DNA of 64,000 nucleotides from Candidatus Eiseniibacteriota bacterium. GTDB lineage: Bacteria > Orphanbacterota > Orphanbacteria > Orphanbacterales > Orphanbacteraceae. Below are positions 1 through 64,000 of the stretch, one piece after another. The DNA is taken from the NCBI GenBank assembly GCA_024276995.1, contig JAJRWB010000008.1, positions 73,642-137,641 of the forward strand. The letters are read 5' to 3'. The translations under genes and the position numbers were made by a program. Numbering within the stretch: position 1 is the stretch's first letter; the number at the start of each line of letters is the position of its first letter. A model generated the notes under the pieces. That model did no database searches. It was given only the letters and a program-made list of their open reading frames with translations, and was not told the DNA's origin.

Positions 1-740
1 GTGTCCAGTTCCGTCTCGTCTCGAGCCGCGACGGTTCGTTCACCGCGGACGATGTCGACCGCCTCGTAAGAGACGACAACGTCCATCTTCCCCCCACGGC
101 GTTGATCGCCATGGAGAACACCCACAACAAGGCGGGTGGAACGCTCTTTCCGGTGGAAGCGATGGAGGGGATCGGCCGGTACGCGGAGGAGCGCGGCATC
201 AAGGTCCACCTTGACGGGGCGCGCCTGTGGAATGCGTCGGCGGCCACCGGGATTCCCCTCTCGCGCTATGCCGCCGCGGCCGATTCGGTGTCGGTCTGTC
301 TTTCGAAAGGCCTCGGCGCGCCGGCGGGCTCGCTCGTGGCGGGGGGCAGGTCGTTCATCCGTAAAGCGCACCGGATCCGCAAGATGCTCGGCGGAGGGAT
401 GCGCCAGGCGGGAATCCTCGCCGCCGCCGGCCTGTACGCCCTCGACCACCACGTCGACCGCCTCGCCGACGATCACGCCAATGCGAAGCTCATCGCCGAT
501 GCGTTCGCCTCCCTTCCCGGCGTCGATGTCGATCTCGACCGGACCGAAACGAACATCGTCCTCGCCGACGTATCGAACCACCCCTTCGGCGAGGCGAAGA
601 TCATCGATGCGCTGAAGCGCCGCGATGTGCTCGTCCTCGCCATCGACACAGGCCTCCTGCGCGCCGTCACCAGCCTCGAAGTCACATCGGAGCAGGCGGC
701 GGAGGCGGCGTCGATCATCCGGGAGACGCTGATCCCGTGA
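1..740 (+). CDS. ltaE: Low-specificity L-threonine aldolase, 5'-truncated by window edge
   Basis: PLP-dependent aldolase that cleaves L-threonine or L-allo-threonine to glycine and acetaldehyde. The frame is open from base 3 to the stop at 738-740, giving 245 residues; the family is usually about 340, so roughly the first 95 residues lie outside the window. Visible family signatures are MENTHNKAGG, the HLDGARLWNA segment that contacts PLP, and CLSKGLGAPAGS, whose Lys (codon 306-308) should form the Schiff base. The ttg and atg codons near 102-111 are internal, because the upstream sequence in the same frame is coding. The stop overlaps the start of rsmI by four bases, so the two are probably translationally coupled. 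Assignment to the fold is firm; exact substrate stereopreference is not readable. Confidence 0.9.
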   Translation, partial: VQFRLVSSRDGSFTADDVDRLVRDDNVHLPPTALIAMENTHNKAGGTLFPVEAMEGIGRYAEERGIKVHLDGARLWNASAATGIPLSRYAAAADSVSVCLSKGLGAPAGSLVAGGRSFIRKAHRIRKMLGGGMRQAGILAAAGLYALDHHVDRLADDHANAKLIADAFASLPGVDVDLDRTETNIVLADVSNHPFGEAKIIDALKRRDVLVLAIDTGLLRAVTSLEVTSEQAAEAASIIRETLIP

Positions 741-1555
741 GCGGTACGCTCTACCTCGTCGGCACGCCGATCGGGAACCTCGGCGATCTCACGCCGCGTG
801 GGGCGGAAACGCTCCGCTCGGTGACGGTGATCGCCGCGGAGGATACCCGCCACAGCAGGATCCTTCTCGAACATGTCGCCTGCACGACGCCGATGATCTC
901 GTTCCACGCCCACAACGAATCGTCCCGGACGGGCGAGATCCTCCGCCGTCTCGACGCGGGCGAATCGGTGGCGGTCATCTCCGATGCCGGGAACCCGGGC
1001 ATCTCCGATCCGGCAGAGAGGCTCGTCCGCGCGGCGATCGACGCCGGGCTGCGCGTCGTGCCGGTGCCGGGGCCGAGCGCCTTTCTCACCGCGCTGATCG
1101 CATCGGGCCTCCCATCGGGCCGGTTCCGGTTCGAAGGGTACCCCCCGCCGAGGAAGGGGAAGCGGCTTTCCCTGTTCGACGAGCTGAAAGGGGAGGAGGC
1201 GACGGTGATCTTCCACGAATCGCCCCGTCGCGTGGCGCGGCTCGTCGGCGAACTCGCGTCGGCGTGGGGGGAGCGGAACGTCGTCCTGGCCCGGGAGGTG
1301 ACGAAGAAGTTCGAGGAGTTCTTTCGGGGGAGTCTCGTGCAGGCGGCGGCCCACCTGGCGGAGAATCCTCCCCGGGGGGAGTACGTCGTGATCGTCGAGG
1401 GAGCGCGGGGCGGTGCGAAGCTCTCCGAGAAGGGCGTGCTCGGTGTCGTCCGGGACGAACTCGCCTCGGGACGCTCCCTCCGCGATGCGGTGCGCAGTGC
1501 GGCACGCGTCGGGCGGTGGAAGGAACAGGAGGTGTATCGGCTCGTCAGGCGGTAG
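737..1555 (+). CDS. rsmI: 16S rRNA (cytidine-1402-2'-O)-methyltransferase RsmI
   Basis: SAM-dependent methyltransferase of the tetrapyrrole methylase fold that modifies the ribose of C1402 in 16S rRNA at the decoding centre. The 272-residue protein has the standard RsmI length. The N-terminal VGTPIGNLGDLTPRG, the AEDTRHS segment, NPGISDP and the PVPGPSAFLTAL loop are all diagnostic, and a C-terminal small domain (LRDAVRSAARVGRWKEQEVYRLV) closes the protein. The ATG-proximal start overlaps the aldolase stop by four bases. The gene ends with TAG, which shows that TAG is a normal stop codon in this genome (relevant to htrA below). Confidence 0.95.
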   Translation: MSGTLYLVGTPIGNLGDLTPRGAETLRSVTVIAAEDTRHSRILLEHVACTTPMISFHAHNESSRTGEILRRLDAGESVAVISDAGNPGISDPAERLVRAAIDAGLRVVPVPGPSAFLTALIASGLPSGRFRFEGYPPPRKGKRLSLFDELKGEEATVIFHESPRRVARLVGELASAWGERNVVLAREVTKKFEEFFRGSLVQAAAHLAENPPRGEYVVIVEGARGGAKLSEKGVLGVVRDELASGRSLRDAVRSAARVGRWKEQEVYRLVRR

Positions 1556-1575
1556 CGGCTCTCTTTCCGGTGCGC

Positions 1576-1604
1576 TTGACAGTCGCCCGCACCGCTGATA
1601 CGCT
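1576..1604 (+). promoter_or_regulatory. Candidate sigma-70-type promoter before 1680
   Basis: TTGACA at 1576-1581, a 17-base spacer, and TACGCT at 1599-1604. The -35 is a perfect consensus match. It lies in the only gap between rsmI and the next gene, with an expected transcription start near 1611. Confidence 0.6.
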
Positions 1605-1679
1605 CCCGGCCACCGTGGTGCTCACGCCGTTTCGCGCGGACCGGTTTTTTCGGCCGACTCATTCGAAAGGTACTCCAAG

Positions 1680-2249
1680 ATGCTGAACGAAGATCAAAAG
1701 ATGAGGTTTCGTTCGGTCCTTTCGCCGTGCACAACGTTCTTCGCCCGGAGCGGGATCCACCCGAACGTGCTCACCATCGCCGGCCTCGTTTTCGCCCTTC
1801 TCGCCGGCCGGGCGCTGTGGCTCGGCAGTTTCCGCCTCGGCGCGATCCTCCTCCTCGCCGGCGGGCTTTTCGATATGCTCGACGGCGAGGTCGCCCGCGC
1901 GGGGGAGCACGGTTCCCGTTTCGGCGCCTTCTTCGACTCCACCATCGACCGCTACGCCGAGATCATCCCCTACCTCGGCCTCGCCCACGCGATGCGCTTC
2001 GACGATCTCTATCTCCTCCCCTACCTGGTGATCACCGGTTCGCTCATGGTGAGCTACACCCGCGCCCGCATCGAGGGACTCGGCGCGTCGTGCACCGTGG
2101 GCGTGCTCGAACGTCCCGAGCGGATCGTACTCCTCTTTCTCGGGCTTCTCGTGGGAGGCCCCCTCCTGAGCGCCGCCCTCGTCGTTCTGGCGGCGGGAAG
2201 CCATTTCACGGCGTTTCAGCGGATGCGCCACGCCCGCTCGGTGCTCTGA
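1680..2249 (+). CDS. CDP-alcohol phosphatidyltransferase family membrane enzyme
   Basis: Integral membrane enzyme that should transfer a phosphatidyl group from CDP-diacylglycerol (or a related CDP-alcohol) to an alcohol acceptor in phospholipid synthesis. The full catalytic motif D-x2-D-G-x2-A-R-x8-G-x3-D-x3-D is present, with Asp65, Asp68, Asp86 and Asp90 as the metal-binding residues. The 189-residue length fits PgsA-like members. Hydrophobic segments flank the motif (about 28-48, 52-64 and several in the second half). ATG start; upstream aaggtactccaag is a modest ribosome site. The substrate cannot be told from sequence: phosphatidylglycerophosphate, phosphatidylinositol-phosphate or another head group are all possible. 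It has its own promoter at 1576-1604. Confidence 0.85.
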   Translation: MLNEDQKMRFRSVLSPCTTFFARSGIHPNVLTIAGLVFALLAGRALWLGSFRLGAILLLAGGLFDMLDGEVARAGEHGSRFGAFFDSTIDRYAEIIPYLGLAHAMRFDDLYLLPYLVITGSLMVSYTRARIEGLGASCTVGVLERPERIVLLFLGLLVGGPLLSAALVVLAAGSHFTAFQRMRHARSVL

Positions 2250-2484
2250 GGCTCAATTTCTCCGGAGGAACGCCCCTCGAACACGGTGATGGAAGTGCCG
2301 ATAAGCGGTGGAAGAACCGTCGGACCGTTGGCCGTGCCGGGCCGATTGTGCTAAAACAGAAGAAACAGAGTCTTCCCGATCCCGGAACAGGCGGGCCGCT
2401 CCGGGGTGATTCGTTCATCGGGGCGTCCGGAGGGGACGCCGGACCATCGACAACCGCCCGGGCGCGCGGAACATCGGAAAGGGG
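2250..2484. other. Intergenic region containing the ctpA leader
   Basis: No gene is supported in these 235 bases. The only signal I can defend is the promoter-like pair at 2328-2357. A short forward reading frame here is in the same GC-rich pattern as shadows of flanking genes and has no family resemblance. Confidence 0.5.
2328..2357 (+). promoter_or_regulatory. Candidate promoter for ctpA
   Basis: TTGGCC at 2328-2333, an 18-base spacer, and TAAAAC at 2352-2357. Transcription would start near 2364, giving a leader of about 120 bases before the ATG at 2485. Confidence 0.45.
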
Positions 2485-4161
2485 ATGATCATGCCGCGAT
2501 TCTCTCATGCCGTTACCACAGGAAAGCTGATCATCGTCTCCTTGCTCGCCGCGCTGCTCGTCTTCGCGCCGACCGACGCCTCGGCGGACGGGAAGAGGAA
2601 GAAGAAAGAGAATATCTACAGCGACCTCAACCTCTTCAGCGAGGTGCTGCAGAGGGTCGAGTCGGACTATGTCGACGAAGTGGAGATGCGGGAACTCATT
2701 GTCGGCGGGATCCGCGGGATGCTCAAGACCCTCGATCCCCACACGCAGTTTCTCGACACGAAGCAGTATCGCGACCTGATGGTCGGCACCAAGGGGAGCT
2801 TCGGCGGGCTCGGAATCGTGATCTCGATCCGGGACAACATCCTGACGGTCGTCTCCCCCATCGAGGGAACCCCCGCGTCCCGCCTCGGTATCCAGGGTGG
2901 TGACCAGATCCTCTACATCGAGGACGAACCGACGAAGGGGTTCACGTCGGAAGACGCGGTGAAGAGGCTTCGAGGGCCGGAGGGGACGAAGGTCACCATC
3001 AAGATCCGGCGCGAGGGGGTGGAAGGACTTCTCGAGTATACCATCACGAGGGCGATCATCAAGCTGAAGTCGGTGCCGTACAAGTTCATCCGCGACGGCA
3101 TCGGCTATGTCCGGCTCTCTCAGTTCTCGAAGCGCACCAGCGAAGAACTCGCCTCGGCGATCGACAGCCTCGAGACGGTGGGCATCAACGGTCTTCTCGT
3201 CGATCTGCGAGGGAATCCGGGCGGTCTCCTCGACCAGGCAGTGGCGGTGTCCGACCTTTTTCTCGACGAGGGGGAGCTGATCGTATTCACCAAGGGGCGG
3301 AAGCGAAATACGAACAAGCGGTTCGTCGACGAACGGCCCTCGCCCCTCAAGGGGTATCCCCTCGTCGTGCTCGTGGACGGCGGGTCGGCGAGCGCGTCGG
3401 AGATCGTGTCGGGCGCGGTCCAGGACTGGGACCGGGGTCTTGTGGTGGGCAAGCAGAGCTTCGGGAAGGGATCGGTGCAGTCGGTGCTCCCCCTTTCGCA
3501 GGATTGCGGGTTGAAGCTGACCACGGCGAAGTATTACACCCCCTCGGGCAGGTGTATCCACCGCGATGACCGTGACAGTCACACGGCGATCAAGACCGCC
3601 GAGGCGGTTGCCGATGACTCCGCCGGCGCCGACAGGGAAGTGTTCCACACGAACGCCGGACGGCCGGTCTTCGGCGGCGGCGGGATCACTCCCGATATCG
3701 AGATCGACCAGAGGGTGATCTCCAAGGTGGAGGAGACGGCCGAGCGGAAGTCGCTCTACTTCAAGTTCGCCGTCGATTATGCCGCCTACCACGAGGTGAC
3801 CCCCGGCTGGGACGTGACGGACGATGTGTACGCCGACTTCCTGAAGCTCGTCCACGAGGAGGCTCGCGATGTGGATGACGAACAGATCGCCGAAGCGGAG
3901 TACTACCTGCGCAACGGCATCAAGCGGGAGATCTACAGGAAGGCGTTCGGCGACCAGGCGGCCTACATCGTGATGACCGACGTCGACGATCAGCTGAAGG
4001 CGGCGTTCGACATCTTCAAGGAGTACAAGGCGGAATCCGACCTGATGGCGGTGAGCGAGCGCCACCGCGCCGAACGGGAGGCGCTCGCCGCCGCGGCCGA
4101 GAAGGACAGCGCCGGTGCCGGTCTCGCGGTGGATGCGCTCTCCGGCGGCGAGGCGCGCTGA
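2485..4161 (+). CDS. ctpA: C-terminal processing protease (S41 family, CtpA/Prc)
   Basis: Periplasmic serine protease that trims or degrades proteins from their C-terminus. 558 residues: a signal segment (about 12-32, ending near DASADG), an N-terminal helical region, a PDZ domain (about 110-195, with GLGIVI and LGIQGGDQIL), then the S41 catalytic domain. Catalytic Ser303 lies in GGSASASEI and Lys328 in SFGKGSVQ; their 25-residue spacing matches the Ser-Lys dyad of E. coli Prc. A C-terminal helical tail rich in Glu and Arg follows. ATG start with GGGGAT upstream. It has its own promoter and does not overlap its neighbours. Family assignment is firm; targets in this organism are unknown. Confidence 0.93.
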   Translation: MIMPRFSHAVTTGKLIIVSLLAALLVFAPTDASADGKRKKKENIYSDLNLFSEVLQRVESDYVDEVEMRELIVGGIRGMLKTLDPHTQFLDTKQYRDLMVGTKGSFGGLGIVISIRDNILTVVSPIEGTPASRLGIQGGDQILYIEDEPTKGFTSEDAVKRLRGPEGTKVTIKIRREGVEGLLEYTITRAIIKLKSVPYKFIRDGIGYVRLSQFSKRTSEELASAIDSLETVGINGLLVDLRGNPGGLLDQAVAVSDLFLDEGELIVFTKGRKRNTNKRFVDERPSPLKGYPLVVLVDGGSASASEIVSGAVQDWDRGLVVGKQSFGKGSVQSVLPLSQDCGLKLTTAKYYTPSGRCIHRDDRDSHTAIKTAEAVADDSAGADREVFHTNAGRPVFGGGGITPDIEIDQRVISKVEETAERKSLYFKFAVDYAAYHEVTPGWDVTDDVYADFLKLVHEEARDVDDEQIAEAEYYLRNGIKREIYRKAFGDQAAYIVMTDVDDQLKAAFDIFKEYKAESDLMAVSERHRAEREALAAAAEKDSAGAGLAVDALSGGEAR

Positions 4162-4220
4162 CGCGGGCGACCGGTCCGGGCGACTCGACCCTCTGGCGCC
4201 CGGATCGATTCTATCCTAGA

Positions 4221-5222
4221 ATGAAACCCATGAAGATCGGCGACCTGACCGTAAGACAGGGGGCGCTCCTCGCGCCCCTGTGTGGTGTCACCACCCGCCC
4301 GTTCCGGAAGATCTGCCGGCGGATGGGGGCGGCGGTGGTCTACTCGGAGACGATCTCCGCCGAGGGACTCGGCCGGATGAACGAGAAGACCCTCGAACTG
4401 GTGCGATTCGATCCCGAAGAGCGCCCCATGGGGATCCAGATCTTCGGTTCCGATCCGCACAGGATCGCCCTCGCCGCGCGGATCGTCGAGGACCTCGTCC
4501 GGCCCGACCTGATCGACCTCAATTTCGGATGTCCCGTGCCGAAGTTCGTCCGCCATGATCGGGGCGCCGCGCTGCTGAAGGATACCGGCCGGATCGGGGA
4601 GATCGTCGCCGCCGTGGTGAAGAGCGTCTCGCTGCCGGTGACGGCGAAGATGCGCGCCGGTTGGGACGAGGGGAATATCGTGGCGCGCGAGGTGGCGCGC
4701 ATCGTCGAAGGGGAGGGGGCGGCCGCGCTGACCGTCCATGGGAGGACGCGCTCTCAGGGGTACACCGGCCGCGCGAACTGGGAGTGGATCGCCGACGCGG
4801 CGTGCGCCGTTTCGATCCCCGTCATCGGCAACGGCGACGTGTCCTGCGGCGCCGACGCCGTGCGGCGGATGGAAGAGAGCGGCTGCGCCGCCGTCATGAT
4901 CGGCCGCGGGGCGATCGGCAATCCATGGATCTTCCGCTCCGTCGCCGCCCTCCTGGCGACCGGAAAGGAAACCGGCCCGCCGTCGGCGTCGGAGCGGCTT
5001 GCCGTCTGCCTCGAACATCTCGACCTCCAACTCGCCGACCGGGGGGAACTGAAGGGAATCCGCGAGTTCCGCCGCCACCTCTCCGCCTACAGCCGCGGCC
5101 TCCCGGGGAGCGCCGCCTTCCGCGACAGGGCGAACCGGATCGAAAAGAGGGGGGCGCTCGAGGCGCTCTTGAAAGAGTTCTACGGCGCCGCGGCACGGAG
5201 GGAGAGGGAGAATGCGGCCTGA
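4221..5222 (+). CDS. dus: tRNA-dihydrouridine synthase
   Basis: FMN enzyme that reduces specific uridines in tRNA to dihydrouridine using NADPH. The 333-residue protein starts in the TIM barrel with LLAPLCGVTTRPFRKICR, has the catalytic Cys104 within NFGCPVPKFV, the GAALLKD segment, the VHGRTRSQGY phosphate or tRNA region and the flavin-binding GNGDV and MIGRGAIGNPW motifs, then a short C-terminal helical domain. Two in-frame ATGs (4221 and 4230) are possible starts; neither has a strong ribosome site. It heads a run of overlapping genes with larB (11-base overlap). Which uridine it modifies (DusA, B or C specificity) cannot be decided here, though the sequence looks DusB-like. Confidence 0.92.
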   Translation: MKPMKIGDLTVRQGALLAPLCGVTTRPFRKICRRMGAAVVYSETISAEGLGRMNEKTLELVRFDPEERPMGIQIFGSDPHRIALAARIVEDLVRPDLIDLNFGCPVPKFVRHDRGAALLKDTGRIGEIVAAVVKSVSLPVTAKMRAGWDEGNIVAREVARIVEGEGAAALTVHGRTRSQGYTGRANWEWIADAACAVSIPVIGNGDVSCGADAVRRMEESGCAAVMIGRGAIGNPWIFRSVAALLATGKETGPPSASERLAVCLEHLDLQLADRGELKGIREFRRHLSAYSRGLPGSAAFRDRANRIEKRGALEALLKEFYGAAARRERENAA

Positions 5223-5970
5223 TCTCCTGAAGGAATTGCTCGAGAAGGTCGGTCGCGGCGCCCTCGACCCCGCCGCCGCCCTCGAGAAGCTCCGGAACCT
5301 TTCGTTCGAACAGCTCCCCTTCGCCCGTGTCGATCACCACCGCGCGCTGAGGCAGGGTTGGCCGGAGGCGATCTTCTGCGAGGGGAAGAGCGCCGAACAG
5401 GTGCTCGCCATCGCCGAGGCGATCGTCGGATCGGGTTCGAACCTTCTCGCCACGCGCCTCGACGCCGAAAAATACGCCCTCCTCGAAGGGAAGATCCCCT
5501 CGGTCCGTTACAACCGGGAAGGCCGGATCGCCGTCGCGATTCAAGACGCGCCGCCTCCCGGTGGAAAGGTGACCCTCCTCACGGCGGGTACGTCCGATAT
5601 TCCCGTCGCCGAGGAGGCGGCGGAGACCCTCGGCGCTCTCGGCCACGCCGCCGAGAGGATCTACGACGTCGGAGTCGCCGGCATCCATCGCCTCTTCGCC
5701 GAGGGGGAGAGGATCCGCGACGCCGAGGCGCTCCTCGTCTTCGCCGGCATGGAAGGGGCGCTCCTGTCGGTGGTGGGAGGGATCAGCGCCGTCCCGGTGA
5801 TCGGCGTTCCGACGAGCATCGGTTACGGTACCGCCCTCGGAGGGATGACCGCGCTTTTCGGCATGCTCAACAGTTGCGCTTCGGGCGTGACCGTGGTAAA
5901 CATCGACAACGGCTTCGGCGCCGCGTGCGCCGCTCACCGGATCCTCGCACCCCTCCGGGAGGGTGAATGA
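5212..5970 (+). CDS. larB: LarB, pyridinium-3,5-biscarboxylic acid mononucleotide synthase
   Basis: First enzyme of nickel-pincer nucleotide cofactor synthesis: it carboxylates and hydrolyses nicotinic acid adenine dinucleotide to pyridinium-3,5-biscarboxylate mononucleotide. The 252 residues consist of an N-terminal part typical of LarB (FEQLPFARVDHHRALRQGWPE) and a C-terminal PurE/AIR-carboxylase-like Rossmann domain (LTAGTSDIPVAEEAAE, the glycine-rich VPTSIGYGTALGG). The ATG at 5212 overlaps dus by 11 bases and the stop overlaps larC by four. Adjacent larC makes the assignment firm. larE, which supplies sulfur, and larA, the lactate racemase that uses the cofactor, are not in the window. 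Confidence 0.92.
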   Translation: MRPDLLKELLEKVGRGALDPAAALEKLRNLSFEQLPFARVDHHRALRQGWPEAIFCEGKSAEQVLAIAEAIVGSGSNLLATRLDAEKYALLEGKIPSVRYNREGRIAVAIQDAPPPGGKVTLLTAGTSDIPVAEEAAETLGALGHAAERIYDVGVAGIHRLFAEGERIRDAEALLVFAGMEGALLSVVGGISAVPVIGVPTSIGYGTALGGMTALFGMLNSCASGVTVVNIDNGFGAACAAHRILAPLREGE

Positions 5971-7133
5971 AGATCGCCTGCTTCGACTCTCCGTCGGGGG
6001 CGGCGGGAGACATGATCCTCGCCTCCCTCGTCGATGCGGGACTTCCCGTGGAACCGCTTCGGGAAGCCCTCCTTTCTCTTTCGGTCCCCCCTTTCGGAAT
6101 CGAGACTTCCCGGTGCCTCAAGAACGGAATCCGCGCCACGACGTTCCGTTTCGTGCTGGAAGAAGAGAAAAGTCATCGCCATCTGAAGGAGATCGTGGCG
6201 ATCCTCGAATCGTCCGGCCTGCCGGAAGGGGTGAAGGAGAGATCGACCGCCCTCTTCCGGCGGCTCGCCGAGGCGGAAGCGCACGTGCACGGCGTCGGTG
6301 TGGAGGAGGTCCACTTCCACGAGGTGGGCGCTCTCGACTCGATTCTCGATATCGTCGGCGCGGTAACGGCGCTCGATCTTCTCGGCGTCGAGAAGGTGTA
6401 CGCGACTCCACCCTCGACGGGAACGGGAGAGGTGAAGACGGCCCACGGGATCATGCCCGTTCCCTCGCCCGCCACGGCGCGCCTTCTCCAGGGACGGGTC
6501 TTCCGGAGGAAGGAGATCCGGGGTGAACTGCTCACGCCCACCGGCGCCCTCCTCCTGGCGGGGCTCACCGATTCGTTCAGGGCGCACCCCGCCATGCGTC
6601 TCGACTCGATCGGCTACGGCGCGGGGAGCGCCGACTTCCCTTCCCTGCCGAATGTGCTGCGCGTGATGATCGGCGAGAGCGAAGGGACGCCCGTCACCGA
6701 GCGGATCGCCCTTCTGGAAACCGACATCGACCATCTCCCCCCCGAGATCGTCGGAGGTTTATACGAAAAACTCCTCTCCTCCGGTGCGCTCGACGTGAGC
6801 GCCGCCCCGGTGATGATGAAGAAGAACCGGCCGGGGCTGAGGATAACCGTGCTCGCGCGCCCGCATGACGGCGCCCGCCTCGCGTCGCTCCTGCTCGTCG
6901 AGACGGGGAGCCTCGGCGTCCGCCTCGGCGAGGTCGACCGGATCGCCGTGGAAAGGGTGGAAGTGAAGAAGCGGACGCGCTACGGTACCGTACGGTTCAA
7001 GAAAGGAATCTTCCCGGGGGGAAAGAGCCGCGTCGCGCCCGAGTACGACGACTGCGCCGCCATCGCGAAGGAAAAGGGACTGTCGATTCGCGAAGTGTGG
7101 GAGGCGGTCTGCCGCGACGGGGGGGAGGATTGA
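5967..7133 (+). CDS. larC: LarC, nickel insertase for the nickel-pincer nucleotide cofactor
   Basis: Cyclometallase that inserts nickel into the dithiocarboxylated precursor, forming the Ni-C and Ni-S bonds of the cofactor used by LarA-type racemases and epimerases. 388 residues beginning CFDSPSGAAGDMILASLVDAG, with the conserved VHFHEVGALDSILDIVG and the PTGALLL region, then the C-terminal half (ETDIDHLPPEIVGG, GKSRVAPEYDDC). In Lactobacillus plantarum the gene is split in two frames and the full protein needs a programmed frameshift; here both halves are in one uninterrupted frame. ATG start overlapping larB by four bases. One base separates its stop from pyrR. Confidence 0.92.
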   Translation: MKIACFDSPSGAAGDMILASLVDAGLPVEPLREALLSLSVPPFGIETSRCLKNGIRATTFRFVLEEEKSHRHLKEIVAILESSGLPEGVKERSTALFRRLAEAEAHVHGVGVEEVHFHEVGALDSILDIVGAVTALDLLGVEKVYATPPSTGTGEVKTAHGIMPVPSPATARLLQGRVFRRKEIRGELLTPTGALLLAGLTDSFRAHPAMRLDSIGYGAGSADFPSLPNVLRVMIGESEGTPVTERIALLETDIDHLPPEIVGGLYEKLLSSGALDVSAAPVMMKKNRPGLRITVLARPHDGARLASLLLVETGSLGVRLGEVDRIAVERVEVKKRTRYGTVRFKKGIFPGGKSRVAPEYDDCAAIAKEKGLSIREVWEAVCRDGGED

Positions 7134-7134
7134 G

Positions 7135-7677
7135 ATGAGTCGACCACGCGCCGTGCTCGGCCCGAGGGAGATCCGCTGGGCGATTGCCCGGCTCGCCCAC
7201 CAGATTCTCGAGGCGAACCGGGGACTCGAGAACCTCGCCGTCGTCGGGATCCGTACGCGGGGGGAGTTTCTCGCCCGGCGGATGGTAGACGAAATCGCCC
7301 GGATCGAGGGGAGCGCCCCGCCGCTCGGTCTTCTCGACATCACCCTCTACAGGGATGATCTGCAGAGCGTGGCGAAGCAGCCGATCGTAAAGGGCACCGA
7401 GATCCTCTTCGACGTGGAAGAGAGCGTGGTGCTCCTCGTCGACGACGTCCTCTACACGGGGCGGACCGTCCGCGCGGCGCTCGACGCGCTCATCGATTTC
7501 GGCAGGCCGAAACGGATCTATCTCTCGGTGCTCGTCGACAGGGGGCACCGGGAGCTGCCGATCGCCGCCGACTTCGTCGGGGAGACGATCGCCACCGCCG
7601 ACGACGAGGTGGTGGAGGTGCATCTTTCCGAGATGAACGAGGAGGACGGTGTCACCGTCAGGAGGAGGGAGAGTTGA
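7135..7677 (+). CDS. pyrR: PyrR, pyr regulator and uracil phosphoribosyltransferase
   Basis: 180-residue type I phosphoribosyltransferase. In Firmicutes PyrR binds pyr leader mRNA and causes attenuation when UMP is high, and it can also make UMP from uracil and PRPP. The PRPP-binding loop VVLLVDDVLYTGRTVRAALDAL and the GIRTRGEFLARR segment are typical. ATG start at 7135, one base after larC. Because there is no leader before pyrB (it overlaps pyrR by four bases), I see no place for the classic anti-antiterminator structure at this site; regulation, if RNA-based, must act upstream of dus or at the other pyr genes, or the enzyme activity may be the main role. Confidence 0.92.
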   Translation: MSRPRAVLGPREIRWAIARLAHQILEANRGLENLAVVGIRTRGEFLARRMVDEIARIEGSAPPLGLLDITLYRDDLQSVAKQPIVKGTEILFDVEESVVLLVDDVLYTGRTVRAALDALIDFGRPKRIYLSVLVDRGHRELPIAADFVGETIATADDEVVEVHLSEMNEEDGVTVRRRES

Positions 7678-8615
7678 AACTCGCCCGCAAGCACCTGCTC
7701 GGTCTCGAGGGTGTGTCGAGGAGCGAGATCGAGACGATTCTGAACGCGGCGGAGTCGTTCAAGGAGATCCTCGACAGGAAGATCCCGAAGGTGCCCACCT
7801 TGAGAGGGAAGACCGCGGTGAACCTCTTTTTCGAGCCGAGCACGAGGACGCGGGTCTCCTTCGAACTGGCGGAGAAGAGGCTCTCCGCCGACTCGATATC
7901 GGTGGCGGCGAAGACGTCGAGCAGCGTCAAGGGGGAGTCGCTCATCGACACGGTGAAGAACCTCGAGGCGATGAAGATCGATTTTCTCATCGTCCGGCAC
8001 GAGGCGGCGGGGGCGGCTCATTTTCTCGCGTCCCGCATCGACGTGTCGGTGATCAACGCGGGGGACGGTTGTCACGAACATCCGACCCAGGCGCTTCTCG
8101 ACCTGTTCACCATGAGGCAACGGTTCGGCGGACTCGATGGGTTGAAGGTGGTGATCATCGGGGATATCGCACACAGTCGTGTCGCGCGATCGAATCTTTG
8201 GGGGCTGAAGGCTCTCGGCGCGAATGTGACGATCTGCGCGCCGCCCACTTTTCTTCCGCCCGGCATCGAAAATCTCGGCGCCGAGGTGTCGACCGATCTC
8301 GACGACGCGATCGACGGCGCCGACGTGGCGATGGTGCTCAGAATCCAGAAGGAGCGCCAGGGGGAACACCTTCTTCCGTCGTTCCGAGAGTATGCCCGCC
8401 TATTCGGATTGAACGGAAAAAGAGCGGCTCGGCTCAAGAAGACCGGCTTCATCATGCATCCCGGTCCGATGAACCGGGGTGTCGAAATCGCGCCGGAAGT
8501 GGCCGATGGACCCCGCTCGGTGATCCTCGACCAGGTGACCAACGGTGTCGCCCTGCGCATGGCGGTGCTCTATCTTCTCTCGGGAGGCGAAATCGACGAT
8601 GCGATGGCTCATTAG
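7674..8615 (+). CDS. pyrB: Aspartate carbamoyltransferase, catalytic chain
   Basis: Second step of de novo pyrimidine synthesis: carbamoyl phosphate plus aspartate give N-carbamoyl-aspartate. 313 residues with the carbamoyl-phosphate motif FFEPSTRTRVSFELAEKR, the HPTQALLDL segment and the MHPGPMNRGVEI C-terminal loop. Start is TTG at 7674, chosen because GGAGGAGGGAG lies just upstream and because it aligns with the usual N-terminus (RKHLLGLEGVS); it overlaps the pyrR stop. No pyrI regulatory chain is adjacent, so this is likely a B- or C-class enzyme that may associate with dihydroorotase, encoded next. Ends with TAG. Confidence 0.95.
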   Translation: MKLARKHLLGLEGVSRSEIETILNAAESFKEILDRKIPKVPTLRGKTAVNLFFEPSTRTRVSFELAEKRLSADSISVAAKTSSSVKGESLIDTVKNLEAMKIDFLIVRHEAAGAAHFLASRIDVSVINAGDGCHEHPTQALLDLFTMRQRFGGLDGLKVVIIGDIAHSRVARSNLWGLKALGANVTICAPPTFLPPGIENLGAEVSTDLDDAIDGADVAMVLRIQKERQGEHLLPSFREYARLFGLNGKRAARLKKTGFIMHPGPMNRGVEIAPEVADGPRSVILDQVTNGVALRMAVLYLLSGGEIDDAMAH

Positions 8616-9921
8616 GGGGGCGCACCTCCTCGATCCCGGAAGCGGGCTCGACCGGACCGGCGATCTCCTCGTCGAGGAGGGCGTGATCGCGCGTATCGGC
8701 GGCGAGATCCGGGTGGACGGCGAGGTGGAGGAGGTGGCGGGGAAGGGGCTCGTGGTGACGCCCTCGTTTCTCGATTTGCACGTCCATCTGCGCGAGCCGG
8801 GCAAGGAGTACGCCGAAACGATCGAGTCGGGCGTCCTCGGAGCGCTGGCCGGGGGCTTCGGCGGTCTCGTGTGCATGCCGAATACCACGCCGCCGCTCGA
8901 CACGAACGCCTCGGTCCGCTTCGTCGTGGAGGAGGCGCGACGCTGCTCCCCGGTCGACGTGATGCCCGCCGGGGCGATCACGAAGGGCCGTTCGGGCGAG
9001 AAGCTCGCCGAGTTCGGCGACCTCGTCGACGGGGGGGCGGTGGCGGTGACCGACGACGGCGATACGGTGGCCGATTCGGGCCTCATGCGCCGCGCCCTCG
9101 AGTACGCCAGGCAGTTCGATCTCCCCGTGTTCACCCACCCCGAAGACAAGAATCTCTCGCGAGGCGGGGTGATCCACGAGGGCGTCGTGAGCACGCGCCT
9201 CGGCCTCAAGGGGATCCCCGCCGCCGCCGAGGAGATCGGGATCGCCCGGGATATCCGCCTCGCCGAACTGACGGGCGGAAGGCTCCACGTGCAGCACGTC
9301 TCCACGGCGCGCGGAGCGCAACTCGTCCGTCACGCCAAGGAGAAGGGGCTGCGCGTCACCGCCGAGACGGCGCCCCACTACCTGGCGCTCACCGACGAGT
9401 CGCTCGCCGGCTACGACACGAACCGGAAGATGAACCCTCCCCTCCGGCCGGCGGCGGACCGGGATGCCCTCCGCGAAGCCCTCCGGGAAGGGGTGCTCGA
9501 TGCGGTCGCCACCGATCACGCCCCCCACGCCCCGCACGAGAAGGACCGGGAATTCGATGCCGCCCCGTTCGGTGTTCTCGGTCTCGAGACCGCCCTCGCC
9601 GTGTTGATCACCCATCTCGTCCGCCCGGGCCATCTCTCCCTCGAAACGCTGGTGGAGAGGATGACGTGCGGGCCCGCGTCGGTGATCGGCGTCGCCGGCG
9701 GAAGAATCGTCGAGGGAGCGGAGGCGCGGCTCACCGTCTTCGACCCGGAGGCGAGCTGGGTGGTCGACCCGAACCGTTTCCGTTCCCCCTCGAGAAACAC
9801 CCCCTTCGCGGGTGAAAGGCTTCGAGGTGAGGTTCGCACCGTGGTGATCGGCGGGAGAGTGATCGCCGTCGGGCCGCGCTGCGGCGACAATCCGGACTTC
9901 CCCGCGCCTCTTTCGTCGTGA
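8599..9921 (+). CDS. pyrC: Dihydroorotase
   Basis: Zinc amidohydrolase that cyclises carbamoyl-aspartate to dihydroorotate. 440 residues: N-terminal beta domain (LIRGAHLLDPGSG), the metal-binding HVHLREPG motif, a central TIM barrel with the CMPNTTPP signature and the ATDHAPH metal or catalytic segment near the end. I place the start at ATG 8599, which gives the standard N-terminus and overlaps pyrB by 17 bases; an open frame extends back to 8545 but that part does not match the family. The stop overlaps the next gene by four bases. This is the class I type (PyrC of Bacillus kind) rather than the E. coli type. Confidence 0.94.
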   Translation: MRWLIRGAHLLDPGSGLDRTGDLLVEEGVIARIGGEIRVDGEVEEVAGKGLVVTPSFLDLHVHLREPGKEYAETIESGVLGALAGGFGGLVCMPNTTPPLDTNASVRFVVEEARRCSPVDVMPAGAITKGRSGEKLAEFGDLVDGGAVAVTDDGDTVADSGLMRRALEYARQFDLPVFTHPEDKNLSRGGVIHEGVVSTRLGLKGIPAAAEEIGIARDIRLAELTGGRLHVQHVSTARGAQLVRHAKEKGLRVTAETAPHYLALTDESLAGYDTNRKMNPPLRPAADRDALREALREGVLDAVATDHAPHAPHEKDREFDAAPFGVLGLETALAVLITHLVRPGHLSLETLVERMTCGPASVIGVAGGRIVEGAEARLTVFDPEASWVVDPNRFRSPSRNTPFAGERLRGEVRTVVIGGRVIAVGPRCGDNPDFPAPLSS

Positions 9922-11687
9922 GACGCTCCGGCTCCATCGCCCTTCTCCTCGCCCTTCTCCTCGCGTCGGGGTGCGCCTACTACAACACCTACTATCATGC
10001 GCGGAAGTATTACGAAGACGCCGAGAGGCAGCGCGCCGGGCTTCCCCTCGACAGGCGCTCCTCCATCGGACTCGATCTGTACGAAAAGGCGATGAAAAAA
10101 TGCGCCAAGGTGATCGTTCTGTATCCCGGGTCGAAGTGGGTCGACGACGCGATTCTCCTCATGGGGAAGTGCATGTACGCCAAGGGGGACTACCTCGCCG
10201 CCCTGGGGAAGTTCGACGAGGTGGCCCGCTATTACGGAGAATCGGACATCGTGGAAGAGGCTGAGTTCTACCGGGCCAAGGCGCTGATCAAGCTCGGCCG
10301 GCGGGATGAGGCGGTCGACATCCTGAACCGGTTTCTCGAAGGGGGGGAGAAGAAGCGCCGCGCCGAGGCGGTCTACCTGTACGGGACGGTGGCGTACGAG
10401 GAGAAACGCTACGATGAAGCGGCGAAGGCGCTCGAACAGTATCTCGACCTCGGGGGAGACGTGGAGCGGAAGAGGAACGCCCTGTATCTTCTCGGCGACT
10501 CGTACCGGGAGAGCGGAGACTACGCGAAGGCCTACACCGCCTACGAAAGACGGCTCGACGATGTCCTTCTTCCCCGGGAAGAGCGTCTCCAAACCTCCCT
10601 CGACCTGACCGAAGTGTTGATCGAGGAGGAGCGCTTCGACGACGCGTACCGTGAACTGGAGGATATCCGTCGCGACGTGGTCGCCCGCGAGGATTCGTTG
10701 AAGATCGACTACCGCATCGGCAAGGGATACCTCGCCGAGGGGCGAATCGATGAAGCGGCGGAGCTCTTCCGGACGTCCCTGAAAGATGCACCGAAGAGCG
10801 AAGTGACGGCCGACATGGCGTACACCCTCGGCGGGATCTACCTCGATCAGTATGGGCAGCGCGACTCCGCCGCCGCCGCCTTTCGGATCGTCACCACGCT
10901 GCCGGCGAGAGAAGAGATCCGGGAGGACGCGGCGCGGACATCGAAGGCGTTGAACGACTACATCCGGCTGCGGGAGGAGTACGTCGCCGACGGGGCGGAC
11001 ACCGCCCGGATCCAGTTCCTCCTGGCGGAGAACGAGTTTTTCCGTTTCGGCGAGGTCGATTCCGCCTGGAGGCGGTACGACCTGGTGGCGAATCGCTTCA
11101 CCGAGTCGGAATACGCGCCGCGTGCGCTCGCCGCGAAGGCGTATATCATGGAACTGCGGGGAGAGACCGGGGCCGCGCGGGACTCGGTGCTCGAGACGAT
11201 CGTCCGTCGCTACCCGAGGAGCGACCAGGCGGCGGAGTTCCTCGACAGGGGGGAGATCTCCGTGCCGGACGATTCCCTCGCCGCTTGGATCGCCGAGTAC
11301 GACGAGATCTACGGCGCACCGGCGCAGGCGGACAAGCCGGCCGTGGTGCAGGTGATCGGAAGGGTACGTGTCTTCCCCGGCGAAGGGGAGGTGACGGTGC
11401 CGGGGAAGCCGCCGGTGCTCTTCGGTCCGCCCGGCCCCCTGCGGCTCCTCGAACAGGCCGTGCCCGATCGGCCTCTCGTCGGTGCGGCGGACATGAAGAA
11501 GGAGGTGGTCGTCGACGTGGAAGTGGAGGTGGACGGCCTCGGGAGGGTCCGCGAAGCGTGGATCGTGGAGAGCGATTCCCCCGAGTACGAGGGACCGGCC
11601 CTCGCGGCGGCGTATCTCAGCCGCTATAAAGAAGACGGGGCGGAAGAGAACCGTCGCGCCACTCTCCGATTCCGCTTCCGCCCCTGA
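9918..11687 (+). CDS. TPR-repeat outer-membrane lipoprotein with TonB-like C-terminus
   Basis: 589 residues from a GTG start that overlaps pyrC. A lipoprotein signal peptide ends at LLASGC (Cys19), followed at once by YYNTYYHARKYYEDAE. The body is a chain of tetratricopeptide-like helical pairs (for example YPGSKWVDDAILLMGKCMYA, YGTVAYEEKRYDEAAKALEQ, LGDSYRESGDYAKAYTAYER) running to about residue 450. The last 90 residues (VVVDVEVEVDGLGRVREA, ATLRFRF) resemble the TonB C-terminal or energy-transducer fold. The YYNTYY motif after the lipid Cys recalls TPR lipoproteins of FCB-group bacteria, including PorW/SprE of type IX secretion, but that similarity is by eye only. Likely role: scaffold in an outer-membrane complex. 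No catalytic motif is seen. Confidence 0.7.
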   Translation: MRRSGSIALLLALLLASGCAYYNTYYHARKYYEDAERQRAGLPLDRRSSIGLDLYEKAMKKCAKVIVLYPGSKWVDDAILLMGKCMYAKGDYLAALGKFDEVARYYGESDIVEEAEFYRAKALIKLGRRDEAVDILNRFLEGGEKKRRAEAVYLYGTVAYEEKRYDEAAKALEQYLDLGGDVERKRNALYLLGDSYRESGDYAKAYTAYERRLDDVLLPREERLQTSLDLTEVLIEEERFDDAYRELEDIRRDVVAREDSLKIDYRIGKGYLAEGRIDEAAELFRTSLKDAPKSEVTADMAYTLGGIYLDQYGQRDSAAAAFRIVTTLPAREEIREDAARTSKALNDYIRLREEYVADGADTARIQFLLAENEFFRFGEVDSAWRRYDLVANRFTESEYAPRALAAKAYIMELRGETGAARDSVLETIVRRYPRSDQAAEFLDRGEISVPDDSLAAWIAEYDEIYGAPAQADKPAVVQVIGRVRVFPGEGEVTVPGKPPVLFGPPGPLRLLEQAVPDRPLVGAADMKKEVVVDVEVEVDGLGRVREAWIVESDSPEYEGPALAAAYLSRYKEDGAEENRRATLRFRFRP

Positions 11688-11712
11688 TTCCGGTCGAACT
11701 CTTGCGAAGTCT

Positions 11713-12144
11713 CTACTTGCCGGCCGTCCGCGCCAGGTTGTCGAGGCTCTTCTGCAGCCGCTTCAGCTCCGCGTCGCTCGCATCGCCGAAGGTGTTCTTG
11801 AGGAACCGGTCGTACGACGGCGTCGCCTTGGAGTAGAGGTTGCGTCCCTTCGACGTGAAGAACGCGCGGATGATGCGGCGGTCTTCCTTGTCCCTTTTCC
11901 GCTTCACCAGGCCGTCCCGCTCGAGTCGGTCGACGATACCGGTGATGTTCCCGCCCGTAACATTCATGTTCTCACCGATCCGCGTGAGAGGGATGCCCTC
12001 TTCGTCGCTGATCTGGGAGAGAACTTCGTATTGGGGTTGGGTGAGTCCGGTCTTTCTAAGCGCGTCGCGGCACTGCTTCTGAGCCACCTGGTAGCACTGG
12101 GAGAGGCGGGACCATGCTCCAACGGTCGTTCTCTTGCTAGCCAT
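11713..12144 (-). CDS. MarR-family transcriptional regulator
   Basis: 143-residue winged-helix regulator on the minus strand. The DNA-binding core is clear: LTQPQYEVLSQI, IGENMNVTGGNITGIVDRLERDGLVKR, then the wing KEDRRIIRAFFTSKG. I use the ATG at 12144 (MASKRTT) because AAGGAAGG lies at the right distance upstream; an in-frame codon at 12186 would add 14 residues with no support. It stands alone between the pyrC/TPR operon and pyrF. The AT-rich region at 12180-12320, shared with pyrF, probably holds its operator, and MarR proteins usually repress themselves. The inducer and other targets are unknown. Confidence 0.88.
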   Translation of the reverse strand: MASKRTTVGAWSRLSQCYQVAQKQCRDALRKTGLTQPQYEVLSQISDEEGIPLTRIGENMNVTGGNITGIVDRLERDGLVKRKRDKEDRRIIRAFFTSKGRNLYSKATPSYDRFLKNTFGDASDAELKRLQKSLDNLARTAGK

Positions 12145-12450
12145 TTCTTCCTTCCTTCGGTTCGGGTCGATCGCCAAGACTTCCACGAATCAATATAGCA
12201 TACGGCGATTCAAGTATTCACCATTTATGCGTCTTTTAGTATTTATCCAATTTTGCAGCGAGTGTCAAGAAAATGATGCCGAAAGGGCGAAAAAAGTGGA
12301 AAATTGTAATTATACTGGAATCTCGTGGGAGAAACCTTCGTTCGGCATCCCCCGGATCGCCGTACCGATCGTTCCGTCGGACGTCGCGGCTCCATGCGCG
12401 GGGCGTCGCGCCGCTGGCGTCGCCGGCGGTCGGTGTGGTAGAAACGGGTT
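12145..12450. promoter_or_regulatory. Divergent intergenic region between marR and pyrF
   Basis: 306 bases without a gene. The part at 12180-12320 is clearly more AT-rich than the flanks. On the minus strand an extended -10 (TG-C-TATATT, reading 12200 down to 12192) could drive marR. On the plus strand TAGAAA at 12439-12444 lies six bases before the pyrF ATG and could be a -10 for a leaderless transcript, although its -35 is poor. Two ATTCA copies occur in gattcaagtattcacc at about 12208-12221 as a direct repeat. Confidence 0.45.
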
Positions 12451-13152
12451 ATGGAAACGGATGAGAAGAGAGGGATCGAAACGATCCGCCCCGCGTTGAT
12501 CGTCGCTCTCGACGGGATGGACGAAGGGGGGGCGCTCGCCCTCGTCGATCGGCTCGGCGAGGGGGTGCGTTTCTACAAGGTCGGTCTCGAGCTGTTTACC
12601 CGCGCGGGACCGGCGGTGGTGCGCCGTCTCCGTGAGAAGGGGAAGGAGGTCTTCCTCGACCTGAAGCTCCACGATATTCCGGCCACCGTGGAAAAGGCCG
12701 CCCGGGCGGGGGCGCTCCTCGACGTGGCCTTCCTCGACGTGCACGCTTCCGGGGGGAGGAAGATGATCGCGGCCGCCGCTGGCGCACTCGAGGGGAGCGG
12801 CACGAAGCTCCTCGCGGTGACGGTGCTGACGAGCCTCGGGGGGGCGGGGGTGGCGGACGAGGTCGCGCGGCTCGCCCTGGAGGCGCGCAAAGGGGGCGCC
12901 GACGGCGTGGTGGCGTCGGTGAGCGATGTGGGGCGGATCCGCCGGGCGTGCGGGGAGTCGTTCCTGATCGTGACCCCCGGTATTCGGCCGGCGACGGTGC
13001 GGCGAGACGACCAATCGCGCGTGGCGACACCCGCCGAGGCGGCGCGGGCGGGATCGGATCACATCGTCGTCGGGAGACCGGTCACATTGTCGGACGAACC
13101 GGTCGCCGTCGTCGAGAAGATCCGGAAGGAGATCGCCGGTGCGCAGCGATAA
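12451..13152 (+). CDS. pyrF: Orotidine 5'-phosphate decarboxylase
   Basis: Last step of UMP synthesis: decarboxylation of OMP. 233 residues of the TIM-barrel class. The catalytic DLKLHDIPATVEKA segment holds the Asp-x-Lys-x2-Asp array, preceded by ALIVALDGMDEGG and FYKVGLELFTRAG; the phosphate-gripping VTPGIRP and IVVGRPVTLSDEP loops are present near the end. ATG start at 12451 with only a weak upstream ribosome site. The stop overlaps pyrE by 14 bases, so the last two pyrimidine enzymes are coupled. They are separate from pyrR-pyrB-pyrC by a regulator gene on the other strand. Confidence 0.95.
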   Translation: METDEKRGIETIRPALIVALDGMDEGGALALVDRLGEGVRFYKVGLELFTRAGPAVVRRLREKGKEVFLDLKLHDIPATVEKAARAGALLDVAFLDVHASGGRKMIAAAAGALEGSGTKLLAVTVLTSLGGAGVADEVARLALEARKGGADGVVASVSDVGRIRRACGESFLIVTPGIRPATVRRDDQSRVATPAEAARAGSDHIVVGRPVTLSDEPVAVVEKIRKEIAGAQR

Positions 13153-13720
13153 ACTGATCGAACGGTATAAGAAGGAAGGGGCGCTCCTCCGGGGCCACTT
13201 CATTCTCAGCTCCGGGATGCACAGCGAATGGTATCTCCAGTCGGCGCTCTTCCTCGCTCGGCCGGAAGAGGCGGAAGCGGCGCTCACCACACTCGGAGCG
13301 CTCCTTGCGCCGTTCAAGCCCGATCTCGTCGTCTCTCCCGCCGTGGGGGGGATCGTGGCGGGCCAGGAGACCGCCCGGGCGCTCGGGAAACGCGCGTTCT
13401 TCGCGGAGCGCGCCGGCGGTCGCTTCGTTCTTCGCCGGGGATTCCGTATCGAGCCGGGGGAGCGGGTGGTGGTGGTGGAGGACGTGGTCACCACGGGAGG
13501 CTCGGTGCGCGAGGTGCTCGACCTGGTGGGGGCGGTGGGGGGACGACCGGTCGCCGTCGGCGCACTCATCGACCGTTCGGACGGCCGGGTTTCATTCCCC
13601 GTTCCCTTCCAGGCGCTGGCGAAAATCGCCTTTCCCGTCTGGCCGGCGGAACGATGCCCCCTCTGCCGCGAAGGAAAGCCGGTCCGCCGACCGGGAAGCG
13701 CCGGCGCGAACTCCCGCTAG
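13139..13720 (+). CDS. pyrE: Orotate phosphoribosyltransferase
   Basis: Makes OMP from orotate and PRPP. 193 residues starting at a GTG inside pyrF. Diagnostic segments: GHFILSSGMHSEWYLQ near the N-terminus, VVSPAVGGIVAGQE, AERAGGRFVLRRG, and the PRPP loop VVVVEDVVTTGGSVREVLD. A C-terminal Cys pair region (PAERCPLCREGKPV) is found in the OPRTase subgroup typical of Thermus and many uncultured phyla. The gene ends with TAG 27 bases before the convergent antiporter gene. Confidence 0.94.
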   Translation: MRSDKLIERYKKEGALLRGHFILSSGMHSEWYLQSALFLARPEEAEAALTTLGALLAPFKPDLVVSPAVGGIVAGQETARALGKRAFFAERAGGRFVLRRGFRIEPGERVVVVEDVVTTGGSVREVLDLVGAVGGRPVAVGALIDRSDGRVSFPVPFQALAKIAFPVWPAERCPLCREGKPVRRPGSAGANSR

Positions 13721-13747
13721 AGGCCCGGCCCGGACACTTGTGGCGTC

Positions 13748-14842
13748 TCATCGCGTCGCCGCCGGAGTCCCTTTCGCCCTCAAGGCGCGCCAGACCCCGA
13801 TCAGCACCGGGATCACCGTGAGCACCACCAGCGCGAAGGCGATCCTTCCGAAGAGATCGGCCGAGCGATCGGCCCCGGCGTGCAGCACGAGATACGTGGT
13901 GTACGCCCCGTAGTACGCCAGGAAGAGGGCGCCCTCTTTACGGGAGATCGTGTGGTTGGTGAAAAACACCGGGAGGCATAGGAACGCCACGGCGATCATC
14001 ACCGGCATGTCGAACCGGATCGCGGCGCGGTTCACGCCGATCCCTCCCGCCGCCAGCGAGGCGATACCGAGCACGGCGAGGATGTTGAAGATATTGCTCC
14101 CCACCACGTTCCCCACGGCGATATCCCTCTCCCCGCGGGCGGAGGCGATCACCGATGTCGCCGCCTCGGGGAGGGAGGTGCCGAGCGAGACGATGGTGAG
14201 CGAAATCACCAGTTCGCTCACCCCCAGGGCGCGGGCGAACGCCACGGCGCCGCCGGTGAACCAAGGGGTGCCGACGAAGAGCGCCCCCAGGCCCGCGCCG
14301 ACCATGAGAAAGGGGAGGATGATGCGCAACGGGGAGCGGGGTGGTGGGTGGGCGTATTCGCGGGCGTATTCATCCTTCACCGTGCGACTCTCCTTCCCCG
14401 CGCCGCGGCCGACCACGACGAGGTAGAACGCGAGGGCGCCGACCATGAGAATACCGTCCGCCATGCCGATCCGCCCGTCGAGGGCGGCGAGGAAGAGGAG
14501 CACGGAGGCGCCGATCATGATCGGCACCTCGTGACGGATCAGCTGTTGTGCCACGACGAGCGGACGGACCAGCGCCGAGAGGCCGAGGATGAGGAGGACG
14601 TTCAGGATATTGCTCCCCACGATGTTGCCGATGCTCACGTCGGCGTGTCCCGCCCGGGCGGCGTTGATGCTCACCGCCAGTTCCGGAGACGCCGTGCCGA
14701 GGGCGACCACCGTCAGGCCGATCACCAGAGGCGGCACACCGAGGGCGGCCGAAATGTGCACGGCGCCGCGCACGAGAAGATCGGCGCCTCCGATCAGGAG
14801 CGCGAGGCCGGCCAGGAAGAGGAGAACCGTGTGAAGATCCAT
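13748..14842 (-). CDS. Calcium/sodium antiporter (CaCA family, YrbG-like)
   Basis: Inner-membrane cation exchanger of 364 residues. The two inverted alpha repeats are both visible: VVALGTASPELAVSINAA in the first half and IVSLGTSLPEAATSVIAS in the second, each with the acidic residue that binds cation, and NIVGSNILNVLLILG and NVVGSNIFNILAVLG after them. About ten hydrophobic segments are separated by a charged central loop (RGAGKESRTVKDEYAREY). I chose the ATG at 14842 (MDLHTVLLFLAG); a TTG at 14863 would add seven residues with no better ribosome site. It is convergent with pyrE and 61 bases downstream of pyrD on the same strand. Confidence 0.88.
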   Translation of the reverse strand: MDLHTVLLFLAGLALLIGGADLLVRGAVHISAALGVPPLVIGLTVVALGTASPELAVSINAARAGHADVSIGNIVGSNILNVLLILGLSALVRPLVVAQQLIRHEVPIMIGASVLLFLAALDGRIGMADGILMVGALAFYLVVVGRGAGKESRTVKDEYAREYAHPPPRSPLRIILPFLMVGAGLGALFVGTPWFTGGAVAFARALGVSELVISLTIVSLGTSLPEAATSVIASARGERDIAVGNVVGSNIFNILAVLGIASLAAGGIGVNRAAIRFDMPVMIAVAFLCLPVFFTNHTISRKEGALFLAYYGAYTTYLVLHAGADRSADLFGRIAFALVVLTVIPVLIGVWRALRAKGTPAATR

Positions 14843-14903
14843 GAGCGGAAGATAACAGCCCAAGCGCCGTTCGTGTAGGAATCCCTTCTCCCGGCCGTCG
14901 AGG

Positions 14904-15962
14904 TCAATCGTCCGCGCCGACCGCCTCGGTCACCGACCGGAAGCCTTCTCTCGCGAGGAGGGACGGCAGACGGCGGACGATCCGGCGCACCACCGATGGC
15001 CCCTCGTAGACGAGGGCGGTGAAAATCTGCACCGCCGATGCTCCCGCCCGGATCCGGCGAAGCACATCGTCCGCGTCGAACACCCCGCCCGATGCGATGA
15101 GCGGCAGTTCGCCCCCCGTGGCGCGCCGCGCCGCCCGGAGCGCTTCGAAAGCCCGGGGGGCGAGGGGCGCGCCCGACAACCCGCCGCCTCCCGGCGGAGC
15201 GCCTTCGCCGAGGGGGGCGAGGTCGGTGGTGGTGTTCGTCACGATCAACCCGTCCACGCCCGCCTTCGCCGCGGTCGCCGCCGCCGCCTCGAGCTCGCCG
15301 GCGCTCCTGTCGGGCGAAAGCTTCACGAAAAGGGGAGGGCGTCTCCCGGCTCCGCCGGCTCGCACCGCCTCGACGAGGGCGCCGACCAGATCGGCGAGAC
15401 GTTCCCTCTTTTCGAGATCGCGCAGGCCGGGGGTATTCGGCGAGCTGATGTTCGCCACCACGTAGTCCGCCGCCGGCAGCACCGTCGCGAGGACACGGCG
15501 GTAGTCGTCCGCCTCGCCGCCCGGCTCGGTGCTTCGCTGTCTCCCGACGTTGACGCCGAACGGGACAGGTCGGTCTTCCGGCGCGCCGATCCGCCGGACG
15601 AGTTCTTCCGCGCCTTCGTTGTTGAAACCCATTCGGTTGACGAGCGCCTCCTCCGCCGGGAAACGAAAGAGCCTCGGGCGGGGGTTCCCCTCCTGGGGGA
15701 GGGCCGTCACCGTACCGAGTTCGATGAACGAGAAACCGAGCCGGACGAGCGTTCCGGCGGCGATTCCGTCCTTGTCGAATCCGGCGGCGAGACCGACCGG
15801 GTGGGCGAGGGAGATCGGTCCGATCGCCGTTCGGAGCGACGGCGCCGCTTCGATCTTCGCGACCGGCAGGAAGCGGACGCACCGGAGCGCCAGCGCGTGG
15901 GCCCTTTCGGGGTCGAGCCGGAAGAGGAGCGGTCTTACCAGGTGGCGGTAGAAAGGGGACAT
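14904..15962 (-). CDS. pyrD: Dihydroorotate dehydrogenase (quinone), class 2
   Basis: Membrane-associated FMN enzyme that oxidises dihydroorotate and passes electrons to quinone. 352 residues starting at ATG 15962 with MSPFYRHLVRPLLFRLDPERAHALAL, the N-terminal amphipathic helical extension that marks class 2 and binds the membrane. The core has AAGFDKDG, ELGTVTALPQEGNPRPRLFR, NRMGFNNEG and the catalytic Ser in NISSPNTPGLRDL, then the FMN phosphate loop IASGGVFDADD. The frame is open 37 codons further upstream but that stretch lies over the ugd promoter and is not conserved in character. It is divergent from ugd and completes the set pyrB, C, D, E, F. Confidence 0.94.
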   Translation of the reverse strand: MSPFYRHLVRPLLFRLDPERAHALALRCVRFLPVAKIEAAPSLRTAIGPISLAHPVGLAAGFDKDGIAAGTLVRLGFSFIELGTVTALPQEGNPRPRLFRFPAEEALVNRMGFNNEGAEELVRRIGAPEDRPVPFGVNVGRQRSTEPGGEADDYRRVLATVLPAADYVVANISSPNTPGLRDLEKRERLADLVGALVEAVRAGGAGRRPPLFVKLSPDRSAGELEAAAATAAKAGVDGLIVTNTTTDLAPLGEGAPPGGGGLSGAPLAPRAFEALRAARRATGGELPLIASGGVFDADDVLRRIRAGASAVQIFTALVYEGPSVVRRIVRRLPSLLAREGFRSVTEAVGADD

Positions 15963-16001
15963 CTCGACGGCGAATCGTAGCACGGCGGTGCGCTTTCGGC
16001 A

Positions 16002-16030
16002 TTGACTTTCGGCCGCACCCTCTGTAACAA
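16002..16030 (+). promoter_or_regulatory. Candidate promoter for ugd
   Basis: TTGACT at 16002-16007, a 17-base spacer, TAACAA at 16025-16030. Transcription would start near 16037, 35 bases before the ugd ATG, in the divergent gap with pyrD. Confidence 0.55.
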
Positions 16031-16071
16031 TTCTATTTTCAACCGCTTGAATCGTTCGAGGAGAGGGAAGC

Positions 16072-17379
16072 ATGAGGAGTATCTGTGTGGTCGGTACGGG
16101 CTATGTCGGCCTGGTCACCGGCACGTGTCTCGCCGACTTCGGAAACCGGGTGATCTGTGTAGACGTAGACGAGAAGAAGATCGCTTCCCTGGAGGATGGG
16201 CGGGTCCCGTTCTACGAACCGGGCCTCGAGGAGATGGTCAAGCGGAACGCTTCCGTCGGGCGGCTCCGGTTCTCCACTTCCCTGAAGGAGGGGGTGGGCG
16301 AGTCGGAGGTGATCTTCATCGCCGTCGGCACGCCGAGCGACGAGACGGGCCACGCCGATTTGAAGTTCGTCAAGAATGTGGCGAAGGAGATCGCCCTCGC
16401 CATGAACGGCTACAAGGTGATCGTCACGAAGAGCACCGTCCCCACCGGGACGGGCGCCCTCGTCGAGAAGCTGATCGGGGAGAACCGGGCGGAATCTCAC
16501 GAGTTCGACATCGTGTCGAACCCGGAGTTCCTCCGCGAGGGGAGCGCCATCGAGGATTTCATGCGCCCCGACCGGATCATCATCGGTACCGACTCCCCCC
16601 GGGCGATGGAGATCATCTCCGAAGTCTACGAGCCGCTCTACCTCCTCGAGACGCCGATCGTCAAGACGAACGTCGCCACCGCGGAGATGATCAAGTATGC
16701 ATCGAACGCCTTCCTCGCCACGAAGATTTCATATGTGAATGAGATTTCGAATATCTGCGAGCGTGTGGGCGCCGATGTGAGCGTCGTATCGTACGGCATG
16801 GGGCTCGACAAGCGGATCGGTCCGAAGTTCCTCCACGCCGGCGCCGGTTACGGCGGGTCGTGCTTCCCGAAAGATACGAGGGCGCTCGTCTATTTCGGCG
16901 AAAAGGCTGGGTATCTTCCGCGGATCGTGAAGGCCGCCATCGACGTGAATGTCCGCCGCCGCGAGGAGATGGCCGCCAAGATCGAGAATGCCGCGGGCGG
17001 CGAATTGAAGGGAAGGACCGTCGGCATGCTCGGCATTTCGTTCAAACCGAACACAGACGACATCCGGGAGGCGCCCGCCTTGGAGATCGCCTCCATACTG
17101 ATCGACCGGGGCGCGGCGGTACGTGCCTTCGACCCGGTGAGCGGCTCGATCGCCGCGGAAGCGATGTCGGAGCTGACCGTCGTCGATTCGATTCTCGATG
17201 CGGCGAAGGGCGCCGATGTTCTCGTGCTCATGACCGAATGGAATGAATTTCGCGATCTCGACCTCGCCGGGATCAGGGAACGGATGAACAAGCCGGTGTT
17301 TGTTGACTGCCGAAATGTTTACGAATCCAGAAAGCTGAGAGACGCCGGGTTCGAATACCACTCCGTCGGCAGGGAATGA
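16072..17379 (+). CDS. ugd: UDP-glucose 6-dehydrogenase
   Basis: NAD-dependent enzyme that oxidises UDP-glucose twice to UDP-glucuronate. 435 residues: N-terminal Rossmann domain ([21 protein letters not shown]), the substrate segment [15 protein letters not shown], the catalytic Cys in [16 protein letters not shown], and the C-terminal UDP-binding domain ([17 protein letters not shown]). ATG at 16072; GAGGAGAGGGAAGC upstream is a good ribosome site. It supplies the substrate of the next gene (UDP-glucuronate decarboxylase) and heads the nucleotide-sugar block. Confidence 0.96.
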
Positions 17380-17390
17380 CCGCCACCTGA

Positions 17391-17411
17391 GGAACGCCCG
17401 CGCGGTGTTCC
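17391..17411 (+). other. Stem-loop between ugd and the UDP-xylose synthase gene
   Basis: GGAACGCC (17391-17398) pairs with GGTGTTCC (17404-17411) around a five-base loop, an eight-pair stem with one G-U pair. No U tract follows, so it is not a standard terminator; it may be an mRNA-processing or stability element, and it lies just before the ribosome site of the next gene. Confidence 0.35.
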
Positions 17412-17424
17412 GGGAGGTACTGAT

Positions 17425-18363
17425 ATGCGCGTCCTCGTTACCGGGGGTGCGGGATTCCTCGGCTCGCATCTGTGCGACCTCCTCCTCGAGGAGGGGCACG
17501 ATGTGATCGCCATGGACAACCTGATCACGGGGAATCCCGACAACATCCAACATCACTTCGGAAATAAACGGTTTCGTTTCATCCAGCATGACGTGACCGA
17601 CTTCGTCTACGTCGAAGGCCCTCTCGACGCGATCCTCCACTTCGCGTCCCCCGCCAGCCCGATCGACTATCTCGAGTTGCCGATCCAGACTCTCAAGGTG
17701 GGCGCGATGGGCACCCACAAGGTGCTCGGACTCGCGAAAAAGAAGAACGCCCGTTTCGTTCTCGCCTCCTCGTCGGAGGTATACGGCGATCCGCTGATCC
17801 ATCCGCAGGAGGAATCGTACTGGGGGAACGTCAACCCGATCGGTCCGAGAGGAGTCTACGACGAGGCGAAGCGGTTCGCCGAGGCGATCGTCATGGCGTA
17901 CCACCGTTTCCACGGCGTGAACACGAGGATCGCGCGGATCTTCAACACCTACGGACCGCGCATGCGGGCGATCGACGGGCGCGTCGTGCCGACGTTTATC
18001 GTCCAGGCACTCGCCGGGGAAGACCTGACGGTGTTCGGCGACGGTTCCCAGACACGCTCGTTCTGTTTCGTCACCGACCTCGTCCGGGGAATCTACAACC
18101 TGCTCAATTCGGACGAAACCGACCCGGTGAACGTGGGGAACCCGACGGAAATGACGATCTCCCTCTTCGCGCGGGAGGTGCTCGAGTTGACGGGGAGTGA
18201 TTCGACGATCATCTACAAGGATCTCCCCCAGGATGATCCGAAGGTGCGCCAGCCGAATATCCGCCGAGCCCGCGAAATCCTCGACTGGGAGCCGAAAGTG
18301 CCCCTCCGGGAAGGACTCGCGAAGACGATCGAATATTTCAGGAATCTCAAGGATCCGAAATAA
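17425..18363 (+). CDS. uxs: UDP-glucuronate decarboxylase (UDP-xylose synthase)
   Basis: Extended short-chain dehydrogenase that converts UDP-glucuronate to UDP-xylose with bound NAD. 312 residues with the glycine motif [14 protein letters not shown], the family-specific [30 protein letters not shown], and the [10 protein letters not shown] motif carrying the Tyr and Lys of the catalytic triad, then [11 protein letters not shown]. These segments are almost textbook for UXS rather than for 4,6-dehydratases. ATG start with GGGAGGTACTGAT upstream. It directly follows ugd, so UDP-glucose would flow to UDP-xylose. Confidence 0.93.
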
Positions 18364-18373
18364 TCGTCACCGT

Positions 18374-18396
18374 GCGCCCGCCGTTTTCGGGGGCGC
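18374..18396 (+). other. Strong stem-loop after uxs
   Basis: GCGCCC (18374-18379), one bulged G, CCG, TTTT loop, CGG, then GGGCGC (18391-18396). Nine base pairs in total. There is no downstream U tract, so it is not a clear intrinsic terminator; it sits 43 bases before the next gene start. Confidence 0.35.
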
Positions 18397-18439
18397 GTCC
18401 GTCGCTCATCCGGCATCGCGGAACCGGGAAGGGTTCGTC

Positions 18440-19591
18440 GTGAATGAAGGCTCCCCCATACCGATGCTCGACCTCAAGGGCCAGCACGTCCCTTTCCGGA
18501 GCGAGATTCTCACCGCACTCGATCGACTTCTCCGGGAAGGGAACTTCATCCTCGGCGCGGCGGTGGAGCGCTTCGAGGAAGAGATCGCTCGTTATCTCGG
18601 CGTGAAGCACGCCATCGGCGTGTCGTCGGGAACGGACGCCATCTATCTCGCCCTTGACGCCGCCGGGGTGGGACCGGGCGATGAGGTGATCACCCCGGCG
18701 TTCTCCTTCTTCGCCATCGTCGAGGCGATCGAGAAGACCGGCGCGAAGACAGTCTTCGTCGACGTCGATGCCGCGACGCTTTCGATCGATCCGGAGAAGG
18801 TGCGCGGCGCGCTCTCGCCTGCGACGAAGGCGATCGTTCCGGTCCACCTTTACGGATACCCGGCGCCGATGGCCGAACTCGCAAAGATCGCCGACGGGAG
18901 AGGGATCGCCGTCATCGAAGATGCCGCCCAGGCGATCGGTGCTGCGGTGGGCGGGACGCGCTGCGGCGCGCTCGGCGACGCCGCGGCGTTCTCTTTCTAC
19001 CCGACGAAGAACCTCGGCGCGTGCGGCGACGGCGGTCTCGTCACCACCGGCGACGACGCTTTCGCCGGGATCGTCCGGAGCCTGCGTGATCATGGCCAGA
19101 CGGGGAAGTACGAGCACGGCCGCTTCGGGTGGAACTGCCGGCTCGACGCGTTCCAGGCGGCGATCCTTTCGATCAAGCTGAAATATCTCGACCGTTGGAA
19201 CGGCGCGCGCCGGCGGATCGCCTCGCTCTACCGCGAACGGCTCGGTCCCCTCGATATCGGCCTGCCGCCGGGGGAAGAGGAAGGGGTGACGCCGGTGTTC
19301 CACCTGTTCACCATTCGCGTCCGCCGTCGCGATCGTTTGCGGGAGCATCTCGCCGCGGAGGGAATCGCCTCGGCGATCCACTACCCGAAGTGCCTCCACC
19401 AGCAGGGGGCGTGCGTCGATGCCGGTCTCGGCGGATCTTATCCGGTTGCCGAACAGGCATGCGCCGAAGTATTATCGCTCCCCATCGACCCGGCGATGGG
19501 CGAAGACGACGCAATCCGCGTCGCCGAGGGGGTGGAGAGCTGGTGCGAAGCGAACGGCTACGCTGAATACCGGAGGCGGAAATCGAGATGA
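18440..19591 (+). CDS. DegT/DnrJ/EryC1 family sugar aminotransferase
   Basis: PLP-dependent aminotransferase that should add an amino group to a keto nucleotide sugar. 383 residues from the GTG at 18440, which gives the normal N-terminus (IPMLDLKGQHVPFRSEI); an open frame upstream to 18197 overlaps uxs and is spurious. Signatures: GVSSGTDAIYLAL, VPVHLYGYPAPM, EDAAQAIGAAVGGTRCG, and the PLP Lys in FSFYPTKNLGACGDGG, then NCRLDAFQAAIL. The stop overlaps the next gene by four bases. Its place after ugd and uxs and before another SDR enzyme suggests it makes an amino sugar for a surface glycan; the exact sugar cannot be deduced. Confidence 0.9.
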   Translation: MNEGSPIPMLDLKGQHVPFRSEILTALDRLLREGNFILGAAVERFEEEIARYLGVKHAIGVSSGTDAIYLALDAAGVGPGDEVITPAFSFFAIVEAIEKTGAKTVFVDVDAATLSIDPEKVRGALSPATKAIVPVHLYGYPAPMAELAKIADGRGIAVIEDAAQAIGAAVGGTRCGALGDAAAFSFYPTKNLGACGDGGLVTTGDDAFAGIVRSLRDHGQTGKYEHGRFGWNCRLDAFQAAILSIKLKYLDRWNGARRRIASLYRERLGPLDIGLPPGEEEGVTPVFHLFTIRVRRRDRLREHLAAEGIASAIHYPKCLHQQGACVDAGLGGSYPVAEQACAEVLSLPIDPAMGEDDAIRVAEGVESWCEANGYAEYRRRKSR

Positions 19592-20550
19592 CGAAAGCAC
19601 TGATCACGGGCGGCGCCGGTTTCATCGGATCCCACCTGGCGGAGAAGCTGCTGGAGAAGGGAGACGAAGTCACCGTGATCGACGATCTGTCGACCGGCTC
19701 GTTCCAGAATATCGCCCACCTCGAGGGACACGCCCGTTTCCGCTACGTGATCGACACGATTCTCAACGAGAACGCCATGGCCGACCTGGTGGGGGAGTGT
19801 GACAAGGTCTACCATCTCGCGGCGGCGGTCGGCGTGGAATACGTGATCGACAACATCCTTAAATCGCTCCAGATCAACATACGGGGCACGGAGATCGTTC
19901 TCGAACAGGCGAACGTGGGGAAGAAGAAGGTGATTCTCTTTTCCACGTCCGAAGTGTACGGAAAATCGAACGCCCTTCCGTTCAAGGAGGACCAGGACCG
20001 CTTGATGGGACCGACGATCATCCATCGCTGGGGGTACGCGGTCACCAAGGCGCTCGACGAGATCCTCGCCCTCGCCTACCACAGGGAAAAGAAGCTCCCG
20101 GTCGTGATCGTCCGCTGCTTCAACACCTGTGGGCCGCGCCAGACCGGCCAGTACGGCATGGTACTCCCCCGCTTCGTCCGCCAGGCGCTCCTCGGTCATC
20201 CGGTCATGGTCTACGGCGATGGGAAGCAGACGCGCTGCTTCACATCGGTGTTCGACGTCGTCGACGCGGTGATTGCCCTCGGGGAGGAGGAGAAGGCGGT
20301 GGGGAGTATCTTCAACATCGGCTCGGACCACGAGATCTCGATCCACGATCTCGCCAAGCGGGTGATCGAGCTCTCCGGCTCGTCGTCGGAAATCGAATTT
20401 CTTCCCTACGAAAAGGCGTACGAAGAGGGTTTCGAGGACATGCGACGCCGCGTCCCCGACCTGAGCCGCATCCACGATACGATCGGCTACGAGCCGAAGG
20501 TCGATCTCGATTCGCTGATCTCCTCGGTGATTCACTACTTCAAGAAGTAG
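19588..20550 (+). CDS. NAD-dependent nucleotide-sugar epimerase/dehydratase
   Basis: 320-residue extended SDR enzyme. The Rossmann glycine motif ITGGAGFIGSHLAEKL, a YHLAAAVGVEYVIDN segment, the SFSTSEVYG-type Ser/Thr loop (FSTSEVYGKS) and the YAVTKALDE motif with catalytic Tyr and Lys are all present, followed by RCFNTCGPRQTGQYGMVLPRF. The VGVEYVIDNILKSLQIN stretch is typical of UDP-glucose epimerase-like enzymes common in environmental polysaccharide clusters. Starts at ATG inside the aminotransferase stop. Substrate unknown; it is distinct from the classical GalE encoded at 42245. Confidence 0.88.
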   Translation: MTKALITGGAGFIGSHLAEKLLEKGDEVTVIDDLSTGSFQNIAHLEGHARFRYVIDTILNENAMADLVGECDKVYHLAAAVGVEYVIDNILKSLQINIRGTEIVLEQANVGKKKVILFSTSEVYGKSNALPFKEDQDRLMGPTIIHRWGYAVTKALDEILALAYHREKKLPVVIVRCFNTCGPRQTGQYGMVLPRFVRQALLGHPVMVYGDGKQTRCFTSVFDVVDAVIALGEEEKAVGSIFNIGSDHEISIHDLAKRVIELSGSSSEIEFLPYEKAYEEGFEDMRRRVPDLSRIHDTIGYEPKVDLDSLISSVIHYFKK

Positions 20551-20600
20551 GACCGGCTGAGCGCCGGGCGTGCCGGAAGGGCCCCCCCGGTTTTCAGACG
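20551..20600 (+). terminator. Possible weak terminator after the epimerase gene
   Basis: CCGG (about 20574-20577) can pair with CCGG just before a TTTT run at about 20590-20593, with GGGCCCCC between. The stem is short and the U run is only four, so this is a weak candidate. It does separate the epimerase gene from a promoter at 20627. Confidence 0.25.
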
Positions 20601-20626
20601 ATTCCCGCCTCCCCTCGAGATCCTCC

Positions 20627-20656
20627 TTGACACTCCGCAAATCGTCGACCTAAGGT
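20627..20656 (+). promoter_or_regulatory. Candidate promoter for the WecA-like gene
   Basis: TTGACA at 20627-20632, an 18-base spacer, TAAGGT at 20651-20656. The -35 is a perfect consensus match. Transcription would begin near 20663. Confidence 0.55.
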
Positions 20657-20692
20657 AGAGCGATTGTTTTGGCTGATTCGGGGGATCTCCTT

Positions 20693-21709
20693 ATGTTCTA
20701 TGCGGTTCTCTTCTTCGTCGCCGCCGCGCTCGTCGTGTCGCTGACGCCCCTCGTCCGGCAGATCGCCTACCGGTGGGACTTCCTCGATCTTCCCGATATC
20801 CGGAAGATCCACGAGCGCCCGACGCCCCTCCTCGGGGGGCTCGCCATCCTCGCCGGTTTCCTCGCCGCCTTCCTGATCGGCGCCAAGCTTCACGAATTGA
20901 AATTCACCTTTCCCCTCCTCGGGTTCCTTTCCGGCGCGGTCTGGATCTTCCTCCTCGGCCTTCTCGACGACAAGATCAGCATCGGACCGTACGCGAAGCT
21001 CGGCGGGCAGTTGGTGGCATGCGTCTTCCTCTTCTTCTCGGGAAACACCAACGGGCTGATCACGAGCGCCCCTCTCGATCTGTTCTTCTCTTTCGTGTGG
21101 GTGGTGGGGTTGATGAACGCCGTCAATTTCCTCGACAACATGGACGGCCTCGCCACGGGGATCACCTTCGTGGCGTCGATGGCGTTCTTCACCCTCTTCG
21201 TGCTCCACGGACAGGTCATGCCGGCGATGATCGCCATCGGTCTGGCCGGAAGTTCTCTCGCGTTCCTCCTTTTCAATTTCCACCCCGCGTCGATCTTTCT
21301 CGGTGACGCGGGATCGCTCCTCTTCGGTTACGTGCTCGCCACGCTCGGCATCATGTCGACGTGGCACCAGGATTCGTACCTCTACCTCCTCGTGCCGGTG
21401 CTCATCCTCGGCTACCCGATCTTCGACGTCAGCTTCGTCGTGTTCACGCGGATCGCCCGCGGTTCGAGCATCGCCCAGCCGGGGAAGGATCACTCGACGC
21501 ACAGGCTCGGCACGCTTTTAACGAATGTTCGCGGCACGGCGGCGGTGGTCTACGCGATCTGCCTCCTTCTCGCCTTGGTGGGGATCAGCCTCTCGTTCAC
21601 CCGGGAGCTGTCGATCTACATGGCGGCGCTCTTCCTCTCGGCGGGCGTTTCCCTCTCGTGCGGCGCGCTCCTTTCCCGTGTGCCGGTCCAGGGGGTGCTG
21701 CGGGATTGA
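20693..21709 (+). CDS. Undecaprenyl-phosphate sugar-1-phosphate transferase (WecA/TagO-like)
   Basis: Polytopic membrane enzyme (338 residues, about ten hydrophobic segments) that should load a sugar-1-phosphate, often GlcNAc-1-phosphate, onto undecaprenyl phosphate to begin glycan synthesis. Family motifs are present: RKIHERPTPLLGGLAI, LLDDKISIGPYAKL with the Asp pair, NFLDNMDGLATGITF, HPASIFLGDAGSLLFGY, and a cytoplasmic GKDHSTHRLG loop carrying the conserved His. I use ATG 20693 because CGGGGGAT lies seven bases upstream; the TTG at 20669 would add eight residues. Its TGA stop is embedded in the -35 of the hemL promoter. Confidence 0.88.
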   Translation: MFYAVLFFVAAALVVSLTPLVRQIAYRWDFLDLPDIRKIHERPTPLLGGLAILAGFLAAFLIGAKLHELKFTFPLLGFLSGAVWIFLLGLLDDKISIGPYAKLGGQLVACVFLFFSGNTNGLITSAPLDLFFSFVWVVGLMNAVNFLDNMDGLATGITFVASMAFFTLFVLHGQVMPAMIAIGLAGSSLAFLLFNFHPASIFLGDAGSLLFGYVLATLGIMSTWHQDSYLYLLVPVLILGYPIFDVSFVVFTRIARGSSIAQPGKDHSTHRLGTLLTNVRGTAAVVYAICLLLALVGISLSFTRELSIYMAALFLSAGVSLSCGALLSRVPVQGVLRD

Positions 21710-21735
21710 CGCCGGCAAGGAGCGCGTGCTACCGT
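21706..21735 (+). promoter_or_regulatory. Candidate promoter for hemL, overlapping the upstream stop codon
   Basis: TTGACG at 21706-21711, an 18-base spacer, TACCGT at 21730-21735. The TGA stop of the WecA-like gene (21707-21709) forms the middle of the -35. The leader to hemL would be about 110 bases. Confidence 0.5.
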
Positions 21736-21850
21736 CGGCCGGTGATCCGTCCCGTTTCCACAGCACCGCCCGGCGCCGGGCGAACCGGGGCGGTCCGCCA
21801 TCAATCGTCAACCCAACGAAATCGCTGAATTCACAAAGGGAGTCCTGCAT

Positions 21851-23152
21851 TTGAAGCGCGAACGATCGGAAAGGGAATGGGAACGGGCGCAGAACGTACT
21901 GCCCGGCGGGGTGAACAGCCCCGTTCGAAGCTACGCCGCCGTCGGGGGGAATCCCCCTTTCATCGAATCGGGGAAGGGGTGCAATCTCTTCGACGTCGAC
22001 GGCAACGAATATATCGACTACGTCATGTCGTGGGGGCCGCTTATCCTCGGTCACCGGCATCCCGACGTGATCGGCGCGATCCGCGGCGTCCTCGATCGAG
22101 GGACCACGTTCGGTGCGCCGACGAAGGAGGAGACCGATCTCGCCGAGCGGCTCGTGCAGCACGTGCCGTCGCTCGAATCGGTGCGCCTCGTCTCGTCGGG
22201 CACCGAGGCGGTGATGAGCGCTCTTCGCCTGGCGCGGGCGTTCACCGGGCGGGACGGCATCGTCAAGTTCGACGGCTGCTACCACGGCCACGCCGACACC
22301 CTCCTCGTCGAGGCCGGTTCGGGCGCGGCGACCCTTTCGATCCCCGGGTCGAGCGGCGTTCCGAAGGAGATGGTGGCGAAGACGTGGTCGATCCCGTTCA
22401 ACGACCGCGACGCCTTCCTCCGTCTCATCGAGGAGAAGGGGGACGAGGCGGGACTCGTCGTGGTCGAACCGGTTCCCGGGAACATGGGCGTCGTCCCTCC
22501 CGAGCCGGGTTTCCTCGAACTCCTCCGGGAGGTCACCCTAGAGAAGGGAATGCTCCTCCTCTTCGACGAGGTGATCAGCGGCTTCCGCGTCGGCCTCGGC
22601 GGCGCGCAGGAGAAGCTCGGTATCACGCCCGATCTTACCACCCTCGGCAAGGTGATTGGCGGGGGGCTCCCCCTCGGCGCTTACGGCGGGAGGAAGGAGA
22701 TCATGGATATTCTCGCCCCGAAGGGACCGGTCTACCAGGCGGGGACCCTGTCGGGGAATCCGGTGGCGGTGGCCGCGGGGATCGCCACGATCGACGTTCT
22801 CGAGGAAGAGCCGCCCTACGAACATCTCGAAAGCGTGGCGAAGCGCCTCGCCGAAGGGCTCGAGGAGCGTGCCCGCGCCGCCGACTTGCCCGCCGTGGCG
22901 CAGCGGTCGGGAACGGTCTTTTCCCTCTTCTTCCATGACGGGCCGGTGAAGAACTACGCCGACTCGAAAGGGGCGGACCAAGTGCTCTTCGGTCGCTACC
23001 ACGCCGCCATGCTCGAGAGGGGGATCTATCTTCCCCCGTCGCAGTTCGAGGCGTATTTTCTTTCCATCGATCACGACGTCGCGATGGTCGAGAAGACGCT
23101 CCGTATCGCACAAGAGGTGTTCGAATCGCTCGCCGGCGCGGCGGGCGCATAA
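21851..23152 (+). CDS. hemL: Glutamate-1-semialdehyde 2,1-aminomutase
   Basis: PLP/PMP enzyme of the C5 haem pathway that converts glutamate-1-semialdehyde to 5-aminolevulinate. 433 residues: LPGGVNSPVRSYAAVGG, VDGNEYIDYVMSWGPLILGH, SSGTEAVMSALRLARA, the FDGCYHGHADTLLVEAGSG loop, LLFDEVISGFRVG, and the PLP Lys in TTLGKVIGGGLPLGAYGG. The start is a TTG at 21851 preceded by AAAGGGAG at good spacing. It begins the long operon that continues to lptD. Presence of a C5 pathway enzyme plus the multihaem protein at 33540 fits a haem-using respiratory organism. Confidence 0.96.
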   Translation: MKRERSEREWERAQNVLPGGVNSPVRSYAAVGGNPPFIESGKGCNLFDVDGNEYIDYVMSWGPLILGHRHPDVIGAIRGVLDRGTTFGAPTKEETDLAERLVQHVPSLESVRLVSSGTEAVMSALRLARAFTGRDGIVKFDGCYHGHADTLLVEAGSGAATLSIPGSSGVPKEMVAKTWSIPFNDRDAFLRLIEEKGDEAGLVVVEPVPGNMGVVPPEPGFLELLREVTLEKGMLLLFDEVISGFRVGLGGAQEKLGITPDLTTLGKVIGGGLPLGAYGGRKEIMDILAPKGPVYQAGTLSGNPVAVAAGIATIDVLEEEPPYEHLESVAKRLAEGLEERARAADLPAVAQRSGTVFSLFFHDGPVKNYADSKGADQVLFGRYHAAMLERGIYLPPSQFEAYFLSIDHDVAMVEKTLRIAQEVFESLAGAAGA

Positions 23153-23171
23153 CCGGAAGGAGTCGTTCGCC

Positions 23172-24449
23172 TTGCTCGACGCCGCGTACATCCGCAATCA
23201 TCCCGACGAGGTGAAGGAAGCGATCCTCCGCAAGGGGGACCAGGCCGACGTCGACCGGTGGCTCGAACTCGACGCGCGCCGCCGCGCGCTTCTCGCCGAA
23301 ACGGAGAAGCTCAAGGCGCTCCGGAACCGGGTGAGCGAAGAGATCGGCCGCATGAAGAAAGAGAAGAAAGACGCCGGCGCGAAGATCGCCGAGATGAAGA
23401 AGACGGGAGTCGCCATCAAGGATGCGGACGGCGCGCTGCGCGAGGTGGAGGCGGAACTCGGATCGATCGCGTCGCTTATCCCGAACATCCCGCACGAGAC
23501 GGTGCCGGTTGGCGACGAGTCGTGCAACGAACTCGTCCGAACGTGGGGGGAGCCGGTGCGCCATCACTTCGAGGCGAAGCCGCACTTCGATCTCACCGAA
23601 CGGCTCGGCATCATCGATTTCCCGCGAGGGGCGCGCATCTCCGGGGCGGGCTTTCCTCTCTTCCTTCGCGAGGGCGCCCGTCTGCAAAGGGCGCTCGTGC
23701 AGTTCATGCTCGACCTTCACACAAGCGAGCACGGCTACGAGGAGATCTACGCCCCCTTCCTCGTGAACCGCACCTCGATGTTCGGCACCGGACAGCTGCC
23801 GAAGCTCGAAAGCGACATGTACCTGTGCGAAGGGGACGACCTCTTCCTCATCCCGACCGCCGAGGTGCCGATCACCAACGCCCACGCCGGCGAGATTCTC
23901 GACGAGAGCCGTTTGCCTTTGCGCTACGCCGGCTTCACCGCCTGTTTTCGCCGGGAGGCGGGCGCCGCCGGGAAGGATACACGCGGTCTCAACCGGCTCC
24001 ACCAATTCGACAAGGTCGAACTCGTCCGTTTCGAAAAGCCGGAAGACTCGTGGGACGCCCTCGAGGAGCTTCTCGGCCATGCCGAGGAGGTGCTCAGGCG
24101 GCTCGATCTCGCCTACCGAGTCGTGATTCTCGCCACCGGCGACCTGTCGTTCGCGTCGGCGAAGACGTACGACATCGAGGTGTGGGCCGCCGGGCAGAAG
24201 AACTGGCTCGAGGTGTCGTCGTGTTCGAATTTCGTCGACTTTCAGGCGCGCCGTGCGAAAATCAGGTATCGTGATGCGGAAACGAAGAAGGTCCGCTTCG
24301 TTCACACGCTGAACGGTTCAGGATTGGCGCTTCCGAGGCTGACGATCGCTCTTCTCGAGCGGTACCAGTGCGCCGACGGCACGGTGACCCTTCCCGAGCC
24401 GCTCCGGCCGTACATGGGCGGCGCCGTTTCGATCGGCGGCCGGGCATGA
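23172..24449 (+). CDS. serS: Serine-tRNA ligase
   Basis: Class II aminoacyl-tRNA synthetase charging tRNA-Ser (and tRNA-Sec where present). 425 residues: an N-terminal coiled-coil arm (about 27-100, rich in Lys and Glu heptads), then the catalytic core with motif 2 (TACFRREAGAAGKDTRGLNR) and motif 3 (NGSGLALPRLTIALLERYQ). TTG start at 23172 with GGAAGGAG nine bases upstream; the protein begins MLDAAYIRNHPDEVKEAI as usual. 19 bases follow hemL. All key residues appear intact. Confidence 0.96.
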   Translation: MLDAAYIRNHPDEVKEAILRKGDQADVDRWLELDARRRALLAETEKLKALRNRVSEEIGRMKKEKKDAGAKIAEMKKTGVAIKDADGALREVEAELGSIASLIPNIPHETVPVGDESCNELVRTWGEPVRHHFEAKPHFDLTERLGIIDFPRGARISGAGFPLFLREGARLQRALVQFMLDLHTSEHGYEEIYAPFLVNRTSMFGTGQLPKLESDMYLCEGDDLFLIPTAEVPITNAHAGEILDESRLPLRYAGFTACFRREAGAAGKDTRGLNRLHQFDKVELVRFEKPEDSWDALEELLGHAEEVLRRLDLAYRVVILATGDLSFASAKTYDIEVWAAGQKNWLEVSSCSNFVDFQARRAKIRYRDAETKKVRFVHTLNGSGLALPRLTIALLERYQCADGTVTLPEPLRPYMGGAVSIGGRA

Positions 24450-24465
24450 AACCGGGGGGATGTTG

Positions 24466-25767
24466 ATGGCGAAACGAACGCCGGCGGCGACAGGCGCGAT
24501 CACCTCGACCATGCTCAGGGCGTACATCTTCCTGGGAAGCGGTTTCCTGATCCTTACGCTCTTCTTTTACACGAACCACCTGATCGATCGGCTGGAGAAG
24601 GAAACCGAGGTGCTCAGCCACATCTTCGCGCAGTTCTGCGCCGGCACGATCGTGCCCGCCACGAGAAGCGAAACGATTTCCGGCGTGTTCAGCAGCGTGA
24701 TCGAGTCGATTCCGTTCCCGGTGATCGTCACCGACCACCGGGGGGTGCCGTGGACATGGCACGGCATCCCCGACGAACTCGGCGGCGTATCGGTGCGCAT
24801 CGAGGATGTGTCGTACGAGGATTTCGCCGTCACCGATCCGGAAAATCCCCCGCCCGGTCCGATGCGCGAGGTGCTCGCCCTGGCGAAGAAGATGGACGAA
24901 AGGCACGACCCGATCCCCTTCTACGATCCGAAAAGCACCGCGCTTTTCGGAAACGTCCACTACGGAAATTCCCGTCTTACCGAGCAGCTTCGCTTTCTTC
25001 CGGCGATCCAGGCGGCGGTACTCGGCATCTTCGTGCTCCTCGGCTATATCGGCTATCGAGGGCTGAAGGAAGGGGAGCAGCGGTCGATCTGGATCGGCAT
25101 GGCGAAGGAGACCGCCCACCAACTCGGCACGCCGATCTCGTCGCTCCTCGGCTGGCTTCACCTCCTGAGGAGCCGCACCTCCGCCGACTACGAAGAGGCG
25201 CAGGAGATCCACCCGGTGGAACTGAAGGAAGTGCTCAGTGAGATGGAGGAGGATCTCACACGGCTCAACAAGATCGCCTACCGTTTCTCCAATATCGGCT
25301 CGCTCCCGACACTCAAGATGCAGGAGGTGAACCCGATCCTCGAGGGCGCGCTTGATTACCTTCGCAAGAGGTTCGACCGAGTGGGGAGGGATATCCGGCT
25401 CGTCGTCGAGTTCTCCGAGGTGGCGCCGTGCAACGTGAACGCCGAGCTGATCGAGTGGGTGATCGAGAACCTCTTCCGCAACTCGATCGACGCCCTCTCC
25501 GAGACGGGGGGAACCATCACGGTGCGCACGTCGTATAACCGTACAGCGGGCGGGGTGAAGATCACCTTCATCGACGACGGGCGGGGAATGACTCCTTCAG
25601 ACATGAACAATGCGTTCCATCCCGGCTTCAGCACCAAGCGCCGCGGGTGGGGACTCGGTCTCGCCCTTTCCCGCCGGATCATCGAAGATTATCACGGCGG
25701 AAGACTGGCGATCGAAAAGAGTCAGGTGGGGAAGGGAACCACGATTTCGATCACACTGCCCGCCTGA
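24466..25767 (+). CDS. Membrane sensor histidine kinase (PorY-like partner)
   Basis: 433-residue kinase. One membrane segment at about 20-37 (AYIFLGSGFLILTLFFYT), an extracytoplasmic or PAS-like region to about 178, a second membrane segment at about 182-203, then the HisKA dimerisation helix with phospho-acceptor His218 in ETAHQLGTPISSLLGW, and an HATPase_c domain with N-box (ENLFRNSIDAL), G1 (IDDGRGM) and G2 (GWGLGLALSRRI). The ETAHQLGTP form of the H-box is common in kinases of the FCB group. I favour ATG 24466 over ATG 24460 because of spacing from GGGGGA. 31 bases separate it from the PorX-type regulator, its probable partner. Confidence 0.88.
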   Translation: MAKRTPAATGAITSTMLRAYIFLGSGFLILTLFFYTNHLIDRLEKETEVLSHIFAQFCAGTIVPATRSETISGVFSSVIESIPFPVIVTDHRGVPWTWHGIPDELGGVSVRIEDVSYEDFAVTDPENPPPGPMREVLALAKKMDERHDPIPFYDPKSTALFGNVHYGNSRLTEQLRFLPAIQAAVLGIFVLLGYIGYRGLKEGEQRSIWIGMAKETAHQLGTPISSLLGWLHLLRSRTSADYEEAQEIHPVELKEVLSEMEEDLTRLNKIAYRFSNIGSLPTLKMQEVNPILEGALDYLRKRFDRVGRDIRLVVEFSEVAPCNVNAELIEWVIENLFRNSIDALSETGGTITVRTSYNRTAGGVKITFIDDGRGMTPSDMNNAFHPGFSTKRRGWGLGLALSRRIIEDYHGGRLAIEKSQVGKGTTISITLPA

Positions 25768-25798
25768 CGCCGGCAAGGGCCCGGAAAGCAGGGAGCCG

Positions 25799-27361
25799 AT
25801 GGAAAAGCGCAAGCAGAGGATCCTCTGGGCCGACGACGAGGTGGCTCTACTAAGGCCCCACGTGATCTTCCTCGAGGAGAGGGGCTACGACGTGGTCGCC
25901 GTCACCTCGGGAGACGAGGCGATCCGCCTGGTGGGGGAAAGCGTGTTCGACGCGGTGCTCCTCGACGAGATGATGCCGGGAAGGGACGGTCTTTCCACCC
26001 TCGAGGGGATCAAGGAGATCAGCGAGAGCCTCCCGGTGATCATGATCACCAAGAGCGAAGAGGAGGAACTCGTCAACACGGCGATCCGCAAACGGATCAA
26101 CGATTACCTCCTCAAACCGGTCAACCCGATGCAGATCCTCTCCGCGTTGCGCAGGGTACTCGACAGGGAAAAGATCGAATCGAACCAGCTGACCCACGAC
26201 TACCTCGCCGGGTTCAACTCGATGCGCGCCTCGGCGCCGAGTGCCGACTGGCGTGGATGGATCGACATCTACCGGAAAATCGTTCGATGGGATCTCGAAC
26301 TGGAGCGATTCCGCGATTTGGGGCTGAAGCAGACCCACGAGGATATGCGTCGCGAGATGAATGTCGAGTTCGCCCGGTACTACGAGCGGAACTACCCCGA
26401 CTGGATCCGTGGCGGCGACGGTCCCCTCCTTTCGCCCGGCGTGATCGGCGACAAGGTGATCCCGTCGATCGCGAAGGGCGAGAAGATCTACTTCATCGTG
26501 ATCGACTGCATGCGCCTCGATCAGTGGATGGTTCTCGAGAAGTTGCTCGATCCCTATTTCCAGGTCACCACCGACTACCACTATTCGATCCTCCCGTCGG
26601 CGACACCCTATTCGCGCAACGCGATCTTTTCCGGTCTCTACCCCGAGGAGATCGCCGCGCAATTCCCCGAGTACTGGATGGAGATGAGCGACGACGACGG
26701 AAGCCGGAACCGCTTCGAGAAGGAGCTTCTCGAGGCGCAGCTGAAGCGGCACAAGGTGAACCTCGCGCGGGGTCTGAAGTATGTGAAGATCTTCAACATC
26801 GAGGAAGGGAACCAGATGCGGCGGCAGATTTCGTCGTACTTCTCCGTCCCTCTCGTGGCGCTGGTGATCAACTTCGTCGACATGTTCGCCCACGGCCGCT
26901 CGGAGTCGGAAATCCTCAAGGAGCTGGCGCCCGACGAGGCGGCGTTCCGGTCGGTCATGGAGTCGTGGTTCAAGCACTCGGCGCTCTTCGATATTCTCCG
27001 GTCGATCGCCTTGCAGGACGCGAAGGTGTTCATCACTACCGATCACGGGTCGATCCTCTGCCGGAAGGCGACCACCGTGTACGGCAACAAGGAGGCATCG
27101 ACGAACCTGCGTTATAAGTACGGCAACAACCTGAACTGTGAAAGCACCAAGCAGGTGATCAAGGTGAGCGACCCGGCGGAATACCGCCTCCCGGTCGAAT
27201 CGATCAGCAAGAACTACATCTTCGCCAAGGAGAACACTTATTTCGTCTACCCCACCCGCTATCACCAGTACGAGAAGCAGTACAGGAACACGTTCCAGCA
27301 TGGCGGTGTATCGCTGGAGGAGATCATCCTTCCCCTCGTGACGCTCACCCCGCGGCGCTGA
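25799..27361 (+). CDS. porX: PorX-type response regulator: receiver plus PglZ (alkaline-phosphatase-like) domain
   Basis: 520 residues. The N-terminal receiver (about 8-125) has phospho-acceptor Asp56 in VLLDEMMPG, a switch Thr in MITKSEEEE and Lys in YLLKPVNP. A helical linker (about 130-225) leads to a PglZ domain of the alkaline-phosphatase fold, with putative zinc ligands Asp236 (VIDCMRLDQW), Thr269 (SATPYSRNAIFSGL) and Asp415-His416 (TTDHGS), plus NFVDMFAHGRSE. Layout and length match PorX of Porphyromonas gingivalis, which works with kinase PorY and sigma factor SigP to control type IX secretion and hydrolyses oligonucleotides. Start ATG 25799 after AGGGAG; an open frame upstream overlaps the kinase gene. 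Whether this organism has type IX secretion cannot be seen here. Confidence 0.85.
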   Translation: MEKRKQRILWADDEVALLRPHVIFLEERGYDVVAVTSGDEAIRLVGESVFDAVLLDEMMPGRDGLSTLEGIKEISESLPVIMITKSEEEELVNTAIRKRINDYLLKPVNPMQILSALRRVLDREKIESNQLTHDYLAGFNSMRASAPSADWRGWIDIYRKIVRWDLELERFRDLGLKQTHEDMRREMNVEFARYYERNYPDWIRGGDGPLLSPGVIGDKVIPSIAKGEKIYFIVIDCMRLDQWMVLEKLLDPYFQVTTDYHYSILPSATPYSRNAIFSGLYPEEIAAQFPEYWMEMSDDDGSRNRFEKELLEAQLKRHKVNLARGLKYVKIFNIEEGNQMRRQISSYFSVPLVALVINFVDMFAHGRSESEILKELAPDEAAFRSVMESWFKHSALFDILRSIALQDAKVFITTDHGSILCRKATTVYGNKEASTNLRYKYGNNLNCESTKQVIKVSDPAEYRLPVESISKNYIFAKENTYFVYPTRYHQYEKQYRNTFQHGGVSLEEIILPLVTLTPRR

Positions 27362-27375
27362 CGGCGGCGATCGGA

Positions 27376-27834
27376 ATGAACCGGGAATTGACATGGCGAT
27401 CGAGTTCCCCCGACGAGACCGAGGCGTTCGGGCGGCGTATCGGCTCGCTCCTCGCGCCGGGGGATATGGTGTCGCTTCGCGGCGACCTGGGAAGCGGGAA
27501 GACGGTGCTCGTCCGGGGGATCTGCGCCGCCCTCGGCTGCGCCGAGGATGTGAAGAGCCCTTCGTTCATCCTCGTGAGGGAATACGAGGGAAAGTTCCCC
27601 GTGTTCCACATCGATCTCTACCGGCTCGCCGACGCGCGGGAGTGGCGCACTCTCGGCGTGGATGACAGGCTCGAGGAGGGGATCGCCCTCGTCGAGTGGG
27701 GGGACCGGATCGGGGGGGCGTTCCCCGGCGGTTCGCTCGAACTGACGCTGCGCGAGGGCGCGGGCGAGACCGATCGGGTTCTCCACCTCGCCTGGGATGA
27801 CGAGCGCCTCGAACGTCTCGGGGAGACGACATGA
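27376..27834 (+). CDS. tsaE: tRNA threonylcarbamoyladenosine biosynthesis ATPase TsaE
   Basis: 152-residue P-loop ATPase that assists TsaB-TsaD in forming t6A37 on ANN-decoding tRNAs. Walker A is LRGDLGSGKTVLVRG; further signatures are SPSFILVREYEG, the FHIDLYRL segment and VEWGDRI, all standard for TsaE. ATG at 27376 follows the PorX stop by 14 bases; the stop overlaps tsaB by four bases. tsaD is not in the window. Confidence 0.94.
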   Translation: MNRELTWRSSSPDETEAFGRRIGSLLAPGDMVSLRGDLGSGKTVLVRGICAALGCAEDVKSPSFILVREYEGKFPVFHIDLYRLADAREWRTLGVDDRLEEGIALVEWGDRIGGAFPGGSLELTLREGAGETDRVLHLAWDDERLERLGETT

Positions 27835-28526
27835 TCGTTCTAGGCATCGAAACATCGGCGCGCTGGTCGGGGGTCGCCCTTGCCGGCGAGGAGGGGGTGA
27901 TCGGCGCCTTCGAGCTTCAGCACGGCGGGCGGACGGAACATCTCCACCGCCTGATGACGGCGCTCTTCGCCGACGCCGGGGTGGTACACGCGAATATCGC
28001 CGGCGTGGCGGTCTCCACCGGGCCGGGATCGTTCACCGGGCTGCGTATCGGGCTCGGGGCGGCGAAGGGATTCTGCCTGGCGAGCGGCGCTCCGATCGTC
28101 GGCGTTCCCCTTCTCCCGCTGCTCGTGGCGCGCGCTGGCCCGTGGAACGGGACGGTGGCCGCCTGGATCGACGCGGGCAGGGGAGAGGTTTACGGCGCCT
28201 TTCATCACGGCGCCGCCGCCGGTCGTCCATCGCCGGGAACGGCACCGTTCGAACGGTTTCTCGAAGAGGCGGCGAACGGGGACGAAGTCCTTTTCGTCGG
28301 GAGCGGCGCGGTGCGCTACCGCGAAGAGATCGAAAACCGTCTCGGCGATGCGGCGCTCTTTCTCGACGGCTGCGGGAATGAACCGTCCGCCGCGGACGTC
28401 GCCCTCGCCGGCCGCCACAGGCTTCTTTCCGGCGAGCAGGACGACCTCGACGACCTCGAACCGATCTACCTACGCCACGCGGACGCGAAACTCCCCGCCC
28501 CGCCGGCGGGACGGGGAACGGGATGA
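27831..28526 (+). CDS. tsaB: tRNA threonylcarbamoyladenosine biosynthesis protein TsaB
   Basis: 231-residue ASKHA-fold protein that forms the TsaB-TsaD heterodimer for t6A synthesis. The N-terminal ILGIETSARWSGVAL and the VSTGPGSFTGLRIGLGAAKG motif are diagnostic. The C-terminal part (PSAADVALAGRHRL, DLEPIYLRHADAK) is the usual TsaB ending. Overlaps tsaE and rimI by four bases each, so the three are coupled. Confidence 0.94.
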   Translation: MIVLGIETSARWSGVALAGEEGVIGAFELQHGGRTEHLHRLMTALFADAGVVHANIAGVAVSTGPGSFTGLRIGLGAAKGFCLASGAPIVGVPLLPLLVARAGPWNGTVAAWIDAGRGEVYGAFHHGAAAGRPSPGTAPFERFLEEAANGDEVLFVGSGAVRYREEIENRLGDAALFLDGCGNEPSAADVALAGRHRLLSGEQDDLDDLEPIYLRHADAKLPAPPAGRGTG

Positions 28527-29005
28527 CCGATCTTGTTCTCCGCCCGATGAGGCTCGACGATCTCGACCAGATCGTCGAGCTGGAAAACGATCTTTTCAGC
28601 GAGCCGTGGCCGCGGTGTATTTTCATCCGGGAGATCGGGGATCGGGAACGGTCGTGGACGGTCGTGTCGGAAGAGGAGGGGATCATCGTCTGCTACGCCG
28701 TGGCGTGGTACGTGGAAAGGGAGTTCCACATCGCCAATTTCGCCGTGCGGCGCGAGTGTCAGCGCCGCGGCGTCGGCGGGCGGCTCATCGATCTCGCCCT
28801 CGACGAGGCGAGAAAAAGCGGATGTCGTCTCGCGACGCTCGAGGTGCGCGTGTCGAATGAAACGGCGATCCGCCTCTACGAGAGCCGAGATTTTCGGGCC
28901 ATCGCCATCCGAAAAGGGTATTATGCCGATAATGGTGAAGACGCGATCATCATGATCCGTGATCTCGCGCAGGAGCGGGGAGAATCGAATGGCCTGGTTC
29001 AGTAA
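28523..29005 (+). CDS. rimI: Ribosomal-protein-alanine N-acetyltransferase RimI (GNAT)
   Basis: 160-residue GNAT acetyltransferase. The acetyl-CoA pyrophosphate loop is VRRECQRRGVGGRLI; RPMRLDDLDQIVELENDLFSEPW and the C-terminal LEVRVSNETAIRLYESRDFRAIAIRKGYY match RimI, which acetylates the N-terminal Ala of ribosomal protein S18. Its position right after tsaB is a frequent arrangement. ATG start overlapping tsaB; the end overlaps accD by 17 bases. Confidence 0.88.
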   Translation: MTDLVLRPMRLDDLDQIVELENDLFSEPWPRCIFIREIGDRERSWTVVSEEEGIIVCYAVAWYVEREFHIANFAVRRECQRRGVGGRLIDLALDEARKSGCRLATLEVRVSNETAIRLYESRDFRAIAIRKGYYADNGEDAIIMIRDLAQERGESNGLVQ

Positions 29006-29879
29006 GAAGAACCGCGGCGTTCGCGCCGAGAAGAAAAAGAACCTTACCGACGGGCTGTGGGTCCGGTGCGAGTTCTGCGAGGAGATTCTCTACCGGAAGG
29101 AACTGGAGAGGAGCCTGTGGACGTGCGGCGCCTGCGGGTTTCATTTCCGGATCCGCTCCGGCGACTACGTGAAAATCCTGATCGACGAGGGAACGTTCGA
29201 GGAGATCGACGCGGCGCTCGAGCCGGAGGATCCTCTCCGTTTCCGGGATTCGAAGAAGTACGTCGACCGGTTGAAGGCGTATCAGAAGAAGACCGGCATG
29301 AAGGAGGCGATCCTCTGCGGGACGGGCGATATCGACGGGAGGAGGGTGACTCTCGCGGCGCTCGAGTTCAGTTTCGGCGGCGGGAGCCTCGGCTCGGTGA
29401 TGGGCGAGAAGATCGTGCGGGCGATCCGGCGCTCCCTCGGAACGGGCGCTCCTTTCCTCATCGTGTGCAGTTCCGGCGGCGCGAGGATGCAAGAGGGGAT
29501 CCTTTCGCTCATGCAGATGGCGAAGACGAGCGTCATGATCGCCCGGCTCCACGAGGCGAAGATTCCCTTCCTTTCCATATTGACCCACCCGACCACCGGA
29601 GGGGTGAGCGCCTCGTTCGCTTTCCAGGGAGACGTGATTCTCGCCGAACCGAAGGCGCTGATCGGCTTCGCCGGGCCGCGCGTGATCCAGCAGACGATCG
29701 GCCAGGAGCTTCCCGAAGGCTTCCAGCGGTCGGAGTTCCTTCTCGACCACGGCATGGTCGACAAGATCGTCTCCCGGCGCGATCTGAAGGCGACCGTGTC
29801 GTCCATCCTTTCGTTCTTCCCCGGCCCGCATCCGACACTCTCGGGCGACGACGCGCCAGGGGACGCGCGGGAGCGGTGA
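28989..29879 (+). CDS. accD: Acetyl-CoA carboxylase carboxyltransferase subunit beta
   Basis: 296 residues. The beta subunit, with AccA, moves the carboxyl group from biotin to acetyl-CoA to give malonyl-CoA. An N-terminal four-Cys zinc ribbon is present (CEFC, then CGAC 20 residues later), followed by the crotonase-like core with CSSGGARMQEGILSLMQMAK, LTHPTTGGVSASFAFQGD and AEPKALIGFAGPRVIQQT. ATG 28989 (MAWFSKKN) is the standard start; GGAGCGGGGAG lies upstream inside rimI. The stop overlaps the lptD start by four bases. Confidence 0.95.
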   Translation: MAWFSKKNRGVRAEKKKNLTDGLWVRCEFCEEILYRKELERSLWTCGACGFHFRIRSGDYVKILIDEGTFEEIDAALEPEDPLRFRDSKKYVDRLKAYQKKTGMKEAILCGTGDIDGRRVTLAALEFSFGGGSLGSVMGEKIVRAIRRSLGTGAPFLIVCSSGGARMQEGILSLMQMAKTSVMIARLHEAKIPFLSILTHPTTGGVSASFAFQGDVILAEPKALIGFAGPRVIQQTIGQELPEGFQRSEFLLDHGMVDKIVSRRDLKATVSSILSFFPGPHPTLSGDDAPGDARER

Positions 29880-32800
29880 TCGGAATCGATTTACGGTTGA
29901 AGCTGTCCCGCTCGATCGAAATGATCCTCGCCGCCTCCGTTCTCCTTGCCGTTTCCGCCGGCGCCGCCGGCCATGGGAACGGCGAAAAACCCGACGTCCT
30001 CGTGACCGGCGATTCCCTGATCGGTCGGTCTCTCAGCACGGGAGAGACGGTTCTCGACCTCGAGGGGGACGTGCGCTTCTTCGATAGGAAAAGGAAGATC
30101 TTCGCCTCCGGTGACAGGGGCAACTGGCGGGAGCTCGTCTCGCGGCTCCGTCTCTCGGGAAGAGTCGCCTTCTTACGCAACGGCGAGTGGATGTACGGTC
30201 CCGTCGGCATTGTCGACACCGGCGTGGAGCGGATGACCTTCCCCCGCGGCGCATTGCTCGTCTCTTCCCTCAGGACGATCGCCGCCGACAAGGCGGTGCT
30301 CCATATCGCCGGCGATGACGAGGGAGGAGAACGCGCGCAGTTCAGCGGCGAGGTGATGGTGATCGACACGTCGGGGGTGATCACCGCCGACTCGCTCGAC
30401 CTGTACGCCGACCGGGGCGAGGCGGTGGCCCGGGGGGGGGTATCGATCGAGCTTTTCGCCGAACGCTACAAGGTCACCGGGAGCCGCGCCGTATTCGATT
30501 CCACGTCGATCGTGGTCACGGGCGCGCCCTTTCTCGAGGAACTCGACTCGACGGGCGCGCGTACCGGCGTTCTCGAGGGGGACACGGTGTTCATCTATCC
30601 CGGCGAGAAGCGTGTCGCCGCCGTGGGGAGCAGTTCGGGGGACTACAGGGATGTCGTCACCGAGGCGGGACGGACCGTGCTCGAGGGAAACGAGAACACG
30701 GTGACCCTTCTCGGCCACCCCCGGCTCGACCGGAAAGGGGAGACTCTCGAGGGGGAGTCGATGCGCATCCGCTTCGCCGAGGGGGGCGACCAGATCGAGG
30801 AGGTGCGGATCGCCGGCGATGCGCGCGTGACGAGCACGTCTTCCGATTCGGGAGTGGTGGAAAGCTCCGAGGCGATGGGCGACACGATGGTGCTCCGCTT
30901 CCGCGAGGGTGATCTTTACGAGATGGAAGCCGCCGGTTCCGCCACGAGCTTCCGCACTCGCGCCGATTCGACGGCGAACGAGCGGAGCGAAAGCAGCGCA
31001 AAGGGCGATACGATCCGTTTCTTTCTCGATGAAAACGAACTGAAAGAGGTGCAGGTGGCGGGCGGCGCGTCGGGAGAGAACGTCACCGCCCCCCTCGACG
31101 CGACGGAGGAGCAGTTCGAAGAGGAGCGGGTGCGCTACCGCGGTTCCCGGGTCGTCTTCCGCCTCGACGCCGACAGGCTCTCCCTGTCGGAGAAGGCGCA
31201 CGTGGAAAAGGGACAGACCGGACTCGACGCCGATTTCATCCGCTACGATCTCACGAGAGACCTGATCACCGCTCTTGGGAAGCCGAGCCTCCAGGACGCG
31301 GGCGAGGTCGTCGAGGGCGACCGGATGGTGTACAACGTCGCGGAGGGAAAGGGGATCATCTACAACGGCGTGACGGCGTACGAGTCGGGCACGTGCCGGG
31401 GGGAGAGAATCCTCCGGGTCGGCCAGAACACGCTGCTCATCGACCACGGGCGTTACACGAGCTGCGACCTCGCCGACCCCCACTACTACTTCGGCGCGCG
31501 GCAGATGAAGATTTTTCTCGACGACAAATCGATCGTCCGTCCCATTGTGCTTCACATCGTCAACATCCCGGTGCTCGCCCTTCCGTTCTATCTCTTCCCG
31601 ATGAAGGGAAACCGCTCGAGCGGGTTCATTCTCCCCCAGGTGGAGTTCGGGTTCTCCGAATCGAAGGGACGGTTCCTGCGGAACGGCGGCTACTTCTGGG
31701 CGATCAACGACTACACCGACCTGACATTCCGGGGCGATTTCTACGAGAACTCCCGGTGGATCGCCTACCTCGACGGTCGATACCGGATTCGTTACCTCCT
31801 CAACGGAAGTGTGCGCACGTCGTACCAGAAATCGCAAGGGGGGAGCCGGCGATGGAGCATCAGCGCGGCGCACAACCAGGAACTGGGCGAGAGAACCGAC
31901 CTGACCATGCGGGCGAACTTCGTCAGCGACGCCCGTTTCCGCGTCGAGCAGTCGACCACCCTCGAGGATTTGAACCGGACGCTGAAATCGGACCTCACGC
32001 TGAAGAAGAGGTGGGAGTCGCGCTCGTTCACCATGGACCTGAAGCGGACCGAGCAGCTCGACCAGGAGAAGATCACCGAGAACCTTCCTTCCATCAACTA
32101 CAGTCAAAACCAAACGGAAGTCTTTCCCCCCCGCGAGGCGCGCCGGGGGGAAACGGTGGAGCGGCGGTGGTTCAACGATATCTATTACCGGTACACATCG
32201 CGTCTTTTGAACAGCCGGAAGAAGCAAGGAGGCGAGTGGGAGAAGAACTTCGGCTGGAACCACGATCTGGGGCTCACGTTTTCCCAGAAACTGAAAGGGT
32301 GGCTCACCCTCACCAGCCGCGCCGATTGGAAGGAGACGTGGTACGACCGGGATGAAATCGGGCAGAAGTGGGTGAGGCGGGGGATGGGGGGGGCGTCGAT
32401 GAGTTCCAACACGAACGTGTACGGGACGTGGTTCCCCGGCATCGGCCCTCTCGTCGGCATCCGCCACATCATCACCCCGTCGGTCAGTTTCTCGATCCGC
32501 CCGAAGAATCCGAATCATTTTTACAAAGACGCCGACGGCAATGAACAGGATCGTTTCAACGGAACGTTCGGCCGGTCGCAGCGGGCGAGCCGGTCGCTCA
32601 ACCTGTCGCTGTCGAACAAGCTACAGACGAAGCTGAAGCGGGGGGAGACGGTGGTCCGAAACGATCAGCTCATTCTGGTGACCAACCGGATCTCGAGGAA
32701 CTTCGAGAAGGACGACAGGGAATGGTCCGATCTGACGAGCACGGTGCGCTTCCAACCGGTCCGGCCTTTCAGCTCAGACCTTTCACTCATCCACGACGTT

Positions 32801-33352
32801 TACGACTGGGTGAACAAGAGGCTTTCGGTGAAGTCGAGCCTCCGCATGAGTGGTGAGTTGGGGAAGCGGCCTTCCGGCGATGATACGGAGAGTGAAGGGG
32901 ACGAAGTTCCCGGCGATACCGAAACCGATGCGGCGGCGGTGGCGGAAGAGGATCGCGATCCTTTCGAGGGGGAGACCGACCACCCCTACAAGAGCGACGA
33001 CCTGTCGCGCCGCACCGGGCGGACGACGTCGGACGTCATTCCTTGGGATCTCTCCCTCAGCCACAGCTTCTCGCGATCGAGGGGAAGCAGCAATTTCCAG
33101 CAATGGCTGAACACCCGGGTGGGCCTCGGACTCACGCGGAACTGGGATCTCGATTACGAGAACCGCTTCGACCTCGAGAGTCGCGAAATCGTCAGCCAGG
33201 GGTTCAAGGTGCACCGCGATCTCCACTGCTGGGAGGCGAGCTTCCGGGGTCGCTTCTCCGGCAGAGAGTGGGAGTACTACTTCAACATCCGCGTGAAGGC
33301 TCACAAGGAGATCTTCTACGAGCAAGGAGAGCGCCGACTCGGCGGTTTCTAG
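29876..33352 (+). CDS. lptD: LPS-assembly outer-membrane protein LptD (long, with extended OstA region)
   Basis: 1158 residues from the GTG at 29876; it begins with a signal peptide (Lys/Arg-containing start, then MILAASVLLAVSAGAAG). An unusually long periplasmic beta-jellyroll (LptA/OstA-like) region follows to about 500, built of repeated ITADSLDLYADRGEAVARGG-type units, then the YTSCDLADPHYYFGARQMKIF signature that opens the LptD barrel region, and a large antiparallel barrel to the C-terminus. E. coli LptD is 784 residues, so the jellyroll section here is greatly extended. An earlier in-frame region to 29057 is a shadow of accD. This gene is the strongest evidence that the cell has an outer membrane with LPS. 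It closes the hemL operon. Confidence 0.88.
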   Translation: MIGIDLRLKLSRSIEMILAASVLLAVSAGAAGHGNGEKPDVLVTGDSLIGRSLSTGETVLDLEGDVRFFDRKRKIFASGDRGNWRELVSRLRLSGRVAFLRNGEWMYGPVGIVDTGVERMTFPRGALLVSSLRTIAADKAVLHIAGDDEGGERAQFSGEVMVIDTSGVITADSLDLYADRGEAVARGGVSIELFAERYKVTGSRAVFDSTSIVVTGAPFLEELDSTGARTGVLEGDTVFIYPGEKRVAAVGSSSGDYRDVVTEAGRTVLEGNENTVTLLGHPRLDRKGETLEGESMRIRFAEGGDQIEEVRIAGDARVTSTSSDSGVVESSEAMGDTMVLRFREGDLYEMEAAGSATSFRTRADSTANERSESSAKGDTIRFFLDENELKEVQVAGGASGENVTAPLDATEEQFEEERVRYRGSRVVFRLDADRLSLSEKAHVEKGQTGLDADFIRYDLTRDLITALGKPSLQDAGEVVEGDRMVYNVAEGKGIIYNGVTAYESGTCRGERILRVGQNTLLIDHGRYTSCDLADPHYYFGARQMKIFLDDKSIVRPIVLHIVNIPVLALPFYLFPMKGNRSSGFILPQVEFGFSESKGRFLRNGGYFWAINDYTDLTFRGDFYENSRWIAYLDGRYRIRYLLNGSVRTSYQKSQGGSRRWSISAAHNQELGERTDLTMRANFVSDARFRVEQSTTLEDLNRTLKSDLTLKKRWESRSFTMDLKRTEQLDQEKITENLPSINYSQNQTEVFPPREARRGETVERRWFNDIYYRYTSRLLNSRKKQGGEWEKNFGWNHDLGLTFSQKLKGWLTLTSRADWKETWYDRDEIGQKWVRRGMGGASMSSNTNVYGTWFPGIGPLVGIRHIITPSVSFSIRPKNPNHFYKDADGNEQDRFNGTFGRSQRASRSLNLSLSNKLQTKLKRGETVVRNDQLILVTNRISRNFEKDDREWSDLTSTVRFQPVRPFSSDLSLIHDVYDWVNKRLSVKSSLRMSGELGKRPSGDDTESEGDEVPGDTETDAAAVAEEDRDPFEGETDHPYKSDDLSRRTGRTTSDVIPWDLSLSHSFSRSRGSSNFQQWLNTRVGLGLTRNWDLDYENRFDLESREIVSQGFKVHRDLHCWEASFRGRFSGREWEYYFNIRVKAHKEIFYEQGERRLGGF

Positions 33353-33539
33353 GGCGTGCGCCGCGAGACCGGTCGATCGCCCCGGTCGGCGAATCAAGTG
33401 TGTTTGTAAAAGTGCGATAAAAAGAACCCCGCCGGGCGGCGGCACACTTGACGTCGCGTTGGACGTGTGCTAACTTTAGCCGGCATTGTGACTTTCGGCG
33501 TTTTTCGCGATGATTCTCCTGGAGGAACGGGACGACACT
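33353..33539. other. Intergenic region with two stem-loops and a promoter
   Basis: No gene seen. GACCGG (33367-33372) pairs with CCGGTC (33382-33387), a plausible end-of-operon hairpin after lptD but without a U run. CCGCC (33429-33433) pairs with GGCGG (33438-33442). The promoter for the next gene follows at 33448-33476. Confidence 0.4.
33448..33476 (+). promoter_or_regulatory. Candidate promoter for the tetraheme nucleotidase-like gene
   Basis: TTGACG at 33448-33453, a 17-base spacer, TAACTT at 33471-33476. Expected start near 33483, giving a leader of about 57 bases. Confidence 0.55.
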
Positions 33540-34949
33540 ATGAGAAAAATAACGGCATTCTTCACCCTCGCGTGCGCGCTCGGCCTCGGCCTCGCCGGCT
33601 GCAGCGCCTTCGGCCTTTTCGGTCCAAAGGGACCGCGCACGGTTACACTTTTCTTCTCGAACGAGACGATCGGCGAACTGAAACCGTGCGGGTGACACTC
33701 CAAGGGCAAAGGCGGGCTGGCCCGGCGGGCAGGCGAGATCAATGCGAAGCGTGCGGAGAATCCGGTGGTGGTGCTCGATCTGGGCAACTGGACGACGCGG
33801 AAGAACCCCTCCTACGGATACAGCATGCCGGTCACCATGGAGTGTCTCGAACGGATGGGGTACGACGCCCTCGCCATCGGGGATAAGGAAGTGAGCCTCG
33901 GGCTCGCGAGGACCGACACCCTTCTCAAGCAGCACAACCTGATCGGGTTGAACGCGAACATCGTTTCGGACAGCACCGGTGAGCCGCGGTTCACCCCTTA
34001 CCGGGTCATCCGGGCGGGTGATCTGAAGGTGGGTGTCACGTCGGTGATCGGCGGCGACGCGGTGATCGCGCGGACGATCAAGGAGCGGGAAGGGATCCGT
34101 GTGGAGGACCCGATCGAAACAGGTCGGGCGATGCTCGAGCAGCTCCGGCGGAAGAAGGTCGATCTCACCGTGCTGATCGCCCATACAGGTCTAAGGAAAG
34201 GGGAGATTCTCGCCGACTCCCTCTCCGGCTACGACGTCGTCCTGATCGGCCACGGCGGCAATATCATGGCGGAGCCGAAAAAGGAGAAAGGTGTCATCCT
34301 CGCCGCCGCCGGGTCGCGCAGCAACCAGCTCGGCTACCTCACCCTCGTGGTGGAAAACCGGACGGTGACGAACTTCGAAGGGAAGTCGTGGCAGCTCCAG
34401 CAGAACGACGGTCCCGTGGACGAGGTGGTCAAGGACCTGACGTGGACTCATCTCGAACTCGACGAGAACGGGGTGCGGATCAAGAAGAGAAAGACGAATC
34501 CGGCGGAGAGTACCGACAGCACGGCTGCGACCGACGGCGCCGACGCGGCGAAGACGCCTCCGCCGACGAAGGCGTATCTGGGAAACGACAAGTGCCGGGC
34601 GTGTCACGCCGACATCTACGCGTCGTACATGGAGACGCCCCACGCGAACGCCTTCGAGGTGATCGCCAAGAGCGAGGAGAATTGGCAGAAGGGCGAATGC
34701 TGGAACTGCCACGTTCTCGGCTACGGGGAGCCGACGGGCCACTCCACCACGGAACTCCAGCCCGACCTGTGGAACGTCCAGTGCGAGTCGTGCCACGGCA
34801 TGGGCACCGAGCACAGCCGCGGCGGCGAGATGGCGAAGGTCACCGAGGAGACGTGCACCGCCTGCCACGTCGAGAAGTGGAGTCCCGGTTTCGACTACGC
34901 CTCGGCGCTGAAAAAGGTGGCGCACAAGTCGAAGCGCACCTGGAACTGA
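33540..34949 (+). CDS. Tetraheme c-type cytochrome lipoprotein with 5'-nucleotidase-like domain; probable selenoprotein
   Basis: 469 residues if the in-frame UGA at 33693-33695 (codon 52) is read through. A lipoprotein signal ends at LAGC (Cys21). The first domain resembles metallophosphatase/5'-nucleotidase proteins (LFFSNETIGELKPCG, VVVLDLGNW, YDALAIGDKE, TVLIAHTG) although several metal ligands look degenerate. After a Thr/Ala-rich linker comes a cytochrome c554-like region with four CxxCH haem motifs at residues 352, 387, 415 and 439. The UGA falls where, as I recall the family, homologs have Cys in a CGC-x5-GGLARR motif, so selenocysteine is the best explanation; the frame and domain continue uninterrupted after it. 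A sequencing error or a pseudogene are the alternatives. Likely exported, membrane-anchored and redox-active. Confidence 0.75.
33693..33695 (+). other. In-frame UGA, probable selenocysteine codon
   Basis: The reading is Pro-Cys-Gly-UGA-His-Ser-Lys, with GGLARR six residues on. A hairpin CGGG (33713-33716), loop CTGG, CCCG (33721-33724) lies 18-29 bases after the UGA, about where a bacterial SECIS apical loop is expected, but the stem is only four pairs and the region is GC-rich, so the support is weak. Confidence 0.6.
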
Positions 34950-34975
34950 ACGCCGCGGTCGCGGACGGAAATCAC

Positions 34976-35713
34976 TTGAAACAACGGATCGCCCTCGCTT
35001 CCGAGTGGGTCGGTCGTGCGCGGCGGATCGTCGTGCTCACCGGCGCGGGTATTTCCGCCGAGAGCGGTGTGCCCACCTTTCGCGGAGACGAGGGCCTGTG
35101 GAAGCGCCACCGTCCCGAGAAACTCGCCACGCCGGAGGCATTTCGGCGGAACCCGCGCCTCGTCTGGGAGTGGTATCGCTACAGGCAGGCGCTCGTGGAG
35201 AAAACCCGGCCGAACGACGCGCACCGCGCCCTCGCCCGGCTGGAGGAGGGGCGGGAGGGCTTCCTCCTTGTCACGCAGAACATCGACGGCCATCATGAAC
35301 GGGCGGGGTCGCGCAAGGTAGTGGAACTCCACGGCAACCTCTTTCGCGCCCGTTGCGACGAGTGCGGCGAAAGGCGGAGCATGAGAGGCGAAACCGCTTC
35401 GACGACGATCCCCCGGTGCGCCCGGGGTCACGAGATGAGACCCGACGTCGTCTGGTTCGGCGAAGCACTTCCGGTTCCGGCGCTCGAAGAGGCTTGGAAA
35501 GGGGCGACGCAGAGCGATCTCTTCCTCGTGATCGGCACCTCCGCGCAGGTGCATCCCGCCGCTTCCCTTCCGCTGGCGGCGAAGGAGTCGGGCAGCCGCG
35601 TGGTGGAGGTGAACACGGCCGAAACCGTTCTCACCGATGTCGCCGACCTGGTGCTCCGCGGGCGCGCCGCAAAAATCGTTCCGCTCATCGCCCGCGTGGA
35701 AAAGGGGGCCTAG
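34976..35713 (+). CDS. cobB: NAD-dependent protein deacylase (sirtuin, CobB-like)
   Basis: 245 residues. NAD-binding GAGISAESGVPTFRG, TQNIDGHHERAG, the catalytic His in VELHGNLF, and VVWFGEALP and GTSAQVHPAA are all present. A Tyr-x2-Arg motif (WYRYRQ) in the place used by class III sirtuins suggests removal of succinyl or malonyl groups as well as acetyl. The zinc ribbon is unusual: the first pair is CDEC, but the second reads RCARGH, so a His may replace the last Cys. TTG start at 34976, 26 bases after the cytochrome gene; upstream open frame is a shadow. The VWA protein follows six bases after its stop. Confidence 0.92.
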   Translation: MKQRIALASEWVGRARRIVVLTGAGISAESGVPTFRGDEGLWKRHRPEKLATPEAFRRNPRLVWEWYRYRQALVEKTRPNDAHRALARLEEGREGFLLVTQNIDGHHERAGSRKVVELHGNLFRARCDECGERRSMRGETASTTIPRCARGHEMRPDVVWFGEALPVPALEEAWKGATQSDLFLVIGTSAQVHPAASLPLAAKESGSRVVEVNTAETVLTDVADLVLRGRAAKIVPLIARVEKGA

Positions 35714-35719
35714 GGTAGC

Positions 35720-37933
35720 GTGAGTGGTATCCATTTCTCTCTCCAGCGAGGGAACCCCCTTCTCCTCCTCGCGGCGCTGGCGGTCGCCCTCCTCCTGGCG
35801 CTTTGGTTCTACAGGAGCACACTCCCCCCGCTGAAGCGATCGTCTCGCCGCCTCCTCGCGCTCCTCCGTTTCGGGTCGATCGGTCTCCTTCTTTTCCTCC
35901 TATTCGATCCGCTGGTTACCTTCGAGACGGTGCGCAGCGTCAAGCCGAACGTGGTGGTTCTCGTCGACCGAAGCGCGAGCATGGGCATCCGGGAGAGCGA
36001 CCCGCGCACCGGCGATCCGCTGAGCCGCGCCGAAGAGGCGGAGGCGATTCTCGAGAAAGGCCCCCGCTCGCTCCGAAAGAAGCTCTCCCGCCGCTACGAT
36101 CTTTCGGCGTTCGCCTTCTCCGATCACGTCGAACCGTACACGAAGGATGCACGGATGGGAGACCGCACCAATCTCGCGATGGCGATGACCGAATCGATGA
36201 ACGCCGAGTGGGAAAGGGGGGTCGATGCTTTCATCATCCTTTCGGACGGCATCATCAATGCCGGCCGCGATCCGGTGCGGCTCGCCCGCGAACTGGCGGT
36301 GCCGGTCTTTCCGATCGCCATGGGAAGCGCCCTGCCGGCGAGGGACCTGTCGATCCAGCAGGTGCTCGCCAACAAGATGGTCTACGTGAACAGCCGCGTG
36401 TCGGTGGAGATCGCGGTCCGGGGAAAGGGTTTCGCCGGAAAAAACGTACCGATCCGGATTCTCGAAAAGGGGGAACCGGTGGCCGCCGGCGAAATCGCGT
36501 TCCGGGAGAAACGGGAGAGGCGCACGGTGACGCTCGATTTCCCGATGAGTCGCGAGGGAATCCACCGTTACGAGGTCGAGATTCCTCTCCAGGAGGGGGA
36601 ACAGGTATCGGAGAACAACCGGTTCCTCCTCACCATGGAAGCGGTGAAGGAAAAGGTGAAGATCGTCGTCCTCGCCGACCGGCCGGGGTGGGATTTCGCC
36701 TTTTTCAAGAGGGTCCTCGATCACGACGCGAACCTGGAGGCGGACTGCTTCGTTCAGCGGAAGGACGGCCGCCCCGGGAGGGTGGACGGCCCTTCCGGAC
36801 CGGCGTTCCCCTCGACGGCGGAACAGCTCGCCCCGTACGACCTCGTCGTGGTGTTCGGCACGCCGGCGGCGCTTTCGCGGGAGTGGGACGGCGCGATCGA
36901 CTCGTTCGTCCGCCGTCGAGGCGGGTCGCTGATCTTCTTCGCCCCCGATCCGCTCACCGGGCCGATTCCCGACCGCTTCGCCGAACTCCTCCCGGTGAAG
37001 CTCGTCCGGGGAAGGGACGGGTACTCCACCGCGCCGTTTTCGGCGAAAATCACGGTGCGCGGAAAGAGCCATCCGATCGTGAGGATGAACCGGGACGAGA
37101 AGAAGAATCTCGCCCTCTGGGAGGAACTCCCCCCGCTGCAGGGCGTCAACATCGTCGGTGCGCCCAAGGGCGGTTCCACCGTGCTCGCACGCCATCCCAC
37201 CCTTCGCGCCGAGGGGCGCGACCTCGCACTGCTCGCCCTCGCCGGCGCCGGGAAGGGGAGCGTCTTCTTCGCCAACGGCTCGGGTTACTGGAACTGGGAT
37301 TTCCGCATGTGGGGCGCCGGCCGGACGAACCGGACGTACGAACAGCTCTGGTCGAATGTGATCCGGTGGATGGTGGCGCGCGGCGGTTTCCGGAACGTCT
37401 CGGTGCAGCCGGAGAACCTGACGTACAACCGCGGCGACGAGGTGGTTCTTCGCGGGCGGGTGATGGACACCGCCCTTGAGCCGGTGAGCGATGCCCGTGT
37501 GGAAGTGACTCTCACCTCCGCCGACGGCGACGAGCGCCGTTTCTTTTTGCAGCCTTCCTCCGGCGAGGCGGGCTCGTTCGAGAAGTCCCTCGGATCCCTG
37601 CCCCCCGGCCGGTTCCACTTCACCGCCACCGCCGTGCGGCGGGAAGAGATGCTCGGCGAGGATAGCGGCGAGTTCACCGTGAGCGAGTTCAGCGCCGAGT
37701 TTCTCGAAACGGAGCGGAACGATCCCCTTCTGGCGTCGATCGCCGCGGCCGGCGGGGGACGGATGATCGACGCCGGCGAACTCGACCGATGGGACGGGGA
37801 CCTGGGCCTCCAGATGCGAAGCGTCAGCAGCCGGAGGGAACGGGAGATCTGGAACTCCCCGTTCTTCTTCTTCGCCCTTATCGCCCTCCTTTCCACCGAA
37901 TGGCTCTTCCGGAAACGGAGGGGGCTTTCGTAA
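35720..37933 (+). CDS. VWA-domain membrane protein
   Basis: 737 residues from a GTG. Two membrane segments at the N-terminus (about 13-31 and 46-66), then a von Willebrand factor A domain (about 77-250) with an intact metal site: Asp83-x-Ser-x-Ser in DRSASMG, a later Thr, and LSDGIINAG. The middle (about 320-560) has a Rossmann-like, glutamine-amidotransferase-like arrangement (KIVVLADRPGWDFAFFKRVLDHD, LVVVFGTPAALSREWDG), followed by an Ig-like beta region, and a final membrane segment (about 713-728, FFFFALIALLSTEWLF) with a basic tail. Similar proteins occur widely in diderm phyla beside MoxR/VWA clusters, but no MoxR ATPase is here. Function unknown; probably a periplasmic scaffold. Confidence 0.75.
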   Translation: MSGIHFSLQRGNPLLLLAALAVALLLALWFYRSTLPPLKRSSRRLLALLRFGSIGLLLFLLFDPLVTFETVRSVKPNVVVLVDRSASMGIRESDPRTGDPLSRAEEAEAILEKGPRSLRKKLSRRYDLSAFAFSDHVEPYTKDARMGDRTNLAMAMTESMNAEWERGVDAFIILSDGIINAGRDPVRLARELAVPVFPIAMGSALPARDLSIQQVLANKMVYVNSRVSVEIAVRGKGFAGKNVPIRILEKGEPVAAGEIAFREKRERRTVTLDFPMSREGIHRYEVEIPLQEGEQVSENNRFLLTMEAVKEKVKIVVLADRPGWDFAFFKRVLDHDANLEADCFVQRKDGRPGRVDGPSGPAFPSTAEQLAPYDLVVVFGTPAALSREWDGAIDSFVRRRGGSLIFFAPDPLTGPIPDRFAELLPVKLVRGRDGYSTAPFSAKITVRGKSHPIVRMNRDEKKNLALWEELPPLQGVNIVGAPKGGSTVLARHPTLRAEGRDLALLALAGAGKGSVFFANGSGYWNWDFRMWGAGRTNRTYEQLWSNVIRWMVARGGFRNVSVQPENLTYNRGDEVVLRGRVMDTALEPVSDARVEVTLTSADGDERRFFLQPSSGEAGSFEKSLGSLPPGRFHFTATAVRREEMLGEDSGEFTVSEFSAEFLETERNDPLLASIAAAGGGRMIDAGELDRWDGDLGLQMRSVSSRREREIWNSPFFFFALIALLSTEWLFRKRRGLS

Positions 37934-37958
37934 GATCGGCCGTACGCGGCCCGCGGCC

Positions 37959-37987
37959 TTGCATTTCTACTTTCGCGGCGGTAGAAT
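37959..37987 (+). promoter_or_regulatory. Candidate promoter for the helix-hairpin-helix gene
   Basis: TTGCAT at 37959-37964, a 17-base spacer, TAGAAT at 37982-37987. Expected transcription start near 37994. Confidence 0.5.
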
Positions 37988-38066
37988 CCTCCCCCCGCGG
38001 AGTCGCTTTCCCCGATTCTTCTCCTGTCGATCGCGCTTTCCCTTCCCCGCGCCATACGTATTCTGT

Positions 38067-39869
38067 ATGAAAAGAGGTGGTATGAAGAAATCGACGCGGG
38101 CGGCGTGGCGCTGCGCGATCGCCGTGGCGGCATGCGTGCCGGCCGCGGCGGCGATGCCGGGGGCGGCGCGCGCGCAGTGGGTGAACGATGCGATTCTCGA
38201 CGAGGTGCGGCGGAACGTCGAGGGCGAGAGGAAGATCGATCTCAATGAATCGGCGCTCTTCCTTCTCAGTCGTGTGCCGGGCATCGGCCGGCGCGGGGCG
38301 GCTCGGATCGGCTGGCGGCGGGCGAGGGCGCCGATCCGAAACGGCGAACAGCTCGCCGCGCTGGTCGAGCCGAAGGGAGAGGTCGCCGCGAGAAGGTTCC
38401 GGTTCGAAGAGACCCCTCCCTCGAGCGTCCTTCTCCGCAAGAGGGAGAGTTGGAAGGGAACGGAGCGGAGCGACCTGGCCGAGGTCGCTCTTCGCCGGGG
38501 CGCTTGGTCCGCCCGCGTACTCGCCGAGCGGGACGCCGGCGAGCGCCGGTGGAACGACTTTTGTTCCTGGTCGGTCTCGAGGGAGGGGAAGGAGAGGGGC
38601 GAGCGGGTCGCGGCGGGGTATCTCTCGGCGAGGTTCGGGAGCGGCCTGCTCGTCGGAACGACCTCCCCGTTCGGACCGCCGGTGGGAACGGGAATCCCGC
38701 GGTCCGGGACGATCGCGCCGTACCGATCGAAGGCGGAGAACAACGCCCATAGGGGGATCGGCGTGGTCGAGAGCGCGACGGCGGGAAGAGTGCTCCTTCT
38801 CGGCGCCGTCACGCGACGGGACGCGAGGATCGACCGGACGGACCGCTTCACGTCGATCGACGGTTCCGGACGCCACGTGACGGAGGCGGAAGAGGCACGG
38901 AGGGGGGCGCTCACCGAATCGATCGGTGCGGCGCGCTGGGAGGAGGCCGAATCGGCCGGGACGATGTTCGGGATGACCGTCGCGGCACTTCGCTACGATC
39001 CGCCCGCCGCCGGCGGCGACGTCGCGAGGAAGCCGGCCGCCTTCCGGGGACGGCGACTCGCGGCGGTTTCCATCGATATCACCCGCCGCTCACGACGGTG
39101 GGACTCGTTCGTCGAGGCGGCTTGGAGCGACGCGGGGGGGGCGGCCTTTCGGGGGATGGTGACGGTGCGCCGCGGCGCCTTCACGGGAGCGCTGAGGATC
39201 CGCTCGTTCGCGGTCCGTTTCCATGCGCCCCGCGCGGCGGTCTACCATCGATTCGGGGCGGAGCCGGCGGGCGAGACGGGCGGCATGGTCCTCCTTTCGA
39301 CGAGAGGACCGTTTTCGACGAAGTGGAACGTCCGGGTGCACTCGTTCTTCACCCACCGCCGGACGTGGCTTTCCACCGAACCGGTCGAGGGGATCGAGTG
39401 GTATGCCCGCTGCCGGTGGAGGAGGGGGCGTATCGCGACGTGGGTTTCCGCCGGCGCCGAGGAACGCCTCGAAACAAGGCGGGGGAGGCGCTCCCGGGGG
39501 GAAAAGGGCGCCCTCGCCGCGGGAGTGGAGCTTCGCGCCCCTTCCGGTTCGCGGCTCCGGGTGGAGGGAAAATGGCGGGCCGTCGCCGATCCGTCCGGCG
39601 ACAAGGTTCGGCGGGGGGCGGGGGTCTCCGCGCTGGTGAAGCGGGACGCCGTCGACCTGTCGTGGACCGTGCTGGCGGAACGGCGTTCGGCCCTTGCGTT
39701 TGTCGCGCCCGCGCTCCCCGGCGCGATCCCCCTCGCGTGGTATGGCGCCGGCCGGGATAACGGCGGACTGTGCGCGGCGCTCCACTTCACGGCGCCGGGC
39801 GGCGCGAAAACGACTCTCCTCGCGTCGCGCCGTCGCTTCGCCGTCGAGGCACGGTGGCGATCGCCTTGA
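38067..39869 (+). CDS. Exported helix-hairpin-helix protein with beta-rich, outer-membrane-like body
   Basis: 600 residues (595 if the ATG at 38082 is used). An N-terminal signal peptide (KKSTRAAWRCAIAVAAC to ARAQ) is followed by a ComEA-type helix-hairpin-helix (about 55-85, LNESALFLLSRVPGIGRRGA). The rest is rich in Arg, Gly and alternating hydrophobic residues (for example GTMFGMTVAALRYDPP, AVSIDITRRSRRWDSFVEAA), which looks like a beta barrel of the outer membrane. No enzyme motif is visible. HhH plus barrel proteins of this kind occur in FCB-type bacteria, where they are annotated only by the HhH domain; DNA uptake or secretion is possible but unproven. Its TGA stop is embedded in the arcC promoter. 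Confidence 0.6.
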   Translation: MKRGGMKKSTRAAWRCAIAVAACVPAAAAMPGAARAQWVNDAILDEVRRNVEGERKIDLNESALFLLSRVPGIGRRGAARIGWRRARAPIRNGEQLAALVEPKGEVAARRFRFEETPPSSVLLRKRESWKGTERSDLAEVALRRGAWSARVLAERDAGERRWNDFCSWSVSREGKERGERVAAGYLSARFGSGLLVGTTSPFGPPVGTGIPRSGTIAPYRSKAENNAHRGIGVVESATAGRVLLLGAVTRRDARIDRTDRFTSIDGSGRHVTEAEEARRGALTESIGAARWEEAESAGTMFGMTVAALRYDPPAAGGDVARKPAAFRGRRLAAVSIDITRRSRRWDSFVEAAWSDAGGAAFRGMVTVRRGAFTGALRIRSFAVRFHAPRAAVYHRFGAEPAGETGGMVLLSTRGPFSTKWNVRVHSFFTHRRTWLSTEPVEGIEWYARCRWRRGRIATWVSAGAEERLETRRGRRSRGEKGALAAGVELRAPSGSRLRVEGKWRAVADPSGDKVRRGAGVSALVKRDAVDLSWTVLAERRSALAFVAPALPGAIPLAWYGAGRDNGGLCAALHFTAPGGAKTTLLASRRRFAVEARWRSP

Positions 39870-39894
39870 CCGCTCCATGACCGGATGCTACCGT
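39866..39894 (+). promoter_or_regulatory. Candidate promoter for arcC, overlapping the upstream stop codon
   Basis: TTGACC at 39866-39871, a 17-base spacer, TACCGT at 39889-39894. The stop TGA of the preceding gene is at 39867-39869. Confidence 0.5.
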
Positions 39895-39943
39895 CTATCT
39901 TTCCGGTTCACCCCCGCCCGGGCCGGTCGAAGGGAGAGCGCTC

Positions 39944-40918
39944 TTGCACCTGAACATCGATACCGACGAGACGATCGTCGTCGCCCTCGGCGGGAACGCC
40001 ATCATGGACCGGCGGGGCGCGGCTCCCTACGGCGACCAGGTGGCCGCCACGCGGGTCACCATGCGTTCGGTCGCCCGCCTCGTCGCCCGGGGCAACCGCG
40101 TGGTGCTCACCCACGGGAACGGCCCGATCGTCGGCAACATCCTGATCCGGAACGAGGCGGCGTCCGACCAGATCCCGCCGATGCCCCTGGAGGTATGCGT
40201 CGCCGACTCGACGGGCGGACTCGGCTACATGATCCAGCAATGTCTCCGCAACGAGCTGATCCGCATCGGCGAGGAGCGCGACGTCGTCACGCTGGTGACG
40301 CAGATTCTCGTCTCCGGGAGCGACCCTGCGTTCGGTCATCCGACGAAACCGATCGGCCCTTTCTATTCGAAGGAAGAAGCGGACGCCTTGCACGGGAAGA
40401 AGAAATGGCGAATGGTCGAGGACAGCGGTCGGGGGTGGAGGCGGATCGTGCCCTCCCCACGGCCCGTGGCGATCCTGGAAGCCGAGCCGCTCAAGGCGCT
40501 CGCCGCCACCGAGACGGTGGTCATCGCCGCCGGGGGAGGGGGGATCCCGGTGATCCGAAAAAAGGACGGCACCATCGAGGGGGTGGACGCCGTGATCGAC
40601 AAGGACTGGGCGGCGGTGCTCCTCGCGAAAGAGGTCGGGGCGGGCACGCTGGCGCTTCTCACCGGCGTGGAGCGGGTTTCTCTCCATTACGGGAAGGCCG
40701 ACGAGACGCCGATCGACCGGATGGAGGCGGCCGAGGCGAGCGAGCAGATGCGCTCCGGCGAATTCCCCCCCGGGAGCATGGGGCCGAAGATCGCCGCGTC
40801 GGTGGCGTTCGTCGAGGCGGGAGGAAAGGGTGTGCTCATCACGTCGCCCGGCCGGCTGATGGAAGGTCTCGAAGGGCGGACCGGGACGTGGATCGTCCCC
40901 GATTCCGATCATCGGTAA
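39944..40918 (+). CDS. arcC: Carbamate kinase
   Basis: 324 residues of the amino-acid kinase fold. It interconverts carbamoyl phosphate plus ADP with carbamate (ammonia and CO2) plus ATP. Signatures: VVALGGNAIMDRRG, VLTHGNGPIVGNIL, GGLGYMIQQCL, VPSPRPVAILE and VIAAGGGGIPVI, VDAVIDKDWAAVLLA, EFPPGSMGPKIAASV. TTG start with AAGGGAGAG upstream. No arginine deiminase (arcA) or ornithine carbamoyltransferase (arcB) is adjacent, so the substrate source is uncertain; it could link to pyrimidine or purine-catabolic carbamoyl phosphate. Confidence 0.93.
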   Translation: MHLNIDTDETIVVALGGNAIMDRRGAAPYGDQVAATRVTMRSVARLVARGNRVVLTHGNGPIVGNILIRNEAASDQIPPMPLEVCVADSTGGLGYMIQQCLRNELIRIGEERDVVTLVTQILVSGSDPAFGHPTKPIGPFYSKEEADALHGKKKWRMVEDSGRGWRRIVPSPRPVAILEAEPLKALAATETVVIAAGGGGIPVIRKKDGTIEGVDAVIDKDWAAVLLAKEVGAGTLALLTGVERVSLHYGKADETPIDRMEAAEASEQMRSGEFPPGSMGPKIAASVAFVEAGGKGVLITSPGRLMEGLEGRTGTWIVPDSDHR

Positions 40919-40977
40919 AGCCGCCTTCCCGGTGTGTCGATGCTCGGTGAAAGAACACCTTTATTAAGGGAAATCCG

Positions 40978-42339
40978 ATGTATTGTCGCTATTTCGGGTT
41001 GTCGGAGGATCCGTTCCAGCTGACACCCGATCCGCAGTTTCTTTTTCTCGACGAAATCTACCGCGAGGCGATGGCGCACCTCGAGTACGGCGTCACCGCC
41101 GGGCGCGGCTTCATCCTCCTCACCGGCGAGGTGGGCACCGGCAAGACGACGCTCGTCCACTCGTTCCTCGATCGTTTCCACGAGCGGTTCGATACGGCGT
41201 TCATCTTCTCGACGGCGATGAACTTCGTCGAGCTTCTCAAGCTGATCCATGAAGACCTCGGCACGGGGGCGACGGGCGACTCCGAGGCGTTCCTCCTGAT
41301 CGAATTGAATCGATATCTTCTTAAACAATATAAAAATGAACGAAAAACGGTTCTCATTCTCGATGAGGCGCAGAACCTTCCCCCCCACCTTCTCGAGAAG
41401 ATACGAATGCTCTCGAACCTCGAGGCGAGAAAATCGAAATTGATCCAGATCGTTCTCGTCGGCCAGCCCGAGCTGGCCGCCCTTCTCGAACGGAAGGATC
41501 TTCGGCAGCTTCGCCAGCGCGTGGCGGTCCGTTTCGACCTTCCGCCGATGTCGGGGGCGCGCACGGAAGAGTATATCCGCCACCGGCTCTACGTGGCGGG
41601 CTGGTCGGAAGGGGAACTGTTCACCGCCGGCGCCCTCGAGAAGATTCACGGCGCGTCGGACGGCATTCCAAGGCTGATCAATGTGATCTGTTCCAACGCC
41701 CTCCTCCTGGGGCTCGGCGAAGATACGAAGGTGATCGACGAAAGGCTCATCGACGAGGTGGTCCGCGATCTCGACAGGGGCGTTGTCGTACCGGCCGATG
41801 CTTCGTCGGACGAGGCGCGCCTGCTTGCCGGCACGCAGCCCGCCGTCGCGCGGTCGCACGGCGGCGGGCGGGACGAGACGTCCGGTGCCTCCTTCCCGGC
41901 CGTGGGGGTGGGCGACGGCCCGCTCACGGCGGACGAGGCGGCGGCGTACATGAGGATCTCGACGAAAACCGCGCGCGCCCTCTTCCGGAAAGGGGCGATT
42001 CCCGCGTCGAAAATCGGGCGCGGGTGGCGCGTCTTCCGGAGCGATCTCGACGAGTACATACGGTCGGGCGGCACGGGTGGGGAAGAGCGAACCGCCGGTG
42101 AGGAGATTCCCGGCGGCGCCGGAATCGAAGCACCCCCGTCCGCCGAGGCGATCGCTCCCGCCGGTCTCGCCGAGGCGATCGAAAAGAAATGGGCGAGCGC
42201 CCGGGACGCATACCGGTGCGCCGGCGACGAACACGGGGAGTACGATGAAAGTTCTTGTCACGGGGGGAGCGGGCTATATCGGGAGTCACACGGTGAAGGA
42301 ACTCCTTCGGAAGGGATACGATCCACTCATCGTGGATGA
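40978..42339 (+). CDS. ExeA/GspA-type AAA ATPase fused to an excisionase-like HTH
   Basis: 453 residues. N-terminal MYCRYFGLSEDPFQLTPDP and Walker A GEVGTGKTT (50-58), Walker B VLILDE (125-130) and the GQPEL sensor region identify the ExeA/GspA ATPase family, whose members drive type II secretion assembly or accompany exopolysaccharide (XrtA-type) clusters. After a Ser/Gly-rich linker, residues 316-361 (LTADEAAAYMRISTKTARAL to DEYI) form a MerR/excisionase-like DNA-binding domain, an uncommon addition. The last 32 codons lie in a different frame over the start of galE. Codons around 41300-41350 are AT-rich (Lys AAA, Asn AAT, Arg CGA), unlike the rest. ATG start after AAGGGAAATCCG. Confidence 0.8.
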   Translation: MYCRYFGLSEDPFQLTPDPQFLFLDEIYREAMAHLEYGVTAGRGFILLTGEVGTGKTTLVHSFLDRFHERFDTAFIFSTAMNFVELLKLIHEDLGTGATGDSEAFLLIELNRYLLKQYKNERKTVLILDEAQNLPPHLLEKIRMLSNLEARKSKLIQIVLVGQPELAALLERKDLRQLRQRVAVRFDLPPMSGARTEEYIRHRLYVAGWSEGELFTAGALEKIHGASDGIPRLINVICSNALLLGLGEDTKVIDERLIDEVVRDLDRGVVVPADASSDEARLLAGTQPAVARSHGGGRDETSGASFPAVGVGDGPLTADEAAAYMRISTKTARALFRKGAIPASKIGRGWRVFRSDLDEYIRSGGTGGEERTAGEEIPGGAGIEAPPSAEAIAPAGLAEAIEKKWASARDAYRCAGDEHGEYDESSCHGGSGLYRESHGEGTPSEGIRSTHRG

Positions 42340-43231
42340 TCTTTCCGAGGGGCACGCCGAAGCGGTCCCGCCCGATCGGCTCCACCGCTTCTCCCTCTCC
42401 GACACCGGCGAACTGCGCGCCTTCCTGGAACGGGAAGAAGTCGACGCGGTGATCCACTTCGCCGCCCATTGCTACGTCGGCGAGTCGATGGAGGACCCGC
42501 TCAAGTACTACAGGAACAACGCGGCGAACGCCTTGAATCTCTTGGAGGAGACGGTGCGCGCCGGCGTGCGGCGCTTCGTCTTTTCGTCGACGTGTGCCAC
42601 ATACGGCGAACCGAGGAGGCTTCCCCTCAGAGAAGATCACCCGCAAGACCCGGTCAACGTTTATGGAGATACGAAATTAGTGGTGGAGAAGATGCTCCGC
42701 GCCCTCGATCGCTCCCACCGGTTCCGGAGCATCTCGCTACGCTACTTCAATGCCTCCGGCGCCGATCCGGAAGGGGAACTCGGCGAGGACCACCACCCCG
42801 AAACCCACCTGATCCCCCTCGTCCTCCAGGTCGCCCTCGGCCAAAGGGACGAGATCCGCATCTTCGGCGACGATTACGACACCCCCGACGGCACATGTAT
42901 CCGCGACTACATCCACGTGGTCGATCTCGCCGCGGCCCACATCCGGGCCCTCGAGTACCTCGACGCGGGAGGGGAGACCGACGCGTTCAACGTGGGCACC
43001 GGCAACGGGTTCTCGGTGCGCGAGGTGGTCGACGCCGCCCGGAGGATCACCGGCCACCCGATCCCGGCACTCGTCGATCCGCGCCGGCCGGGCGACCCGG
43101 CGGAACTGGTCGCCGAAAGCACGAAGATCCGCGAGAAGCTGGGATGGGAGCCGCGTTTCACCGCGGCGGAGGAGATCATCCGCACGGCGTGGGAGTGGCA
43201 CAGGAATCACCCGGACGGCTACACCGATTGA
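42245..43231 (+). CDS. galE: UDP-glucose 4-epimerase
   Basis: 328 residues. NAD-bound SDR enzyme interconverting UDP-glucose and UDP-galactose. VTGGAGYIGSHTVKEL, VIHFAAHCYVGESM, FSSTCATYGEP, VNVYGDTKLVVEKML (catalytic Tyr and Lys), SLRYFNASGADPEGELGEDH and the RDYIHVVDLA motif are all standard. ATG 42245 has GGGGAG at good spacing; an open frame further upstream runs inside the ATPase gene. It overlaps that gene by 95 bases. Its stop TGA lies inside the next promoter's -35. Confidence 0.95.
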   Translation: MKVLVTGGAGYIGSHTVKELLRKGYDPLIVDDLSEGHAEAVPPDRLHRFSLSDTGELRAFLEREEVDAVIHFAAHCYVGESMEDPLKYYRNNAANALNLLEETVRAGVRRFVFSSTCATYGEPRRLPLREDHPQDPVNVYGDTKLVVEKMLRALDRSHRFRSISLRYFNASGADPEGELGEDHHPETHLIPLVLQVALGQRDEIRIFGDDYDTPDGTCIRDYIHVVDLAAAHIRALEYLDAGGETDAFNVGTGNGFSVREVVDAARRITGHPIPALVDPRRPGDPAELVAESTKIREKLGWEPRFTAAEEIIRTAWEWHRNHPDGYTD

Positions 43232-43256
43232 CACGCCCCGCGCGGACCGATAGAAT
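43228..43256 (+). promoter_or_regulatory. Near-consensus promoter before the thioredoxin-like gene
   Basis: TTGACA at 43228-43233, a 17-base spacer, TAGAAT at 43251-43256: eleven of twelve consensus bases. The galE stop TGA (43229-43231) is part of the -35. Transcription would begin near 43263. Confidence 0.7.
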
Positions 43257-43303
43257 CGCCTGAACAACGAAGATCCCCCATGACTCGGACAAAGGAGTTT
43301 TCA

Positions 43304-43819
43304 TTGAATACCGTTCTTTACCGGACGGCGGCCGTGGCCGCCCTTCTCGTTCTCCTCATCGGCTGCGGCGGAAAGAAGAAAGAAGCGGAGGAGAGTTCGA
43401 ACGCACTGAAGGCGGCCGATTTCACCGTCGCCCTGGTCGGCGACGAGGGGAAGACCGTTTCCCTCGCCGACTACAAGGGGAAGGTGCTGATCCTCGATTT
43501 CTGGGCGACCTGGTGTCCTCCCTGCCGGCGCGAAATCCCCCACTTCAACGATCTTTATTCCCGTTACAAGGGCGAGGGGCTCGAGATCCTCGGCGCGTCG
43601 GTCGACCAGGGGGGAGCGGACGTGGTGAAACGCTTCATGAAGGGCACCCCGATCGACTACCCGAGCGGCATGGCACCGGCCGACATGCAGGCGGCGTACG
43701 GCCCGATCCGTTCGATCCCGACGACATACGTGATCGATCGGAAGGGAAGGGTGCAAAGGAAGCTCGTCGGCTACCAGGACATTTCGGTGTTCGAGAAGAT
43801 CCTGGAAGAACTCCTCTGA
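43304..43819 (+). CDS. TlpA/ResA-type thiol-disulfide lipoprotein
   Basis: 171 residues from the TTG at 43304, chosen because AAAGGAG lies six bases upstream; the ATG at 43280 would add eight residues. A lipoprotein signal ends at LLIGC, then a Lys/Glu-rich linker and an AhpC/TSA-type thioredoxin fold: VLILDFWATWCPPCRREIP with redox Cys71 and Cys74, and the cis-Pro in SIPTTYVID. Family members keep cytochrome c haem-binding cysteines reduced in the periplasm or defend against oxidants; the window's multihaem cytochrome would be a natural client, but they are not adjacent. The MFS gene follows 67 bases on. Confidence 0.9.
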   Translation: MNTVLYRTAAVAALLVLLIGCGGKKKEAEESSNALKAADFTVALVGDEGKTVSLADYKGKVLILDFWATWCPPCRREIPHFNDLYSRYKGEGLEILGASVDQGGADVVKRFMKGTPIDYPSGMAPADMQAAYGPIRSIPTTYVIDRKGRVQRKLVGYQDISVFEKILEELL

Positions 43820-43886
43820 CCGATCGCTACAGGGAAGCGGAGGCACCCTCCGCGCGGCGGTTCCGCGCGGGCGATCGCCGCCGGCC

Positions 43887-45098
43887 ATGTCGATGAACGG
43901 GAACGAGAAAAAGATCCTTCTCTTCGGGGCGATCTCCCATGCCCTCTGTCACGGCTACATGCTCATCCTCCCGGCGGTGCTTCTCTTGGTGAAGGGGGAT
44001 TTCGGCACGGGACTCTTCGAGGTCGGCATGGTGGGGAACGCGGCCTACTTCGCCTTCGGCCTCGGCGCGTTGCCCGCCGGGTACTTCGCCGACCGTTTCG
44101 GCGGCCGCGGCATGGTGCGCACCTTCCTCTTCGGCGCCGCTCTGACCGCGATCCTCTTGTCGGCGTCTCCCACGCTGCCGGTTCTCGCCGGTGGTTTTCT
44201 CCTCCTCGGCTTTTTCTGTTCCCTTTACCATCCTTCCGGTCTCTCGCTCGTTTCGAAGATCCGCCGCCGCGGACACGCCCTCGCATGGCACGGCGTCTGG
44301 GGAAACCTGAGCATCGCCCTGGCGCCCGTGGTGTTCGCCCTTCTCGGGAGCCGCTTCGGGTGGCGCGGCGCCTACATCATCGCCGGTGCGGCGGGGCTCG
44401 CCGTGGCGGTGGGCGCCCTTTTCATCCGTTTCGATCCGCCTCACCGCGAAGTGGGGGAGAAAAGGGGAGCACTCGCCGAGCCGGGCCGTACTGGGAGACT
44501 CGCCCTCCTCTACGGCATGGTCGCGCTCAACGGCTTCGTCTATCGGGGTATGCTCACATTCCTTCCCGCGTGGCTCGGCAGCTCGACGGGCGATGCCGCC
44601 GCCGGTGCCGTCGTCCGGGGCGGGGTGGTCACTTCCGCGGCGCTCCTCCTCGGCATCGCCGGGCAGCTGTTCGGAGGAAAGATGTATGAACGGTTCAGTC
44701 ATGAAAAATTGCTGTTCGTCCTTCTCGTCTCGGCCGTGCCCTTCCTCTTCGGTACCGGCCGTCTCGCCTGGCCGTTCCTCGCGTTCTCGGCGGCCCTCTT
44801 CCTCTTCTTCCACTTTGCCGGCCAGCCTGTGGTGAACGGTTTGGTGGCGGAGTACACCCGGACCGCCAGGCGTAGCGCCGGATACGGCTTTTCGTTCTTC
44901 CTTTCCTTCGGAGCCGGGTCGTTCGCGTCGAGCGCTTCGGGATACGTGGCCGATCGCTTCGGCATGGGGGAGCTGTTCACTTTTCTCACCGCCTTCGCCG
45001 CAGTCTTATCGGTGGTCGCCATCGTGCTGATCGTGAAGAGCGCCGATCGTTCCGCGGCGGAGGGTCGGAGTGGGGAGGGGGAAGAGTATGCGACCTGA
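43887..45098 (+). CDS. MFS transporter (fosmidomycin-resistance-like)
   Basis: 403 residues with twelve hydrophobic segments, six on each side of a charged central loop (FDPPHREVGEKRGALAEPGR). The first half contains GNAAYFAFGLGALPAGYFADRFGGRGMV, the MFS signature between helices 2 and 3, and FFCSLYHPSGLSLVSK, which recalls Fsr-type drug-efflux or sugar-efflux carriers. Proton-driven export of a small molecule is likely; the substrate is unknown. ATG start; the end overlaps the next gene by 11 bases, so transporter and amidohydrolase are co-translated. Confidence 0.85.
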   Translation: MSMNGNEKKILLFGAISHALCHGYMLILPAVLLLVKGDFGTGLFEVGMVGNAAYFAFGLGALPAGYFADRFGGRGMVRTFLFGAALTAILLSASPTLPVLAGGFLLLGFFCSLYHPSGLSLVSKIRRRGHALAWHGVWGNLSIALAPVVFALLGSRFGWRGAYIIAGAAGLAVAVGALFIRFDPPHREVGEKRGALAEPGRTGRLALLYGMVALNGFVYRGMLTFLPAWLGSSTGDAAAGAVVRGGVVTSAALLLGIAGQLFGGKMYERFSHEKLLFVLLVSAVPFLFGTGRLAWPFLAFSAALFLFFHFAGQPVVNGLVAEYTRTARRSAGYGFSFFLSFGAGSFASSASGYVADRFGMGELFTFLTAFAAVLSVVAIVLIVKSADRSAAEGRSGEGEEYAT

Positions 45099-46626
45099 TT
45101 CGCGCGACTTTTCCGTCGGCACGGTGAGGGCCTTCCTCGGTGCACGGATCGGCCTCGAGGGGGACCGCTCCGGCGCCGACTCGATCCTGGTGAGGGGCGA
45201 CACGATCCGCGCCGTCGGGCGGCGCGACGAGATCGAAGCGGCGCTTTCCCCTTCGGCCGAGAAGGTCTCTCTTGGAGGCGGGGTGCTCCTTCCCGGCTTT
45301 CACGACGCCCACGTCCATCTTTGTCACGAGGGGAGGTACGCGATGCGCCCCGCGCTCGGGACGAGCCGTTCCCTGGGCGAGGCACTCGCCATGATGGCGG
45401 ATCGCGCGAAGCGCTCGGCGGACGCGGTTCTCTTCGCCGAGGGGTTCGACGAATCGGCGTGGCCGGATGGTCGGATCCCGACGAGGGAGCAGCTCGACCG
45501 GATCGAAGCGCGCCGCCCCCTCATCGCGCGGAGGGTGTGCGGCCACATCGCCGTGGCGAACGGCGCGGCGCTCGCGGCGATTCCGGAAGGGACGGCGGGC
45601 GTCGACCGACCGAGCGGACGGCTGGAGGAGGATGTCGTCTTCCGTCTCGAGCAGGATTTCTTCCCCCCCACGGAGGAGGAAGATCGCGCCTCGATCGTCC
45701 TCGCCCAGGAGAACGCTCTTTCCATGGGCGTTACCACGGTGCACGAGATCGACATTCCCGGCGTGCTCCGCGCGTACCGCTCCCTCGATGAAGAGGGCGC
45801 GTTGAAACTTTCGGTCCGTTTCTTCGTCCATGCGCCGATCGCCGAGGCGGCCGCTCTGCGAGGCGGCGCGGCCGGGCGGAACGTCGGCGTTGCCGGGGCG
45901 AAGATCTTCCTCGATGGTTCGATCGGGGGATGCACCGCCGCGGTGAACGAGCCGTATCGTTCGGGCGGCAGGGGGGAACTCCTTCTCGATGTTCCCCAGA
46001 TCGTCGCCCGCTTCACCGAGGCGGACCGCCTGGCGCTGCCGCTGGCGGTGCACGCCATCGGCGACCGGGCACTCGAGGCGGCGGTCGAGGCGGAGGAGAT
46101 CGTTGTCGCGAAGAGAAAACGCGCCCCGGGAGAGACCTTTCCGCCGAGACGGCTCGAGCACGCCGAGATGCTTTCGGTCGGCGTCGCGGAAAGGGCGCAT
46201 CGCCTCGGCATGCTCCTGAGCATGCAACCGAACTTCCAGGGCCGTTGGGGGGTGAGGGGCGGCCTATACGAAAAGCGCCTGGGAAAGGAGAGGACCGCCG
46301 CGCTGAACCGTGCCGGGACTTGGATCCGCTCCGGTTATCCCGTCGCCTTCGGATCGGACGCCATGCCCTTCGATCCGTTCTACGGCATCGAGAGCGCGCT
46401 GAACCATCCCGTCCCCACCGAGAGGATCCCCCTCGTCGAGGCGGTGCGCGCCTTCACCGAGGAGGGGGCGCTCTTCGCACCTTCCGATCCACCGTCGGGA
46501 AGACTCGTTCCGGGAACGCGTGCGGACTTCCTCTGGTTCGACCGCATCCCCCCGCCGGGCGAACCGCTCCGGCGGGAAGATCTTCGTTTCACCGTGTCGG
46601 GCGGGAGGACGGTTCATGAGCGGTAA
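45088..46626 (+). CDS. Amidohydrolase family 3 protein (YtcJ-like)
   Basis: 512 residues. Metal-dependent hydrolase of the amidohydrolase superfamily, type 3: HDAHVHL supplies the first two His ligands, GAKIFLDGSIGG a possible bridging Lys, AVHAIGDRAL and LEHAEML the next His, and AFGSDAMP the catalytic Asp. N- and C-terminal beta parts (SILVRGDTIRAVG, DFLWFDRIP) frame the barrel. ATG 45088 follows GGGGAAGAGT; the ATG-like start at 45070 lies inside the MFS gene. Substrates of this family are mostly unproven (N-acyl amino acids, formamides). Overlaps rarA by 11 bases. Confidence 0.85.
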   Translation: MRPDSRDFSVGTVRAFLGARIGLEGDRSGADSILVRGDTIRAVGRRDEIEAALSPSAEKVSLGGGVLLPGFHDAHVHLCHEGRYAMRPALGTSRSLGEALAMMADRAKRSADAVLFAEGFDESAWPDGRIPTREQLDRIEARRPLIARRVCGHIAVANGAALAAIPEGTAGVDRPSGRLEEDVVFRLEQDFFPPTEEEDRASIVLAQENALSMGVTTVHEIDIPGVLRAYRSLDEEGALKLSVRFFVHAPIAEAAALRGGAAGRNVGVAGAKIFLDGSIGGCTAAVNEPYRSGGRGELLLDVPQIVARFTEADRLALPLAVHAIGDRALEAAVEAEEIVVAKRKRAPGETFPPRRLEHAEMLSVGVAERAHRLGMLLSMQPNFQGRWGVRGGLYEKRLGKERTAALNRAGTWIRSGYPVAFGSDAMPFDPFYGIESALNHPVPTERIPLVEAVRAFTEEGALFAPSDPPSGRLVPGTRADFLWFDRIPPPGEPLRREDLRFTVSGGRTVHER

Positions 46627-47992
46627 TGTCGGCGATTCTCTCTTTCCGGAAGAGGGCGCCGGAGAGGTCTTCGCTCGTCCGGGTGCTTCGCCGTCGCCGC
46701 TGGCGGACAGGCTTCGCCCGCGGACCCTCGAGGAGGCGGTCGGCCAGCGCCATCTTCTCCGTCCCGGGGGCGTGCTCGACATGATCATCCGTTCGAAAGA
46801 GCCGGTCTCGATGATCCTGCGCGGTCCTCCGGGGACGGGAAAGACCACCCTCGCCCGGCTGATCGCGCGCTACGCCGGCGCCCGGTTCATCGAGTTCTCC
46901 GCCGTCCTTTCGGGGGTGAAGGATATCCGCGAGGCGGTGGCCCGGGCGAAGGAGGCGATCCGCCGCGAGGGCCGGCGGACGGTCCTCTTCGTCGACGAGA
47001 TCCACCGCTTCAACAAGGCGCAACAAGACGCTTTCCTCCCCCACATGGAAAGCGGGACGATCGTCCTCATCGGCGCCACCACGGAAAACCCGTCGTTCGA
47101 AGTGAACGCGGCGCTCCTTTCGCGGACGCGGGTGTTCACGCTCGAACCGCTCGACGAGGACGATATCATCACCCTCCTCGACCGGGCGCTCGCCGACGAC
47201 GAGCGGGGACTCGGCGGCATGGGGCTTCGTCTCGACGCCGACGGAATGAGATGGATCGCCCGCTACGCCGAAGGAGACGCGAGGCGGGCGCTCTCCCTCC
47301 TCGAGCTTGCCGGGCGGATCGCGGCGGCGCGAAGCGGCGACGACCGCGGCGGGATCGACGTCGAGTTGCTCCATTCGGCGGCGCAGAAAGCGCTCCTCTA
47401 CGACAAGTCGGGCGAGGAGCACTTCAACCTGATCTCGGCGCTCCACAAGTCGATCCGCGGGAGCGACGTCGACGCGTCGCTCTACTGGGCCGCGAGGATG
47501 CTCGACGCCGGCGAGGACCCCCTCTACCTCCTCCGCCGTCTCGTCCGGATCGCCCTGGAGGACATCGGCCTCGCCGATCCGCGCAGTCTCGCCCTCGCGC
47601 GCGACGCGATGGAGACGTACCGCCTCCTCGGTTCGCCCGAGGGGGATCTCGCCGTGGCGGAGGCGGTGGTCTACCTCGCCCTGGCGCCGAAGTCGAACGC
47701 CCTCTACACCGCCTTCGACGCCGCCCGCGATGATGTCCGCTCCCGGCCGAACCTTCCGGTTCCCAAGACGATCCGGGACGCGCCGACGCGCCTGATGAAG
47801 GATGAAGGATACGGGAAGGGATATGTTTACAACCCCGACGATCCGGAAGGGGCGATGGCGCAGGAGTATTTCCCCGAGAATCTCCGGGGGAGGCGATACT
47901 ACCATCCTACCGCGGAGGGGGAGGAGCGGGAAATCCGTTCCCGGCTGCAAAAGTGGCTCGACGGAAGGCGCCGGGCTCGCGGGAAGCGGTGA
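46616..47992 (+). CDS. rarA: Replication-associated recombination ATPase RarA (MgsA)
   Basis: 458-residue AAA+ ATPase related to clamp-loader subunits that acts at stalled replication forks. Signatures: [20 protein letters not shown], Walker [17 protein letters not shown], Walker [24 protein letters not shown], sensor 1 [18 protein letters not shown], and the C-terminal tetramerisation region ([28 protein letters not shown]). ATG 46616 starts within the amidohydrolase gene; an earlier in-frame stretch is a shadow. Convergent with the minus-strand glycosyltransferase. Confidence 0.94.
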
Positions 47993-47997
47993 GACGC

Positions 47998-48010
47998 GGC
48001 GCGAAGCGCC
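47998..48010. terminator. Small hairpin between convergent genes
   Basis: GGCGC (47998-48002) pairs with GCGCC (48006-48010) around a three-base loop, in the 30-base gap between rarA and the minus-strand glycosyltransferase. No U tract on either side, so terminator function is doubtful. Confidence 0.25.
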
Positions 48011-48022
48011 CCTTCGACACGG

Positions 48023-48715
48023 TCAGTCGCGGAGCGAGTAGCGGATGATGAAGTAGAACGCGGCGAGCGCGTCCTTCCAGCCGATCTTCTTTCCTTCCGA
48101 GTAGTCGCGCCCGTCGTAGGTGATGCCGATCTCGTAGACCCGGCACCGCCGCCGGGCGATCTTCGCGGTGATCTCCGGCTCGAAGCCGAAGCGGTTCGCC
48201 TCGAGGGGGATCGACTTGAGCAGGTCGGAGCGGAACACCTTGTAGCATGTCTCCATGTCGGTGAGATTCAGGTTGGTGAACATGTTCGAGACGAGCGTGA
48301 GGAGCTGGTTGCCGAGGAAGTGCCAGAACAGGTGCACCCTCCCCGGTTCGCCTCCCTTGAAGCGTGAACCGTATACGACGTCCGCCCTGCCGTCGACGAT
48401 CGGCGCCACCAGGCGCGGGTATTCGGCCGGGTTGTACTCGAGGTCGGCGTCCTGCACGAGGGCGATCTCCCCCTCGATCGCCGGGATGCCGGTGCGGATC
48501 GCCGCCCCCTTCCCCTTGTTTCGCTCGTGAAAGAGAACGCGTACATTGTCGTTTTCCGATTCGATCTCCTTGAGGATCTTCCGTGTGCCGTCGGTGGAGT
48601 AGTCATCGATCATGATGATCTCCTTGTCGACGTCGACCTGCTGGATCCTCTGGACGATCTCGCGCACCGTGTCCCGCTCGTTGAACACGGGAACCAGCAC
48701 AGACAAAAGCGGCAT
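48023..48715 (-). CDS. Glycosyltransferase family 2 (polyprenol-phosphate sugar transferase-like)
   Basis: 230 residues. GT-A fold: LSVLVPVFNERDTVREIVQRI, IIMIDDYSTDGTRKIL, ERNKGKGAAIRTGI, and the DxD-type metal motif VQDADLEYNP, then VYGSRF. The C-terminal part (YKVFRSDLLKSIPLEANRFGFEPEITAKI) is typical of dolichyl- or undecaprenyl-phosphate mannosyl/glucosyl transferases that lack membrane helices. I use ATG 48715 because GTGGAGG lies just upstream; the GTG at 48727 would overlap that ribosome site. Only gene on the minus strand in the right half. Confidence 0.88.
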   Translation of the reverse strand: MPLLSVLVPVFNERDTVREIVQRIQQVDVDKEIIMIDDYSTDGTRKILKEIESENDNVRVLFHERNKGKGAAIRTGIPAIEGEIALVQDADLEYNPAEYPRLVAPIVDGRADVVYGSRFKGGEPGRVHLFWHFLGNQLLTLVSNMFTNLNLTDMETCYKVFRSDLLKSIPLEANRFGFEPEITAKIARRRCRVYEIGITYDGRDYSEGKKIGWKDALAAFYFIIRYSLRD

Positions 48716-48798
48716 ATCATCCTCCACGGCTCGACGCTCACCGGAATGGAGCGTATCGCCGAGGCGCCGTAACTGTCAATGAAAACCGGGTGTTAGGC

Positions 48799-48827
48799 TT
48801 GACAACACCGCACCGTGCCGATACGGT
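48799..48827 (+). promoter_or_regulatory. Promoter placing the M23 peptidase transcript at its start codon
   Basis: TTGACA at 48799-48804, a 17-base spacer, TACGGT at 48822-48827. Transcription is expected near 48834, one base before the ATG at 48835, which has no ribosome site; the mRNA would be leaderless. Confidence 0.55.
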
Positions 48828-48834
48828 GCCTCCC

Positions 48835-50178
48835 ATGGGTCGCGCGGGACTTTCTCTTTCGTTCTTCATCGTCGTGACGGCGGCGGTTCTTTTTGGCGCG
48901 GGTTGCTTTTCCGAGCGCGATCGATCGGACGAGCGCGCGGCGGCGGGGGAACCGGTCGCGGCGGAGGCGACGGCGGCATCGTCGGGATCGGTCTACGAAG
49001 GAGTCCTCTCGCCGGGGGAGACGCCGATGGGGTGGGTCCTCCGTCGCGACGTCGAGCGCAACGAGGCGCTCGCGCTGATCGGCGCGATCACCCCCTCCCT
49101 TCCTCCCTCGCGGTTTCGCACCGACGATACGCTTCGTCTCGCCAGGGACGGCGCGGGCGACGTGGTCCGTTTCGAGGTGGAGCGGAGAAACAGCGACCTG
49201 TTCATCGTCGAGCGCGGCGACAGCGGCGAGTGGGTCGCGCGCAGGGAAGGAAAAGTCTTCCGCCGCGAAGTGGTCCGCTTCAGCGGGGTCATCGAAAACT
49301 CGCTGTGGGCGTCGATCACGGGCCGGGGCGCTTCGCCCGAGCTGGTCGTCCTGTTTGCCGACATCTTCCAGTGGACCTTCGACTTCCTCACCGATTGCCG
49401 GCGGGGGGACCGCTTCGAGTTCCTCGTCGAGGCGCTCTACGATGGGGAGAAGTTTCACGGCTACGGGCCGATCCTGGTGGCGCGCTACGAGGGGGCTCTC
49501 GGAACGGTCGAAGGGGTTCGCTACCGCCTGGCGAACGGCAAGGCGGCGTACTTCTCCTCCGACGGACAATCGCTCCAGAAGATCTTCCTCAAGTCGCCCC
49601 TCAACTACAGGCGGATCTCGTCGCGTTTCACCACGCGGCGGTATCACCCGATCCTGAAGAAGTTCAGACCCCATCTCGGCATCGATTACGCCGCGGCGCC
49701 GGGGACGCCGATCGTCTCGATCGGCGACGGCGTGGTTGTAAAGAAGGGGTGGAACGGCGGCTTCGGCAACTATGTCGAGGTGAAACACAACCGGACCTAT
49801 TCCACGACGTACGGCCACTTGTCGAAGTACGGCCGCCACATCCGCAAGGGGGTGCGTATCGCCCAGGGGGAGGTGATCGGCTACGTCGGCTCCACCGGGC
49901 TCGCCACCGGACCGCATCTCGATTTCCGGGTGAAGAAGAATGGAAAATATATCAATCCGCTCAAGCTCGACGCCCCGTCGGCCGACCCGGTGCCGGCGTC
50001 GGAGCGGCGCGACTTCTACCAACTCGGTCATTTCTACCTCGCCGCCCTGAACGTGATCCCTTCCGGAGAGGGCCGTCCGACCGGCGGCGGCTCCCTCGTG
50101 CCGGCGCTCCTCGCGGGCGCCCGCTCCGGCCTTCTCCCCCTCGCACCCGTCGCGGCGGAGGACCAACCCGCGCCGTGA
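48835..50178 (+). CDS. M23-family peptidoglycan endopeptidase, exported
   Basis: 447 residues. Signal segment (about 6-23) ends near GAGC, possibly a lipoprotein with an atypical lipobox. An N-terminal domain (about 60-270, OapA/LysM-like, GVLSPGETPMGWVLRRDV, FRREVVRFSGVIENSLW) precedes the LytM core: HLGIDYAAAPGTPIVS with His280 and Asp284, and TGLATGPHLDFRV with His361. The second His of the usual HxH is Asp363 here, a change seen in a subgroup of M23 proteins; the zinc site may differ or be weak. A C-terminal Ala/Gly-rich tail follows. Likely cuts peptidoglycan crosslinks during growth, or regulates amidases if inactive. An earlier in-frame start at 48790 lies upstream of the promoter's -10 and is unlikely. 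Confidence 0.88.
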   Translation: MGRAGLSLSFFIVVTAAVLFGAGCFSERDRSDERAAAGEPVAAEATAASSGSVYEGVLSPGETPMGWVLRRDVERNEALALIGAITPSLPPSRFRTDDTLRLARDGAGDVVRFEVERRNSDLFIVERGDSGEWVARREGKVFRREVVRFSGVIENSLWASITGRGASPELVVLFADIFQWTFDFLTDCRRGDRFEFLVEALYDGEKFHGYGPILVARYEGALGTVEGVRYRLANGKAAYFSSDGQSLQKIFLKSPLNYRRISSRFTTRRYHPILKKFRPHLGIDYAAAPGTPIVSIGDGVVVKKGWNGGFGNYVEVKHNRTYSTTYGHLSKYGRHIRKGVRIAQGEVIGYVGSTGLATGPHLDFRVKKNGKYINPLKLDAPSADPVPASERRDFYQLGHFYLAALNVIPSGEGRPTGGGSLVPALLAGARSGLLPLAPVAAEDQPAP

Positions 50179-50200
50179 CGGGGAACGATCTGTGGCGCCG

Positions 50201-50229
50201 TTGACGCGTCGCACTCCCTCTGCTAACGT
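50201..50229 (+). promoter_or_regulatory. Candidate promoter for the phosphoglycerate mutase gene
   Basis: TTGACG at 50201-50206, a 17-base spacer, TAACGT at 50224-50229. Same pattern and -10 type as the promoter at 33448. Confidence 0.55.
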
Positions 50230-50274
50230 TCCAGCGTTTCCGTGATCATCCCTTCAATCGTGAGGATTGCCGTG

Positions 50275-51477
50275 ATGTCCGATATGCTGATCCGTTCGCT
50301 GGTGGAAAAGAGGGGGGAGAAGATCATTCTTCTCGTACTCGACGGTCTCGGAGGGTTGCCCGACCGTGTGAGCGGCAAGACGGAGCTGGAGGCGGCGAAA
50401 TCGCCGAACCTCGACCGGCTCGCCGCGAAAGGGATCACCGGGATGATCGATCCGGTGGGCCGTGGAATCACCCCCGGGAGCGGTCCGGGACACCTGGGGC
50501 TTTTCGGGTACGATCCGGTGGAGATCGACGTGGGGCGCGGCGTGCTCGCCGCTCTCGGCATCGGCTTCGACCTGGAGGAAACCGACGTGGCGGTGCGGAT
50601 CAATTTCGCCACCCTCGGGGAGGATGGAACGATCACCGACCGGCGCGCCGGTCGGATTCCCACCGAGGAGTGCGAGCGCCTCGCGGGGATCCTCGGCGAC
50701 ATCGAACTTCCCGGCGCGGAACTGTTCGTCCGCCCGGTGAAGGAGCACCGCGCGGCGGTGATCTTCCGCGCCGAAGGCCTTGGCGACGCGGTGAACGACA
50801 CCGATCCCCAGCGCACCGGCGCGGCACCTTACGATGTGGAGGGCCGTGACGAACCGTCGAAGAGGACCGCCGAGTTGGCGAACCGCTTCATCGCCGAGGC
50901 ACGCAAGAGGATCGGTGGCGAGGAGAGGGCGAACGGTGTTCTCCTCAGGGGGTTCGCCCGTTATCGCCCCCTTCCGACCTTCGAGGAGCGGTTCGGCCTG
51001 CGCGGCCTGGCGATCGCGCTCTACCCGATGTACCGGGGCGTGGCGCGCCTCGTCGGCATGGAGGTGCAGGACGTGCGCGGGAAGATGAGTTCCCTCTTCG
51101 AGGCGGTCACCGCCCATTACAATGATTACGATTTCTTCTTCGTCCATGTGAAAGACACCGACAAGGCGGGCGAAGACGGAGATTACGCCGCGAAGCAGGC
51201 GGCGATCGAAAAGGTCGATCGCCTCGTGAGCCGTTTCGACGACGTGCCGGAAAAGGTTCTTGTCGTCACCGGCGATCACTCCACACCGAGCCAGATGAAA
51301 TCGCACAGCCACCATCCGGTGCCGCTGCTGATTCATGGGCGGCATGTGCGTCCCGACGGCGTGCGCTCTTTCGGCGAGAGCGCCTGCGCGGGCGGAGGGC
51401 TCGGCCGGTTTGCGGCGAAGGAGATCCTCCCCACGGCGCTCGCCCACGCGGGCCGGCTGCGGAAGTTCGGAGCGTAG
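50275..51477 (+). CDS. apgM: 2,3-bisphosphoglycerate-independent phosphoglycerate mutase, archaeal type
   Basis: 400 residues. Glycolytic enzyme interconverting 3- and 2-phosphoglycerate through a phosphoserine intermediate with two bound metals. The ApgM signatures are present: LLVLDGLGGLPD, GMIDPVGRGITPGSGPGHLGLFGYDP with the active Ser, VRINFAT, the DTDPQRTG region, FFVHVKDTDKAGEDGD, and VVTGDHSTPSQMKSHSHHPVPLLI with the metal His/Asp. This family is typical of archaea but common in several bacterial phyla. ATG 50275 is favoured because GAGGA lies eight bases upstream; the open frame starts earlier at 50242. lnt follows 51 bases after. Confidence 0.93.
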   Translation: MSDMLIRSLVEKRGEKIILLVLDGLGGLPDRVSGKTELEAAKSPNLDRLAAKGITGMIDPVGRGITPGSGPGHLGLFGYDPVEIDVGRGVLAALGIGFDLEETDVAVRINFATLGEDGTITDRRAGRIPTEECERLAGILGDIELPGAELFVRPVKEHRAAVIFRAEGLGDAVNDTDPQRTGAAPYDVEGRDEPSKRTAELANRFIAEARKRIGGEERANGVLLRGFARYRPLPTFEERFGLRGLAIALYPMYRGVARLVGMEVQDVRGKMSSLFEAVTAHYNDYDFFFVHVKDTDKAGEDGDYAAKQAAIEKVDRLVSRFDDVPEKVLVVTGDHSTPSQMKSHSHHPVPLLIHGRHVRPDGVRSFGESACAGGGLGRFAAKEILPTALAHAGRLRKFGA

Positions 51478-51528
51478 CCACTGGTCGGCGGACGGAAACG
51501 ATCGGTTCCGGCATATCTCCCCCCTTTC

Positions 51529-53055
51529 GTGGCGGGAGGAATCGCCGCGCTCCCCTTCCTCGAAGGGGTGAGCGGCCTGTTCGGGCTGGTCGCCTTCGCC
51601 CCGTTCTTCGCGTATCTGTATATCGAGCGTAAAGAAAATAGGTCGTTTCGTCGCGGTTTCGCTTCCGGATGGGCGTTCGGCGTCGGTTTCTTCCTCGTTC
51701 TCCTCTACTGGATCGCTCTCCTCGCCGATTCGGAGATCCCGGTGCGGGGGATCACGGCGGGCGGCTGGGTCCTCATGTCGGCGTACCTCGCTCTTTTCAC
51801 CGGTGTCGCCGCCGGGGTGATCCGCGTCGCCGGGTGCGCCGCGCCGCTGTGGATCGTCGCACCCGCCGCGTGGGGCCTCGCCGAGTACGGCCGCTCCCTC
51901 GGCACGCTCGGCTTCCCCTGGGGAAGCGCCGGCTACCTTCTCGCCGATCACCCGGTGCTGCTCCAGTCGGCCCGCTTCGGCGCGGTCCACCTCCTTTCGT
52001 TCTGGGTGATCCTCGTCAACACGCTCGTCGCGCTCGGCGCGGCGGCGCTCTGGGAGAAGAGACGCGGCGCGGCGATTACCTATCTCGCATCGGCGGCGCT
52101 CCTCGTCGTCGCGGCGGCGCTCGACGGGCGCGCGACGATTCTCCGCGGGCCGAGGGGCTCGTCGCCGGCGGTGACCCTCGCTCTCGTGCAGCCGAACATC
52201 CTCGCCGAGGAGAAGTGGACTGCGGAGTATCGCTCGAAGGCGGTCGATATCATGAGCGATCTTTCGCGCGACGCCGCGGCGGAAGGGGCGGACCTGATCG
52301 TCTGGCCGGAAACGGCGGTGCCGTCGTACATCCGCCAGGAATTCTCGACCTTCCGGCGGATCGTGGCGCTGGCGAAAGAGATTGACGCGGCGATTCTCTT
52401 CGGTTTTCCCGATGCGCGGTACGTCCCCGGCGAGGGGTACGTCTACTTCAACTCCGCCATGCTCCTTGCGCGGAACGGCGAGGAGGCGGGGGAGTACCGG
52501 AAGATCCATCTCGTTCCCTTCGGCGAGACCCTTCCGCTGAGCGATCGCTTCGAGTGGATCGACAAGATCCAACTCGGCCAGGCCGACTTCCGGCCGGGGA
52601 AGGAGACACACCCGATCGGCACGCCCCGGACCGAGAGTTTCGCGCCGACCATCTGTTTCGAGGCGATCTTCCCCTCGCTCTGCCGCCGCCGGATCGCCGA
52701 GGGCGCCCTTTATCTCGTCAACCTGACGAACGACGCGTGGTTCGGCACCACCGCCGCTCCTTTCCAGCACGCCGCCATGGCCCGCGTTCGCTGCGTGGAG
52801 CTGGGGGTCTACCTCGTTCGTGCGGCGAACACCGGGATCAGCCTGATCGCCGATCCCTTCGGGAGGGTGGTGAAAAGCATTCCCCTCGCCGAGAAGGGAT
52901 ACGCCGCCGCGCCGATCACGCCGGAGAGGCCCGACACCTTCTATCTTCGCCATGGAGACTGGATGGCCGCCTTGGAGGGCCTGATCGTCCTGGCGGCGCT
53001 TCTCGGCGCTTTCTTCGGGCGGAGCGCCCATTCCGTCGGCCGGGACGCAAGCTGA
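51529..53055 (+). CDS. lnt: Apolipoprotein N-acyltransferase
   Basis: 508-residue inner-membrane enzyme that adds the third acyl chain to lipoproteins. An N-terminal group of about six membrane segments precedes a nitrilase-like periplasmic domain with the Glu261 (VWPETAVP), Lys325 (YRKIHLVPFGE) and Cys376 (ICFEAIFP) triad; spacing is close to E. coli (267, 335, 387). The C-terminal membrane helix is at about 475-495. GTG start; since no stop separates it from the ApgM stop in this frame, a slightly longer start is possible. Its presence, with several lipoproteins in the window, fits a diderm with triacylated lipoproteins. Confidence 0.92.
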   Translation: MAGGIAALPFLEGVSGLFGLVAFAPFFAYLYIERKENRSFRRGFASGWAFGVGFFLVLLYWIALLADSEIPVRGITAGGWVLMSAYLALFTGVAAGVIRVAGCAAPLWIVAPAAWGLAEYGRSLGTLGFPWGSAGYLLADHPVLLQSARFGAVHLLSFWVILVNTLVALGAAALWEKRRGAAITYLASAALLVVAAALDGRATILRGPRGSSPAVTLALVQPNILAEEKWTAEYRSKAVDIMSDLSRDAAAEGADLIVWPETAVPSYIRQEFSTFRRIVALAKEIDAAILFGFPDARYVPGEGYVYFNSAMLLARNGEEAGEYRKIHLVPFGETLPLSDRFEWIDKIQLGQADFRPGKETHPIGTPRTESFAPTICFEAIFPSLCRRRIAEGALYLVNLTNDAWFGTTAAPFQHAAMARVRCVELGVYLVRAANTGISLIADPFGRVVKSIPLAEKGYAAAPITPERPDTFYLRHGDWMAALEGLIVLAALLGAFFGRSAHSVGRDAS

Positions 53056-53068
53056 ACGGCCTTTTCCT

Positions 53069-53097
53069 TTGACCGGCGGCGCGACGGTTTGTTAAGG
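53069..53097 (+). promoter_or_regulatory. Candidate promoter for the truA-fsa-htrA-pur operon
   Basis: TTGACC at 53069-53074, a 17-base spacer, TTAAGG at 53092-53097. It lies right after lnt, so the purine genes probably form a separate unit from here. Confidence 0.5.
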
Positions 53098-53139
53098 TCG
53101 ACCCTTGGCGGCCGGGACACCTTGGAAGGGCATACCCTG

Positions 53140-53970
53140 GTGGGGACGATCGACGAAAGCGGACTTCCCGTCCGCGCATACCGGATCCACATATCGTACG
53201 ACGGCACCGATTTTGCCGGGTGGCAGGTGCAGCCCGGACAGCGCACCGTGCAGGGCGAGATCGAAAAGGCGCTCGGCGCGATCCTCGGCGAGGAGGTGCG
53301 CCTCCACGGCTCGGGGAGGACCGACGCGGGTGTTCACGCTCTCGAGCAGGTCGCTCATTTCCGATGCGCCGCATCGAAGCTCAACGGCGCCGTGATCGAG
53401 CGCGCGCTGCCGGGAAGGCTTCCTCCCGACATCGCCCTCCGGCGGCTGGAGGAGGCGCCCGATTCGTTCGACGCCCGCCGGTGCGCGGTGGGTCGCTCGT
53501 ATCGCTATCGCATCATTCGCCGGCGCGACCCGTTCGCCCGCCGGTTCGCCTGGGAGGTGCGCGGCGCGCTCGACGTGGAGAAGATGATCCGCGCCGCGGT
53601 CCACTTTACCGGCGAGCACGACTTCACCTCCTTCGCCGCGTCGACGCGCAAGGGGATGGACAACCGCGTCGTCGTGAAGAGCGCTTCGATCGCCGCCGGC
53701 GGGGAAGAGATCCGTTTCGACGTGACGGCGAACCGGTTCATCCACAGGATGGTGAGAAACATGGCGGGCACGTTGGTGGAGGTCGGCAGGGGGCGGATCG
53801 AGCCCGACCGAATCCTCGGTATTCTCGCCGGGCGAGATCGCACTCTCGCGGGGATCGCCGCCCCGGCCCACGGTCTTTGTCTCGTCCATGTGGCGTACCG
53901 CCACGATACCGGCGCGTCCGGCGCCGGCGGAAAAGGAGATGGCAATGAAGTTCTTTCTCGACACGGCTAA
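53140..53970 (+). CDS. truA: tRNA pseudouridine(38-40) synthase TruA
   Basis: 276 residues. Isomerises uridines 38-40 in the tRNA anticodon stem. [28 protein letters not shown] opens the fold, the catalytic Asp is in [14 protein letters not shown], and [18 protein letters not shown] and [19 protein letters not shown] complete the signature. I use GTG 53140 (aligned with the usual start); TTG codons at 53122 and earlier are alternatives. The C-terminus overlaps fsa by 26 bases. Confidence 0.94.
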
Positions 53971-54595
53971 TGTCGAGCAGATCCGTTCCGCCGCCGAGAT
54001 CGGCATGGTCGACGGCGTCACCACGAACCCGACGCTCCTTTCGAGGGAAGGGGGGAACCCGATGGAGGTGCTTGCCGAGATCTGCTCCATCGTCGAGGGT
54101 CCCGTGAACGGCGAGGTAATCGGTGACGACTCGGACACGATGGTGCGCGAGGGACGGAAGATCCGGGAGATCGCGCCGAACATCACCGTTAAGATCCCGA
54201 TGACCCGGGAGGGACTCAAGGCGGTGCGCGTTCTTTCCGCCGAGAAGGTGGAAACGAACGTCACCCTCGTTTTCTCGTCGAACCAGGCGCTTCTCGCGGC
54301 GAAGGCGGGGGCGACCTACATCTCCCCCTTCCTCGGTCGGCTCGATGATATCGGCTCGGTCGGCATGGACCTCGTGCGGGAGATCATGGAGATCTACCGG
54401 ATCTATGAATATGAAACGCAGGTGATCGCCGCGAGCATCCGAAACCCGCTCCACGTGATCGATGCGGCGCTCGCGGGGGCGCACATCGCGACGATCCCCT
54501 CGAAGGTGATCGACCAGATGTTCCGCCATCCCCTCACCGATCGGGGGATCGCGGCGTTCCTGAAGGACTGGGAAAAACTTGGCTTCACCATCTGA
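53945..54595 (+). CDS. fsa: Fructose-6-phosphate aldolase / small transaldolase
   Basis: 216-residue TIM barrel of the TalC/FSA group. [32 protein letters not shown], the Schiff-base Lys in [41 protein letters not shown] and [18 protein letters not shown] are all present. Members are either transaldolases (sedoheptulose-7-phosphate plus glyceraldehyde-3-phosphate) or fructose-6-phosphate aldolases; the sequence alone does not settle this. ATG 53945 is used: AAGGAG lies six bases upstream, while the ATG at 53939 would sit on it. Overlaps htrA by 17 bases. Confidence 0.9.
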
Positions 54596-55847
54596 CAGAA
54601 TCGGCCGCGGCCGATCCGGCTCGATCGGCCGGGCGCTCTTCTTGCTCCTACTCTTCTTCGCCCTCGGCGTCGTGTCCGCGTGGCTCCTCCTCCGCCCGGG
54701 AGGGGGGCTCGCGCGGATGGTGGGCGACGATGGAGAAGGGGGTGCCGATGCTCCGATCCACGCGGCGGACCGATCGGGATCGCCCGACCGGTCGCGCATC
54801 TTCGACCAGCGGGAGACGGCGATCACCCGGGCGGCGGAGCGGGTGAGCCCGGCGGTGGTCACGGTGTCGGTGAAATCGGTGGAGCTGGTGGCGGCGAGTC
54901 CCTACGGCAACACGCGCGACGAGATGCTGAACCGTTTCCTCCGGCAGTTCTCCCCCCCGCGGCTCTACCGGCAGGAATCGGCCAATATGGGGTCGGGGGT
55001 GATCCTCGACAAGGACGGCTACATCGTCACCAGCGGGCATGTCGTCGAGTCGGCCGAGACGATCGAGGTGGTGCTCGGCGACGGGCGGCGTTTCCCGGCG
55101 AAGCTGATCAGCACCGATCCGTAGTACGACATCGCCATCCTGAAGGTCGCCGGCGACGATCTTCCGGTGGCGCCGATCGGTGATTCGGACAGTATCGTCA
55201 TCGGCGAGTGGGCGATCGCCATCGGCAATCCCTTCGGATACCTGCTGAACAACACCCAGCCGTCGGTGACCGCCGGCGTGATCAGCGCCGTGCACCGCGA
55301 CGTGCAGCCGGAGGAAGGGGTGAGCGCGATCTACAACGACATGATCCAGACCGACGCGGCGATCAACCCGGGAAACAGCGGCGGGCCGCTGGTCAACGGC
55401 CACGGCGAGGTGATCGGCATCAACACCTTCATCTTCACGAAAAGCGGCGGTTCTCTCGGGATCGGTTTCGCCACGCCGATCAACGTGGTGAAACGGGTGG
55501 TCGACGAGGTGCTGACCTACGGCGAGATCCGCCGCGTCTGGGTGGGGGTGCGCGTCGTCGATATCACCCCCCGGCTGAGGAGGATGCTCAACATCACCGC
55601 CCGAAGCGGCGTGATCGTCGCATACGTCGATCCCGGCTCTCCCGCCGAGAAGGCGGGCATCGAGATCGGCGACGTGATCCGGTCTATTTTCGACGAGGAA
55701 TTGACGAGCGTCGACCAGGCGAGAAGGAAACTCCATGGGATGCAGGTGGGGGATGAACTCGACATGCGCATTCTCCGGGAAGGAAGGGAGCGCGAGTTCC
55801 GCCTCACCCTCGTCGAGCTTCCCCGGCGTCGCGGGGCCGGGCGATGA
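54579..55847 (+). pseudogene. htrA: HtrA/DegP-type serine protease with an in-frame TAG
   Basis: 422 residues if the TAG at codon 182 (55122-55124) were read through. TTG start; membrane anchor at about 20-38; trypsin-like domain with His154 (VTSGHVVE), Asp184 (YDIAILKV) and Ser267 ([10 protein letters not shown]); one PDZ domain (about 320-415). The stop falls two codons before the catalytic Asp, so the truncated product would lack Asp, Ser and PDZ and be inactive. Both sides are otherwise perfectly conserved, which argues for a recent mutation, a sequencing error (one base from AAG, CAG, GAG or TAC), or suppression. TAG is a normal stop elsewhere in the window, so recoding is unlikely. It is embedded in a purine operon and overlaps purB by four bases. 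Confidence 0.75.
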
Positions 55848-57142
55848 TCGAGCGATATTCTCGCCCGGCGATGGCCGCGCTCTGGAGCGACGAGGCGCGT
55901 TACGCCCACTGGCTCCGCATCGAGATCGCCGTGGCGGCGGCGATGGCCGGTCGTGGCGACGTGCCGGCGGAGGCGCTCGATAAGATCCGCGAACGCGCCT
56001 CAGTGAGTGCCGAGCGGATCGCCGAGATCGAGAAGGTGACGCGCCATGACGTGATCGCCTTTCTCGAGTGCGTCGGGGAAAACGTCGGTCCCGAGGCGCG
56101 CTGGCTCCACCTCGGCCTCACCTCGTCCGACCTTCTCGACACGGCGCTCGCGCTGCAGATCACCGCGGCGGCGTCGCTCCTCCTCGCCGGCGCGCGCGAC
56201 CTCGCCGGCGCGCTCGCGGAGAAGGCGAAGGAACACGCCCACCTCGCGGCGATCGGCAGGACCCATGGGATCCACGCCGAGCCGCTGACGTACGGCCTCA
56301 AGTTCGCCCTGTGGAAGGTGGAAGTGGAGCGGGGGGCGGCTCGGATCGAGCGCGCCGCGGGCGAGGCGGCCACTGGCAAGATCGCCGGGGCGGTCGGCAC
56401 CTTCGCCCATCTCGATCCGGCGATCGAGGAGGAGGTGCTCGCCTCGCTCGATCTGGCGCCCGAGCCGGTGTCGAGCCAGGTCGTCCAGCGCGACCGGCAC
56501 GCGTCGTTCGTCGCCGCCCTGGCGCTTCTCGGCGGATCGCTCGAGAAGATGGCCACCGAGATCCGCGCTCTCCAGAGGAGCGACACCGGCGAGGTGCTCG
56601 AGCCGTTCCGAAAAGGGCAGAAGGGCTCGTCCGCCATGCCCCACAAGCGCAACCCGATCGTCTGCGAGCGAATCACCGGCATGGCGCGTCTGCTCAGGGG
56701 AAACGCCCTCGCCGCCATGGAGAACATCGCCCTTTGGCATGAGCGGGACATTTCCCACTCGTCTGTGGAAAGGGTGATCCTTCCCGACTCGACGATCCTG
56801 CTCGACTACATGCTTCATCGTTTCACAGAAGTGATCGAAGGTCTCGTGATCGTCGAGGAGAAGGTGGGTGCGAACCTCCGCTCCGCCCGGGCGACATTCG
56901 GATCGCAGGCGATCCTCCTTTCCCTCGCGAGGAAGGGCCTCACCCGGAAGGAAGCGTACGCCGTAGTGCAGCGCCACGCCCTCGAAGCGCTCGAGTCGGA
57001 CCGGGAGCTGGAGGATCTTCTCGCCGCCGATCCCGACGTGCGCCGCTATCTGTCGGAAGAGGAAATCCGAGGCGCCTTCGATGTAAAACACCACTGCCGG
57101 CACGTCGATTTTCTCCTGCGGCGCGCGGGGATCGACGTGTGA
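55844..57142 (+). CDS. purB: Adenylosuccinate lyase
   Basis: 432 residues. Acts twice in purine synthesis: SAICAR to AICAR plus fumarate, and adenylosuccinate to AMP plus fumarate. Fumarase/aspartase fold with [59 protein letters not shown] and the signature loop [16 protein letters not shown] overlap with htrA and a four-base overlap with purL show tight coupling in the operon. Confidence 0.95.
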
Positions 57143-59466
57143 TCGATATCGCCCCCGATATCACGCTGAGCGGGAAGGAGCGCAGCGAACTCATCCGGCT
57201 CCTCGGCCGCGAGCCGTCGACGGTGGAGCTGCAGCTCTTCGACGTCTTGTGGAGTGAGCACTGTTCGTACAAGTCGAGCCGCCCGACGCTGAAAGAATTC
57301 CTGCCCACCGAAGGACCGACGGTGCTCCAGGGCCCGGAGGAGGACGCCGGAATCCTTCACTTCACCGAGTGGCAGGGGGTGCGCTACGGCCTGGTGATCG
57401 CCCACGAGAGCCACAATCACCCGAGCCAGATCCTCCCGGTGGAAGGGGCGGCCACCGGCATCGGCGGGATCGTGCGCGATGTAGTCTGCATGGGGGGTGA
57501 GCTGATCGGCGTGCTCGATCCTCTCCGTTTCGGCGACGTGAACGGGAAGAGGGCCGACCACTCGATCGCCATCGCCCGCGGCGTGGTGAAGGGGATCGCA
57601 CAGTACGCCAACGCCCTCGGCGTGCCGAATCTGGGGGGCGATCTATTCTTCGACCGTTCTTTCGATCAGAACTGTCTTGTCAATGTGGTCGCCGTCGGGC
57701 TTGTCGAGGAGGATCGTGTCGTGCCGAGCGCCGTGCCGCGGGCTGCGACCGGCGAGAAGTACGTTTTCCTTCTCGTCGGGAAGCCGACCGATTCGACCGG
57801 TTTCGGCGGCGCCACCATGGCGTCCCGCGTCCTCGACGGCGAAGAAACCGAGAACCGGGGCGCCGTGCAGGTACCCGACCCCTTCCTGAAACGGGTGCTC
57901 AACGTGGCGCTCCACGATCTCTACGACCGCGCCCAACGCCGGGGGATTCCTTTCGGCTGCAAGGATCTCGGCGCCGGGGGGATCGCGTGCATGGCGTCGG
58001 AGATCGCCGACCGGGGGGGCGTGGGGGTGACGATCGATCTCGACCGGGTCCCTCTCGCCGAGGAGATCCCTCCTTTCGTCGCGGCGGTGGCGGAAACGCA
58101 GGAACGCTACGGCCTGGCGCTTCCCGCCTCGTTCGTCGAAGAAGCGCTCGCTCTCTTCAACGAGGAGTACGATCTGCCGTCGATCTACCGGGGCGCCCGG
58201 GCGGCGGTGGTCGGCGAGTTCACCGAAGAGCGGCGAGTGAAGATTCTCTTTAAAGGTGAAACGGTATGCGACGCGGCGGTCGAGGCGATCACCACCGCGC
58301 CGGTCGCCGCGCGCGTCGAGGGGGCGGCGCCCGAGACCGCCGTGACCGCGCGGCACGATCTTCCGCCGGAGAAGATCGGCGGCGCGCTCCTCGCCATGCT
58401 CGCGTCGCCTAACGGCGGCTCGGCGGAGCCGCTCTTTCGCTCGTACGACCAGGAGGTGAAGGGGAACGCCCTTTTGAGACCGGGGGAGGCGGACGCCTCG
58501 GTGATCCTCCCGATCCACGGCTGCCCCGTGGGGGCGGCGTTCACCGTCGACGGCAATCCCCGCTACGGCGCGCTCGACCCGTGGGCGGGCGGCGCCCACG
58601 CCGTGCTCGAGGCGGCGCGCAATCTCGCCTGCATCGGCGCGGCGCCGCTGGGGATCACCGACTGTTTGAACTACGGCAACCCGGAAGACCCCGAAGTGTT
58701 CAGCCAGTTCCGCGGGGGGGTGCGCGGCCTGTGCGAGGCGGTGCGCCGGATCGGCCTGCGGGACGATCCGGGCCATCCGATCCCTGTGGTGAGCGGCAAC
58801 GTGAGCTTCTACAACCAGTCGGAGACGGGAAGCGCCGTCGCCCCCTCGCCGGTGATCTGCATGGCGGGGATCGTCCTCGACGGGGCGAACGTGGTGACCC
58901 TCCGGCTGAAAGAGCCGGGCGACGCGATCTTTCTCGTCGGACGGCGCCGCGGCGACCTCGGCGGGTCGCTCTACCACGACGTGGTCCACGGCGACCGGGC
59001 GGGCGCGCCGCCGCGAATCGCGTGGGACGAGGAGACAGCGGCGCTTCACGCGGTGAGCGCCCTCGTCGGCGATGGCCTGGCGCGCGCGTGCCACGATATC
59101 GGCGCCGGCGGGATGCTCTTTGCGCTTGCCGAGATGATCGTCGCCGCTGGCGCTCTACCGGCCGGCGTTTCACAGATCGCGCCGGGCGCGACGATCGAAA
59201 TCGATCGGATCGGAACGGGGCTTTCCCCGGCCGAAACACTCTTTTGCGAGGCGGGCGGCTTTCTGATCGAAGTGGACGACAAGGGGGCCCGGGCGCTTTG
59301 CGCGGCGGCGGAGCGCGGCGGTTTCCCGGTTTTTCGAATCGGCGAGGTGACGGAACGCGGTGCGCTGGAGGTTCGCTCGGGGGGGGAGACGATCGTGAAC
59401 CTCGACGGCGCGTGTCTCTTCGATGCGTGGGACGGCGCGCTACGGGGTGTCTTCCAGGGGGTGTGA
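57139..59466 (+). CDS. purL: Phosphoribosylformylglycinamidine synthase subunit PurL
   Basis: 775 residues, the small (three-subunit) PurL that uses ammonia from PurQ to amidate FGAR. SELIRLLGREPSTVELQLFDVLWSEHCSYKSSRP, AHESHNHPSQI, the GIGGIVRDV loop and second-half ATP and substrate segments (GAGGIACMASEIADRGGVG, NGGSAEPLFRSYDQEV, GISDCLNYGNPEDPEVF-like ITDCLNYGNPEDPE) are present. GTG start overlapping purB. Slightly longer than B. subtilis PurL (742). purQ follows after 34 bases. Confidence 0.96.
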   Translation: MIDIAPDITLSGKERSELIRLLGREPSTVELQLFDVLWSEHCSYKSSRPTLKEFLPTEGPTVLQGPEEDAGILHFTEWQGVRYGLVIAHESHNHPSQILPVEGAATGIGGIVRDVVCMGGELIGVLDPLRFGDVNGKRADHSIAIARGVVKGIAQYANALGVPNLGGDLFFDRSFDQNCLVNVVAVGLVEEDRVVPSAVPRAATGEKYVFLLVGKPTDSTGFGGATMASRVLDGEETENRGAVQVPDPFLKRVLNVALHDLYDRAQRRGIPFGCKDLGAGGIACMASEIADRGGVGVTIDLDRVPLAEEIPPFVAAVAETQERYGLALPASFVEEALALFNEEYDLPSIYRGARAAVVGEFTEERRVKILFKGETVCDAAVEAITTAPVAARVEGAAPETAVTARHDLPPEKIGGALLAMLASPNGGSAEPLFRSYDQEVKGNALLRPGEADASVILPIHGCPVGAAFTVDGNPRYGALDPWAGGAHAVLEAARNLACIGAAPLGITDCLNYGNPEDPEVFSQFRGGVRGLCEAVRRIGLRDDPGHPIPVVSGNVSFYNQSETGSAVAPSPVICMAGIVLDGANVVTLRLKEPGDAIFLVGRRRGDLGGSLYHDVVHGDRAGAPPRIAWDEETAALHAVSALVGDGLARACHDIGAGGMLFALAEMIVAAGALPAGVSQIAPGATIEIDRIGTGLSPAETLFCEAGGFLIEVDDKGARALCAAAERGGFPVFRIGEVTERGALEVRSGGETIVNLDGACLFDAWDGALRGVFQGV

Positions 59467-59500
59467 TGTGGGGATGGCGCCGCGACGAGAGGGGAATGGG

Positions 59501-60361
59501 GTGAGAAAGATCGAAACGGCGAGAAGGGGCGATCGCGAACGGCGGCCGATCGCGGTCATTCAGTTTCCGGGGGTGAACTGCGAATTCGAGACCGCCCGCG
59601 CGGTGCGTTCGGCCGGATTCGCGGCGGAGGTGGTGCGATGGAATCGAACCGAAGGAATGCTCGAAAAGTACGGCGGGTTCATACTGCCCGGAGGGTTCTC
59701 TTACCAGGACCGCGTCCGGGGAGGGGTGATCGCCTCGCGGGAACCGGTGGTCGGGATCGTGTGCGAGGCGGCGGCGCGGGGCATGCCGATCCTGGGGATC
59801 TGCAACGGCGCCCAGATCCTCGTCGAGGCGGGACTGATCCCGGGGAGGACGGACAAGGTGGAGGCCGCCCTGGCGCCGAATAAGATGCCGGGGCGCACCG
59901 GCTATCATTGCGACTGGGTGTTTGTCCGCGTCGACGGCGGCGCGTCGTTCCTCTCCGGCGCTCTCGGCGAGGGGGACGTGATCCCGTTGCCGATCGCCCA
60001 CGGCGAGGGGCGGTTCGTGTCGAACGACGCCGAACTCTTCCCGGCGCTCCTCGGCGGCGGGCAGATCCCGCTCCGCTACTGCACGGCGGAAGGGGAAGTG
60101 TCGGCCGAGTCGCCGGTCTGTCCGAACGGGTCGCTCCTCGGGGCGGCGGCGCTTTGCAACGAAGAGGGGAACGTACTCGCCATGATGCCCCACCCCGAGC
60201 GCGCTGCGTACCTCTACCAGGTTCCCGACCGGATCGGCGGCGCGTGGGGCGATCGGAAGAGCGCTCTTCTTGAAGGGGACGCGTCCGACCTCTTTCGGCC
60301 CGGGCCGGGGGCGGTCCTTTTCGACGCGTTCTGCTGCGCCGCGGCGGAGGGAGTATCATGA
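59501..60361 (+). CDS. purQ: Phosphoribosylformylglycinamidine synthase glutaminase PurQ
   Basis: 286 residues. Class I glutaminase domain with the nucleophile Cys in LGICNGAQIL, VIQFPGVNCEFETARAVRSAG at the start, GGFSYQDRVRGG, and the His-Glu pair in MMPHPERAAYLYQ. Longer than the B. subtilis protein (227), because of a C-terminal extension (about 235-286, GDRKSALLEGDASDLFRPG). GTG start at 59501 after GAGGGGAA; an ATG at 59474 would add nine residues. Four-base overlap with purS. Confidence 0.93.
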   Translation: MRKIETARRGDRERRPIAVIQFPGVNCEFETARAVRSAGFAAEVVRWNRTEGMLEKYGGFILPGGFSYQDRVRGGVIASREPVVGIVCEAAARGMPILGICNGAQILVEAGLIPGRTDKVEAALAPNKMPGRTGYHCDWVFVRVDGGASFLSGALGEGDVIPLPIAHGEGRFVSNDAELFPALLGGGQIPLRYCTAEGEVSAESPVCPNGSLLGAAALCNEEGNVLAMMPHPERAAYLYQVPDRIGGAWGDRKSALLEGDASDLFRPGPGAVLFDAFCCAAAEGVS

Positions 60362-60897
60362 GCGGCAAACTCGCGCTCCTCATCGGCCATCGCGTCGAGG
60401 ATCTCGCCGCCCGTACGGCGGAAGAGACGATCCGCCGGCGGCTCGACGGGGGCGAAGCGCTCGAGAGCCTCGACCGCGAAGAGTTCTGGGAGTTTCGTTA
60501 CCGCACGGAAGAACTGTTCGAAGAGAAGCTCACCGCGCTCATCGACCGGGCGGAACTCTTCGTCAACCCGAACAAGCACCGATGGCGGATCTCGACCGGG
60601 GGGATCGCGGCGGGACACGAAGGGAAGGGCTACCTCCTCAAGGTTACCAACCGGGAGGATATCGACGGCGACGTGGCGAAGCACACGCTGACCATGCAGT
60701 ACGGTTTCCGCGGTCTCGAAGAGGTCCGTTACGGCGTCTTGTGGATCATCCGGCTCGCCGAAGGGGTTGTCGGGGACGGTCCCGCCGGCGACGCGGGCAG
60801 GGCGCTCGCCGAGAAGATCGCCGTGACGAAGAGCCGCGATTCGGGGCTTCTGGTGAACCCCCACTACCAGGAGTGGTCGCTGGAGAGAATCGGATGA
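60358..60897 (+). CDS. purS: Apparent tandem PurS (FGAM synthase small subunit duplicated)
   Basis: 179 residues, twice the usual PurS (about 80). Two halves each resemble PurS: 4-78 and 91-178, each ending in a related VNPxxxxW motif (LFVNPNKHRWRI and LLVNPHYQEWSLERI), with a helix and EVRYGVLWIIRL or EFRYRTEELFEE strands before it. PurS dimerises to bridge PurL and PurQ; in large single-chain PurL enzymes the N-terminal domain resembles a PurS dimer. A fused dimer here would make the complex stoichiometry PurL-PurQ-(PurS)2 from one chain. The position between purQ and purF supports the call, but the similarity is by eye and no alignment was run. The ATG overlaps purQ, the stop overlaps purF. 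Confidence 0.65.
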   Translation: MSGKLALLIGHRVEDLAARTAEETIRRRLDGGEALESLDREEFWEFRYRTEELFEEKLTALIDRAELFVNPNKHRWRISTGGIAAGHEGKGYLLKVTNREDIDGDVAKHTLTMQYGFRGLEEVRYGVLWIIRLAEGVVGDGPAGDAGRALAEKIAVTKSRDSGLLVNPHYQEWSLERIG

Positions 60898-62285
60898 GCA
60901 CCTGGCACGAGGAGTGCGGGGTGATCGGGCTGTTCGCCCACGAGAGCGCCGCCGAAATGGTCTGTCTCGGGCTCCACGCTTTGCAGCATCGCGGCCAGGA
61001 GGGGGCGGGGATCGTCTCGTTCGACGGCGGCCGCGTTTCTTCCCACAGGGGGCTCGGGCTGGTGAGCGATCTGTTCACGCCCGAAGTGCTCGGGCGGTTT
61101 GCCGGCTCGGTGGCGGTGGGCCACAACCGCTACTCGACCACCGGATCGTGCCGCGCGGAGAACCTCCAGCCGCTGATCGCCCACTGGCGCCGCCGCAAGA
61201 TCGCTCTCGCCCACAACGGCAACCTGGTAAACGCATTGGAGCTTCGCCGGGAGATGGAAGAGAACGGCGCCATCTTCCAGACCGGCATGGACAGCGAGGT
61301 GATCGTCCATCTCCTCGCCCGCTCGTCGGGCGCCGACCTGGTGGAGCGCACCCGCGACGCCCTTTCGCAGGTGTCGGGCGCCTACTCCCTCGTGCTGAGC
61401 GACGGCGAGACGCTCATCGGCGCGCGCGATCCCCGCGGTTTCCGGCCGCTTTGCATCGGCAAGCTCGAGGCGACCACGGTGATCGCCTCCGAATCGTGCG
61501 CCCTCGATCTTGTGGGCGCGGAGTATGTTCGCGAAATCGCGCCCGGCGAGATGGTGGTGATCGATGCAGGCGGCCTCCGCTCGGTCCCGCCCGCCGATCC
61601 AGTCGAGCCGAGGCACTGCATCTTCGAGTACGTCTACTTCTCGAGGCCCGACTCGATCGTCTTCGGCCACGCCGTCGATCAGATCCGCCGGTGCCTCGGG
61701 CAGCTGCTCGCCGAAGAGCACCCGGCGGAGGCGGATATCGTGATCTCGGTGCCCGACTCGTCGAACTCGGCCGCCCTCGGTTTCTCGGAGCGATCGGGCA
61801 TCCCCTTCGAGATCGGCCTGATCCGGAACCATTACGTCGGACGCACGTTCATCCAGCCGACGCCCCGCCTCCGCGACCTTCGCGTCCGGATCAAGTACAA
61901 CCCGGTGCGGCAGGTGCTCGAGGGAAAGCGCGTTGTCGTGGTGGACGATTCGATCGTCCGGGGGACCACCATGCGGAAGCTGGTGAAGATGCTCCGCCGT
62001 GCCGGCGCGACGGAGGTGCACCTGAGGATCAGTTCGCCGCCGATACAGTATCCCTGCTACTACGGTATCGACACGCCGACCCGCGGGGAGCTGATCGCCT
62101 CGTCCCACACGGTCGACGAGATCCGGACGTATCTTCGCGTCGACTCGGTGGCGTACCTCTCCCTCGAGAACCTCATCCGCTCGGCGCCCGAAGGGCTCGG
62201 CTACTGTACCGCCTGCTTCCATGGCGACTACCCGGTTCCCTTCGAGACATTGCCGCGCAAGGAGCTGCTCGAAGAGGAGAGCTGA
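60894..62285 (+). CDS. purF: Amidophosphoribosyltransferase
   Basis: 463 residues. First committed purine step: PRPP plus glutamine to phosphoribosylamine. Ntn-hydrolase domain: after a seven-residue propeptide (MSTWHEE) the nucleophile Cys8 starts CGVIGLFAHESA; HNRYSTTGS and HNGNLVN follow. C-terminal phosphoribosyltransferase with VVVVDDSIVRGTTMRKLV. Cysteines in RHCIFEYVYFSRPDS, YPCYYGIDT and GYCTACFHGD match the Fe-S-cluster-containing (Bacillus-type) enzyme. ATG 60894 overlaps purS by four bases; the long upstream open frame is a shadow. It ends the operon. Confidence 0.96.
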   Translation: MSTWHEECGVIGLFAHESAAEMVCLGLHALQHRGQEGAGIVSFDGGRVSSHRGLGLVSDLFTPEVLGRFAGSVAVGHNRYSTTGSCRAENLQPLIAHWRRRKIALAHNGNLVNALELRREMEENGAIFQTGMDSEVIVHLLARSSGADLVERTRDALSQVSGAYSLVLSDGETLIGARDPRGFRPLCIGKLEATTVIASESCALDLVGAEYVREIAPGEMVVIDAGGLRSVPPADPVEPRHCIFEYVYFSRPDSIVFGHAVDQIRRCLGQLLAEEHPAEADIVISVPDSSNSAALGFSERSGIPFEIGLIRNHYVGRTFIQPTPRLRDLRVRIKYNPVRQVLEGKRVVVVDDSIVRGTTMRKLVKMLRRAGATEVHLRISSPPIQYPCYYGIDTPTRGELIASSHTVDEIRTYLRVDSVAYLSLENLIRSAPEGLGYCTACFHGDYPVPFETLPRKELLEEES

Positions 62286-62315
62286 GCAGACCGCCGGGCG
62301 GGCCTAAAAAAAATC

Positions 62316-62344
62316 TTGACTCCCCCCCGGGCCTCCCGTAATTT
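62316..62344 (+). promoter_or_regulatory. Candidate promoter for the HD-GYP gene
   Basis: TTGACT at 62316-62321, a 17-base C-rich spacer, TAATTT at 62339-62344. Preceded by a GC-rich hairpin and an A8 run, but that A run is on the plus strand and so is not a U tract for purF. Confidence 0.5.
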
Positions 62345-62423
62345 CGGCATTCCAACTGTTTGAAAACGAGCCTGAAACGGTGATCGCCTGACAAATCACT
62401 TTAAGTGAAGACGGAGGAAGGCG

Positions 62424-63365
62424 TTGCGGGGAGAGAAGATACTCGTTCTCGAATCGCGTGTCGATCTCGCCTCGTGGGTCGAGGAGGAGGGACGGCGGCT
62501 CGGGCTCGACGTGACCGCGCGGGTCGATCTTTCCGGCGTGGAGGGGGATCTCGCGCGGGGGGAGTTCGCCTTCGTCATCGGTCTTGTCAACGGTGAGGGG
62601 AAGCGGATCGAGGCGCTGTCCGATCGGTTGCGCCCGAAAGTGATCCCCCTCGCCCACGGAAACGAAACCGCCGCCGAGAGACGCGCGCGGCTCGGGCGCA
62701 TTCTCGGCGCCCTCGGTTGCGGGCGGGCGGCGAGCACCGCACGCGCCGCCGGGCGATGGATCGAACGGCGTTTCGACGAGGAGATCGATGCGCGGCACGA
62801 CCGCCTCGTCGAGCGGCTCACCCCGGCGCTCCGCGCCCTCGCGCGGCTCGACCACCATATCCGCGACCACTCGCGCCGTGTCGGGATCTACGCCCGCGAG
62901 ATCGGCCGCGCCCTCGGGCTCGACCCCGAGGCGCGGCGGCTTTTGACCGTCGGCGGCTGGGTACATGATGTCGGCAAGATCCGGATCGCCCCGGAGACGC
63001 TCTGCAAGCCGGAGCCGCTCGAGCCCGACGAATGGGAGGCGATGACCTCCCACCCCGGCTGGGGGCACGACCTGGTCCGCCCGTGCACCGGCGACGACCG
63101 TCTTCTCGCCATGGTGCTCCACCACCACGAGCATTTCGGCGGCGGCGGCTACCCCGGCGGGTTGAAACGATCGAAGATCCCCGAAGTCGCCCGCATCCTC
63201 GCCGTGGCCGACGCCTACGATGCCGTCACCCACGACCGGCCGTACCGCGCCGCCGCGTCCCACCGCCACGCCCTCGGCGAGATCCTGAAACACGCGCCCG
63301 CCCAGTTCGACCCCGACGTCGCCCGCGCGGCGCTCGCCGCCCGGCTCGACACGGTGAAGGTGTAG
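62424..63365 (+). CDS. HD-GYP domain protein, probable cyclic-di-GMP phosphodiesterase
   Basis: 313 residues from a TTG with GGAGG upstream. Residues 1-115 form a receiver-like alpha/beta domain (EKILVLESRVDLASWVEEEG, EFAFVIGLV) but with no clear phospho-acceptor pattern, so it is probably degenerate. A linker helix leads to the HD-GYP domain: HIRDHSRRVGIYARE, WVHDVGKIRIAPE with the HD pair, HPGWGHDLV, HHHEHFGGGGYPGGL (the GYP motif) and ILAVADAYDAVTHDRPYR. The enzyme should hydrolyse c-di-GMP to GMP or pGpG; the degenerate receiver suggests another input than a kinase. Stands alone after purF. Confidence 0.88.
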   Translation: MRGEKILVLESRVDLASWVEEEGRRLGLDVTARVDLSGVEGDLARGEFAFVIGLVNGEGKRIEALSDRLRPKVIPLAHGNETAAERRARLGRILGALGCGRAASTARAAGRWIERRFDEEIDARHDRLVERLTPALRALARLDHHIRDHSRRVGIYAREIGRALGLDPEARRLLTVGGWVHDVGKIRIAPETLCKPEPLEPDEWEAMTSHPGWGHDLVRPCTGDDRLLAMVLHHHEHFGGGGYPGGLKRSKIPEVARILAVADAYDAVTHDRPYRAAASHRHALGEILKHAPAQFDPDVARAALAARLDTVKV

Positions 63366-63685
63366 CGGCGGTTTCCTTTCTTCCTTCGACATGATGTTCG
63401 ATGCGGTGCTGCCCTGTTGGCGGGTGACATGGGGCATCAGCAACGTGGCCCGGCCCCGGGAAGGGAAGGAGAGGAGGTGGGAAAAGTCGGCGGGAAGGCC
63501 TGCTGCGCTCGAGGCGGTTTGGAGTAAGCGGATCAGGGAACCGGTACTCGTTCTCCGGCGCCATTCTTTCTTGCAGAACCCATACATGGTCGAGACGCCC
63601 CATATGAAATGCTTTAGGTTTGGATGGAAATACTTTGGTTGACAGTGAAGCCGCTATCGAGGATTATAAAAGGGAGAAGAGCATT
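63366..63685. other. Intergenic region with no supported gene; composition falls
   Basis: 320 bases. Several open frames on both strands, none with recognisable motifs. From about 63590 the sequence becomes AT-richer than the rest of the window. A TTGACA at 63639-63644 could be a -35, with GATTAT at 63662-63667 as -10 (17-base spacer) or TATAAA at 63665-63670 (20-base spacer). Confidence 0.4.
63639..63667 (+). promoter_or_regulatory. Candidate promoter for the right-edge gene
   Basis: TTGACA at 63639-63644, a 17-base spacer, GATTAT at 63662-63667 (TATAAA at 63665 is the alternative). Followed by AAAAGGGAGAAG, a good ribosome site, and ATG 63686. Confidence 0.35.
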
Positions 63686-64000
63686 ATGAAGGACGAGGAA
63701 TGGCTCAGATTGCAATCCGATAATGCGATTCGTGACATGCACATCGACTCATTTACAATCCCGAAGTAGTCGAGGTTGCGCGCCGGGAAGCGATCCGCCG
63801 TAACCTGCACCTCGGCCCGCCGCAGCTGTTTCAGTTGTCGTCTATGGAATTTGACGAGCCCAGAGAGTCTCGCATTAATAAGTGACCGTGGATCAAAAAG
63901 GAGATCCGTTTTTTCGAGAAAGCCCAGGAGAAGGTCCTTCCTTCTGCGTGCCCGCCGCACTCCGTTTCGCACACGATACAGGATAGGCTCAAGGGTATCC
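63686..64000 (+). pseudogene. Frame-disrupted unknown gene running off the right edge
   Basis: From ATG 63686 (after AAAAGGGAGAAG) the frame reads EEWLRLQSDNAIRDMHIDSF, then hits TAG at 63767-63769. One base back (frame shift near 63752-63755, as if one T were missing from a T run) the reading continues as YNPEVVEVARREAIRRNLHL, PPQLFQLSSMEFDEPRES to a TGA at 63883-63885, and after that stop the same frame again looks coding (WIKKEIRFFEKAQEKVL) to the edge. Charged, helix-like composition in each part suggests one protein broken by a frameshift and an in-frame stop. No family recognised. Decay, sequencing error or two short genes are the options. Confidence 0.4.

Follow-up and report, generated by a model that had tools for sequence, protein, structure and literature searches.

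The survey of GOS sequences published in 2008 listed a group named 'COG0737, UshA-like, CxU' with 76 selenoprotein sequences (PMC2398784). The group was listed again in a 2022 review (PMC9312934) and corresponds to the NCBIfam family NF041198, 'UshA_like_PCGU', in a 2026 catalogue (PMC13188914). The NF041198 profile (519 positions) covers a phosphoesterase-like domain and a tetraheme region, the latter at positions 346–519 in relatives, and has a curated whole-protein cut-off of 275 bits. The gene studied here lies in a 64,000-nucleotide stretch of DNA that was analysed as a whole (the window). Like NF041198 members, its product carries the PCG[U/C] motif, PCGU or PCGC standing ahead of GG[LV]xRR, and an UshA-type domain followed by a tetraheme C-terminus. 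The original prediction did not know this family as one of selenoproteins; the group has been catalogued as such since 2008, and the window gene is a further, divergent example of it, not a new kind of selenoprotein.

The window protein matches NF041198 in two stretches (5e-66, 223.3 bits) that take in the heme region as well as the UshA-type one. This score is below the cut-off, as are those of its tetraheme orthologs (209–249 bits), whereas a paralog in the same genome (L039) passes it with 296.7 bits; on a tree, the window protein falls in a separate clade. Therefore we describe it, on sequence grounds, as a divergent sister subfamily within the known selenoprotein group and not as a strict NF041198 member.

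Three other described systems resemble parts of the protein. NF049981 (UshA-like (seleno)protein family 2) is also an UshA-related selenoprotein group, but the match is weak (residues 35–120, 1.8e-9, 37 bits for a cut-off of 140), and its motif is CxxU (PMC13188914) whereas that of the window protein is CxU. Cytochrome c554 of Nitrosomonas (PDB 1bvb) is related by profile to the tetraheme domain, which in the window protein is joined to a domain with Sec. MccSep (PDB 9wt8, 9wt9), named multiheme cytochrome c selenoprotein by its depositors, shows weak similarity confined to a single heme stretch (E 0.0025); it is a different protein, and the match leaves out the Sec domain. A literature search on MccSep found no relevant paper.

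Gene and encoded protein

Translation from the ATG at 33540 to the terminal stop (TGA 34947–34949) gave a frame with one internal stop, the TGA at codon 52, in the context ELKPCG*HSKGKGGLARR; the coordinates of the original prediction (frame 33540–34949, broken only by this UGA) were exact, and the lipobox upstream and four CxxCH motifs downstream were found as it had described them (Table 1). The heme motifs are CRACH, CWNCH, CESCH and CTACH; the domain that carries them matches Pfam PF13435 (9.5e-14), and the CxxCH columns are invariant in an alignment of 27 homologs. Ortholog lipoboxes read LAGC, FAGC, LGGC, LTGC or GAGC. The export signal, the heme motifs, the Sec codon and the loss of nucleotidase residues described below are all directly visible in the sequence. 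Gene callers that terminate at TGA will cut the window gene short.

Table 1. Coordinates of the selenoprotein gene and its features in the window
Feature	Position	Strand	Description	Evidence
Selenoprotein gene, exported lipoprotein	33540–34949	+	469 residues, Sec at 52	Translation, orthologs, NF041198 match
Signal peptide with lipobox LAGC	33540–33602	+	Cys21 is the predicted lipidated residue	Read from sequence
UshA/CD73/SoxB-type domain, catalytic His missing	33636–34470	+	About residues 33–310	
Sec codon UGA, residue 52, in PCGU	33693–33695	+	Partner in the CxU motif is Cys50	
SECIS-like hairpin	33716–33734	+	GGC triloop at 33724–33726	Fold, covariation, published model
Tetraheme cytochrome domain, four CxxCH	34590–34890	+	About residues 351–450	Related to cytochrome c554

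Four other explanations of the locus were considered and rejected: a working nucleotidase, a split gene, a sequencing error and a reassigned code.

Nucleotidase fold and active site

Over approximately residues 30–310, a structure model of the window protein (mean pLDDT 82) matched SoxB and the 5'-nucleotidase of E. coli, with Z scores of 30–32 and an rmsd of about 2–3; the N-terminal fold is shared with UshA/CD73 and SoxB over about 275 residues. The structure-search matches were filled by nucleotidase-type chains, which cover one domain, and sequence comparison was used to locate the heme domain. The Sec loop (residues 50–56) was poorly modelled, and its position was therefore taken from the sequence alignment.

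Active-site positions were mapped by profile alignment to the catalytic His and metal ligands of CD73. None of the 27 aligned homologs has the catalytic His (CD73 H118) or the first metal-binding His (H38). In the window protein, the GNHE of nucleotidases is GDKE, the positions of CD73 D36, H38, D85 and N117 hold Glu, Ile, Asn and Asp, and the first-shell positions other than those of the two lost histidines are occupied by E42, N83, D115, H215 and H238. Hence, of the features of a 5'-nucleotidase of the UshA/CD73 type, the fold is present, but the catalytic His and the set of dimetal ligands are not, and the earlier description of the protein as nucleotidase-like is right for the fold and wrong for the active site.

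A functional metal-dependent nucleotidase or phosphoesterase in which Sec and hemes are incidental would be compatible with the match to the E. coli 5'-nucleotidase (Z about 32) and with the metal-site His 215 and His 238, which are kept in the window subfamily together with polar residues at some of the other positions. We regard this as improbable, given that the histidines corresponding to H118 and H38 are lost throughout the alignment, that the D36, D85 and N117 positions hold E, N and D in the window protein, and that the family has instead retained residues 49–52 and the four hemes. Compared with UshA, CD73 and SoxB, the window protein lacks the catalytic His and some metal-site residues, and has gained Sec and hemes. 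The name 'UshA-like' is thus misleading as to function, CxU and the hemes being retained and the nucleotidase centre gone.

Conservation of the in-frame UGA

Orthologs were searched for in 60 related genomes, six of which belong to the same family as the source genome. A single internal TGA was found at the same codon in the orthologs of all six, which are about 53–63% identical to the window protein over the aligned length (the G005 copy, located at a contig end, is incomplete at about 190 residues). In the 27-row alignment, the column of residue 52 holds 20 Sec and seven Cys and no other residue. A larger homolog set gave 29 Sec and 18 Cys rows; it was selected by a motif that demands U or C, and the absence of other residues from it is only partly informative. 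On a tree built with residue 52 masked, the Sec/Cys label was clustered (six changes, compared with 14.6 expected by shuffling). Residue 52, Gly58, Gly59 and the heme-binding residues are conserved among the 27 homologs, and Cys50 is present in 26 of them.

Orthologs therefore keep the in-frame UGA, and distant homologs have Cys in its place (PCGC), as the original prediction had anticipated in proposing a Cys/Sec pair. These comparisons strongly support the assignment of residue 52 as a selenocysteine. One paralog (L052:5359-6780) reads EPVGU, Val replacing the motif Cys so that Sec stands without its usual partner; the Cys–Sec pair is therefore not universal.

The same data bear on whether the UGA simply terminates translation, the downstream part being made separately, e.g. 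as a 394-residue product from GTG 33765. A frame from this GTG exists mechanically, but its product would be devoid of the signal peptide required for c-type heme attachment. Furthermore, the codons that separate the UGA from 33765 (GGLARR) encode one of the best-conserved segments in the family, and the Cys homologs are continuous proteins, which makes a split product very improbable. Since orthologs carry the same TGA, an error of sequencing or assembly, or gene decay through a nonsense mutation, is already refuted and keeps practically no probability, in spite of the origin of the sequence from a single MAG in which selA shows an apparent frameshift: the same-family genomes that share the codon at 53–63% protein identity are independent, and coding conservation extends on both sides of the TGA.

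Selenocysteine machinery in the source genome and in relatives

The source genome encodes a tRNA-Sec (71 bits), for which ARAGORN gave the anticodon TCA. A selB gene scoring above the cut-off (G000:C69:71449-73311) lies on the same contig and ends about 330 bases before the first base of the window. The selA gene (G000:C12:38616-39982; L067, L068) is broken into two reading frames, whose matches overlap by 8 residues. It is intact in four relatives, and the split in the source assembly is likely to be an assembly error. The selD gene (G000:C49:5158-6081; L070) carries a TGA in frame within AGUAAK, the usual Sec/Cys site of SelD. This TGA therefore serves as an internal control, and the source genome probably encodes one or more selenoproteins besides that of the window. 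A third likely selenoprotein is the L039 paralog, at C41. In conclusion, selA, selB, selC and selD are all present, as a selenoprotein in this genome had been expected to imply, though selA is interrupted by one apparent frameshift.

With this machinery in place, a genome-wide reassignment of TGA to an ordinary amino acid, which would also leave the frame 33540–34949 open, has a negligible likelihood: it is contradicted by TGA being the commonest stop (it closes 20 of the 31 large open frames in the window that do not overlap, and the selenoprotein gene as well), and there is one internal TGA only, at the Cys column.

Among the 20 other genomes with a TGA-form gene, 17 have a tRNA-Sec at 59 bits or more, and the remaining three (G005, G031 and G334) have SelB. 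In G031 and G334, which combine a TGA-form gene with SelB, tRNA-Sec matches did not exceed about 43 bits; their tRNA-Sec is either divergent or missing from the assembly. For comparison, 16 genomes were chosen in which the listed match was free of stops. A clear tRNA-Sec was found in seven of them, one of which also has a Sec copy; the other nine had no clear tRNA-Sec, and SelB was absent from all eight of these nine that were searched for it.

SECIS-like hairpin downstream of the UGA

The published bacterial SECIS model requires a loop of 3–9 nt with G in the first two positions, a stem of 4 bp or more, a spacing of 16–37 nt and a folding energy of -7.5 kcal/mol or lower (PMC13188914). In the window, a hairpin whose GGC triloop begins 28 nt after the UGA fits this model at -8.9 kcal/mol with one mismatch, its stem being interrupted by a G.A mismatch between runs of 4 and 3 bp. 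A hairpin 18–29 bases downstream of the UGA had been proposed; a hairpin consistent with SECIS is indeed present, but it is better placed at 33716–33734.

In 17 Sec genes, standard pairs filled 93% of the pair cells of this hairpin, compared with 87% in shuffles, and two pairs had changed on both sides; sliding the pairing partner removed most of this covariation signal. The Ala-Arg-Arg codons beneath the loop are GCC CGG CGG in 16 of the 17 Sec genes and are more variable in Cys genes. In the wider set, 26 of the 29 Sec genes and only six of the 18 Cys genes have an ungapped hairpin that reaches the threshold. The window copy is among the three Sec genes that missed it in this strict ungapped-stem scan, because of its G.A mismatch; within its group, no hairpin is weaker. 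The folding energy of the window hairpin does not beat that of shuffles in this G+C-rich sequence. Support for the hairpin comes from conservation and covariation, and not from thermodynamic stability alone. Ten Sec genes of other lineages (L018, L024, L076, L083, L084, L089, L091, L092, L095 and L101) have a GGUC-type loop 18–19 nt after the UGA, in another register than the GGC triloop at 28 nt.

The selenocysteine reading of the original prediction has thus stood up in each of these comparisons: the TGA is conserved, homologs have Cys in its place, the sel genes and a tRNA-Sec are present, and the hairpin fits the SECIS model.

Proposed function

We hold with high confidence that the window gene encodes a genuine selenoprotein, a divergent relative in the UshA-like CxU group that would be an exported tetraheme lipoprotein. 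UGA codon 52 would be decoded as Sec by SelB and Sec-tRNA, presumably aided by the hairpin, which begins about 20 nt further on, and the product would be exported as a lipoprotein facing the periplasm. In its N-terminal domain, of predicted 5'-nucleotidase/SoxB fold and deprived of the nucleotidase catalytic residues, the Cys-Gly-Sec motif would lie just after the first strand, near the would-be metal site. Cys50-Gly-Sec52 may form a redox centre that exchanges electrons with the four hemes and acts on a periplasmic substrate. The likeliest reading of the sequence data is that the window protein is a periplasmic redox lipoprotein with a Cys-Gly-Sec centre wired to four hemes. Because of the relationship with SoxB, our best guess for the substrate, a tentative one made by analogy, is a sulfur or thiol compound. 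It is also conceivable, if rather doubtful, that the Eisenbacteria clade forms a subfamily of distinct function, the former metallophosphoesterase pocket having become a Cys-Gly-Sec redox site wired to four hemes and with a substrate of its own; the extra heme-free paralog (L046, L047) would then represent a further split of this function.

Gene neighbourhood and additional paralogs

Gene order around the selenoprotein gene is kept in five of the six same-family genomes, which come from four genera. The downstream sir2 and the next gene are common to all five syntenic relatives, and tsaB, rimI, accD and lptD are found upstream in the four whose stretch reaches that far; the identities of tsaB and rimI are our reading of Pfam hits and gene order. 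An uncharacterised selenoprotein group is thereby extended to Candidatus Eisenbacteria, in a conserved neighbourhood of core genes; within the library of papers searched, none mentioned selenocysteine in these bacteria. A 737-residue frame adjoining sir2 (35720–37933) is in conserved synteny in five related genomes and had no Pfam match at 0.001.

In a codon-usage scan of the window for read-through TGAs, the real Sec TGA ranked only tenth; such a scan therefore cannot find selenoproteins alone, and no further candidate is claimed. Two related genomes have an extra Sec paralog (L046:5557-6618 and L047:5770-6747) about 45% identical to the window protein, which is devoid of heme motifs and has kept the PCGUHSKGKGGLARR motif.
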